Below are positions 1 through 33,518 of a DNA stretch of 33,518 nt, piece after piece. A model generated the notes under the pieces. The model was not told where the DNA came from, searched no databases, and saw nothing but the letters and a program-made list of their open reading frames with translations. The stretch spans positions 1 to 33,518 of the forward strand of contig ONVI01000032.1 in the NCBI GenBank assembly GCA_900321275.1. The letters run 5' to 3'. Both the position numbers and the translations under genes were made by a program. The DNA comes from an uncultured Eubacteriales bacterium (GTDB lineage Bacteria; Bacillota; Clostridia; Oscillospirales; Oscillospiraceae). Numbering within the stretch: the first letter of the stretch is position 1; every line of letters begins with the position of its first letter.

Positions 1-1440
1 CTGTTCGCGTATGTCGAGGTCTACGTGCGCATGAACAAGTTCGTGGGCGGCCTGTTCAAGGTCGTGTCCATGCTGCCGGTTGTGTCGCCTCCCTTCGTCC
101 TGTCCCTGTCGATGATCATGCTCTTCGGCAAGGCGGGCATCATCACGCGCCAGCTCCTGCACATCTATGACAACAACGTTTACGGCTTCTGGGGCATCGT
201 CGTCGTGCAGACGCTGACCTTCTTCCCGGTCTGCTATATGATGCTCAAGGGTCTGCTGAAAAACATCGATCCCTCCCTCGAAGAAGCCGCGCGCGACATG
301 GGCGCAAGCCGCTGGAGGGTCTTCATGGACGTGACGCTGCCGCTGATGCTGCCCGGCATCGGCAACGCCTTCCTGGTTACTTTTATCGAGTCTATCGCCG
401 ACTTTGCAAACCCCATGCTGATCGGCGGCTCGTACGACACCCTTGCCACCACCATCTACCTTCAGATCACCGGCGCCTACGACAAGGCCGGTGCGGCTGC
501 GATGGCCGTGGTATTGCTGTGCATCACGCTTTTGATGTTCGCGGTGCAGAAGTACTACCTTGAGGCCAAGACCGCCGCGACCCTCACCGGCAAGGCCAGC
601 CGCGCGAGAATGCTCATCGAGGACAAGAGCGTGAAGATCCCGCTGACCATCTTCTGCAGCCTGGCCGCAATCTTCGTCATCATGATGTACATCTGCGTCC
701 CCATCGGCGCCTGCTTCCCCACCTGGGGCTACAAGTTCTTCCCGCTCACGACCAAGTGGTTCAACCAGGTCTTCACCCGTTACCACGGTCTCAAGGCGTT
801 CAAGGACTCCTTCGTGCTCAGCTTCATCGCCTCTCCCATCACGGCGCTTTTGAGCATGATTATCTCCTATCTCGTCGTCAAGCGCAAGTTCAAGGCCAAG
901 GGCTTTATTGAGGCTGTGTCCATGCTGGCGATGGCCGTGCCCGGCACGGTTCTCGGCGTCGGCTATATCCGCGGCTTCTCCCAGGGCGTGTTCCACACCG
1001 GCTTCCTGCAGGGGCTTTACGGCACGGGCGCGATCCTCGTGATTGTGTTTATTGTCCGCTCCCTGCCGACCGGCACCAGAAGCGGCATCTCCGCCCTGCG
1101 GCAGATCGACAAGAGCATCGAGGAATCGGCCTACGACATGGGCGCGGACAGCTTCAAGGTCTTCATGACGGTGACGCTCCCGCTCATCAAGGACTCCTTC
1201 CTCTCCGGCCTTGTCACCGCCTTCGTGCGCAGCATCACCGCTATCTCCGCGATCATCCTGCTCGTCACGCCGAGCTACCTGCTCATCACCGTGCAGATCA
1301 ACGAGTTCGCCGAGAAGGGCGCGTACAGCCTGGCCTGTGCATTCGCCACCATTCTGATCATCATCACCTACAGCGCGGTGCTGCTGATGAATCTGTTCAT
1401 CAAGCACTTCGGCACCAGCAAGAACATGAAGGAGGATTGA
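1..1440 (+). CDS. ABC transporter permease, ferric-iron (FbpB/AfuB) type, 5' partial
   Basis: Inner-membrane permease of a binding-protein-dependent ABC importer. The frame is open from base 1, so the true start lies upstream; the first in-frame ATG at 25 is probably internal. The visible 480 residues carry two permease halves, each with an EAA-type loop that docks on the ATPase: EEAARDMGAS followed by LPLMLPGI around residues 98-122, and EESAYDMGAD followed by LPLIKDSF around 378-404. Several hydrophobic segments surround each loop. This duplicated architecture is typical of the FbpB/AfuB iron(III) permeases, which usually have about 500-560 residues, so only the N-terminus is missing. The stop codon is 4 bases before the ATPase start, so the two are co-translated. 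Substrate is inferred: spermidine or phosphonate importers look related, but the fused two-half permease favours ferric iron. No solute-binding protein is in view. Confidence 0.85.
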   Translation: MFAYVEVYVRMNKFVGGLFKVVSMLPVVSPPFVLSLSMIMLFGKAGIITRQLLHIYDNNVYGFWGIVVVQTLTFFPVCYMMLKGLLKNIDPSLEEAARDMGASRWRVFMDVTLPLMLPGIGNAFLVTFIESIADFANPMLIGGSYDTLATTIYLQITGAYDKAGAAAMAVVLLCITLLMFAVQKYYLEAKTAATLTGKASRARMLIEDKSVKIPLTIFCSLAAIFVIMMYICVPIGACFPTWGYKFFPLTTKWFNQVFTRYHGLKAFKDSFVLSFIASPITALLSMIISYLVVKRKFKAKGFIEAVSMLAMAVPGTVLGVGYIRGFSQGVFHTGFLQGLYGTGAILVIVFIVRSLPTGTRSGISALRQIDKSIEESAYDMGADSFKVFMTVTLPLIKDSFLSGLVTAFVRSITAISAIILLVTPSYLLITVQINEFAEKGAYSLACAFATILIIITYSAVLLMNLFIKHFGTSKNMKED

Positions 1441-1444
1441 GTCC

Positions 1445-2521
1445 ATGGCTAAAGAGAAAAAAGGCGTTCGCCTCGAACATATCTCCAAAATCTATCAGGA
1501 CCCCAAGACGGGCAAGGAGTTTTACGCGGTCAAGGATACCTCGCTGGTCATTGAGCCGGGCTCCTTCGTGACGCTGCTGGGCCCCTCCGGCTGCGGCAAG
1601 ACCACCACCCTGCGCATGATCGCGGGCTTTGAAAGCCCGGACGAAGGCGAAATCTACATCGGGGACGAGCCGATCAACGAGCTGACCCCGAACAAGCGCG
1701 ACACCGCCATGGTGTTCCAGAGCTACGCCCTGCTGCCGCACTACAACGTGTTTGATAACGTGGCCTATGGCCTGAAGCTGCGCAAGGTGCCCGCGGAGGA
1801 GATCAAAAAGCGCGTCATGAAGATCCTCGACCTGGTGGAGCTCACCGGTATGGAGGGGCGCATGACCAACCAGCTCTCCGGCGGCCAGCAGCAGCGCGTC
1901 GCCTTGGCGAGGGCTTTGGTGATCGAGCCGTCTGTCCTCCTCTTTGACGAGCCGCTTTCAAACCTCGACGCGAAGCTGCGCGTCACGATGCGCACGGAGA
2001 TCCGCCGCATCCAGCAGGAGGTCGGCATCACCGCCATCTATGTCACCCACGACCAGTCTGAGGCCATGGCCCTGTCCGACAACATCATCATCATGTCCAA
2101 GGGCGTCGTGGCGCAGATGGGTACGCCGCAGGAAATCTACTACCACCCGGTCAACGAGTTCGTGGCGGACTTCATCGGCGAGGCAAACTTCCTCAAGGGA
2201 CCCATGACCGGACGGGACGGAAAGAACGTTACGCTCGACATCGAGGGCAATCCCCTCACCGTGGAGGGCCGCCCGGACATGGAGAAGGGGAAGGAGTACA
2301 CCGTCGTCCTCCGTCCCGAGGCGGCAACGCTGGCCGACGCGGGCGGCATGCCCTGCAAGGTGGTGCTGAGCTGCTTCATGGGCTCCTACCAGAACTACCA
2401 CGTCATGGTCGGCAAGACCCTCGTCAAGCTCGAGGAGCATAACCCCAAGAACAAGAAAATCTATCAGGTCGGCGACACCTGCCACCTGGTCTTCGATCCC
2501 GCGTCGGTGCACGTACTGTAA
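1445..2521 (+). CDS. ABC transporter ATP-binding protein, FbpC/PotA family
   Basis: ATPase subunit (358 residues) that powers the adjacent permease. All nucleotide-binding motifs are present: Walker A GPSGCGKTT near residue 46, a Q-loop in MVFQSYALLPH, signature LSGGQQQR near 143, Walker B VLLFDEPLSNLDAK, and the switch histidine in YVTHDQSEA. The roughly 120-residue C-terminal extension after the ABC domain (VADFIGEANFL onward) matches the TOBE-type regulatory domain of the FbpC/PotA/MalK group. The start ATG follows AAGGAGG, which overlaps the end of the permease gene. This is an intact, probably active importer ATPase; iron as substrate rests on the permease architecture and is not proven. 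The operon ends at the hairpin at 2531. Confidence 0.9.
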   Translation: MAKEKKGVRLEHISKIYQDPKTGKEFYAVKDTSLVIEPGSFVTLLGPSGCGKTTTLRMIAGFESPDEGEIYIGDEPINELTPNKRDTAMVFQSYALLPHYNVFDNVAYGLKLRKVPAEEIKKRVMKILDLVELTGMEGRMTNQLSGGQQQRVALARALVIEPSVLLFDEPLSNLDAKLRVTMRTEIRRIQQEVGITAIYVTHDQSEAMALSDNIIIMSKGVVAQMGTPQEIYYHPVNEFVADFIGEANFLKGPMTGRDGKNVTLDIEGNPLTVEGRPDMEKGKEYTVVLRPEAATLADAGGMPCKVVLSCFMGSYQNYHVMVGKTLVKLEEHNPKNKKIYQVGDTCHLVFDPASVHVL

Positions 2522-2530
2522 AAATCAGAT

Positions 2531-2565
2531 AGCAAAACCCAGGCGCGCCGCGCCTGGGTTTTGCT
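2531..2565. terminator. Bidirectional terminator between convergent genes
   Basis: A 17-base arm (2531-2547) and its exact complement (2549-2565) are separated by one base, giving a very stable GC-rich hairpin flanked by A-tract and T-tract bases inside the stem (AAAACCC/GGGTTTT). It lies 9 bases after the ABC ATPase stop and 11 bases beyond the stop of the minus-strand flavoprotein, so it can serve both. Confidence 0.85.
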
Positions 2566-2576
2566 GCGTTACATGG

Positions 2577-5189
2577 TTATTTCCCTTCGCTCATTTTGCG
2601 GATCTCGATGCGCTTACGGCGGCCTTCGGAGAAGACGGGGAGGACCTTCGGGCGGTCGAAGTAATCGATGCTCTCCACATAGGTGCGCTTGCGGAGGTGG
2701 ATTGCGTCGAACTTGCATCTTGTGGTGCAGACGCCGCAGCCGAGGCACTTGTTGGGATCGACGAAGGACGCGCCACAGCCGAGGCAGCGGGCGGTCTCCT
2801 TCTTCATCTGCTCCTCGGTGAAGGTCTTGCGGTCGTCCTTGAAGGTGGAAGCTTTGGCCTCGTCCTTCTCCGGAATCTGGCGGGCGGTGGCATCGTAATC
2901 GCGCTTGACCGTGTCGAAGTCCACGTTCTCCTTGTCGAAGGCGCGATAGGTGAGCCGGTCGCGGCCGATGGTCAGGCTCTGGCCCGGCTGGACAAAGCGG
3001 TGGATGGAGATGGCCGCCTGTTTGCCCTGGGCGATGGCGTCAATGGCGAACTTCGGCCCGGTGTGGGCGTCGCCGCCGACGAAGATATCGGGCTGTGCGG
3101 TCTGGTAGGTGACCTCGTCCGCAATCACGCGGCCCTTCTCGTCACATGCGAGCGTGCCGAGATCCAGACCCCCCAGGTCGATGCGCTGACCGACGGCGGC
3201 GAGGATGGCGTCGCACTTGATAAGCTTGTCGCCCTCACATTTGAGCGCCGTGACCTTGCCGTTTTTGCCTTCGATCTCCACGGGTTTATGCTCGAAGACG
3301 AACTTTACGCCCTCGTCCTTCGCCTCCTGAACCTCGGCGGGATCGGCGGGCATATCGCTCTCTTTGCGGCGGTAGGCGACCGTCACCTGCGCGCCGAGCC
3401 TTGCGGCGGTGCGGGCCACATCCATGGCGACGTTGCCGCCGCCGACAACGACGACCTTTTTGCCGATCTCGGGACGCGCGCCGGAATTGACCTCACGCAG
3501 GAAGTCAATGCCGCCGTAAACGCCCTTGAGATCCTCGCCCGGGATGCCGAGAGAGGCGGACTTCTGCGCGCCGACGGCGAGATAGAAAGCGTCATAGCCC
3601 TGCTTGCGCAGCTCGTCGATGGTGACGTCCCTGCCGACCTCCACGCCGCAGCGGAAGATCACGCCCAGCTCCTTCAAAACGTCGATCTCAGCGTCAAGCA
3701 CGGTCTTTTCGAGACGGAAGCTCGGGATGCCGTAGCGCAGCATACCGCCGGGCTGCTCGTTCTTATCGAAAACGGTGACCTTGTAGTTGTCGGCGGCGAG
3801 GTAGTATGCGCAGCTCAGACCCGCGGGGCCCGCGCCGATAACGGCGATCTTTTTGTCCGAATAGTCATAGAGCTTCTTCGGCACAAAACGGGTGTCGCGC
3901 TCAAGCTCGCGGTCGGCGATGAACTTCTTGACCTCGTCGATGGCGACGGCGCGGTCGATATCGCCGCGGGTGCAGACGTCCTCACATTTGCGGTTGCAGA
4001 CGCGGCCGCAGACGGCGGGCAGGGGATTCTCCTTCTTGATGAGCTCCAGCGCGTCGAGGTATTTGCCCTGGGCGGCGAGCTTCAGATAACCCTGCACGGC
4101 GATATGCGCGGGACATGCGGTCTTGCAGGGCGCGGTGCCCTCGGGCGCGACGTACTCGCGGTTGGTGCGGTGTTCGGGGTTCCAGTGCTCCGGCGTCCAC
4201 TCAATATCGTCGGGCAGTTCCTTGTGCGGGTGCTCGATGGGCGTCTTCGCGCAGAGCTTCTGGCCCATCTGGATGGCGTTGTTGGCGCAGCGGTCGGTGC
4301 ACTGGCCGCAGGCCACGCACTTTTCCTGGTCGATCTCGGCGATGTAGTTGCTCTTGGAGGTGGCGGGGGTGTTGTAATACTGCGTCACGCCGAGGGCCAG
4401 GCAGCTCTCGGGCATGCAGTTGCAGATGGCGAAGGTCTCACCCTGGTGGAGCGTGGTGATCTGATGGACGCAGCCGCGCTCGTCACACTTTTTGACCAGC
4501 GCCTTGGCCTCCTCGACCGTGCAGGGCTTGCCCTTGCCGCTGCGGTTGAACATGTCGCCCACATGGCCCATGAAGATGCACAGACCCTCGTCCAGATCGC
4601 CGCTGCCCTCGCCCATCATCCGGCGCACGCGGCGACACTGGCAGGGCGTAATGCTCAGGTGGCCTTCGTTTTCCTCAAGATATTTGCTGACGCGTTCATT
4701 GTCGATGGCCGTTGTCCCGGCGGGGATGGCGCTCTCAATGGGGATGACGCGCATGATGCCAGCGCCCATGGGGGTGTTCGGCGCATGCTCGATCTGGCTG
4801 GTGGTGGCGTGCTGGTGGAAGGCATAGGCGATTTCGGGATGGGCAATGCAGAATTTCTCATTGATCAGCAGGAACTCAAAAACGCCGGGGGTGTACGGCG
4901 GCAGCAGGTAAATCTCCAGATTCACCTTCGGCACCACGACCTGTACAACGAGGCCGATATCATAGATCTCATGCAGCACCTCGCGCGTGCGCTTGACGCT
5001 CATGCCCGCTTTGTAGGCGATGATGGGGACGAAGGCCGGCTTCATGTCGGTCATGGCCAGCATGACGGCGATCTGCTCGTCCGTGATCCACTGCTCGAAT
5101 ACCTTGTACTCGGCGCAGTCGGGCGTGATCTTGTAGTGGCCGCCGTTGATTTTTTCGCAGAGCTTGATCAGATTCTCTCTGACTTCCAA
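2577..5189 (-). CDS. GltD-like FAD/NAD(P) oxidoreductase with several Fe-S domains
   Basis: Cytosolic electron-transfer flavoprotein of 870 residues. Order of parts: a helical N-terminal region that resembles a winged helix (about 30-90); a cysteine-rich region with CQC (183-185), CNC (256-258) and C263; a ferredoxin segment CVACGQCTDRC (291-301); a DPYD/GltD-type Fe-S helical domain with C355, C359, C394, C398, C402 and C406; an FAD Rossmann motif GAGPAG (452-457) followed by PGGMLRYGIPSFR; an NAD(P)H motif GGGNVA (583-588); and a C-terminal CLGCGVCTTRC (815-825). The GltD core moves electrons between NAD(P)H and FAD/Fe-S; NfnB and the glutamate synthase small subunit are the best known relatives. 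No glutamate synthase large subunit or NfnA is adjacent, so the partner is unknown. It is preceded by AAGGAGG and its own promoter at 5241-5269. Domain assignment is firm; the reaction is not. Confidence 0.88.
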   Translation of the reverse strand: MEVRENLIKLCEKINGGHYKITPDCAEYKVFEQWITDEQIAVMLAMTDMKPAFVPIIAYKAGMSVKRTREVLHEIYDIGLVVQVVVPKVNLEIYLLPPYTPGVFEFLLINEKFCIAHPEIAYAFHQHATTSQIEHAPNTPMGAGIMRVIPIESAIPAGTTAIDNERVSKYLEENEGHLSITPCQCRRVRRMMGEGSGDLDEGLCIFMGHVGDMFNRSGKGKPCTVEEAKALVKKCDERGCVHQITTLHQGETFAICNCMPESCLALGVTQYYNTPATSKSNYIAEIDQEKCVACGQCTDRCANNAIQMGQKLCAKTPIEHPHKELPDDIEWTPEHWNPEHRTNREYVAPEGTAPCKTACPAHIAVQGYLKLAAQGKYLDALELIKKENPLPAVCGRVCNRKCEDVCTRGDIDRAVAIDEVKKFIADRELERDTRFVPKKLYDYSDKKIAVIGAGPAGLSCAYYLAADNYKVTVFDKNEQPGGMLRYGIPSFRLEKTVLDAEIDVLKELGVIFRCGVEVGRDVTIDELRKQGYDAFYLAVGAQKSASLGIPGEDLKGVYGGIDFLREVNSGARPEIGKKVVVVGGGNVAMDVARTAARLGAQVTVAYRRKESDMPADPAEVQEAKDEGVKFVFEHKPVEIEGKNGKVTALKCEGDKLIKCDAILAAVGQRIDLGGLDLGTLACDEKGRVIADEVTYQTAQPDIFVGGDAHTGPKFAIDAIAQGKQAAISIHRFVQPGQSLTIGRDRLTYRAFDKENVDFDTVKRDYDATARQIPEKDEAKASTFKDDRKTFTEEQMKKETARCLGCGASFVDPNKCLGCGVCTTRCKFDAIHLRKRTYVESIDYFDRPKVLPVFSEGRRKRIEIRKMSEGK

Positions 5190-5240
5190 AGGGGTTCCCT
5201 CCTTAATTTATATATAGGAAAACAAAACGGTCTAATTAAC

Positions 5241-5269
5241 AGTTTATTCGTTTGCGGCAGCATTGTCAA
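5241..5269 (-). promoter_or_regulatory. Promoter of the Fe-S flavoprotein gene
   Basis: On the minus strand TTGACA (5269-5264), a 17-base spacer and TAAACT (5246-5241) form a good sigma-A promoter. It leaves a leader of about 45 bases with an AT-rich stretch and the AAGGAGG ribosome site, so the gene can be transcribed apart from cysK. Confidence 0.7.
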
Positions 5270-5293
5270 GAAAAAGCGGACAGAACAGGAATC

Positions 5294-5321
5294 GGCCTCC
5301 CGGGAAGAAACCCGGGAGGCC
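5294..5321 (-). terminator. Hairpin after cysK
   Basis: An 11-bp perfect stem (5294-5304 with 5311-5321) and loop AAGAAA lie 25 bases past the cysK stop. The downstream T-tract is weak (CTTTTTCTTG about 15 bases on), so termination may be partial. The -35 box of the next gene follows closely. Confidence 0.6.
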
Positions 5322-5346
5322 TCATCATGGCTTTCGTATGGAGAAA

Positions 5347-6279
5347 TTATTCGGTGAACAATGCGGTGGAATAGTAGCGATCGCCGCTGTCTGGCAGGAG
5401 GGCGACGATGGTCTTGCCCTTGTTCTCGGGGAGCCTGGCAAGCTCGATCCCGGCGTGGAGCGCCGCGCCGGAGGAAATACCGACGGAGATGCCCTCTTTC
5501 TTCGCCAGCAGTTTTGCCGCGGCGAAGGCGTCCTCGTTCTTTACGGGGAATACCTGATCGTACACCTTGGTATTGAGCACGTCCGGCACGAAGCCTGCGC
5601 CGATACCCTGAATCTTATGGCCGCCCGCGCGCCCCTCGGAGAGAACGGGGGAGTCCGCAGGCTCGACAGCCACGACCTTGACAGAGGGCTTCTGCTCCTT
5701 GAGGTATTCGCCGGTGCCGGTCACGGTGCCGCCGGTGCCTACGCCCGCGATGAAGATATCGACCGCGCCGTCGGTGTCCTTCCAGATCTCGGGGCCGGTG
5801 GTCGCCTTGTGGATCGCAGGGTTTGCGGGGTTGACGAACTGACCGGGAATGAAGCTGTTCGGCAGCTCCTTCGCCAGCTCCTCTGCCTTGGCGATGGCGC
5901 CCTTCATGCCTTTGGCGCCCTCGGTGAGTACCAGCTCCGCGCCATAGGCCTTGAGAATGTTGCGCCGCTCGACGCTCATGGTCTCGGGCATGGTGAGGAT
6001 GATGCGGTAGCCCTTGGCCGCCGCGATCGCCGCGAGGCCGATGCCCGTGTTGCCGGAGGTGGGCTCAATGATGACGGAGCCGGGCTTGAGCAGCCCCTTT
6101 GCCTCCGCGTCCTCGATCATCGCCTTGGCGATCCTGTCCTTGACGCTGCCCGCGGGGTTAAAATACTCAAGCTTCACCAGCAGTGTCGCCTCAAGGCCGA
6201 ATTCCTTCTCCAGATTGGTGACCTCCACAAGGGGAGTGTTGCCTATGAGTCCCAGCGTACCTTTGTATATGTTAGCCAT
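5347..6279 (-). CDS. cysK: Cysteine synthase A (O-acetylserine sulfhydrylase)
   Basis: PLP enzyme that makes L-cysteine from O-acetylserine and sulfide in the cytosol. The 310-residue length is standard for CysK. The PLP lysine K47 sits in NPAGSVKDR (the usual text is NPGGSVKDR), the substrate loop is PTSGNTG (73-79), the phosphate loop is [10 protein letters not shown], and the PLP N1-contacting serine lies in SSGAALHAG. Start ATG follows AAAGGAG at good spacing. It lies downstream of iscS and iscU in the same direction but is separated from iscU by about 180 bases that hold a hairpin-rich repeat, so co-transcription is uncertain. The context fits cysteine supply for IscS. A paralogous cystathionine beta-synthase is unlikely, because no extra regulatory domain is present. 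Confidence 0.95.
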
Positions 6280-6320
6280 TTTACAAAGCTCCTTTCTTTT
6301 TTAAGCCCCCTCTCCGCCCC

Positions 6321-6430
6321 GGTTTACGAACTGGGACACCTCTCCCAAAGGGAGAGGCAAGCCTTGGCTCCCCCTCTGGGGGAGCTGCCGCGGCGCATCT
6401 CACGCAAGCGCCGTGACTGAGAGGGTCTGA
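6321..6430. repeat. Hairpin-rich intergenic repeat, clostridial type
   Basis: Fills the iscU-cysK gap. Two perfect hairpins stand side by side: 6339-6346 with 6350-6357 (loop AAA) and 6367-6374 with 6378-6385 (loop TCT). A third, weaker GGCGC/GCGCC pairing lies near 6393-6414, and the element ends in GACTGAGAGGGTC. From memory, this module (CTCTCCC-GGGAGAG, then CTCCCCC-GGGGGAG, then ACTGAGAGGG) is scattered in many Oscillospiraceae intergenic regions. It has no coding capacity of note. It could attenuate reading from iscU into cysK. Confidence 0.65.
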
Positions 6431-6461
6431 TTCGCGCTTCCCCGCAGAGACGGGACAAGCC

Positions 6462-6854
6462 TTACGCCTCCGGCTTCTTCTCCGGATGCTTGCTGTAATA
6501 ATCGTCCAGCGCCGACTGAATCGCTTCCTCAGCCAGCACGCTGCAGTGCATTTTATAGGCGGGAAGACCGTCCAGCGCCTCGGCCACCGCCTTGTTGGTG
6601 AGTTTCAGCGCCTCGGAAACCGGCTTGCCCTTGATGAGCTCCGTCGCCATGGAGCTGGAGGCCACCGCGCTGGCGCAGCCGAAGGTCTCGAACTTCACGT
6701 CCTGCACGATATCGTCCTCGATCCTGAGGTACATTTTCATGATGTCGCCGCACTTGGCGTTGCCCACCTCGCCCACGCCGTCGGCGTCTTCAATGACGCC
6801 CACGTTGCGGGGATTGCGGAAATGATCCATCACCTTTTCGCTGTATAAAGCCAT
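6462..6854 (-). CDS. iscU: Fe-S cluster scaffold protein IscU/NifU N-terminal type
   Basis: Scaffold on which Fe-S clusters are built with sulfur from IscS. It has 130 residues and the three cluster cysteines: C35 in NAKCGD, C60 in TFGCASA and C104 in KMHCSV, plus the conserved aspartate D37 two residues after the first cysteine. The absence of a zinc-SufU insertion and the CGD/FGC/HCS pattern favour the NifU/IscU group used by clostridia with a two-gene system. The gene starts 12 bases after iscS, with a strong AAGGAGG ribosome site in the gap, so IscS and IscU are made together. The acidic/lysine-rich tail (KHPEKKPEA) is unremarkable. Confidence 0.95.
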   Translation of the reverse strand: MALYSEKVMDHFRNPRNVGVIEDADGVGEVGNAKCGDIMKMYLRIEDDIVQDVKFETFGCASAVASSSMATELIKGKPVSEALKLTNKAVAEALDGLPAYKMHCSVLAEEAIQSALDDYYSKHPEKKPEA

Positions 6855-6866
6855 CGTGATCCCTCC

Positions 6867-8054
6867 TTAAAGTATAAACGGCGTTTTGCCGCTCGTCAGA
6901 TCCCGCCACACCGGGGAGAAGCCGCGCAGATATTCGACGACTTCCTTCACGTTCCGCACGATGTATGCCGCCTCTTCCTCGGTCGTGGCCTCCCCGATGC
7001 TCAGGCGCAGGGAGCCGTGGGCCACGTCGTGCACCCGACCGATCGCCAGAAGCACATGGCTGGGGTCGAGGGAGCCGGAGGTGCACGCGCTGCCGGAGGA
7101 GGCGGAGATGCCCCGGTCGTCCAGCAGGAGCAGGAGGGATTCGCCCTCAATGCCCTCAAAACAGAAGTTCACGTTGCCGGGCAGACGTTTTGACGCGTCG
7201 CCGTTCAGGGCGGAGTGGGGGATCTCGCTGAGCCCTTTGATCAGCCTGTCGCGGATCTTTTGCATGTGCGCCGCGTTTTCCTGCATGTGCGCGGCGGACT
7301 CCTTCAAGGCGGCAGCCATGCCCGCAACTCCGGCGACATTCTCCGTCCCGGCGCGCCTGCCTTTTTCCTGCGCGCCGCCCTCGATGAGATTGACGAGGCG
7401 GATGCCCTTTCGCGCATACAGGAAACCCACGCCCTTGGGTCCGTGGAACTTATGGGCGGAGGCGGAGAGCATGTCTATGTTGTCCGCCTTTACGTCGATG
7501 GGCAGATGCCCCGCAGCCTGCACCGCGTCGGTATGGAACAGTACGCCGTGCTTTTTACAGACGGCGCCGATCTCGCGGATGGGCTGGATCGTACCGATCT
7601 CGTTGTTGGCAAACATCACCGTGACAAGACAGGTGTCCTCCCGGATGGCGGCTTCCAGCTCGTCGACCCGGACGAGGCCGTCCTCGTGCACGTCCAGAAG
7701 CGTCACCGCGAAGCCCTCCTGTTCCAGCTTCTTGAGCGTATGGAGCACCGCGTGGTGCTCAAAGGCGGTGGAGATGATGTGGCGCTTGCCCTGCTTTTTC
7801 CCCATCTCCGCCGCAGAGCGGATGGCCTGATTGTCGGCCTCGCTGCCGCCAGAGGTGAAATAGATCTCGCCCGGCTCGGCGCCGATCACCCCGGCGACGT
7901 CTGCGCGCGCCTGCTCCATAATATCTTTTGCCCGCTGGCCGATGCCGTAGAGGCTGGAGGGATTGCCGTACTCCTCCTCCATACATCGGAGCATCGCGTC
8001 GATTGCGGCGCGGCTCATCTTTGTCGTGGCCGCGTTGTCTGCGTATATCTGCAT
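6867..8054 (-). CDS. iscS: Cysteine desulfurase (IscS/NifS family)
   Basis: PLP enzyme that takes sulfur from L-cysteine as an enzyme persulfide and hands it to IscU. Counting from the ATG at 8054 (395 residues), the PLP lysine is K202 in SAHKFHGPKG, a histidine pair sits in TAFEHHAVL, and the catalytic cysteine C324 lies in SSGSACTSGS, a group I style loop. A longer reading from ATG 8072 adds six residues (MKGNAA), but AAAGG is placed about 10 bases before the 8054 codon and nothing comparable precedes 8072. The promoter at 8099-8127 agrees with either start. It is first in an operon with iscU and divergent from the Rrf2 regulator, so it is probably feedback-controlled by cluster status. Confidence 0.94.
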   Translation of the reverse strand: MQIYADNAATTKMSRAAIDAMLRCMEEEYGNPSSLYGIGQRAKDIMEQARADVAGVIGAEPGEIYFTSGGSEADNQAIRSAAEMGKKQGKRHIISTAFEHHAVLHTLKKLEQEGFAVTLLDVHEDGLVRVDELEAAIREDTCLVTVMFANNEIGTIQPIREIGAVCKKHGVLFHTDAVQAAGHLPIDVKADNIDMLSASAHKFHGPKGVGFLYARKGIRLVNLIEGGAQEKGRRAGTENVAGVAGMAAALKESAAHMQENAAHMQKIRDRLIKGLSEIPHSALNGDASKRLPGNVNFCFEGIEGESLLLLLDDRGISASSGSACTSGSLDPSHVLLAIGRVHDVAHGSLRLSIGEATTEEEAAYIVRNVKEVVEYLRGFSPVWRDLTSGKTPFIL

Positions 8055-8098
8055 GGCTGCGTTTCCTTTCATATCGGTATGTTTCTTTGGATGGTCAC

Positions 8099-8127
8099 AC
8101 TATACACCTATTCACCTACTATGTCAA
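8099..8127 (-). promoter_or_regulatory. iscS-iscU promoter
   Basis: Minus-strand TTGACA (8127-8122), a 17-base spacer and TATAGT (8104-8099) are near consensus. The spacer carries AGGTG twice (TAGGTGAATAGGTG on the minus strand); its AATAGG shares a half-site with the inverted repeat in the iscR promoter, so one regulator could bind both. Confidence 0.78.
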
Positions 8128-8150
8128 TATGCGAAAATGCCAAAAAGAAC

Positions 8151-8180
8151 TTGCATTTTCTACTCGCCTATTGGTATAAT
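8151..8180 (+). promoter_or_regulatory. iscR promoter
   Basis: TTGCAT (8151-8156), an 18-base spacer and a perfect TATAAT (8175-8180). The predicted leader to the iscR ATG is about 93 bases. The -10 box lies within the inverted repeat 8166-8184. Confidence 0.75.
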
Positions 8181-8184
8181 AGGC
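8166..8184. promoter_or_regulatory. Candidate Rrf2/IscR operator over the iscR -10 box
   Basis: Perfect 7-base inverted repeat GCCTATT (8166-8172) and AATAGGC (8178-8184) around a 5-base centre. It covers the -10 element, where bound protein would block RNA polymerase. Rrf2 dimers bind such dyads; autoregulation is inferred from position. Confidence 0.6.
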
Positions 8185-8280
8185 ATGTATTTCCCGTGGC
8201 ATTCTGAGTGAAGCTAACGATGTGCGCGGGGATTTATCCGGCGTTTCCCTAAAAATCTTTTTCACAGGAGGAAGCTGACG

Positions 8281-8676
8281 ATGATATCGACGAAAGGGCG
8301 CTATGCGCTGCGGGTGATGATCGACCTGGCAGGGCACGACGGCGAGGGGTATGTCCCGCTGAAGGATATTGCCGAGCGGCAGATGATCTCCAAAAAGTAC
8401 CTGGAGATCATCGTGAAGGATCTCGTCAACGGAAATCTTGTGACCGGCGTCAGCGGCAAGGGCGGCGGCTACTGTCTGCAAAAAGCGCCGGAGGACTACT
8501 CCGTTGGTGAAATCCTGGAGGCAACCGAGGGGCCGCTTGCTCCCGTGGCGTGCCTGGCGGGGGATTCCGCGCCCTGCCCGCGGGCGGCGGAGTGCCGGAC
8601 CCTGCCCCTCTGGGCGGAGTACGACAAGCTCACGCACGACTTTTTTTACGGTAAGCGCCTTGTAGACCTGGTGTAA
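8281..8676 (+). CDS. iscR: Rrf2-family transcriptional regulator, IscR-like
   Basis: DNA-binding repressor of 131 residues, the usual Rrf2 length. The N-terminal winged helix ([15 protein letters not shown], then [13 protein letters not shown] as the recognition region, then the wing [11 protein letters not shown]) matches the family. Three cysteines, C91, C99 and C105, in the dimer-helix linker are spaced like the Fe-S ligands of IscR (family spacing is roughly C-x5-7-C-x5-C), so it probably senses Fe-S cluster supply. The ATG follows CACAGGAGGAAGC. It is divergent from iscS-iscU with shared regulatory DNA. A CymR-type cysteine regulator is an alternative because cysK is nearby, but the three-cysteine motif favours cluster sensing. 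Confidence 0.88.
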
Positions 8677-8695
8677 AAATCTTTTTCAAAAACAC

Positions 8696-8724
8696 TTGCA
8701 AAGCGGCCCTTGCTGTGTTACAAT
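8696..8724 (+). promoter_or_regulatory. rpmE promoter
   Basis: TTGCAA (8696-8701), a 17-base spacer and TACAAT (8719-8724) immediately after iscR. The predicted transcript starts near 8731 and has a 68-base leader. Confidence 0.7.
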
Positions 8725-8733
8725 CCATTTTGC

Positions 8734-8771
8734 GTCTTGTAACTATGCCTTTTCGCGGGCACAATCAAGAC
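8734..8771 (+). promoter_or_regulatory. Possible L31 autoregulatory leader structure
   Basis: Right at the predicted 5' end, GTCTTG (8734-8739) can pair with CAAGAC (8766-8771). Inside it TGCC (8746-8749) pairs with GGCA (8758-8761), with unpaired TAACTA and CAAT between the stems. Structured leaders in front of rpmE are known for several bacterial groups (L31 r-leaders). Family membership cannot be confirmed here. Confidence 0.4.
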
Positions 8772-8798
8772 AGCCCTGAGAATGAGGAGATTATACAA

Positions 8799-8999
8799 AT
8801 GAAGTCTGGCATCCATCCCAATTACCAGCAGACCACGATCCGCTGCGCCTGCGGCGCCGTCATCGAGACCGGCTCCACCAAGAAGGACATCACCGTTGAA
8901 ATCTGCTCCAAGTGCCACCCCTTCTACACCGGCAAGCAGAAGCTGGTCGACACCAGCGGCCGTGTTGATAAGTTCAACAAGAAGTACGGCATCAAGTAA
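8799..8999 (+). CDS. rpmE: 50S ribosomal protein L31, zinc-binding type
   Basis: Large-subunit ribosomal protein of 66 residues starting [10 protein letters not shown], the standard L31 N-terminus. An in-frame ATG at 8715 would add 28 residues unlike L31 and would lie inside the -10 region of the promoter, so 8799 is the start; GAGGAG is placed 9 bases before it. The four zinc cysteines C16, C18, C36 and C39 are all present, marking the zinc-containing form rather than the cysteine-free form made under zinc starvation. The C-terminus [11 protein letters not shown] is typical. The gene stands alone between its own promoter and a double hairpin. Confidence 0.97.
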
Positions 9000-9007
9000 T
9001 TGGACTC

Positions 9008-9066
9008 ATACTAAGTTTCAATAGAAAGTAGACAAAGATTGTCTTGTTTTTATTGAAAGTTAGTAT
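9008..9066 (+). terminator. Nested hairpin and T-tract after rpmE
   Basis: The inner stem AGACAA (9030-9035) with TTGTCT (9039-9044) is followed by GTTTTTAT, a plausible intrinsic terminator. It is enclosed by a second, longer inverted repeat, 9008-9023 with 9051-9066 (15 of 16 bases pair). The outer arms are unusual for a simple terminator. Confidence 0.6.
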
Positions 9067-9081
9067 CATACAAGCCATTGT

Positions 9082-9119
9082 GAAAACGCGTCGGAACCGC
9101 ACGGTTCCGGCGCATTTTC
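9082..9119. terminator. Second long hairpin downstream of rpmE
   Basis: Arms 9082-9099 and 9102-9119 pair at 16 of 18 positions around a 2-base loop, with A-rich bases at one end and T-rich at the other. It lies between convergent genes and can act in both directions. Confidence 0.65.
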
Positions 9120-9129
9120 ATTGAAAAAA

Positions 9130-9156
9130 GAGCCTTCCGATGATTTCGGAAGGCTC
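9130..9156 (-). terminator. Terminator of the small lipoprotein gene
   Basis: Perfect 11-bp stem (9130-9140 with 9146-9156), 5-base loop, followed on the minus strand by six Ts. It starts 18 bases past the lipoprotein stop. Confidence 0.85.
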
Positions 9157-9174
9157 TCAGACTATGCGGTTTTG

Positions 9175-9858
9175 TCAGCCCTGGGAAGCGGGGGCTTCGC
9201 TGGAAAGCATCTCATTAATCTTCTCCTGCACCTCAGGCGGCAGATCTTCCGCTTTAAGGATGGAGGTGATGCCTTCGGGAGCGGTGCCGACACCGTTGAC
9301 CCGGTCGTAGATGATCTGACCGTTATGGACAAGGGCGGCAACTTCGTCAGAGTACTCGTCAACCATCAGCAGTACGTCCACATTGATATCCGGAATGGAT
9401 TCCCGCAGCGCGTTTTCAAGGGAACCCTCCAGCGGGGGCAGGGAATCGACCAGGCGGTTGTATGCGTTGAGACTCTCAGCGTCACCCATTTCCGCCATCA
9501 GGATAACATACTGGAAGATGTTCATGGCGAACTTATAGTTGATGGTATTCGGAGCCTTGGCGACTTCAAAAACGCCGATGGAAGGATCGTCTTCCGTGCG
9601 CTGGGCAACCTCTTCCTCATTGAGGGAATCCACGATCGACTGAAGCTCGGAAACCACCGGCACGGGGGAGGGGGTCGGCGCAGCAGGCGCGGCGGACGGA
9701 GCAGCGGCGTCAGTCGGAGCAGCGGACGGTGCAACCTCAGAGGCGACCGGGGACGCAGAGGACTTGTCCGACGCGGCGGAGGCGTTGTTGGAGGCACCGC
9801 AGGCGGCCATGCTCAGGCAGAAGCACATGAGCAGAACAAAGCAAATCATTTTTTTCAT
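9175..9858 (-). CDS. Small secreted lipoprotein of unknown function
   Basis: Protein of 227 residues with a lipoprotein signal: two lysines, a hydrophobic run and a lipobox ending MAAC with C20 as the likely lipidated residue. Residues 21-70 are a low-complexity Ala/Ser/Pro linker that should hold the domain away from the membrane. The rest (about 70-220) is an acidic, mostly helical domain with no motif I recognise; notable pieces are VVSELQSIVDSLNEEE and a C-terminal PPEVQEKINEMLSSE. It is a monocistronic unit with AGGAG before the ATG, the promoter at 9897-9925 and the terminator at 9130. Export and membrane anchoring are well supported; function is unknown. Confidence 0.85.
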   Translation of the reverse strand: MKKMICFVLLMCFCLSMAACGASNNASAASDKSSASPVASEVAPSAAPTDAAAPSAAPAAPTPSPVPVVSELQSIVDSLNEEEVAQRTEDDPSIGVFEVAKAPNTINYKFAMNIFQYVILMAEMGDAESLNAYNRLVDSLPPLEGSLENALRESIPDINVDVLLMVDEYSDEVAALVHNGQIIYDRVNGVGTAPEGITSILKAEDLPPEVQEKINEMLSSEAPASQG

Positions 9859-9896
9859 CTTTATGTAGTCTCCTGTTCATAGACCATAGTGTATTT

Positions 9897-9925
9897 ACTT
9901 TACCACAAGGGCAAATACACGTCAA
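9897..9925 (-). promoter_or_regulatory. Promoter of the small lipoprotein gene
   Basis: Minus-strand TTGACG (9925-9920), 17-base spacer, TAAAGT (9902-9897); leader about 30 bases. The rest of 9930-10034 is AT-rich and shows no gene. Confidence 0.6.
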
Positions 9926-10034
9926 GTGCCGGGACGTAAAAAACAAATAAACAATAATTAAGAATCCGGAACTATTCACATGGGACGCGCGTAAAGCGGC
10001 GCGAGGGCTGCTTCTTTAGGGATTTATTCATTTA

Positions 10035-10190
10035 TTATACCGTCTCATCCAGAACCGGAAACGGCAGCCGGTCAAGAATATCCCGCTTTTTATCGACGCC
10101 GGGATAGACTTCAACCAGCGCAAGCCCCTCCGGCCTCAGCATAAAGACGCAGCGCTCCGTCACGTACAGCACGCGCTGCCCGGTTTGAAC
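10035..10190 (-). pseudogene. Out-of-frame C-terminal piece of the CoA-transferase
   Basis: Reading the minus strand from 10190 in the frame shifted relative to the gene upstream gives QTGQRVLYVTERCVF, then PEGLALVEVYPGVD and RDILDRLPF, ending at a TAA (10037-10035). This is the conserved C-terminal strand-helix region of propionate CoA-transferase-type enzymes (compare VTYITERCVFLLKEDGLHLSEIAPGID in the Clostridium propionicum enzyme, from memory). It belongs to the gene that begins at 11523, but it is cut off by a frameshift and an apparent loss of about 14 codons near 10190. Confidence 0.8.
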
Positions 10191-11523
10191 CCACAATCTT
10201 CGGGATTGCGCCCTCCTGATTGATTTTCACGCTGCCGTTTTCCTCCGTGACGTTCAGCCCCTTCGTATTGAAGGTGAGGCAGAAAACCACATTGCGCGTC
10301 GCGGCGGTGATATTGCCGAAGCCGCCGATGCCGGAGGCCTGATCCACGCCCCGATGGGCGTTGACGTTTCCGAAGCGATCCATCTCAAGCGCGCCCATAA
10401 AACAGCAGTCCAGCCCGCCGCCGTCATAAAAATCAAACTGCATGGACATGTCGCAGATCGAATCCGCGCCGATCATGGCGCCGAATTCCGGCCCGCCTGC
10501 GGGGAGCCCGCCGGTGCCGCCGGATTCCACCGAAAGCGTGAGATCCTGCAAAATACCACGCGCGGCCGCGTATTTGCTGACCTTCTCCGGAATGCCCACA
10601 CCGATGTTGATGATGTCGCCCCGCTGCAGCTCCTGCGCCGCGCGGCGGCCGATGATGTCTGCCGAGAAATCGTCCCGCACCTTGCCGCTGCGGGCGTTTT
10701 CCTTTTCAAGTCGCCGGTACCAGTACTGCATATGGCTTGCCGGGACGTGAATATCGCCGGACAAGGTGCCGAAGGCGTCGCTGTCCCGATCCGGCTCACA
10801 GACCACGACGGCGTCAACCAGAACCGCGGGGATGATCACGTCCCGCGGACGACTGAAGTCCGACTTCACCCGATCTACCTGGACGATGACCTTGCCGTGA
10901 TTGCGGCGGGTGAGCTGCGCGATGGAGAGGGCGTCGATGGTGCTGTACTCCGCTTCAAAGGAAATGTTGCCCTTGGCGTCCACGCTCGTCGCCTTGATGA
11001 TGGCGATGTCGAAGGCGGGGAGACGATAGCACAGATACTCTTCACCATCGATCTCTACAAGCTTTACCAGCGTGTCGTCGTGTGAAATGCTGTTGAGCGC
11101 GGGGCCTTCGATCCGCGGGTCGGCGAAAATCCCGAGCCCCAGCTTGGTAATATACCCGTCGTGTCCGCCGGCCTGTGCCCGCATCGCGTGGGACATGGGG
11201 CCGAGGGGCAGGTTGTAAGCCTCGAAGCGATCCTGCAGAACCAGCCGCTTGGTGCTGGGCATGGAGCCGTAATGACCGCAGATGATTTTGCCGACGGCGC
11301 CCTCGCGGATATAATTCTCCGCACCCCGGTCGGGGTCGAACAGGCCGAAGCCCGCGGAGGAGACCAGCGTCAGGTTGTTCGGATGGCCGGTATGCCGAAA
11401 ACGTTCCGTAATCGCGTCGTGGATTTTTTCGGGATTCGCCGTGCCGACGAAGGAGTTCAGGCCGATTACGTCTCCGTCCCGAATCAGTTCCGCCGCCTCT
11501 CGCGCTTCCATAATATTGAACAT
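10111..11523 (-). CDS. Propionate/acyl-CoA CoA-transferase, class I, frameshifted near its end
   Basis: Class I CoA-transferases move CoA between short-chain acyl-CoA and a carboxylate via a glutamyl-CoA intermediate. The two halves, normally alpha and beta subunits, are fused as in Pct/YdiF. N-terminal half: DGDVIGLNSFVGTANPEKI; C-terminal half: GDIINIGVGIPEKVSKY, then catalytic E333 in SVESGGTGGLPAGG. The open frame gives 470 residues, against about 510-525 for the family. Homology stops at residue 444 (PKIV); the remaining 26 residues (GSNRAARAVRD...) are unrelated, while the true C-terminus continues in another frame to 10035. The gene is therefore either recently broken or carries an assembly error. 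Promoter at 11562-11590; AAAGGGG precedes the ATG. The catalytic residue is upstream of the lesion, so some activity is possible, though loss of the C-terminal fold would probably destabilise it. Confidence 0.85.
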   Translation of the reverse strand: MFNIMEAREAAELIRDGDVIGLNSFVGTANPEKIHDAITERFRHTGHPNNLTLVSSAGFGLFDPDRGAENYIREGAVGKIICGHYGSMPSTKRLVLQDRFEAYNLPLGPMSHAMRAQAGGHDGYITKLGLGIFADPRIEGPALNSISHDDTLVKLVEIDGEEYLCYRLPAFDIAIIKATSVDAKGNISFEAEYSTIDALSIAQLTRRNHGKVIVQVDRVKSDFSRPRDVIIPAVLVDAVVVCEPDRDSDAFGTLSGDIHVPASHMQYWYRRLEKENARSGKVRDDFSADIIGRRAAQELQRGDIINIGVGIPEKVSKYAAARGILQDLTLSVESGGTGGLPAGGPEFGAMIGADSICDMSMQFDFYDGGGLDCCFMGALEMDRFGNVNAHRGVDQASGIGGFGNITAATRNVVFCLTFNTKGLNVTEENGSVKINQEGAIPKIVGSNRAARAVRDGALRLYAEAGGACAG

Positions 11524-11561
11524 GAATAAGACCCCTTTGCGGTCAGATTTTGAACGTCTCT

Positions 11562-11590
11562 ATTATCGGACAAAACGCGCGCAATTGCAA
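11562..11590 (-). promoter_or_regulatory. Promoter of the CoA-transferase gene
   Basis: Minus-strand TTGCAA (11590-11585), 17-base spacer, GATAAT (11567-11562), about 30 bases upstream of the start codon region. Confidence 0.6.
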
Positions 11591-11675
11591 GATTCATTCT
11601 CCCTGCGTTTCCGAAAAAGCTCCAACGAAGCCTGGCACAAATCAGGCCGGACAGATTCAAACTGTTCTATCGGAT

Positions 11676-11699
11676 AATAGTATAAGGAATAGTATAAAG
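11676..11699. repeat. Short tandem repeat in the 11524-11883 gap
   Basis: Two adjacent 12-base units of AATAGTATAAGG type (second ends AAG). The surrounding 360-base gap otherwise holds the CoA-transferase promoter and the inverted repeat at 11745-11814; no gene is convincing there. Confidence 0.55.
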
Positions 11700-11744
11700 A
11701 GCGGATTCCGGGAAAGACAAAAAACGGGAAATAACGCAAAATGC

Positions 11745-11814
11745 CATTCTGAGCGAAGCTTGGAATCCCGTATGGAATGCGCGCTACCGGGGATCCTTCA
11801 CTTTGCTCAGGATG
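11745..11814. repeat. REP-like inverted repeat (CATTCTGAGCGAAG / GGATCCTTCACTTTGC)
   Basis: The 24-base arms 11745-11768 and 11791-11814 are imperfect inverted copies (about 18 of 24). The right arm contains GGATCCTTCACTTTGCTCAGGATG in two pieces, a well known dispersed intergenic palindrome type (CATCCTGAGCGAAG-x-GGATCC) found in many unrelated bacteria. A fragment like the left arm (CATTCTGAGTGAAG) also occurs in the iscR leader near 8200. Confidence 0.7.
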
Positions 11815-11883
11815 ACACAAAGCTTTATGCGTTAACAAGACACAGTGGTCTTGAACCATAATCGGCAGATCATGATGCAGTCT

Positions 11884-13020
11884 TTATTTCTTCCTGAACA
11901 CCCATTTTTTCTGGATAAAGTAGCTGATGAAAAACAGCGCGGTTTCGACCAGAATCTTGATAACAGTCGCAAGATCCGGGGAGGCGATCTCCAGCCGACG
12001 AACAAGCGCCGACAGGCAGACCATGGAGATCAGCGTCTGGGGGATGCAAAGGCAGTAATACTTGACAAATGCTTTCCCGTGATCGAGCTTGTTTTGGAAA
12101 ACCCAGCGGTCATTCAGCGTAAAGTTGAATAATGAGGACAGCGCGCGGGCAATGCCCTGAGAGAGAGGGGAGACAAGCCTGAACGCGACTGTTCCGAGAA
12201 GCCCGGAGAACAGGAGGCGATACAGCCCGTTGTCCAGCACGAAGGACAGCAGCGAGCTTACCGCGTAGCGAAAGCCCGAACCCGTGGCAAAAAAGCGGGC
12301 CATCACCTTGGTAATGCGCCAGGAGTCCTTGACCGCGTTGTAGTGCGAACTGTAGTCGTCCGGGTCATAGACCGTCTCGATGGGCTGCTCCAAAAAGGGG
12401 ATTCCGAGGCGTTTCATGTACAGGAGCATGTTGGTCTCATACTCAAAGCGCTCACCCTCGATTTCGCAGAAGGTTTTCAGATACTGTGCCGGGATCGCGC
12501 GCAGGCCTGTCTGCGTATCGGAAAGGCGGATGCCGAAGATCAGGCGGAAGAAACGCGAGGTGGTGCGGTTCCCCGCGACAGAGCGCGGCGGGATGCCGGG
12601 GAGGCTGAAGTCGCGGCAGCCGAGAACGACGCTGTCTTTGTTCTCCAGCATTTTCTGCCCGCAGGCGATGATGTCCTTGGTCAGATGCTGACCGTCGCCG
12701 TCGATGGTGATAACGCCAAGAAGCTCCGGCAGCGCATCCCTTACATAGCCGAAGGCGGTTTTCAGCGCCCGGCCCTTGCCCTTATTGACCTCATGCGTCA
12801 GCACCGTGCATGTGGGCATCGCGGCGGCTTCTTCAAAAAAGTGCCTGCGCTCTGCGCAGCTTCCGTCGTCCACAACGACGATATGCTCGAAGCCCTCCCG
12901 CAGGAGGCCTTCGAGCACTTTTATAAATTTGACGTCCGGATCCAGAGACGGCAGCACAATGGCCGTACAGCTCCGGCAGTCCGCTTTTCTATTCTCGTCC
13001 AAGGGATTCTTCCTCCCCAT
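11884..13020 (-). CDS. GT2 glycosyltransferase fused to a GtrA-like membrane domain
   Basis: Membrane enzyme of 378 residues. Residues about 18-230 are a DPM1-like GT-A domain with VVVDDGS near 48-54, the metal-binding IDGDGQH (107-113) and the acceptor-side DTQTGLRA (168-175). Residues about 248-376 are a GtrA-type four-helix domain (GFRYAVSSLLSFVLDNGLYRLL, then FNFTLNDRWVF, ending IQKKWVFRKK). In such fusions the GT domain charges polyprenyl phosphate with a sugar and GtrA is thought to help move it across the membrane. The ATG overlaps the stop of the preceding gene (TGATG), so it is translationally coupled to the unknown membrane-anchored protein. It is last in a four-gene operon that also encodes a phosphodiester glycosidase, which points to envelope glycan work. 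Sugar and acceptor are unknown. Confidence 0.9.
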   Translation of the reverse strand: MGRKNPLDENRKADCRSCTAIVLPSLDPDVKFIKVLEGLLREGFEHIVVVDDGSCAERRHFFEEAAAMPTCTVLTHEVNKGKGRALKTAFGYVRDALPELLGVITIDGDGQHLTKDIIACGQKMLENKDSVVLGCRDFSLPGIPPRSVAGNRTTSRFFRLIFGIRLSDTQTGLRAIPAQYLKTFCEIEGERFEYETNMLLYMKRLGIPFLEQPIETVYDPDDYSSHYNAVKDSWRITKVMARFFATGSGFRYAVSSLLSFVLDNGLYRLLFSGLLGTVAFRLVSPLSQGIARALSSLFNFTLNDRWVFQNKLDHGKAFVKYYCLCIPQTLISMVCLSALVRRLEIASPDLATVIKILVETALFFISYFIQKKWVFRKK

Positions 13021-14189
13021 CAGTTGACCTGGAAGGCCAGCGTAGTCTCTCCGTCGTCATAGACGATTACGTTCAGCTCCATGATATCGGTGACCTCGCC
13101 CTTGCCGTAGGTATAGGTATCGGTCGTTGCGGTGACGCTGCAGACATAGCAGCCGTTCATCAGCGGCAGCACGCCGTTGAATTTGTAATCGGTCAGCTTG
13201 AAGGAGTTGGTGTGCGCCCAGCTCAGGCCGTCCAGCGCGTTCTGCGCGCGCTTGTCGATATCGGAGCCCGGAATGATATAGGGCTTGAGATTGGCGAGTG
13301 CCAGACCGCTGTCGGTCGCGCCGGAGCGGAAGACCAGATATTTCTCGGTAAACGGCTCCATCAAAGCCATGAGGCGCTGCTGCGTCTCCTCGTCCACGGG
13401 TTTGACGAACTGGACGTCGCCCTTGTTCGGGTCGATGTTGACGACGTTGCCGTCCTCGTCCCGGATCTCCACATTCACATCGCCGATCACGTTGTCAAAG
13501 CGATAGGTGACCTTGGTGGGCAGATTGGGCAGGTCGTAATAATAATCCTCATAAATGTCGTAGTGGATGCCGTCCGCCACGATGTACTCCTCACCGAGGG
13601 GCGTACCGTTGAGATAGACGCTGTATGTACTCGGGACGGTAATCTCCATGGAGCTGTAAAGGTTGGTGAAGTCAAAGCTGTCGCCATTCACCACCCAGGG
13701 CTTGAGACCCCATTCGAGAATGCCGGGAAGGAAACGGCTGACCAGCGGCCAGGGCATCTCGTCCAGATTCACCTTGCCGCGATAGTTCTGATCCTCCATG
13801 ATGGACATGCTGCCGATCTCGCGGTTGGCGCAGCGCAGGCTGTAGCTAAGCATACCGGAATCCGTTGCGCCGCTTTTTCGCACGGCGATGATATTGTCGG
13901 TGAGCTTTGACTGGACAAAGGCCTTGATCTCCTCGTCGCTCTGGGTCTCATGGGGCATCTGTGAAACCGCCCGCGCCATTCCGTCGTTCCACTTGTCGCG
14001 GTTAAGCGTCTCCAGATAGGCGTCGACGGCCTTCTGCGGTCTTGAAAGCTCATACTGCTCGGCATAGTCGTACACCCTTGTGAGCCAGGTATAGGCTCCA
14101 TAGGCCAATACCGCCATAAGGGCCAGCAGCAGCATCGTATAGACGAATTTTCCCAGTATGCGCCTTCTCTTTTTACTCTTTCCGGCCAT
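13020..14189 (-). CDS. Membrane-anchored protein of unknown function, paralog B
   Basis: Protein of 389 residues from ATG 14189, chosen because GAGGAC stands 6 bases before it; the longer open frame begins with a TTG at 14216 and lacks a ribosome site. A basic N-terminus (AGKSKKRRRI) and one transmembrane helix (FVYTMLLLALMAVLAYGAYTW) suggest a type II topology with a large outer domain. The domain shares blocks with the neighbouring gene: SRPxxxxDAY, MPHExQSDxE, YRFDNVIG, EIRDExGxV, PYxxxGSD and DGLSWAHT. I recognise no catalytic motif; the paired repeats of mixed strand pattern could be NTF2-like or Ig-like folds. The name of the family is unknown to me. It overlaps the glycosyltransferase start by 3 bases. 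Confidence 0.85.
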   Translation of the reverse strand: MAGKSKKRRRILGKFVYTMLLLALMAVLAYGAYTWLTRVYDYAEQYELSRPQKAVDAYLETLNRDKWNDGMARAVSQMPHETQSDEEIKAFVQSKLTDNIIAVRKSGATDSGMLSYSLRCANREIGSMSIMEDQNYRGKVNLDEMPWPLVSRFLPGILEWGLKPWVVNGDSFDFTNLYSSMEITVPSTYSVYLNGTPLGEEYIVADGIHYDIYEDYYYDLPNLPTKVTYRFDNVIGDVNVEIRDEDGNVVNIDPNKGDVQFVKPVDEETQQRLMALMEPFTEKYLVFRSGATDSGLALANLKPYIIPGSDIDKRAQNALDGLSWAHTNSFKLTDYKFNGVLPLMNGCYVCSVTATTDTYTYGKGEVTDIMELNVIVYDDGETTLAFQVN

Positions 14190-14225
14190 CTCTCTGTCCT
14201 CTTTCTTTTGTTTCAAACACTCTCG

Positions 14226-15362
14226 TCAATACAGTTCCAAGGATATTGCCCTGATATCGTCGTTTCTCTCGCGGACGATCACACGCATATTGCTGACATT
14301 TTCCACTTCACCCTTGCCTTTTTCATAGGTGGTGGCGACGGCGCTGATGTCCAGGATATAAAACCCCTCTCCGAGGTCGAGCGCGCCGTTGAGCTGTGAA
14401 GAGTCAATCGTAATGGACGAGGTATGGGCCCAGCTCAGCCCGTCCATCGCGTCAAACATGCGCCCCTCCAGATCGGAGCCCTTCAGCATATACGGCAGCA
14501 GCCGCTGGTACCCGTGTTGTGGGTCGATCGCACCCGAGGTAAACTTGAGGTAGCGGTCGACAAAGGCGGCCGTAAAGCCCGCAAGCCGCTCCATCTTCTC
14601 CGGGGTGACGGCTTTGATAAACTGCGAATCGTCCCGTTTGAGGTCGATGATAAAAACTTCGCCATTTTCGTCACGGATCTCGGGGTTGATGCTGCCGATC
14701 ACATTGTCGAAGCGATAGCGCACCTTTGTAGGCAGCCCGTCATAGCGCTCATAGTACTTTCGCAGTACGTCGTAGGGGATGTTTCGTTCGATGATGTAAT
14801 CCTCGCTCAGCTTAAAACCATTGAGCAGGACCGTATAACTGCGGGGAATGACGATTTCGATAGAGCTGTAGAGCCCGTTGAAATCGAAGGTCTCGCTTTC
14901 CACCTTCCAGGGACGGATGCTCCAGGGGAGCAGACTCCACGGAAATTTTGACGTGTCGAAAGCGCTGACGTAGTCGTCCACCTCCGTGATGGTGACGGTG
15001 CCGAACTCATGGCCGTTGCAGCGCAGACCGTAAACCGCCCTGCCGTTGCCGCCGCCTCCCTTGCGGACATAACTGATTCCGCCGGAGAGCATCTCACGCA
15101 CATGCTCCGCCACCTCGTCGTCGGACTGGACCTCATGCGGCATGGCCTTGACGGTTTCCTCAATCCCCTCGTCCCACAGGTTCTGACTGAGCTCATGAAT
15201 GTAGGCGTCCATGGTGTGATTGGGGCGGGACGCTTCATATTCCCCGGCGTATTCCCATACCCTGCCCAGGCCGTAATATACGGCATAGCTGAGGAGCAGC
15301 CCCCACAGGCACAGGAAGAGGGTATACAGAATTCTCCCCAGGCGCCTTTGCTTTTGTCTCAT
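14226..15362 (-). CDS. Membrane-anchored protein of unknown function, paralog A
   Basis: Protein of 378 residues with a basic N-terminus (RQKQRRLGRI), one transmembrane helix (LYTLFLCLWGLLLSYAVYYGL) and a large outer domain. It is clearly related to the next gene along its whole length, with YRFDNVIGSINPEIRDENGEV and DAMDGLSWAHTSS as the best shared stretches, so the pair arose by tandem duplication and diverged. Two differences are visible: paralog A has a glycine-rich GGGGN near residue 97, where B has SGATDSG, and it keeps fewer cysteines. GAGG precedes the ATG by 11 bases. The gap to paralog B is 36 bases. Retaining both copies in one operon suggests a heteromeric or two-substrate role, which is inference only. 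Confidence 0.85.
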   Translation of the reverse strand: MRQKQRRLGRILYTLFLCLWGLLLSYAVYYGLGRVWEYAGEYEASRPNHTMDAYIHELSQNLWDEGIEETVKAMPHEVQSDDEVAEHVREMLSGGISYVRKGGGGNGRAVYGLRCNGHEFGTVTITEVDDYVSAFDTSKFPWSLLPWSIRPWKVESETFDFNGLYSSIEIVIPRSYTVLLNGFKLSEDYIIERNIPYDVLRKYYERYDGLPTKVRYRFDNVIGSINPEIRDENGEVFIIDLKRDDSQFIKAVTPEKMERLAGFTAAFVDRYLKFTSGAIDPQHGYQRLLPYMLKGSDLEGRMFDAMDGLSWAHTSSITIDSSQLNGALDLGEGFYILDISAVATTYEKGKGEVENVSNMRVIVRERNDDIRAISLELY

Positions 15363-15380
15363 AGAGTGTATTCCTCACCC

Positions 15381-16502
15381 TTACTTGAACAGAAATGCGT
15401 TGGGCAGCGGGCGCGGGTTGCCGCCCTCGGCAGAGCAGCTGTTGACATAGCGCCCATCGTAGTACATGACGGTGGAGGAGCCGCCGTCCATGTTGCAGGC
15501 GTTGACCGCGCCGTAGCTCAATAGCAGATCCACCATATCCTGATAGGTCGCGCCGATGGAATGCACCTGGCGGCCGTCGATGACCAGCATGATGATTGCG
15601 CCGTCCGCGCGCTGGGCAATGGCGGTGCGGGGATTGACGCTGCTGGTCAGATATTCGGGATCGGTGGGCACGCCGTTGGAGATGAGGATCGGGCCGAAGG
15701 ACACGGCATGGACGATGTTGTTTGCAAGGCAGTCCTCATAATTATAGAAGCCCACATGCAGAATACCGTCCGTATCCAGACCGGCAAAGCCCTCCGTTAC
15801 GTCCGAATCCTGATTATAGCAGACGCCGTCGATAATGGTCAGGCCCTCGGGCATGCCGCCGAGACCGCCGCCGCCGTCATCCTTGAAACCGCCGGCGTTG
15901 ATGCCGCCGATGGCCCCGTACTTCTGCACCATCTGCTCAAGCGTGAGACCCACGCCGCCGTAGCTGTCGGGCATGCCGACAAAGACGCGCTTGGGGTCGA
16001 GAATCACGGTCATATAGCCGAGGTAACCGTTGCCCTTGACCTCGGTAAAGATGATGCCGTCGCCGTCCTCATCCACCAGGCCGTAGGAGTCGGTCCCCGA
16101 AGCCTCACCCGTTCCGCCGGCAGAGCCGATCTGCGTCACCGTTCGCTCCTGATTGGCGGCGATGGTGATCAGGTTTTTGTCCGTTGCGATATCGGTCTCC
16201 ATCTTCTTTTTCGTCCGCAGCACTTCAAGCTCGTCCGCGGTCATGAAAATCTGCGGAATAAAGCGGAAGCGCCGCGTCTCGTCCATAGTGCTGATAAACA
16301 AATCGCGCAGCGCGGGAGAGGGGCCTTTCAGAATCACATACTCCAGCCCCAGCAGGCCGCAGCCGACCACAAGCACCAGGACGATGGCGAATCCGGCCAG
16401 CCTGTCCCAGAAGCGCCGGGTTTTCAGGCGGTGGATCAGCTTTTTCTTTTCGCAGACAGCCTCCTGCCTGTTTTCCGTTTCGTCGTAATTATTCTTCTTC
16501 AC
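15381..16502 (-). CDS. Phosphodiester glycosidase (NAGPA-domain) membrane protein
   Basis: Likely removes sugars joined by a phosphodiester bond, the reaction of the NAGPA family, acting outside the cell. It has 373 residues: a cytoplasmic basic stretch, one transmembrane helix (about 36-56) and an outer NAGPA domain from about 155. Conserved pieces are GGINAGGF (199-206), SFGPILISNG (268-277), NPRTAIAQ (290-297), IDGRQ (308-312) and NMDGGSSTVM (337-346). The start is GTG, with AAGGTG as ribosome site. It is first in the operon, with the promoter at 16563-16591. The family occurs in exopolysaccharide gene clusters, so it probably trims a phosphate-linked envelope glycan here; the substrate is not known. 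Confidence 0.9.
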   Translation of the reverse strand: MKKNNYDETENRQEAVCEKKKLIHRLKTRRFWDRLAGFAIVLVLVVGCGLLGLEYVILKGPSPALRDLFISTMDETRRFRFIPQIFMTADELEVLRTKKKMETDIATDKNLITIAANQERTVTQIGSAGGTGEASGTDSYGLVDEDGDGIIFTEVKGNGYLGYMTVILDPKRVFVGMPDSYGGVGLTLEQMVQKYGAIGGINAGGFKDDGGGGLGGMPEGLTIIDGVCYNQDSDVTEGFAGLDTDGILHVGFYNYEDCLANNIVHAVSFGPILISNGVPTDPEYLTSSVNPRTAIAQRADGAIIMLVIDGRQVHSIGATYQDMVDLLLSYGAVNACNMDGGSSTVMYYDGRYVNSCSAEGGNPRPLPNAFLFK

Positions 16503-16562
16503 TTCTGCACCTTCACATTATAGTGTTTGTCTTATTTACATAACTGTCCAAAGTACCAAGAT

Positions 16563-16591
16563 ATTTTACCATAAGCCTTTCCCTGTGACAA
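16563..16591 (-). promoter_or_regulatory. Promoter of the envelope operon
   Basis: Minus-strand TTGTCA (16591-16586), 17-base spacer, TAAAAT (16568-16563), leader about 55 bases. A perfect TATAAT also occurs at 16522-16517, but it would start the transcript inside the ribosome site and is less likely. Confidence 0.65.
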
Positions 16592-16695
16592 GCGGATTTT
16601 GCTGGATTCTGTAAAGAAGTTATGGAATCTCTGAAAAAGTCCGGCTCCTCTGCCATAGGACATGACTGTTTTCGTGCCGAAAAGTTCCCCTGCGC

Positions 16696-16736
16696 GCAAA
16701 ACCCCGCAGCCCAGGTCAAGCTGCGGGGTTTTGCGC
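16696..16736. terminator. Terminator of the GGDEF-EAL gene
   Basis: A 15-bp perfect stem, 16696-16710 with 16722-16736, loop of 11 bases, with AAAACC/GGTTTT inside the stem. It is 22 bases beyond the GGDEF-EAL stop. Confidence 0.8.
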
Positions 16737-16757
16737 TATTCATTTGACCACGCTTTT

Positions 16758-18503
16758 TTACGCGCTCTTCATTGCCGATTTTACCAGATTCTCCGCGTCG
16801 TCCGGCGCCATCGGACGGCCCCAGATAAAGCCCTGGATGTAATCGCAGCCGATGTTACGCAGGGTATCGAGCTGATCCGGCTGCTCGACGCCTTCGGAAA
16901 TCACGGTAAAGTTCATGACATGGCCGATGGAAATGATCGCCGCCACATACTGCTTGGAGGAGTCGTTGGTGTTCATCCGGTCGATAAAGGATTTGTCCAC
17001 CTTCAGCATGTCCGCAGGGAAGTCATTCAGATAGCTCAGGGAGGAATAGCCCGTGCCAAAATCGTCGATGGCGATTTTGATGCCCAGCTTTTTGATCTCG
17101 TTGATGCAGTCAAGCGCCTTGTCAACGGAGTCGATCATGATCGACTCGGTAATCTCGACCTCAAGCTGCTCGGGCGGCATGCCTGTACTTTTCAGCACCT
17201 CCCGCAGTTCGTCCAGAAAGCCGTTTCGCATCAGGTGGCGCACGGAGACGTTCACGCTCAGGACGCTCTTCGTGTTCGTCTCCCGAATGAGCTTTCCGAA
17301 GAAGCCTGCCGCCTTCCTGAAAACGACATAGTCGATCTGGTCGATCAGCCCCAGTTCCTCGGCAACAGGGATAAACTCGCCCGGCACGATGCAGTTCCCG
17401 TCCTCGTCCTTCATGCGGGCAAGGGCTTCAAAGCCGCTGAGCTGATGCTTCATGTCAAACTGCGGCTGGAGCTCAAAGAACAGGGTGTCGTTTTCAAGCG
17501 CGGTGCGGATTTTGCGCTCAATCTCCAAAGTATGCTCAATATTGGCAATTTCGGGGGTGTAGCGCAATATATGACTTCCGCTGTCGCCGCGCTTGACCTC
17601 GGCCATCGCCGTACTTGTGCAGGCAAGCAGCGCGTCAACCGTATCCGCGTCTTCGGGATAGACGGCCCAGCCGATGCTGGCGGAGAAGAAGAAATCGCAG
17701 CCGTCCACCGTGATCCTGTCCTTCAGCACGTTCTCGTACTGCTCGAGCGTTTCGAGGATCTCATCGTTGTTCCGGAAATCGCGGATGATCAGCAGAAATT
17801 CATCCCCGCCCTGGCTGGCAACAAAATCGTGCGTGTTTGTCTGCCTGCTGTCAGCGGCTTTTTTCAGGCGGAAAGCTACCTCCTTGAGTACGGCGTTGCC
17901 TGCGCTGTGTCCCATGGTGTTGTTGACGCCTTTAAAGTTCTTCAGATTCAGCACCGCCACGGCAAATTTTTCGCCCTTCGCGGCCAGCGCCCCCATCAGC
18001 TCCGAGCTTGCAAAGCGGTTCGGCAGTCCCGTCAGCGAATCCGTGACAGCCTGATCACGCAGACGGGCCTGCGCTTTTTCAGCCTTGGTGTTGGTGGAAT
18101 AGATCATGTAAATGGCAATCAGCGTCAGCATATTGGTGAAGATGCCCGCAATGCTGATGTAGTTTCCGTTCTTGATAATGCCCGTCAACGCCGAGGGGAA
18201 AGAAACCAGAAGAAAGCACATGGATACGAGAAAGCCTGGTTTTTTGTACAGAACCACCAACAGGACAATGCAGAGATTGCCGATGGCTGAAAAGACGCCC
18301 GTAATCGATCTGTAAGGAATCGGCTGTCCCCCAAGCATGATCGCGGCTTCCGAGTGGGAGGTCAGCACGACGAGCACATAGCTTCCTATATAGAGAAAAA
18401 TAAGCACAAAAAAGCCGAGCTTTGAAAACCTGACATTCTCAAAGAGCTCATGCAGCGTTTTTTCAATTGTTGCGCGTGAACTGTCGGATTTTTCTTTTTT
18501 CAT
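16758..18503 (-). CDS. Membrane GGDEF-EAL protein, probable c-di-GMP phosphodiesterase
   Basis: Cyclic di-GMP signalling protein of 581 residues. Four hydrophobic helices lie at about 29-136, then a GGDEF domain (about 150-310) and an EAL domain (about 320-575). The EAL side looks active: E359-A-L, N418 in SVNVSVRHL, E452 in VEITES, D480-D481 in DDFGTG, K501 in LKVDKS and E537 in SEGVE. The GGDEF motif itself is intact (232-236), but the metal-binding aspartate of the DxD motif is asparagine (N186 in LNLKNFK) and the guanine-contacting aspartate is also asparagine (N203 in GHSAGN). That predicts weak or no cyclase activity and perhaps a GTP-sensing role. The gene is monocistronic, with its promoter at 18548-18576 and a 12-base palindrome in its leader. 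The upstream ribosome site is weak (GCGAGAAA). Confidence 0.92.
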   Translation of the reverse strand: MKKEKSDSSRATIEKTLHELFENVRFSKLGFFVLIFLYIGSYVLVVLTSHSEAAIMLGGQPIPYRSITGVFSAIGNLCIVLLVVLYKKPGFLVSMCFLLVSFPSALTGIIKNGNYISIAGIFTNMLTLIAIYMIYSTNTKAEKAQARLRDQAVTDSLTGLPNRFASSELMGALAAKGEKFAVAVLNLKNFKGVNNTMGHSAGNAVLKEVAFRLKKAADSRQTNTHDFVASQGGDEFLLIIRDFRNNDEILETLEQYENVLKDRITVDGCDFFFSASIGWAVYPEDADTVDALLACTSTAMAEVKRGDSGSHILRYTPEIANIEHTLEIERKIRTALENDTLFFELQPQFDMKHQLSGFEALARMKDEDGNCIVPGEFIPVAEELGLIDQIDYVVFRKAAGFFGKLIRETNTKSVLSVNVSVRHLMRNGFLDELREVLKSTGMPPEQLEVEITESIMIDSVDKALDCINEIKKLGIKIAIDDFGTGYSSLSYLNDFPADMLKVDKSFIDRMNTNDSSKQYVAAIISIGHVMNFTVISEGVEQPDQLDTLRNIGCDYIQGFIWGRPMAPDDAENLVKSAMKSA

Positions 18504-18519
18504 TTTCTCGCGTAAAACC

Positions 18520-18531
18520 TATACATGTATA
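18520..18531. promoter_or_regulatory. 12-base palindrome in the GGDEF-EAL leader
   Basis: TATACATGTATA is a perfect dyad between the promoter and the ATG at 18503. It could be an operator; no regulator is assigned. Confidence 0.4.
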
Positions 18532-18547
18532 TTCACCATTGTTTTGT

Positions 18548-18576
18548 ATTATATAGCATTCTTCCCAATTTGGCAA
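18548..18576 (-). promoter_or_regulatory. Promoter of the GGDEF-EAL gene
   Basis: Minus-strand TTGCCA (18576-18571), 17-base spacer, perfect TATAAT (18553-18548); leader about 38 bases. Confidence 0.72.
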
Positions 18577-18653
18577 GAATATTTGAAGCAGTTTTCACCA
18601 AATTTTTTGTATTATTTGCCCTGCCATTTGGGAAAAATGTCCAGAACGTCAAC

Positions 18654-18680
18654 AAGGCCCGCGCCTGGCGCGCGGGCCTT
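18654..18680 (-). terminator. Hairpin after the PTS IIC-type gene
   Basis: An 11-bp perfect GC-rich stem (18654-18664 with 18670-18680), 5-base loop, starting 12 bases past the stop. No strong T-tract follows, so efficiency is uncertain. Confidence 0.65.
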
Positions 18681-18691
18681 GCCGCTTTATT

Positions 18692-19765
18692 TCAGTTCAG
18701 AGTCAGGTCTCCGTCCTTGACCCAGCCGAGCTTTCTGCATACCGCGTTGAGCAGCGGGCACAGGATCGCGGGCAGGACGAAGCTGATGAGCACAAGGCCG
18801 AGCCAGTCAAAGCCCGTCGGCTGAATGGCGACAGCGCCCTTGGCGGCGGCTTCGGCGCTCGGCGCGACCCAGCCCGTCCAGACGCCGATCTGTCCGCACA
18901 GGCCGCAGGTGCCCATGCCGGAGTTGATGGGCGCGCCGTTCATTTCCAGATGAAACAGGCAGGTCGCAAGCGGCCCCGTGATCGCGGAGCAGACGATGGG
19001 CGCAATCCAGATACGGGGGTTGCGGATGATGTTCGGCATCTGCAGCATGGAGGTGCCGAGCCCCTGGGACACAAGCCCGCCCCAGCGGTTTTCCTTAAAG
19101 CTCATGACCGCGAAGCCCACCATCTGCGCGCAGCAGCCGGCCACCGCCGCGCCGCCCGCAAGACCCGTGAGCTGCAGAACCGAGCAGATTGCCGCCGAAG
19201 AGATCGGCAGCGTCAGCGCAACACCGACCAGCACCGACACCGCAATGCCCATCCAGAAGGGACGGAGCCTGGTGGCGCGGTCGATCATGAGGCCGAAAGC
19301 GGAAGCTGCCGTGCCGATAGGCGGGGCGATAAGCTTGGCAAGCGCCACGCCGATCATGATGGTCACGGCAGGCGTCACCAGCAGGTCGATCTTGGTCTCC
19401 TTGCTGACGGCCTTGCCGCACTCGGCGGCAATGATGGCGATGATCAGCACCGCCAGCGGGCCGCCGGCGCCGCCCTCGGCATTGGCGGCCCAGCCGACTG
19501 CCGCGAGGGAGAAGAGCACCATCGGCGGCGCCTGGAGCGCGTAGCCGATTGCGACGGCCATCGCGGGGCCGGAGACGGCCATCGCGTAAGTGCCGATATC
19601 GACGAACATCTGGACGCCGAACTGCGTGCCGAGGGTCTTGATGATCGTGCCGATGAGCAGCGAGCAGAACAGGCCCTGCGCCATCGCGCTCAGCGCGACG
19701 ATCCCATAGCGTCTGCCGGAAAAGATAATGTTTTTATGTCTGAGAAAGGCGCGGAATTTGTCCAT
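18692..19765 (-). CDS. PTS IIC-type membrane protein (EIIC_2 family), orphan
   Basis: Polytopic membrane protein of 357 residues with about eight to ten hydrophobic helices, rich in Gly and Ala (for example VGWAANAEGGAGGPLAVLIIAI). Conserved-looking pieces are LFHLEMNGAPINSGMGTCGLCGQIG and NRWGGLVSQGLGTSMLQMPNI, which I associate with the PTS EIIC_2 family of putative sugar-transport proteins. No EIIA, EIIB or HPr gene is nearby, and members of this family often stand alone, so phosphotransfer is not assured. The start at 19765 is chosen because GGGAG lies 9 bases before it and the promoter at 19798-19826 places the transcript start near 19791; the TTG at 19798 lies inside the -10 box, and ATG 19774 is too close to GGGAG. 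Substrate unknown. Confidence 0.8.
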   Translation of the reverse strand: MDKFRAFLRHKNIIFSGRRYGIVALSAMAQGLFCSLLIGTIIKTLGTQFGVQMFVDIGTYAMAVSGPAMAVAIGYALQAPPMVLFSLAAVGWAANAEGGAGGPLAVLIIAIIAAECGKAVSKETKIDLLVTPAVTIMIGVALAKLIAPPIGTAASAFGLMIDRATRLRPFWMGIAVSVLVGVALTLPISSAAICSVLQLTGLAGGAAVAGCCAQMVGFAVMSFKENRWGGLVSQGLGTSMLQMPNIIRNPRIWIAPIVCSAITGPLATCLFHLEMNGAPINSGMGTCGLCGQIGVWTGWVAPSAEAAAKGAVAIQPTGFDWLGLVLISFVLPAILCPLLNAVCRKLGWVKDGDLTLN

Positions 19766-19797
19766 TTTTTTCATGCTCCCGAAAAGAGGATGATTCA

Positions 19798-19826
19798 ATG
19801 ATACCCGCCGCGGGCGCGATTGTCAA
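19798..19826 (-). promoter_or_regulatory. Promoter of the PTS IIC-type gene
   Basis: Minus-strand TTGACA (19826-19821), 17-base GC-rich spacer, TATCAT (19803-19798), in the short gap after the 55-residue ORF. It allows transcription independent of the dehydratase operon. Confidence 0.68.
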
Positions 19827-19840
19827 GCTTGCGCGCTTCG

Positions 19841-20008
19841 TCAAATATACTGCTTCCTCTCCAGACGGTCGTACCACTTCTCAAGCAGCGGCGCGAGCAT
19901 GGCGGTGGCCTTCATGTCGAGGTTGAAGAAATAAACCGTGAAGGTGACCACGAAAAAGCCGAGGGCAATCAACAGCAGGTAAAGCGGAATTTTCAAAAGG
20001 TTTTTCAT
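19841..20008 (-). CDS. 55-residue single-pass membrane protein in the dehydratase operon
   Basis: Short gene not usually found by length-limited callers. It begins MKNLLKIPLYLL after a strong GGAGG with 8-base spacing. The N-terminus is one hydrophobic helix (about residues 5-29: LKIPLYLLLIALGFFVVTFTVYFF), followed by a soluble amphipathic tail ending DRLERKQYI. The start lies 18 bases past the stop of the 532-residue dehydratase subunit, so it is the last gene of that operon. The ribosome site, the helix and the spacing make it credible; I recognise no family. It may anchor or partner the dehydratase proteins at the membrane, which is inference. Confidence 0.72.
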   Translation of the reverse strand: MKNLLKIPLYLLLIALGFFVVTFTVYFFNLDMKATAMLAPLLEKWYDRLERKQYI

Positions 20009-20026
20009 ATTGCTTTCCTCCGAAGA

Positions 20027-21625
20027 TCAATATGCTTCGTTGTCGGGAATGTTTTCGAGCGAGGGATCGAGCGGCTCCTCCCGCATGACGGTGCGCATGT
20101 AGTTGTTGACCTGGTCGCGGATGGCCTGACGGGTGAAGACGCGCGGGTCGCACAGGTCGTGGGTGACCCACATGACGTGGATGCCGCGGGCGCGGCCCTG
20201 CTCCTCAAACATGCCGTGCATGCCGGTGAGGGCCTTGCAGGACATGTGCTCCCACATCATGACGACGTCGGCGTTCATCTTCTCGCACAGATCCCACAGG
20301 TCGTCCAGCAGCACCTTGTAGCCGCCGTGGGTGTGGTTGCGCATGATCATCTCCATGTTCAGCATCGCCATATCGCGGTAGGCCTGCTCCCGGTTTTCGG
20401 GCGTATCCTCGTCGGCGATCATGTCGGTGTTGATGATGGAGAGCATATCGGCCAGCGGCACGACGCCCCAGCACTGCACCATCCAGTAGAGCATGTCGAT
20501 GACATACTGCGGCTGCACGCCCCAGACGATGGCGCGGTGGCGGTACTCCCCGGCGTACATGCGTTTGGCCTTGTAGCCCTGCTCCGCCAGCTCCAGAAGC
20601 TTGCGGTCGATGCCCACGAACGCGGGATCACGGCCGGAGTTGCCCATGTAGTTGGTGTCGTTATACAGGGAGAAGGCCGCGCCGAAGAACTGGGGATAGG
20701 GCGTGGAGTTGATCTCCAGCTGGGCGATGCGGCATTTTGTGGCGTAGTTGACGCGCCTGGCGGCCTTGAAGTAGAGATCCCAGTCCCACTTCTCGCCGGT
20801 GTGCTCTTCGACAAAGGCGATGGCGTTTCTGATCTCCTGCGCGGCGTACTCCAGCACGTCCGGCTCCTTGTGGCGCAGGGGAGTGGCGAGCTGGAAGGTG
20901 GGGATGCCGTACTCGCGGTCAAGGCGTTTGGCAATAATGCCGTTGCCCATGAGGGAGCCGTCGCAGGTGGTGTTGTTCTGCACCGCGCAGCAGCCGAGCA
21001 CGCAGAAGTCGTCCTCAATGGAGATGCCGGCCTCGGCCTCGGGCATGGGGCAGACGTCGCCGGGGATGCCGTACTGCTGGGCAATGTCCAGATAGTGCAT
21101 GACGTTGAACTGGTGGAAAATGTTGGACGCGAACATTGTGGGCACCTCGCGCAGGATGGTGTGCACCTTGTCGCGGTCAAAGCCCATCATGAAGGTGACC
21201 ATGGAGTTCTCGTCGGTGATGACGCACTTGTCGGAATACGCCTTGTCGTTGCCGACTCTCCGGTCGCCGCGGAAGCAGTTGGCGATGGCCTGGGTCACGT
21301 CGGCAATGACGAAGTTGAAGGAGGTGTGGGCGATGCGCAGCGCCTCGTCTCTCAGGCCGATGGTGAACTTGTCCATGCCGTGGGGGACAAAGAGATAGCT
21401 CATCATCCAGCGGTAGCGGAAGAAGCCCTTGACGTTGCGCGGAACCAGGATAAAGCGGCCCAGCACGCTCAGCAGATAGAGCCAGCGGGTGTAATCGTAG
21501 AAGGTGTCCTTCACGCCGCGCCACTCACGGCGGGCGCGGACCTTCAGCTTCTCGTCATAGATCCTGCCGGGGGACTGTTCGCCCGCGCGGCGGACGGGAT
21601 TGACGACTTTTTCGACAGTCTTCAT
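20027..21625 (-). CDS. 2-hydroxyacyl-CoA dehydratase-family subunit, long form
   Basis: Member of the HgdB/BcrB/BcrC group (PF06050-like) that, in characterised cases, carries a [4Fe-4S] cluster and removes water from 2-hydroxyacyl-CoA or reduces benzoyl-CoA. It has 532 residues, longer than the usual 380-430 because of an N-terminal extension of roughly 90-100 residues (VNPVRRAGEQSP...) with a hydrophobic WLYLLSVLGRFIL patch. Cysteines that could hold a cluster lie in DVCPMPEAEAG and FCVLGCCAVQNNTTCDG; the C-terminal part has ADVVMMWEHMSCKALTG, THDLCD and FTRQAIRDQVNNY, typical of the family. Its ATG overlaps the stop of the partner subunit by 4 bases. Subunit identity (alpha or beta) and substrate cannot be decided. 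Confidence 0.83.
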   Translation of the reverse strand: MKTVEKVVNPVRRAGEQSPGRIYDEKLKVRARREWRGVKDTFYDYTRWLYLLSVLGRFILVPRNVKGFFRYRWMMSYLFVPHGMDKFTIGLRDEALRIAHTSFNFVIADVTQAIANCFRGDRRVGNDKAYSDKCVITDENSMVTFMMGFDRDKVHTILREVPTMFASNIFHQFNVMHYLDIAQQYGIPGDVCPMPEAEAGISIEDDFCVLGCCAVQNNTTCDGSLMGNGIIAKRLDREYGIPTFQLATPLRHKEPDVLEYAAQEIRNAIAFVEEHTGEKWDWDLYFKAARRVNYATKCRIAQLEINSTPYPQFFGAAFSLYNDTNYMGNSGRDPAFVGIDRKLLELAEQGYKAKRMYAGEYRHRAIVWGVQPQYVIDMLYWMVQCWGVVPLADMLSIINTDMIADEDTPENREQAYRDMAMLNMEMIMRNHTHGGYKVLLDDLWDLCEKMNADVVMMWEHMSCKALTGMHGMFEEQGRARGIHVMWVTHDLCDPRVFTRQAIRDQVNNYMRTVMREEPLDPSLENIPDNEAY

Positions 21626-22821
21626 GCCTTCCCACCTCTCTGAATATTCTTGATCTCAATGCTCTCCACGAAGGCCTGGACGCGGGTGCGCATCTGGCCG
21701 GCGGAGGAGGCGATGTTGTAGGGGCGGTCAACGGACAGAACCGGGTAGCCGTAGTCGAGCTTCAGCATGGACGAGCCGAGCGTGCGCTCGTACGCCCAGG
21801 GATCGCAGAACTTGACCTGCTCGTAGATCACGCCGTCGGCGCTGTACTCCTTCGCAAGCTCCGCCACATACTGTTTGCGGCTGTATACCTTCTCCTGGTT
21901 CATCATGCGCGGGCACTGGCAGTTCTGCACATAATGGCGGCAGACCTGGCGCAGCGCGTCCTCCTCGTCGTTGAGGACGATCTCCGTGCGTCCGGGATAG
22001 GAGCCGAAGCAGAAGCGGTCGCAGCAGACGAAGGCGCCCTGCTCCTCGATGAGCTTGACGAAGCCGGGATCGTCCACCTCGGAGCCGACCAGCAGCACCC
22101 GGGCGCGCCAGGGCCTGTCGTCCGGCTCGCGCGTCTTGAGTTCTTCCAGCGTTTCCTCCAGCTTGTCGAGGATGAGATACTTGGGGCAGACGTAAGTCGC
22201 AAGGCAAAGCACGTGGAATTCATAGCCCGTGATGCGGGGCCTGTCCCCCTTGCGAAACTCCCCGATCGCGCGGATGACGCGGCAGAGGCGGTTGTGCCGC
22301 TCAACCGATTCGCGGATGGCGGTGTCGGACACGTCCACACCGTAGTTTTCATGCAGGGGCTTGAGGATGTGGTTGGTGCACTGGAGCACGGCGAGGTTCA
22401 CGTCGTTTTCGGTGTTCTTGAAGGCGATTTCCATATACTCATGGAAGAACTTCGGGTTGTCCTTGCCCATGGTCCGCAGCAGCTCCATGTTTTCCACGGC
22501 GCGGTTCATCATGGTGCAGCCGTCCGGCGTGATGACGCAGTCGGAGAAATTGAAGCCGCCCTCGATGGCGCGCTCCAGAAGGGCGCGGCTGGGCTCGCAC
22601 AGCAGGGCCGTCATGTAATAGGTCGCGATGTCGAGGGAGCCGGTATTCGGCGCGGAGAGGCGGATGGACACGCAGTTGCCCAGATTCAAAAGCGGCTCCG
22701 GCACGTTCTCGCAGGTGTAGGAGACGCAGATTTTTCCGTCCTCCCTGGCCTTGGCGACCAGCTCGTTGTTGGCCTCCTGCAGGAGCTTTTCAAAATAGTT
22801 CAGATACTTCAGATCTCTCAT
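21622..22821 (-). CDS. 2-hydroxyacyl-CoA dehydratase-family subunit, short form
   Basis: Second dehydratase-type subunit of 399 residues, encoded first in the operon. It carries ARVLLVGSEVDDPGFVKLIEEQGAFVCCDRFCFGS, a family hallmark, plus YVQNCQCPRMM and GVIYEQVKFCDPWAYERT, whose cysteines (in NCQCP and KFCDPW) match the positions that hold the cluster in HgdB-like proteins. The N-terminal half has CVITPDGCTMMNRA, a likely second cysteine site. ATG overlap of 4 bases with the long subunit points to a 1:1 complex. Known dehydratases need an ASKHA-type ATP-dependent activator (HgdC); none is in this window, so it would have to act in trans. The leader carries a promoter at 22903-22931 and a hairpin. 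Confidence 0.84.
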   Translation of the reverse strand: MRDLKYLNYFEKLLQEANNELVAKAREDGKICVSYTCENVPEPLLNLGNCVSIRLSAPNTGSLDIATYYMTALLCEPSRALLERAIEGGFNFSDCVITPDGCTMMNRAVENMELLRTMGKDNPKFFHEYMEIAFKNTENDVNLAVLQCTNHILKPLHENYGVDVSDTAIRESVERHNRLCRVIRAIGEFRKGDRPRITGYEFHVLCLATYVCPKYLILDKLEETLEELKTREPDDRPWRARVLLVGSEVDDPGFVKLIEEQGAFVCCDRFCFGSYPGRTEIVLNDEEDALRQVCRHYVQNCQCPRMMNQEKVYSRKQYVAELAKEYSADGVIYEQVKFCDPWAYERTLGSSMLKLDYGYPVLSVDRPYNIASSAGQMRTRVQAFVESIEIKNIQRGGKA

Positions 22822-22872
22822 AAATTACGTTTTCTCCCTCACTTTCAGTCGGTCACAGCATTCAGCAAGAAA

Positions 22873-22890
22873 AGGCGGATCGCTCCGCCT
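22873..22890 (-). other. Leader hairpin of the dehydratase operon
   Basis: AGGCGGA (22873-22879) and TCCGCCT (22884-22890) form a 7-bp stem about 6 bases from the predicted transcript start, followed on the minus strand by CTTTTCTTG. It may stabilise the 5' end or act as a weak attenuator. Confidence 0.5.
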
Positions 22891-22902
22891 GAGAATGCAT
22901 TT

Positions 22903-22931
22903 ATTTTATGAAAAATCGCTTGAATTGTCAA
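22903..22931 (-). promoter_or_regulatory. Promoter of the dehydratase operon
   Basis: Minus-strand perfect TTGACA (22931-22926), 17-base spacer, TAAAAT (22908-22903); leader of about 75 bases to the ATG at 22821. Confidence 0.75.
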
Positions 22932-23011
22932 TCTCCCGACAAGAGCCCCCTGGGAAAATGGGGATGTTTCACAATCAAAACAGCGGGCATTTGTATGGTT
23001 TCAATAAGGAA

Positions 23012-23046
23012 AAAGGGCCGGGTGTACAAACAGCACCCGGTCCTTT
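23012..23046 (-). terminator. Terminator of the large lipoprotein gene
   Basis: A 13-bp stem with one mismatch (23012-23024 with 23034-23046), 9-base loop, followed on the minus strand by TTCC and T-rich bases, 39 bases past the stop. The remaining bases to 22932 show no gene. Confidence 0.75.
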
Positions 23047-23084
23047 ATCTTTACAGTTTTTTGTTTTTATCAAACCTGATCGGT

Positions 23085-24761
23085 TCACGCGATCATCGTC
23101 AGCTGCGGGACATAGACGCTGTCCTCCCACGCGCCGACAAAGTAGCTGAACTGCTGCTCGGTCAGATACTCGTCGTAAGAGGTCGGCTCATAGCGGTAGC
23201 CGTCGCGGGCATGGTAATAACCGTCATTCGGCTGACCGTCGAAGTAGGTGAAGACAGACTCGGAGGGGACGAGCCCGTCCCCCGTGACGCTGTTGAGGAC
23301 ATACGCGGAATGGCCCGCGCCGCCGGAGCCCTCGTTGAGTACGGTGCCGTCCGTGCGGAGCAGATAGCGGTCACGCGCGGAAGAACACGCGATTTGGACA
23401 GGCTGCCCGTTTACCAGCGTGTCGATCTCATAGATCACGCCGTTGGAGTTGTTGCCGTCGCCCATGCCCGCGATAATCAGCTCAGGCGTGCCGTCGCCGT
23501 TGAGATCCTGCAGAGCATAGCCCGCGTGATTGCTGTAGGTAATGTATTCGGAGATGCCCCTCTCGTAAGCGAAGGCAGGGTCGGCGACACCGTTTGTATA
23601 TGCGTAATAGTAATTGGACAGCACGGGGCCATAGGCGGTCACATAGTCATCCACATAGATCATGGCGGGCGAGGTGGTGGCGCTGCCGCCGGGACCGTCA
23701 AAGCGGGCCTGAATGCTCCAGCCGTCAAAGCTTACGGGCACGTTGCTCACAGCCAGGGTGTCCTGTTCCAGCTCCTGAAGCTGGAGGCCGGGGTTTGCCT
23801 GCATGGCCTGCCGGAGATCGCAGAGCTGCCCCTGCGGGCTGGTGAAGAGCCAGGTGAGGCTTGAAGCGTTGTCTGCATGGGCGATGAACCAGGTCTTGCC
23901 GCCCGCCGCGATCGACTCACTGGTGGGATTTTTGGTGATGGTCACAGGGCCGCTGCTCTGGGGCTGCGCATACTGCGGCGCCGCGGTGATCTGCGGCTGG
24001 ATGACCTGCGGCTGGGCGGTAATCTGCGGCTGCGGCGTGGGCTGTGCTTCAAGCTGCGTCCAGCTCAGGGAAATCTCTCCCTGCTCCTGTCCCGCGAAAG
24101 CCCGCTCCTCCGCGCTGTTGTATTCCTGCTCGGTGATGGGCGCGTCGCTGCCGTCATAGTAGTTCTTCATGGAGACGGTCTCGGTGGTATAGACTTCATC
24201 CATCGTGGCAAGCACCTGGAGCGTGATCTGACCGCGGTCGAGGCAGAAGCTCTTCTTCGAGGTAAGATAGTGGGCCGCGCCGTCGCGCGTCACGTCCTCG
24301 CAGACATAGGTCATGCGCCCGCTCACCGGATCGCGGTAGCCGGTCAGTCTGTCCTTGATGATATCCGGCCAGGCCTCGCCCTCGCCGGTGTTGTCCGGGC
24401 ATTGGACAAGGGCGGTACCCTGCTCGCTGACCTCCCAGCAGTTGACGTAGGTGTAGAGCCCCGAGCCCTGCAGGGACGCGGTCAGCACCTCAAGCCTGCC
24501 GTTGCGGTCAAGATCTGTGATGGCGTAATACCAGGTCTCGTATTCAAGCCCCTCCGGCAGCCAGATGCTGCGGCTGCGCTCAATGAGGGCGCGCTGGTCA
24601 CTCTCCGGCAGAACAGGGGAGGCCGGGGTCGGCGCGGGCGAGGCTGTCGGAACCTCCGTCGGCGCGGGCAGAGGCACCGTCTCTGCCTGTTTTGCCGCGC
24701 AGGCGCAAAGCAGCGCGCAGCAGAGCAGCAGGGAAAATATGATGATTATATTCTTCTTCAT
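23085..24761 (-). CDS. Large secreted lipoprotein with DxNxDG-type repeats
   Basis: Lipoprotein of 558 residues from ATG 24761, which follows GAGGAGG; the open frame extends further upstream, but those 76 residues have no ribosome site and hide the signal peptide. The signal MKKNIIIIFSLLLCCALLCAC has a lipobox ending LCAC with C21. Residues about 25-45 and 240-275 are Pro/Gln/Thr linkers (repeated PQITAQPQ-like units). Two calcium-binding-like strands, ITDLDRNGRLEVL and LQDLNGDGTPELII, mark two similar halves, as in FG-GAP or VCBS-like secreted proteins. A middle Ig-like stretch has SLTWLFTSPQGQ and GPGGSATTSPAMIYV. It probably binds or senses something at the cell surface; I do not assign a function. 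The gene is a single unit with a promoter at 24865-24892. Confidence 0.83.
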   Translation of the reverse strand: MKKNIIIIFSLLLCCALLCACAAKQAETVPLPAPTEVPTASPAPTPASPVLPESDQRALIERSRSIWLPEGLEYETWYYAITDLDRNGRLEVLTASLQGSGLYTYVNCWEVSEQGTALVQCPDNTGEGEAWPDIIKDRLTGYRDPVSGRMTYVCEDVTRDGAAHYLTSKKSFCLDRGQITLQVLATMDEVYTTETVSMKNYYDGSDAPITEQEYNSAEERAFAGQEQGEISLSWTQLEAQPTPQPQITAQPQVIQPQITAAPQYAQPQSSGPVTITKNPTSESIAAGGKTWFIAHADNASSLTWLFTSPQGQLCDLRQAMQANPGLQLQELEQDTLAVSNVPVSFDGWSIQARFDGPGGSATTSPAMIYVDDYVTAYGPVLSNYYYAYTNGVADPAFAYERGISEYITYSNHAGYALQDLNGDGTPELIIAGMGDGNNSNGVIYEIDTLVNGQPVQIACSSARDRYLLRTDGTVLNEGSGGAGHSAYVLNSVTGDGLVPSESVFTYFDGQPNDGYYHARDGYRYEPTSYDEYLTEQQFSYFVGAWEDSVYVPQLTMIA

Positions 24762-24812
24762 GGGAATCCTCCTCGTGATTGACGTTCTATGCGGATATGA
24801 CGTTATCTTATG

Positions 24813-24826
24813 CCGAAATGTTTCGG
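24813..24826. other. Dyad in the lipoprotein leader
   Basis: CCGAAA-TG-TTTCGG, a 6-base inverted repeat about 50 bases upstream of the lipoprotein ATG. Too short to call a terminator; possible operator. Confidence 0.35.
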
Positions 24827-24864
24827 AAATGAATCTTTTCCCCGGCTTTTCCGTTTGGCTTTTC

Positions 24865-24892
24865 ATTATAACATGTTCTTTGCAAAAGGCAA
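24865..24892 (-). promoter_or_regulatory. Promoter of the large lipoprotein gene
   Basis: Minus-strand TTGCCT (24892-24887), 16-base spacer, perfect TATAAT (24870-24865). It shares the 373-base gap 24762-25134 with the divergent cstA promoter; nothing coding is evident in the gap. Confidence 0.6.
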
Positions 24893-25038
24893 GCACGCGT
24901 TCAAAAAAGCCATCCCCGCCCCGTTTTCTACCCTGTCTGCCCGTCTTGTCGGTTTTCATCGGATTGTCCGGACAGTGCCCGTTTTTCACAATTAATCGAT
25001 TTCGTTATAATATCTGAAAAAAGAATTGTATTAAGCAC

Positions 25039-25067
25039 TTGATTTTTTTGTAGTATTGTACTAATAT
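25039..25067 (+). promoter_or_regulatory. cstA promoter with overlapping dyad
   Basis: TTGATT (25039-25044), 17-base spacer, TAATAT (25062-25067). TAGTA-TTG-TACTA (25051-25063) lies within the spacer and touches the -10 box, a position suited to a repressor. Leader about 60 bases. Confidence 0.6.
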
Positions 25068-25134
25068 AGGCGCAAGGGATATGAACATTTTGTGAATACC
25101 CGGAATCATTAACTTCTGTTAGGAGGAAGAAACA

Positions 25135-26604
25135 ATGGTAAGCTTTTTCGCATGTTTTGCAATCCTTGTCTGCGGCTATTTCTTCTATGGCAAGTTCGTA
25201 GACAGCGTCTTCAATCCTGACGACCGCGAGACTCCCGCTGTCGCCATTAACGACGGTATCGACTATGTCGTGCTGCCCCAGTGGAAGCTGTTCATGATTC
25301 AGCTTCTGAATATCGCGGGCCTCGGCCCCATCTTCGGCGCTCTGTCCGGCGCCATGTGGGGACCTGTGGTTTTCCTGTGGATCACCTTCGGTACTGTTTT
25401 CGCCGGCGCTGTTCATGACTACTTTGCCGGCATGCTGTCCGAGCGCAACAACGGCGCCTCCATCTCCGAGGTCACCGGCATCTACCTCGGCGGCACGATG
25501 AAGAACGTCATGCGCGTCTTCTCCGTCATCCTGCTGATCATGGTCGGCACCGTCTTCGCCGTCGGCCCCGCCGGCCTGCTTGTCACCCTGTTCAAGAACA
25601 GCGGCGTCGAGAGCGGTATCGTCCTCAAGCCCGCCTTCTGGCTCGCGATCATCCTGATCTACTACTTCATCGCGACCTTCATCTCCGTTGACAAGGTCAT
25701 CGGCAAGATTTACCCCCTGTTCGGCATCTGCCTGATCGTCATGGCTGTCGGCGTTGCTTTCGGCACCGTCGTCCACGGCGGCATCCCCGAGATCTTCGCC
25801 AACTTCACCAACATGCACCCCAAGGGAACCCCGATCTGGGCCTTCATGTTCATCACCGTCGCCTGCGGCGCTATCTCCGGCTTCCATGCCACCCAGTCTC
25901 CTCTGATGGCCCGCTGCCTGAAGTCTGAGCGCCAGGGCCACTTCGTGTTCTACGGCGCCATGGTCGCCGAAGGCATCATCGCCCTGATCTGGGCCGCCGC
26001 CGGCGTGACCCTGCTCGGCGTCGACAAACTCTCCGAGATGGGCGGCGGCAACGCCAACTCCGTCTACACCATCTGCACCATGACCATGGGCAAGATCGGC
26101 ATCATCCTCGCCATGCTCGGCGTTATCGCCTGCCCCATCACCTCCGGCGATACCGCGTTCCGCTCCGCCCGTCTGACCCTCGCCGACTGGTTCAAGCTCG
26201 ACATGGGCAACTGGAAGACCCGTCTGGCCCTCTGCGTCCCCGTGCTTGGCATCGGCGCCATCCTCGGCTTCGGCAACACCCTCGGCTTCATCGACTACCA
26301 GATCATCTGGCGTTACTTCTCCTGGTCCAACCAGACCCTCGCCATGATCGTTCTGTGGGCGGGCGCGATGTACCTGGCCCAGAACAAGCGCAACTACTGG
26401 ATCTGCGCCGTCCCCGCCACCTTCATGAGCGCCGTCTCCTGCACCTACTTCATGATGGCCGGCGAGTGCATGGGCCTTATCGAGCTCTTCAAGAACAACA
26501 AGACGATCGGCTACCCCGTCGGCCTTATCTTCGCCGCCGGCTGCCTCGCCCTGTTCCTGACCAAGGCCAAGAGGGCTGTCGCCCAGGCTGCAAAGGTCGC
26601 GTAA
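25135..26604 (+). CDS. cstA: CstA-family carbon starvation / peptide or pyruvate transporter
   Basis: Polytopic inner-membrane transporter of 489 residues, the short CstA form (E. coli CstA and BtsT have about 700). Family marks are the N-terminal YFFYGKFVDSVFNPDD, QLLNIAGLGPIFGALSGAMWGP, FGTVFAGAVHDYFAGMLSERNNGASISE, FHATQSPLMARCL and CPITSGDTAFRSARLTLADW. CstA proteins carry peptides, and relatives BtsT and YjiY-type take up pyruvate; which applies here is open. The ATG follows TTAGGAGGAAGAAAC, a strong ribosome site. Codons end in C to a striking degree across most of the gene, suggesting high expression. The gene has its own promoter and terminator and is not tied to a two-component system in this window. 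Confidence 0.92.
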   Translation: MVSFFACFAILVCGYFFYGKFVDSVFNPDDRETPAVAINDGIDYVVLPQWKLFMIQLLNIAGLGPIFGALSGAMWGPVVFLWITFGTVFAGAVHDYFAGMLSERNNGASISEVTGIYLGGTMKNVMRVFSVILLIMVGTVFAVGPAGLLVTLFKNSGVESGIVLKPAFWLAIILIYYFIATFISVDKVIGKIYPLFGICLIVMAVGVAFGTVVHGGIPEIFANFTNMHPKGTPIWAFMFITVACGAISGFHATQSPLMARCLKSERQGHFVFYGAMVAEGIIALIWAAAGVTLLGVDKLSEMGGGNANSVYTICTMTMGKIGIILAMLGVIACPITSGDTAFRSARLTLADWFKLDMGNWKTRLALCVPVLGIGAILGFGNTLGFIDYQIIWRYFSWSNQTLAMIVLWAGAMYLAQNKRNYWICAVPATFMSAVSCTYFMMAGECMGLIELFKNNKTIGYPVGLIFAAGCLALFLTKAKRAVAQAAKVA

Positions 26605-26645
26605 TTCTGACCTGTGCCCAAGCGCAATACAAAAACATAATCCTC

Positions 26646-26675
26646 GGGCCTGTGAAAAGCTCTTTTCACAGGCCC
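26646..26675 (+). terminator. cstA terminator
   Basis: 14-bp stem (26646-26659 with 26662-26675), tight loop, followed by TTTTGTTTGG, 42 bases after the cstA stop. Confidence 0.88.
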
Positions 26676-26691
26676 TTTTGTTTGGTATAAT
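26663..26691 (+). promoter_or_regulatory. Possible extended -10 promoter for the MoxR cluster
   Basis: TGGTATAAT (TG-n plus TATAAT at 26686-26691) with a weak TTTTCA at 26663-26668, overlapping the cstA terminator. The leader to 26877 is about 180 bases and contains the repeat at 26726. Confidence 0.45.
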
Positions 26692-26725
26692 ACATGTCGC
26701 GGACAGCCCGCATTGACTCCACATC

Positions 26726-26838
26726 GTAGGGGCGATTCACGAATCGCCCGGCGGTGCAGGCTGCGCTTTCCGTGTTCGCCCGGGCGAATGCGTAAAACCG
26801 CGGTCACCCCGCGCGGGCCGTTCGTGAACGGCCCCTAC
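26726..26838. repeat. MITE-like element with terminal inverted repeats
   Basis: 113 bases. The ends GTAGGGGC...GCCC (26726-26749) and GGGC...GCCCCTAC (26815-26838) are inverted copies with 4 mismatches in 24, and each end folds on itself (GGGCGATTC-AC-GAATCGCCC and GGGCCGTTC-GT-GAACGGCCC). A third perfect palindrome, TTCGCCCGGGCGAA, is at 26775-26788. The mismatches between ends are compensated inside each hairpin. From memory this GTAGGGGC-type repeat is widespread in Oscillospiraceae genomes. No transposase is nearby. Confidence 0.72.
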
Positions 26839-26876
26839 GGAGATCTCTTCACTCTTAGAATACAGGAGGCAACCCC

Positions 26877-27893
26877 ATGATCTTCTCCCCATCCCCCATC
26901 GGGAAGAAAACGCTCGATGAGGAAAGCTTAAAAAAAGATTATAAGGCATGTCGCAAATTCGGCCCCTGCGGGGTCGGAGAGCTGGCGCTGTATCTGGGCG
27001 GGCGCTTTCTGGACAGGCGCTACTACGTCCCCTGGAAGGAAGTCAAGCGCGTGTTCAAGCGCGTCGCCATGAGTCAGGGCGGCTTTACCGGCAAGGGCAT
27101 GTTCGGCTCGATGGCCTTTCTGGTCGTGCAGCTCGGCGGCGGGACTGAGAAGGAATGCCCCTTCAAATTTGAGGCCGACGTCGACCGGCTGCTTGCCTGC
27201 GTGGAGCAGGAGCACCCCGACATCCCCACGCACAGCGTCAAGGCGCAGAACAAGCTTGCGAAGGCGGAAGCCGAAGAGGAGGCACGCTATCTCAAGGAGC
27301 TCTCGCCGGACGCGGACGCCGCGGTCAGAAAGCTCACGGAGGACCGCGATTATCTGGAGATCCGCCCCTCGCTCTGTGACGCGCTGGTCAATACCGCCAA
27401 GCAGAAGCGCGTTGTTGACAATCTCTCCCCGATGCACCGCATAATCGGCGCAGCGCTCGGCTTTCTCGGCATTGCCGCCGCGCTGTACGGCGTATACGGC
27501 CTGATTGTCGGCTCCCCTTATGCGCTGTATTTCATCATCGGGGGCGGCGCAGCCTTCTTTATGGCGCTGTCCAGCAACACCTTCCCCGGCAAATACAACA
27601 GCAAAAAGTACGCGCAGCTTCAGTGGCAGGGCGCCGTCTCCGCCATGCGCGATTATCTGAAGGGCCGCCCGTCCGTCGACGTGCCGCCCCAATACGCGCA
27701 CCCCGTCGTGCTCACACGCATGATCCGTGTGCTGCGTGAGGGCCGCGCACAGTCCTCCGGCGAGGCGCTGGACGTCGTCAAGCAGGATCTGCGCGCCCTC
27801 AACTCCTCCGTCAAGGTCTCCCAGAAGGAATACGACGAGGTGGTAGCGGTCAAGCCCCTCTTCCTCGTCTGCGATTATCAGAATGAGATCTGA
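26877..27893 (+). CDS. Two-helix membrane protein of unknown function, first gene of MoxR cluster
   Basis: Protein of 338 residues with three parts. Residues about 30-110 have a pattern like a small membrane-associated beta domain (LYLGGRFLDRRYYVPWKEVKRVFKRV, then SMAFLVVQLGG), similar in feel to bacterial PH-like domains. Residues 120-185 are a charged helical stretch (KAEAEEEARYLKEL). Two hydrophobic helices stand at about 188-210 and 214-234, and the remaining 100 residues are soluble. I recognise no named family. AGGAGG lies 7 bases before the ATG. It is followed 14 bases later by the MoxR gene, so it is probably part of the same complex, perhaps its membrane partner or target. Confidence 0.85.
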   Translation: MIFSPSPIGKKTLDEESLKKDYKACRKFGPCGVGELALYLGGRFLDRRYYVPWKEVKRVFKRVAMSQGGFTGKGMFGSMAFLVVQLGGGTEKECPFKFEADVDRLLACVEQEHPDIPTHSVKAQNKLAKAEAEEEARYLKELSPDADAAVRKLTEDRDYLEIRPSLCDALVNTAKQKRVVDNLSPMHRIIGAALGFLGIAAALYGVYGLIVGSPYALYFIIGGGAAFFMALSSNTFPGKYNSKKYAQLQWQGAVSAMRDYLKGRPSVDVPPQYAHPVVLTRMIRVLREGRAQSSGEALDVVKQDLRALNSSVKVSQKEYDEVVAVKPLFLVCDYQNEI

Positions 27894-27907
27894 AAAGGAT
27901 AACAACC

Positions 27908-28831
27908 ATGGAACAGATACTTTCTTTTCTTGAATCCGAGGGCGTGGACAAGACCCTGCTCGACGGGGTGCGCGCCTTCCGCGCAAAGTACCCGACCGAG
28001 GCAGAAAGCGCCCCCCGCGTCCCGAATCCCGAATATTATTACTACGGCATAAAGACCTGGGAGCTGGCACTGGCCGCGATTCTGGCGGGAAAGAACCTCC
28101 TGCTGGCCGGGCCCAAGGCCACCGGCAAGAACGTGCTGAGCGAAAACCTCGGCGCGCTGTTCGGCCGCCCGGTCTGGAACGTCTCCTTCCATATCAATAC
28201 CGACGCCGCCTATCTGGTCGGCACCGACACCTACGACGGAAACCGCGTCACCTTCCGCCCCGGGCCGATCTGGCTCTGCGCGGCGAAGGGCGGCTTTGGC
28301 ATCCTCGACGAGATCAACATGGCGAAGAACGAAGCCCTCGCCGTGCTGCACGCGGCGCTTGACTTCCGCCGCAGCCTGGACGTGGCGGGCTATGAGAAGA
28401 TCGACCTGCGCCCCGAGACGCGCTTCATCGCCACGATGAACTACGGCTACGCCGGGACGCGCGATCTGAACGAGGCCTTGACGAGCCGCTTCGCGGTGCT
28501 GGATATGCCGGTCATCTCCGAGGAGAATCTGCAAAAGCTCATCTCCCGCCGCTATCCCGCCATCAGCGTCAAGATCCGCGATCAGCTTGTGAAGCTCTAC
28601 GGAGAGCTGGAGCGCAAGGCCGAGAGCGCCGAGATTTCCGACTCCGCCCTCGACCTCCGCGGCCTGCTGGACGCCATCGCGCTTATGGAGCAGGGGCTCC
28701 GCTCCGGCGACGCGCTGGACATGTGCATCGTCAACAAGAGCTTTGACGCATACGAGCGCGGGCTGATCCGCGACGTGATCAGCGCCCGCATTCCCGCCGA
28801 CCTCACGCGCGGCGACGTATTTGTGAAATGA
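27908..28831 (+). CDS. MoxR-family AAA+ ATPase
   Basis: Hexameric AAA+ ATPase of 307 residues that uses ATP to remodel or activate protein partners. Walker A is GPKATGKN (68-75), an unusual but MoxR-like form ending in N instead of T/S; Walker B is GILDEIN (131-137); sensor 1 is ATMN (175-178); the arginine finger is likely R194 in LTSRF. The MoxR-type insert around VAGYEKIDLRP is present. Its C-terminus overlaps the VWA protein start by 4 bases (ATGA), the arrangement of RavA/ViaA and other MoxR-VWA pairs. A GAAAAGGAT sequence precedes the ATG. Substrate is unknown. Confidence 0.9.
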   Translation: MEQILSFLESEGVDKTLLDGVRAFRAKYPTEAESAPRVPNPEYYYYGIKTWELALAAILAGKNLLLAGPKATGKNVLSENLGALFGRPVWNVSFHINTDAAYLVGTDTYDGNRVTFRPGPIWLCAAKGGFGILDEINMAKNEALAVLHAALDFRRSLDVAGYEKIDLRPETRFIATMNYGYAGTRDLNEALTSRFAVLDMPVISEENLQKLISRRYPAISVKIRDQLVKLYGELERKAESAEISDSALDLRGLLDAIALMEQGLRSGDALDMCIVNKSFDAYERGLIRDVISARIPADLTRGDVFVK

Positions 28832-30552
28832 TTAAGAAACAGTATTCGGGCTCTGCGCGCAGGGCCCGGAACATCATCTGGAACGCCGCGGGGCGCTACG
28901 ACTTCGATCCGCCCTTCATGGCCTTCTTTGCCAACGGTCATCCCGATCAGTATTTCAACATGGTTGCGGGGCTGGTTCAGAAATGGCTGGACATGCCGCG
29001 GCTGTGGGATTTTTTCCTCAGCTATGAGGGCGACCGCCGTTCCGACGAGTTTGACGATTACCTCTGGCTGGGGCTGGAAAACTGCGTCTATGAGAAGGAG
29101 CTGAAGGAGCGCCCGATCCTCGAGGCGCTGCGCCGCAAACGGGGCGAGCTGTTTTTCGTCGAGCAGCAGCAGATGTCCCGCCAGCAGATGGAATACCAGA
29201 GCATGCCGGTCTTCACCCAGCAGGAATACCGCTGGGCGAGCGTCTGCGGCAAGCGCCCTCCTCTGCTCACGCCGCGCGAAAACAAGATCGCCGAGGCGCT
29301 CCGGTTTTCAGGCGATCTGGACACCGACGGCGTGATCGCGGCCATGCGGAATTTTCTCCAGGGCTTTTTCCGCTTTACGCCCGGCGACGAAATTAGAATC
29401 CGCAAGGCCACGCCGCTCTCAAAGCTGCTTTTCAGGCACGAAACCAAACGCCGCGACCGGCTTCTGGTCCGTGCCGGCACCGGCGAGGGCGACCATGAAA
29501 AGGCGCGGCAGCAGCGGCATGCCGGGCTCGGCCGTCACGTCGGCCCCGGGCCGGAGGATGAGGCGTATATCCGCGCGGTCTTCGGCCGGTGCTGCCTCTC
29601 CGATCAGGAGATGCGCATCCTGGAAAATGAGCTCTGCGTCGGCGACGATGAGCTTTGCCGCCTCTGGGTCACGAAGGGCGAGTCGGTGGATACCGCCGAT
29701 AAAGACGCGCTGGAGGTGCGCGAAAGCGCCCGGCGTCAGCAAAAACGCAACGAGGCGTTTCTTGCGGAGCACGCCGCAATGGTCGAGGGCAGCGTCCGCG
29801 CGCTCTCCACCCGGATCGAGACCATCTTTTCCTCATACTTCAAGCATCTGCCGGAGGCCGCAAAAGCCGGGCGCATCCGGCCGGAAGCCGCCTGGCGTCT
29901 GCCGGTGCTGGACGACGCCATGGTCTTCCTCAAAAACGGCGAGGATACGGAGCCGGAGCTCTGCGTCGACCTGCTGCTGGACGCCTCGCAGTCGCGCATG
30001 CACTCGCAGGAAGTGCTGTCCGCCGAGGGCTTCATCATCGCCAAAAGCCTTGCAAAGCTGCACATCCCCGTGCGGGTCAGTGCGTTTCGCAGCATCCGAA
30101 GCTATACGGTGCTGGAAATTCTCAAGGACCGGAAGCAGGCGGACTGCCGCGGACTGCTGCGCTACTTTGCGGGCGGCTGGAACCGCGACGGCCTGGCGGT
30201 TGAAACGCTCGGACGGCTGGACGATGATGACGCCATGCGCGGCAAACAACGCATCCTGCTTGTGCTGACCGACGGCAGCCCCAATGATTCCACGCCGCTT
30301 CCTTCCTCCGGCCTGTTGATGGAGCGCGAGTACGAGGGCGAGGCGGCGGTCAAATCCGCGCAGGAGGCAGTCAAGCGTCTGCGCGAAAAGGGCGTGCGCG
30401 TCGGCGCGGTCTTCCACGGCAACAGCTCCCATCTGGAGAACATACACCGCATCTACGGTCACGCCTACGTGCGCATCCAGAAGGCCAACCAGCTCGCCCA
30501 GGGCGTGAGTGATCTTTTGCTCATGCTGCTGCGTGAGATGCGAACGGACTGA
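28828..30552 (+). CDS. VWA-domain protein, MoxR partner (CoxE/ViaA-like)
   Basis: Cytosolic protein of 574 residues with a C-terminal von Willebrand A domain from about 370. The metal site is D385-A-S-Q-S389 (DxSxS), with D453/G454 in WNRDG as the third-loop analogue and TDGSPND (481-487) supplying the last aspartate. The N-terminal 360 residues are helical, with a basic GHEK-rich loop (about 216-240) that looks flexible. MoxR-VWA pairs are known to act as metal-insertion or complex-assembly chaperones, and the VWA part recruits the client. It overlaps the MoxR gene by 4 bases and ends 95 bases before the next promoter. The client is not visible here. Confidence 0.88.
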   Translation: MIKKQYSGSARRARNIIWNAAGRYDFDPPFMAFFANGHPDQYFNMVAGLVQKWLDMPRLWDFFLSYEGDRRSDEFDDYLWLGLENCVYEKELKERPILEALRRKRGELFFVEQQQMSRQQMEYQSMPVFTQQEYRWASVCGKRPPLLTPRENKIAEALRFSGDLDTDGVIAAMRNFLQGFFRFTPGDEIRIRKATPLSKLLFRHETKRRDRLLVRAGTGEGDHEKARQQRHAGLGRHVGPGPEDEAYIRAVFGRCCLSDQEMRILENELCVGDDELCRLWVTKGESVDTADKDALEVRESARRQQKRNEAFLAEHAAMVEGSVRALSTRIETIFSSYFKHLPEAAKAGRIRPEAAWRLPVLDDAMVFLKNGEDTEPELCVDLLLDASQSRMHSQEVLSAEGFIIAKSLAKLHIPVRVSAFRSIRSYTVLEILKDRKQADCRGLLRYFAGGWNRDGLAVETLGRLDDDDAMRGKQRILLVLTDGSPNDSTPLPSSGLLMEREYEGEAAVKSAQEAVKRLREKGVRVGAVFHGNSSHLENIHRIYGHAYVRIQKANQLAQGVSDLLLMLLREMRTD

Positions 30553-30590
30553 TCCCCTTCGCCCTATCCGTCAATTTTCGGAAAAACTCC

Positions 30591-30619
30591 TTGCGTCAGA
30601 ACAAAGGGAATATTATAAT
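30591..30619 (+). promoter_or_regulatory. Promoter of the CbxX-type ATPase
   Basis: TTGCGT (30591-30596), 17-base spacer, perfect TATAAT (30614-30619); leader about 30 bases with AAGGAG. It gives the fourth gene of the cluster independent expression. Confidence 0.75.
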
Positions 30620-30655
30620 AACCAAGTATGCTAACATATAAAGGAGATGTCCGCC

Positions 30656-32149
30656 ATGCCTACCACCTGGACCCGTACCCCGGATGAATTTCATAAAATC
30701 TATATCGCCAATACCGACGCCTTCTACCGTCTCGGCGGCTATTCGATGGCGAAGGAGCTGGACGAGTTTATGACCCGCTGCGCCCTGAATCTGTGGAGCA
30801 AAGGCGGCGGCATCACCCAGCGCCATGTGGATATGGCGAACCAGATCTATTCCCGCAATCAGCCCCAGCCCAAGTGGCTGCTCTGGTCGCTGACGGGCTC
30901 CATCGTGGAGGGCGAGGTCTTCATGCCTCCCGTTTTCTTCTGGAACCTCGCCGAGAGCGACGCAAAGCGCGGCACCGAGGCTTCGCGCACGTTCATCCGC
31001 ATGCTGACCAATATCCTCCTGTACCTCGCCGCCGTAGACGACGACGTGACCTATGAGGAGGCCGCGTTCATTACCGAATGCACCGACAAGCTCGGCGCCA
31101 TCTGCGACACCACCGGCGTGCGCAAGAGCAAGGAGCCGCTCGATCCCCTGGAGTTTGTCACCAGCGGGGAGCCGAGCTTCCTGGAAAAGCACAAGCAGCA
31201 GACCCAGACCACCGGCGGCGAGGAGGCTTCAAAGTCCGACGAAAAAGAGGAAGAGGCCCCGAAGCCCAGCTATGACGAGCTCATGAGCCAGCTTGAGGAT
31301 CTGGTCGGCCTGGAGGATATCAAGAAGGATATCAAAAATCTCATGAACCTTGTGAAGGTCCGCAAGCTGCGCGAGCAGAACGAGCTGCCTGTCCCGCCCA
31401 TGAGCCTGCACATGGTTTTCCTGGGCAATCCCGGCACCGGCAAGACAACCGTCGCCCGCATCGTCGCCGGTCTCTACGCCGCCATCGGCGTATTGGAGAA
31501 GGGCCAGCTTGTGGAGGTCGACCGCTCCGGCCTGGTGGCGGGCTATGTGGGGCAGACCGCGCTCAAGACGCAGGAGGTCATCAAAAAGGCCCTCGGCGGC
31601 GTATTGTTCATCGACGAGGCGTATTCCCTTTCCTCCGGCGGGGAGAACGACTTCGGCCGCGAAGCCATCGAAACCATCCTCAAGGCGATGGAGGATCACC
31701 GCAAAGATCTGGTCGTCATCGTCGCGGGCTACACCGGGCCGATGGAGCGTTTCATGAACTCCAATCCGGGCCTCGAATCCCGCTTCAACAAGTACTTCTT
31801 CTTCCCTGACTACAACGGGGAGCAGCTCATGGCGATCTTCCGCATCCAGTGCAAAAAGAACGGCTACACGCTCACCGAGGAGGCCGACAAAAAAGCGACC
31901 GCGTTCTTCACGGAGCTTTATGCCAATCGCGGCGAAAACTTCGGCAACGGCCGCGACGTGCGCAACTGCTTCGAGGACATGGTGGTCTCGCAGTCCAACC
32001 GCGTAGCCGCGATGGAGAACCCGAGCAAGGAGGATCTCATGACCGTCCTGCCCGAGGATCTGGACATCGAGGGCGACGATGAAGAGGACGCGAAAGAAGA
32101 AGCGCAAGAAGAAGCGGCAGAGACGCCGAAAAAGAAAAAAGACAAATGA
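30656..32149 (+). CDS. CbxX/CfxQ-type AAA+ ATPase with TerB-like N-terminal domain
   Basis: Protein of 497 residues from ATG 30656; AAGGAG stands 9 bases before it, whereas the ATG at 30647 abuts the ribosome site. The N-terminal 150 residues include NILLYLAAVDDDVTYEEAAFI, which resembles the acidic TerB/tellurite-resistance helix repeat. A charged linker (about 180-205) leads to the AAA+ core: GNPGTGKT (257-264), pore-loop-like GYVGQTA, VLFIDEA (316-322), GLESRF as arginine-finger region and PDYNGEQL. The C-terminus is strongly acidic then lysine-rich (DDEEDAKEEAQEEAAETPKKKKDK). CbxX/SpoVK-type ATPases remodel protein complexes; the role is unknown here. The stop codon is inside the terminator stem. 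Confidence 0.9.
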   Translation: MPTTWTRTPDEFHKIYIANTDAFYRLGGYSMAKELDEFMTRCALNLWSKGGGITQRHVDMANQIYSRNQPQPKWLLWSLTGSIVEGEVFMPPVFFWNLAESDAKRGTEASRTFIRMLTNILLYLAAVDDDVTYEEAAFITECTDKLGAICDTTGVRKSKEPLDPLEFVTSGEPSFLEKHKQQTQTTGGEEASKSDEKEEEAPKPSYDELMSQLEDLVGLEDIKKDIKNLMNLVKVRKLREQNELPVPPMSLHMVFLGNPGTGKTTVARIVAGLYAAIGVLEKGQLVEVDRSGLVAGYVGQTALKTQEVIKKALGGVLFIDEAYSLSSGGENDFGREAIETILKAMEDHRKDLVVIVAGYTGPMERFMNSNPGLESRFNKYFFFPDYNGEQLMAIFRIQCKKNGYTLTEEADKKATAFFTELYANRGENFGNGRDVRNCFEDMVVSQSNRVAAMENPSKEDLMTVLPEDLDIEGDDEEDAKEEAQEEAAETPKKKKDK

Positions 32150-32190
32150 ACACAACAGGGGAGCCCGTCCGGGCTCCCCTGTTGTGTTCA
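32147..32190. terminator. Perfect 20-bp bidirectional terminator
   Basis: Arms 32147-32166 and 32171-32190 are fully complementary around GTCC. The left arm includes the TGA of the ATPase gene, and the right arm ends 2 bases before the kinase stop, so the hairpin closes both convergent genes with almost no spare sequence. Confidence 0.92.
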
Positions 32191-32191
32191 T

Positions 32192-33163
32192 TCAAATTCT
32201 TGCCAGCAGCTCGTTTACCTGCTCCCGCTCGGGCATGGAACGGATCGCGCCCTTCTTCGTGGTGACGATATAGGCGGCGGTGTTGGCAAAGCGCAGCATT
32301 GCGCGCAGATCGTCGTCGGTGAGCCCGTCGATCCCATGCTCCAGCACGAAGCTCAGCACACTTGCGCAGAAGGTATCGCCCGCGCCGGTGGTCTCGATCA
32401 CGCCGCCCAGCTTGCAGGCCGGGACAAAGACGTGCCTGCCGTCATAAAAGCTGTGGCTCCCGTCGCCCCCGGCGGTGACGTTCAGCACGCGGATGTTGGG
32501 GAAGCGCTCCTTCAGCGCGGCCGCGCCCTTGTCGAAATCCGTCTCGCCTGTCATGAACTCAATCTCGTTATCCGCGATCTTGAGAACGTCACAGCGGGCG
32601 AGTCCCCACTGAATGGCTTCCTTCGCGCTCTTATCGTCCGGCCAGAGGGGCGGGCGGAGGTTCGGATCGAAGGAGATCAGCGCCCCGGCCTCCTTGGCAA
32701 TCTCCCAGGCGCGGATCGTGGCGCTCTTGCACGGCTCGTCCGTCAGGGAAAGGGTGCCGAAATGGAAAATGCGGCAGCTTTTCAGCATCTCCTCGTCCAG
32801 CTCGTCCGGGCGCAGCATGATGTCGGCGCCGGGCTTGCGGTAGAAGCTGAAATCCCGGTCGCCGTTGGGGAAGGTGTGCACCACCGCCAGCGTCGTGGGG
32901 ATCTCCGGGTCGCGTCTGAGAGAGGAAATGTCAATTCCCGCCTCCTGCACCGTGGCGGCCAGCATATCGCCGAAGCTGTCCTGTCCCACCTTGCCGATGA
33001 AGGCGCAGTTTTTGCCGAGCTTGCGCAGCATCGCCAGCACATTTGCGGGCGCGCCGCCGGGGTTTGCCTCGAAGAGAAGATTGCCCTGTTCGCTCAGACC
33101 ATTCTGGGTAAAATCGACCAGCAGCTCGCCCAGGGCGACAACGTCATATTTTATATTTTGCAT
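32192..33163 (-). CDS. PfkB-family carbohydrate kinase, probable fructokinase
   Basis: Sugar kinase of 323 residues from ATG 33163, preceded by AGGAAG; longer frames upstream have no ribosome site and no PfkB similarity. Signatures are GELLVDF near residue 12, NPGGAPANVLAMLRKLG (34-50, PfkB signature 1) and TTGAGDTFCASVL (signature 2, with the catalytic aspartate in GAGD) near residue 265-277. The NPGGAPANVA-like motif and the 320-residue length match clostridial fructokinases (ScrK type), which phosphorylate fructose released from sucrose or fructans. The upstream neighbour is the end of a probable glycoside hydrolase, which fits. Other sugars, such as ribose or 2-keto-3-deoxygluconate, cannot be excluded. 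Confidence 0.88.
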   Translation of the reverse strand: MQNIKYDVVALGELLVDFTQNGLSEQGNLLFEANPGGAPANVLAMLRKLGKNCAFIGKVGQDSFGDMLAATVQEAGIDISSLRRDPEIPTTLAVVHTFPNGDRDFSFYRKPGADIMLRPDELDEEMLKSCRIFHFGTLSLTDEPCKSATIRAWEIAKEAGALISFDPNLRPPLWPDDKSAKEAIQWGLARCDVLKIADNEIEFMTGETDFDKGAAALKERFPNIRVLNVTAGGDGSHSFYDGRHVFVPACKLGGVIETTGAGDTFCASVLSFVLEHGIDGLTDDDLRAMLRFANTAAYIVTTKKGAIRSMPEREQVNELLARI

Positions 33164-33380
33164 TGTTATACTTCCTATCCAGACATCGTTCTCGTCGCTC
33201 ATGAGATTGACGACGCGTTTTTCTTTCACGTCGGCGACGGTGGTCTCGCACACCTTCCGGCGCAGCGGAAGAACGGTGCGCGAAGCTGGGTATGGCCTCC
33301 AGTGCGCTTTCCGGCGGGACATTGTTGCCCGTAGAGGGAAGGGTACCGTCGATGTCCGGAAAGAGCAGCTTCCTGTTCAT
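33144..33380 (-). pseudogene. HAD-phosphatase remnant between hydrolase and kinase
   Basis: The frame opening at ATG 33380 gives MNRKLLFPDIDGTLPSTG and then PPESALEAI, the start of a Cof-type HAD phosphatase with the DxDGT nucleophile motif (normal text would be LLFFDIDGTL). From about 33290 the homology is lost and the frame turns into an arginine-rich non-family sequence that runs into the kinase gene. It begins 4 bases inside the stop of the upstream gene (ATGA), so it was once a coupled operon member. Most of a normal 260-residue gene is absent; a deletion is the simplest explanation. A short expressed peptide cannot be ruled out. Confidence 0.6.
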
Positions 33381-33518
33381 CGTTTTTCGTCCATCCCGAA
33401 GTCGCAGATCAGCCACGCAAAGCCGCCCGGCGGGAGCAGCACACCGCCGTAATCCACATGCTCCCCGGTCAGCAGATCCTTGAAGTCGCCGGGGGTGTTG
33501 ACGGGGGCCCAGCGCTCA
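33377..33518 (-). CDS. C-terminal end of a probable glycoside hydrolase, partial
   Basis: The minus strand from the window edge reads ERWAPVNTPGDF, then KDLLTGEHVDYGGVLLPPGG, then FAWLICDFGMDEKR and a TGA at 33379-33377. The pattern DLLTGE...LPPGGFAWL is like the C-terminal beta domain of several glycoside hydrolases (GH13- or GH42-type). With a fructokinase two genes downstream, a sucrose- or fructan-degrading role is possible but not shown. Only 46 residues are visible, so the family is tentative. Confidence 0.5.
   Translation of the reverse strand, partial: ERWAPVNTPGDFKDLLTGEHVDYGGVLLPPGGFAWLICDFGMDEKR

Follow-up and report, generated by a model that had tools for sequence, protein, structure and literature searches.

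A CstA-family transporter gene, a membrane protein gene and a MoxR–VWA pair form a conserved, repeatedly rearranged gene set in gut Clostridia

MoxR–VWA pairs are widespread, and few of them have a known client. The window analyzed here, a 33,518-nucleotide stretch of DNA from an uncultured Clostridia bacterium, contains such a pair behind the gene of a 338-residue membrane protein, hereafter g1, raising the question of which neighboring genes belong with the pair and what the pair acts on. A first-pass annotation had grouped g1, the MoxR and VWA genes and a following CbxX-type ATPase gene into one unit, and it saw no obvious metalloenzyme client nearby and left the target open. It overlooked the gene of a short CstA-family transporter, located 272 bases upstream of g1 on the same strand, which is the best client candidate (Table 1).

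Table 1. Features of the locus, with window positions and the evidence for each assignment.
Feature	Position	Strand	Length (aa)	Basis and remarks
Short CstA-family transporter (PF02554)	25135..26604	+	489	Pfam CstA, E 8.8e-52; conserved partner, upstream of the four genes first described
Terminator-like hairpin after CstA, 13-bp stem	26646..26675	+		Pattern scan
Promoter-like site, extended -10, TTTTCA-17-TATAAT	26663..26691	+		Pattern scan only
g1	26877..27893	+	338	Predicted PH-like domain ~19-123, helices, TM hairpin ~185-232, C-terminal helices
MoxR-type AAA+ ATPase, GKN Walker A	27908..28831	+	307	AAA_5, E 3.2e-18; profile matches to CbbQ/NorQ and midasin
VWA partner	28828..30552	+	574	Structural model; profile matches to NorD and CobT; predicted fold nearest NorD/midasin VWA domains
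CbxX/SpoVK-like AAA+ ATPase	30647..32149	+	500	TIGR02881, E 6.6e-90, below its cut-off; chance neighbor, outside the unit

All four open reading frames first described were recovered, together with the 14-base gap between g1 and the MoxR gene and the 4-base ATGA overlap between the MoxR and VWA genes. A codon-bias gene caller, whose training genes include three of the four, called the same frames. A frameshift in the VWA gene near residues 200–240 was ruled out, and the frame is regarded as intact, because the odd stretch there is common to close relatives. The promoter-like site upstream of g1 is a possible start of a g1–MoxR–VWA unit.

With near-identical sequences removed, g1 and the MoxR–VWA pair occur together in 56 of 80 named loci, and CstA is also present in 54 of those 56. 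The order CstA–g1–MoxR–VWA was found in 42 loci, MoxR–VWA–CstA–g1 in six Faecalibacterium loci, and g1–VWA–MoxR in one (L173). The full set stands in a row in Clostridium vitabionis, and its halves lie apart in Gemmiger strains. Both halves are kept in all seven genomes (G447–G453) found to have them on different contigs, also a point in favor of a shared module. CstA, g1, MoxR and VWA thus constitute a conserved, repeatedly rearranged gene set of gut Clostridia, and linkage that outlasts rearrangement is hard to put down to inherited synteny alone. The unit first proposed holds as far as a membrane protein of unknown family does travel with MoxR–VWA; it has to be redrawn to take in CstA and to leave out the CbxX gene. 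We regard it as highly probable that CstA, g1, MoxR and VWA form one functional module. The earlier remark that no such system had been described is supported for the membrane protein with MoxR–VWA, of which the open-licence literature searched yielded no description, nor did it yield one of the set including CstA.

In the same comparison, g1 lies at most 600 bases downstream of a short CstA gene in 73 of 75 testable cases. Within the genus, eight of the 37 genomes carry short CstA, and these same eight carry full-length g1. Type-A MoxR–VWA, the type found in the window, is present in seven of these eight and in none of the other 29, a co-occurrence that largely repeats physical linkage; in an independent-pairs test of g1 against type-A VWA, which had too few phylogenetically independent pairs, an average of 3.5 of 4 pairs changed the same way (p 0.125), on a tree from which 5 of the 37 genomes were dropped for having no usable CbxX row. 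The module contigs of three genomes (G012, G034 and G035) closely match loci in other assemblies, and mis-binning is therefore possible for them. At class level, short CstA and the VWA family co-occur in 20 of 391 genomes against 6.2 expected (Fisher p 2e-8, uncorrected for kinship), ten genomes with weak VWA matches (E above 1e-60) having been dropped beforehand. Of the 76 class genomes with short CstA, 56 lack the VWA family, and CstA is therefore not generally motor-dependent; by eye, regulator-like genes lie upstream of motor-free short CstA in several loci. g1 is absent genome-wide from 5 of the 23 genomes whose loci have no g1 nearby. In genomes G456 and G458 it is cut down to its PH-like part, yet still directly follows CstA.

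By sequence and predicted fold, MoxR and VWA belong to the NorQD/CobST/midasin type of AAA+/VWA pair. The ATPase is a single MoxR-class module in which the Walker A lysine, the Walker B D/E, the sensor-1 asparagine and the arginine finger are each kept in 105 of 105 family rows. The unusual Walker A ending noticed in the first pass proved real and family-wide: instead of the canonical GK[S/T], all 105 rows read GKN, which we take as a variant because the remaining AAA+ motifs are kept. In the VWA protein, the MIDAS motif earlier described as intact is so only in its DxSxS...D portion, with DxSxS in 105 of 105 sequences and the last D in 104 (one gap); the threonine of the DxSxS-T-D pattern of NorQ–NorD-type partners is replaced by N in 101 of the 105, by S in three and by a gap in one. 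The predicted model of the VWA protein (pLDDT 77, pTM 0.57) comprises a helical N-terminal part, a low-confidence stretch at about residues 187–238, a beta-hairpin and a C-terminal VWA domain, and the hairpin sits where NorD has its finger.

NorQ–NorD is a close parallel, likewise combining a single-module MoxR-class AAA+ protein with a VWA partner beside the gene of a polytopic membrane protein. In its predicted model, the VWA partner may share the layout of NorD, with an N-terminal part, a low-confidence middle, a hairpin before the VWA core and a C-terminal VWA domain. The adjoining genes are norCB there, whereas here they include CstA (in the window and in 54 of the 80 loci); the present set adds the predicted PH–TM protein and the GKN Walker A, and NorD retains the MIDAS threonine (in an aligned YTRLG stretch). 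As an AAA+/VWA pair, NorQD is reported to use a finger and a linker to remodel a membrane protein (PMC13036017). Searched against PDB chains, the MoxR profile matches CbbQ (E 2e-18 and 5e-14), although CbbQ–CbbO is of the Rubisco activase type and the present pair neighbors a transporter. The same profile matches CobS weakly (E 0.0011), and the VWA profile matches CobT (E 5.6e-6), which shares the N at the MIDAS threonine position in the alignment; CobS–CobT is a cobaltochelatase, with CobN as its third subunit, whereas the present pair stands beside CstA. Several AAA domains of midasin (Rea1/MDN1) are matched by the MoxR profile, which aligns through the region of the helix-2 insert (clade 7), and its MIDAS domain is matched by the VWA model, but midasin is one giant eukaryotic protein and the window encodes two small separate ones. 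RavA–ViaA is also a MoxR–VWA pair, known to act on membrane enzymes; its chains are absent from the PDB matches of both profiles at the cut-offs used. MoxR–vWA–beta-propeller ternary systems (bpMoxR) similarly add parts to a MoxR–VWA core, but at E ≤ 1 the MoxR of the window has no match to bpMoxR, and its partner is a transporter.

Membership of the transporter in the CstA family is clear (177 bits against a cut-off of 27), and no credible relative was found among PDB chains. CstA-dependent pyruvate uptake in E. coli reportedly also requires YbdD, a small protein of unknown function (PMC5847655), and the pairing of CstA with g1 resembles this arrangement; YbdD is small, however, whereas g1 has 338 residues with PH-like and TM parts and is accompanied by an ATPase pair. 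The earlier description of g1 as a two-helix protein was borne out by hydropathy, with two TM segments in 69 of 71 homologues and one in the other two. In the predicted structure, g1 combines a PH-like domain with a TM hairpin; a Foldseek search for its PH identity returned nothing below E 0.001. A protein of about 112 residues often accompanies the set. GC and DPR are invariant in it, within a GCGAKLDPR motif; family scans gave nothing above cut-off, and no credible PDB relative was found.

The conserved joining of CstA, a transporter of the pyruvate/peptide type, to g1 and to a motor pair of a class that remodels other proteins suggests a role for the motor in preparing or switching the transporter. 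That CstA with g1 is the client of MoxR–VWA has, in our estimate, an even chance of being right, and we give the same weight to a NorQD-like remodeller dedicated to the CstA–g1 transporter, whose client and mechanism we infer. A CstA-family transporter would then come with a dedicated ATP-driven machine for its maturation or activation. The pore of a MoxR hexamer would take up the VWA hairpin, as the NorD finger enters NorQ, and g1, anchored by its TM hairpin, would sit with CstA, its PH-like domain docking either VWA or the surface of the membrane. ATP hydrolysis would twist or stretch the VWA protein against CstA–g1, remodelling CstA into an active state, perhaps by freeing it from a blocked state or by loading an ion. 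Where the ~112-residue protein occurs, it may act as carrier of some factor. Involvement of a metal in the motor's action seems unlikely. Put forward tentatively, and with more doubt than belief, is the broader idea of a horizontally moving five-part system (CstA, g1, GKN MoxR, NorD-like VWA and the GCGAKLDPR protein) in which the motor spends ATP on maturing or gating CstA, making it the first MoxR–VWA pair for a solute transporter. If true, ATP control would be overlaid on transport that itself needs no ATP, nutrient transporters would join redox and CO2-fixing enzymes as targets of ATP-driven remodelling, and a first role would be found for g1 and the ~112-residue protein. The genetic evidence singles out one particular, common transporter family as candidate client, and since some carriers are cultured strains according to their record titles (Clostridium vitabionis, Gemmiger), its identity can be tested by uptake assays and pull-down.

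An unlikely alternative is that only shared regulation or co-mobility connects the genes, with the client of MoxR–VWA elsewhere and CstA–g1 serving the same physiology, such as pyruvate or peptide use under starvation. Other clients do exist, given that 12 of the 32 class genomes with the VWA family have no short CstA and that two further MoxR–VWA types in the genus (B and C) showed no constant neighbor among those read. The class-level pairs likewise showed none among the neighbors listed. In the window, the terminator-like hairpin that follows CstA and precedes g1 also suits this reading, as do the seven genomes (G447–G453) that carry CstA–g1 and MoxR–VWA on different contigs, without a partner in the flanks examined; G454 was left out of this count because contig ends fall at its locus. 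Against it, linkage survives rearrangements in loci assigned by title to two families, and g1, besides following CstA, tracks type-A MoxR–VWA as well. In a separate genome (G459), a single contig holds the two halves, about 9 kb from each other.

Rather improbable, too, is the idea that MoxR–VWA acts on g1 and not on CstA, with g1 as a PH-domain protein in the membrane that regulates CstA and is itself assembled, extracted or reset by the motor. g1 lies nearest MoxR in the commonest order, and in a scan with near-identical sequences removed, terminator-like sites occur in none of 52 g1–MoxR gaps, most of them short, versus 21 of 71 CstA–g1 gaps (4 of 370 mononucleotide shuffles). CstA, however, stands between VWA and g1 in the six Faecalibacterium loci, and in two genomes (loci L200/L201) it precedes a different MoxR–VWA pair, a CC/Se-motif protein replacing g1; with near-identical sequences removed, these two fall on a weakly supported branch of length 1.9.

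Metal or cofactor loading, in which the motor would insert an ion, whether into CstA or into some unseen client, and the ~112-residue or L200/L201 CC/Se protein would act as carrier, appears less probable again. It overlaps the preferred reading, remodelling of CstA–g1, where the ion enters CstA itself. The nearest solved relatives include the metal inserters NorQD and CobST, the invariant GC and DPR would suit a carrier, and the L201 protein resembles CC/Se proteins and, weakly, Fe-S_biosyn, neither match reaching its cut-off. H94 and H251 are kept in short CstA, but equally in forms without an adjoining motor, and we know of no metal site in CstA. Thirteen CstA positions are specific to the motor-linked form, with no obvious metal site among them; near copies were kept in this comparison, and its 20 unlinked sequences include class genomes with MoxR–VWA elsewhere. 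Nor was the ~112-residue protein found in six Faecalibacterium and four Gemmiger genomes that have the rest of the set.

That the membrane protein acts jointly with the MoxR–VWA pair and a second ring, of CbxX, as first proposed, is very improbable. The window and its 96%-identical sibling L117 suggest it by their gene order and spacing. In all 6 genus relatives that hold both CbxX and type-A MoxR–VWA, however, the two lie on different contigs. The CbxX gene adjoins MoxR–VWA in 1 of 80 named loci (L117; some loci end soon after VWA), has no other gene of the window next to it in any of 12 CbxX loci from relatives, and is near-universal in the genus (33 of 36 relatives), mostly without the rest of the set. 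A four-gene unit including CbxX is thereby rejected, and the separation of the genes in relatives, which the first pass had itself named as grounds for refutation, holds for this one. The TerB part assigned to its product was not confirmed by a family-profile scan (no match at E ≤ 1), and the protein falls under the NCBIfam curated cut-offs for the SpoVK, CbbX and EccA equivalogs (300.7 vs 422.95, 241.4 vs 459.25 and 233.6 vs 466.65 bits). An anti-phage defence role for the locus was also rejected, with PADLOC matching only this fourth gene, through its AAA+ part judging by the ranges, and giving nothing for g1, MoxR or VWA at E ≤ 1. The 95-nt stretch preceding the CbxX gene contains a TATAAT sequence.

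A 489-residue CstA-family protein (PF02554, E 8.8e-52) is encoded directly 5' of g1, the gene for a 338-residue protein with a predicted PH-like domain and TM hairpin. The first-pass annotation had grouped this two-helix protein with a MoxR ATPase, its VWA partner and a CbxX ATPase; CstA, omitted from that unit, is a member of the set. All four reading frames were reproduced with the strand, 14-base gap and ATGA overlap given for them, and the g1 product, described as of unknown family, indeed matched no Pfam or NCBIfam family (E ≤ 1). Among 105 nonredundant MoxR sequences, each encoded beside a VWA gene in the examined loci, the Walker A ending in N (GKN) proved real and invariant, and the Walker K, the Walker B D and E, the sensor-1 N and the arginine finger were each present in 105/105. 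The VWA MIDAS, reported as intact, is so for DxSxS (105/105) and the final D (104/105) and not for the Thr position, which is N in 101 rows, as it also is in CobT.

Locations of features in the window and in related assemblies
Feature	Location	Strand	Remark
Palindromic repeat-like stretch	window 26723-26842		CstA–g1 gap; ends GTAGGGGCGAT... and ...GGCCCCTACG; possibly a small mobile element
20-bp hairpin, then T-rich tail	window 32145-32192	-	between CbxX gene and convergent PfkB kinase gene
Split g1 of sibling	L117 4071-5086		over two frames; break or assembly error
~112-residue protein, window's genome	G000:C64:34880-35212 (L299)		outside window; unlinked
1729-residue open frame	G030:C17:70712-74083		three CbxX-type AAA+ matches in series
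CstA, CC/Se-motif-like protein, diverged MoxR–VWA	L200 3649-8073		
CstA, CC/Se-motif-like protein, diverged MoxR–VWA	L201 4143-8572		

CstA–g1 is genetically linked to MoxR–VWA. A VWA scan over one genome per species returned 276 stretches encoding VWA relatives; the best 80 were retained, which by title come mainly from ruminant and gut Oscillospiraceae (or Ruminococcaceae) and Lachnospiraceae and include Faecalibacterium, Gemmiger, Blautia and Clostridium vitabionis. These loci overlap the genus genomes (judged by length, L124, L127, L154, L175 and L192 are the same contigs), and L154-L156 are near copies. Within the best 80 of 276, g1 and MoxR–VWA share a locus in 56; CstA is also seen in 54 of these, and in the other two (L173, L175) g1 lies at the contig edge. 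The order CstA–g1–MoxR–VWA occurs in 42 of the 56, MoxR–VWA–CstA–g1 in six, a second CstA between g1 and MoxR in two and g1–VWA–MoxR in one (L173); the remainder follow the common order with one gene split or cut. Across all examined loci, CstA lies ≤600 bases 5' of g1 for 73 of 75 testable nonredundant g1 sequences, two more at contig edges falling outside this count. One miss is the second piece of the split L117 g1; the other is L118, whose CstA is further upstream.

The 24 loci without g1 nearby represent 23 genomes. Full g1 is found elsewhere in 15 (in G459 as two pieces), only its N-terminal part in three (G456, G457, G458), and searches found none in five (G460, G461, G462, G463, G467). 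Full g1 in G457 may be cut off, because a second CstA by MoxR–VWA runs to the contig end. Short CstA (489 residues in the window) is directly 5' of g1 or its part in all 18 fetched cases. Among the 15, contig ends alone break the locus in five, where MoxR starts right beside g1 (G464, G465, G466, G468, G469), and hide whether g1 adjoins MoxR–VWA in G454 and G455; the halves lie ~9 kb apart on one contig in G459 and on different contigs in seven (G447 to G453), whose flanks, as far as read, showed neither half beside the other. Some CstA match occurred in each of 25 genomes searched for it, with long-type CstA only in G467 and G266 and short CstA at 38-40% identity in G460, G461 and G463.

In the window, a terminator-like hairpin lies in the CstA–g1 gap together with a promoter-like site. 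Terminator-like sites occur in 21/71 CstA–g1 gaps versus 4/370 simple shuffles of those gaps; none was found in 52 g1–MoxR or 36 MoxR–VWA gaps, which is weak evidence because these gaps are mostly short (median between profile ends, 31 and 5 nt, respectively). The genes g1, MoxR and VWA form the more tightly joined unit; CstA often ends separately.

NorQD remodels a membrane enzyme through a linker that is stretched and a finger placed in the AAA+ pore (PMC13036017), and pyruvate uptake by E. coli CstA requires YbdD (PMC5847655). By analogy with NorQD and CstA–YbdD, the MoxR–VWA pair would remodel CstA–g1, which is most likely its client; we infer the contact and outcome likewise.

The proposed membership of the CbxX/SpoVK-like ATPase was not borne out by the genus, CbxX-locus and 80-locus comparisons, and it is no part of the MoxR–VWA unit. 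It has matches in 33/36 genus relatives (E ≤ 1e-20), a few being contig-end fragments, and lies on a different contig from the window's MoxR–VWA type (type A) in all six relatives having both (G012, G022, G027, G031, G034, G035). None of the window's other genes adjoins it in 12 CbxX loci of relatives, and L117, from a 96%-identical sibling, is the only one of the 80 named loci with a MoxR–VWA pair near it. TATAAT is present in the 95-nt stretch 5' of its gene.

Of 37 genus genomes, the same eight carry short CstA and full g1, the CstA of G035 being a contig-end fragment. Type-A VWA is present in 7/8 of these versus 0/29 others, the exception, G014, being 71% complete; because the copies mostly lie on shared contigs, this co-occurrence mostly restates linkage. 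A marker tree built from CbxX for 32 genomes gives ~5 gains or losses of the set, with g1 and type-A VWA changing in the same direction in 3.5/4 independent pairs and in opposite directions in none (p 0.125), a number of pairs too small for a decision. Transfer of the set between lineages may occur, but mis-binning could mimic it, because the module contigs in G012, G034 and G035 are close matches to loci from other assemblies.

A protein of ~112 residues that carries a GCGAKLDPR motif lies 5' of CstA on the same strand, or 3' of VWA on either strand, in 24/81 loci by clustering and 29 of the same 81 by tblastn. It occurs in 6/8 CstA–g1 genomes of the genus versus 0/29 others, is unlinked in G027 as well as in the window's genome, and was found in 26/54 further genomes searched. 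None was detected in ten searched genomes without g1 (G266, G262, G371, G369, G356, G460, G461, G462, G463, G467) or in six Faecalibacterium and four Gemmiger genomes, and it gave no family above cut-off and no structure match.

Among 391 class genomes, short CstA (E ≤ 1e-40) occurs in 76 and the VWA family (E < 1e-60, after removal of 10 weaker rows) in 32, together in 20 versus 6.2 expected (Fisher p 2e-8, uncorrected for kinship); 56 have short CstA without the VWA family and 12 the reverse. Full g1 occurs in two, both with the whole set, and weak partial matches in four more. MoxR–VWA is thus a broadly occurring pair whose clients may vary, one branch of which is marked by the CstA–g1 link. 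In the tree of 105 MoxR rows, all 55 CstA–g1-linked rows fall inside one group of 71 (support 82), alongside 15 unlinked rows and one CstA-only row; many of the unlinked come from genomes with CstA–g1 elsewhere.

Two further MoxR–VWA types in the genus (L077-L096; ~31% and ~27% VWA identity) include VWA genes without adjoining MoxR, and no constant neighbour was seen. In two class genomes, CstA is followed in series by a CC/Se-motif-like protein (NF041239, below cut-off) and a diverged MoxR–VWA pair, and L295 has, by eye, CstA among similar small proteins with the MoxR–VWA pair absent. In L281, L284 and L286-L289, short CstA without the motor lies, by eye, 3' of a response-regulator-like gene, an arrangement that recalls pyruvate sensing of E. 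coli.
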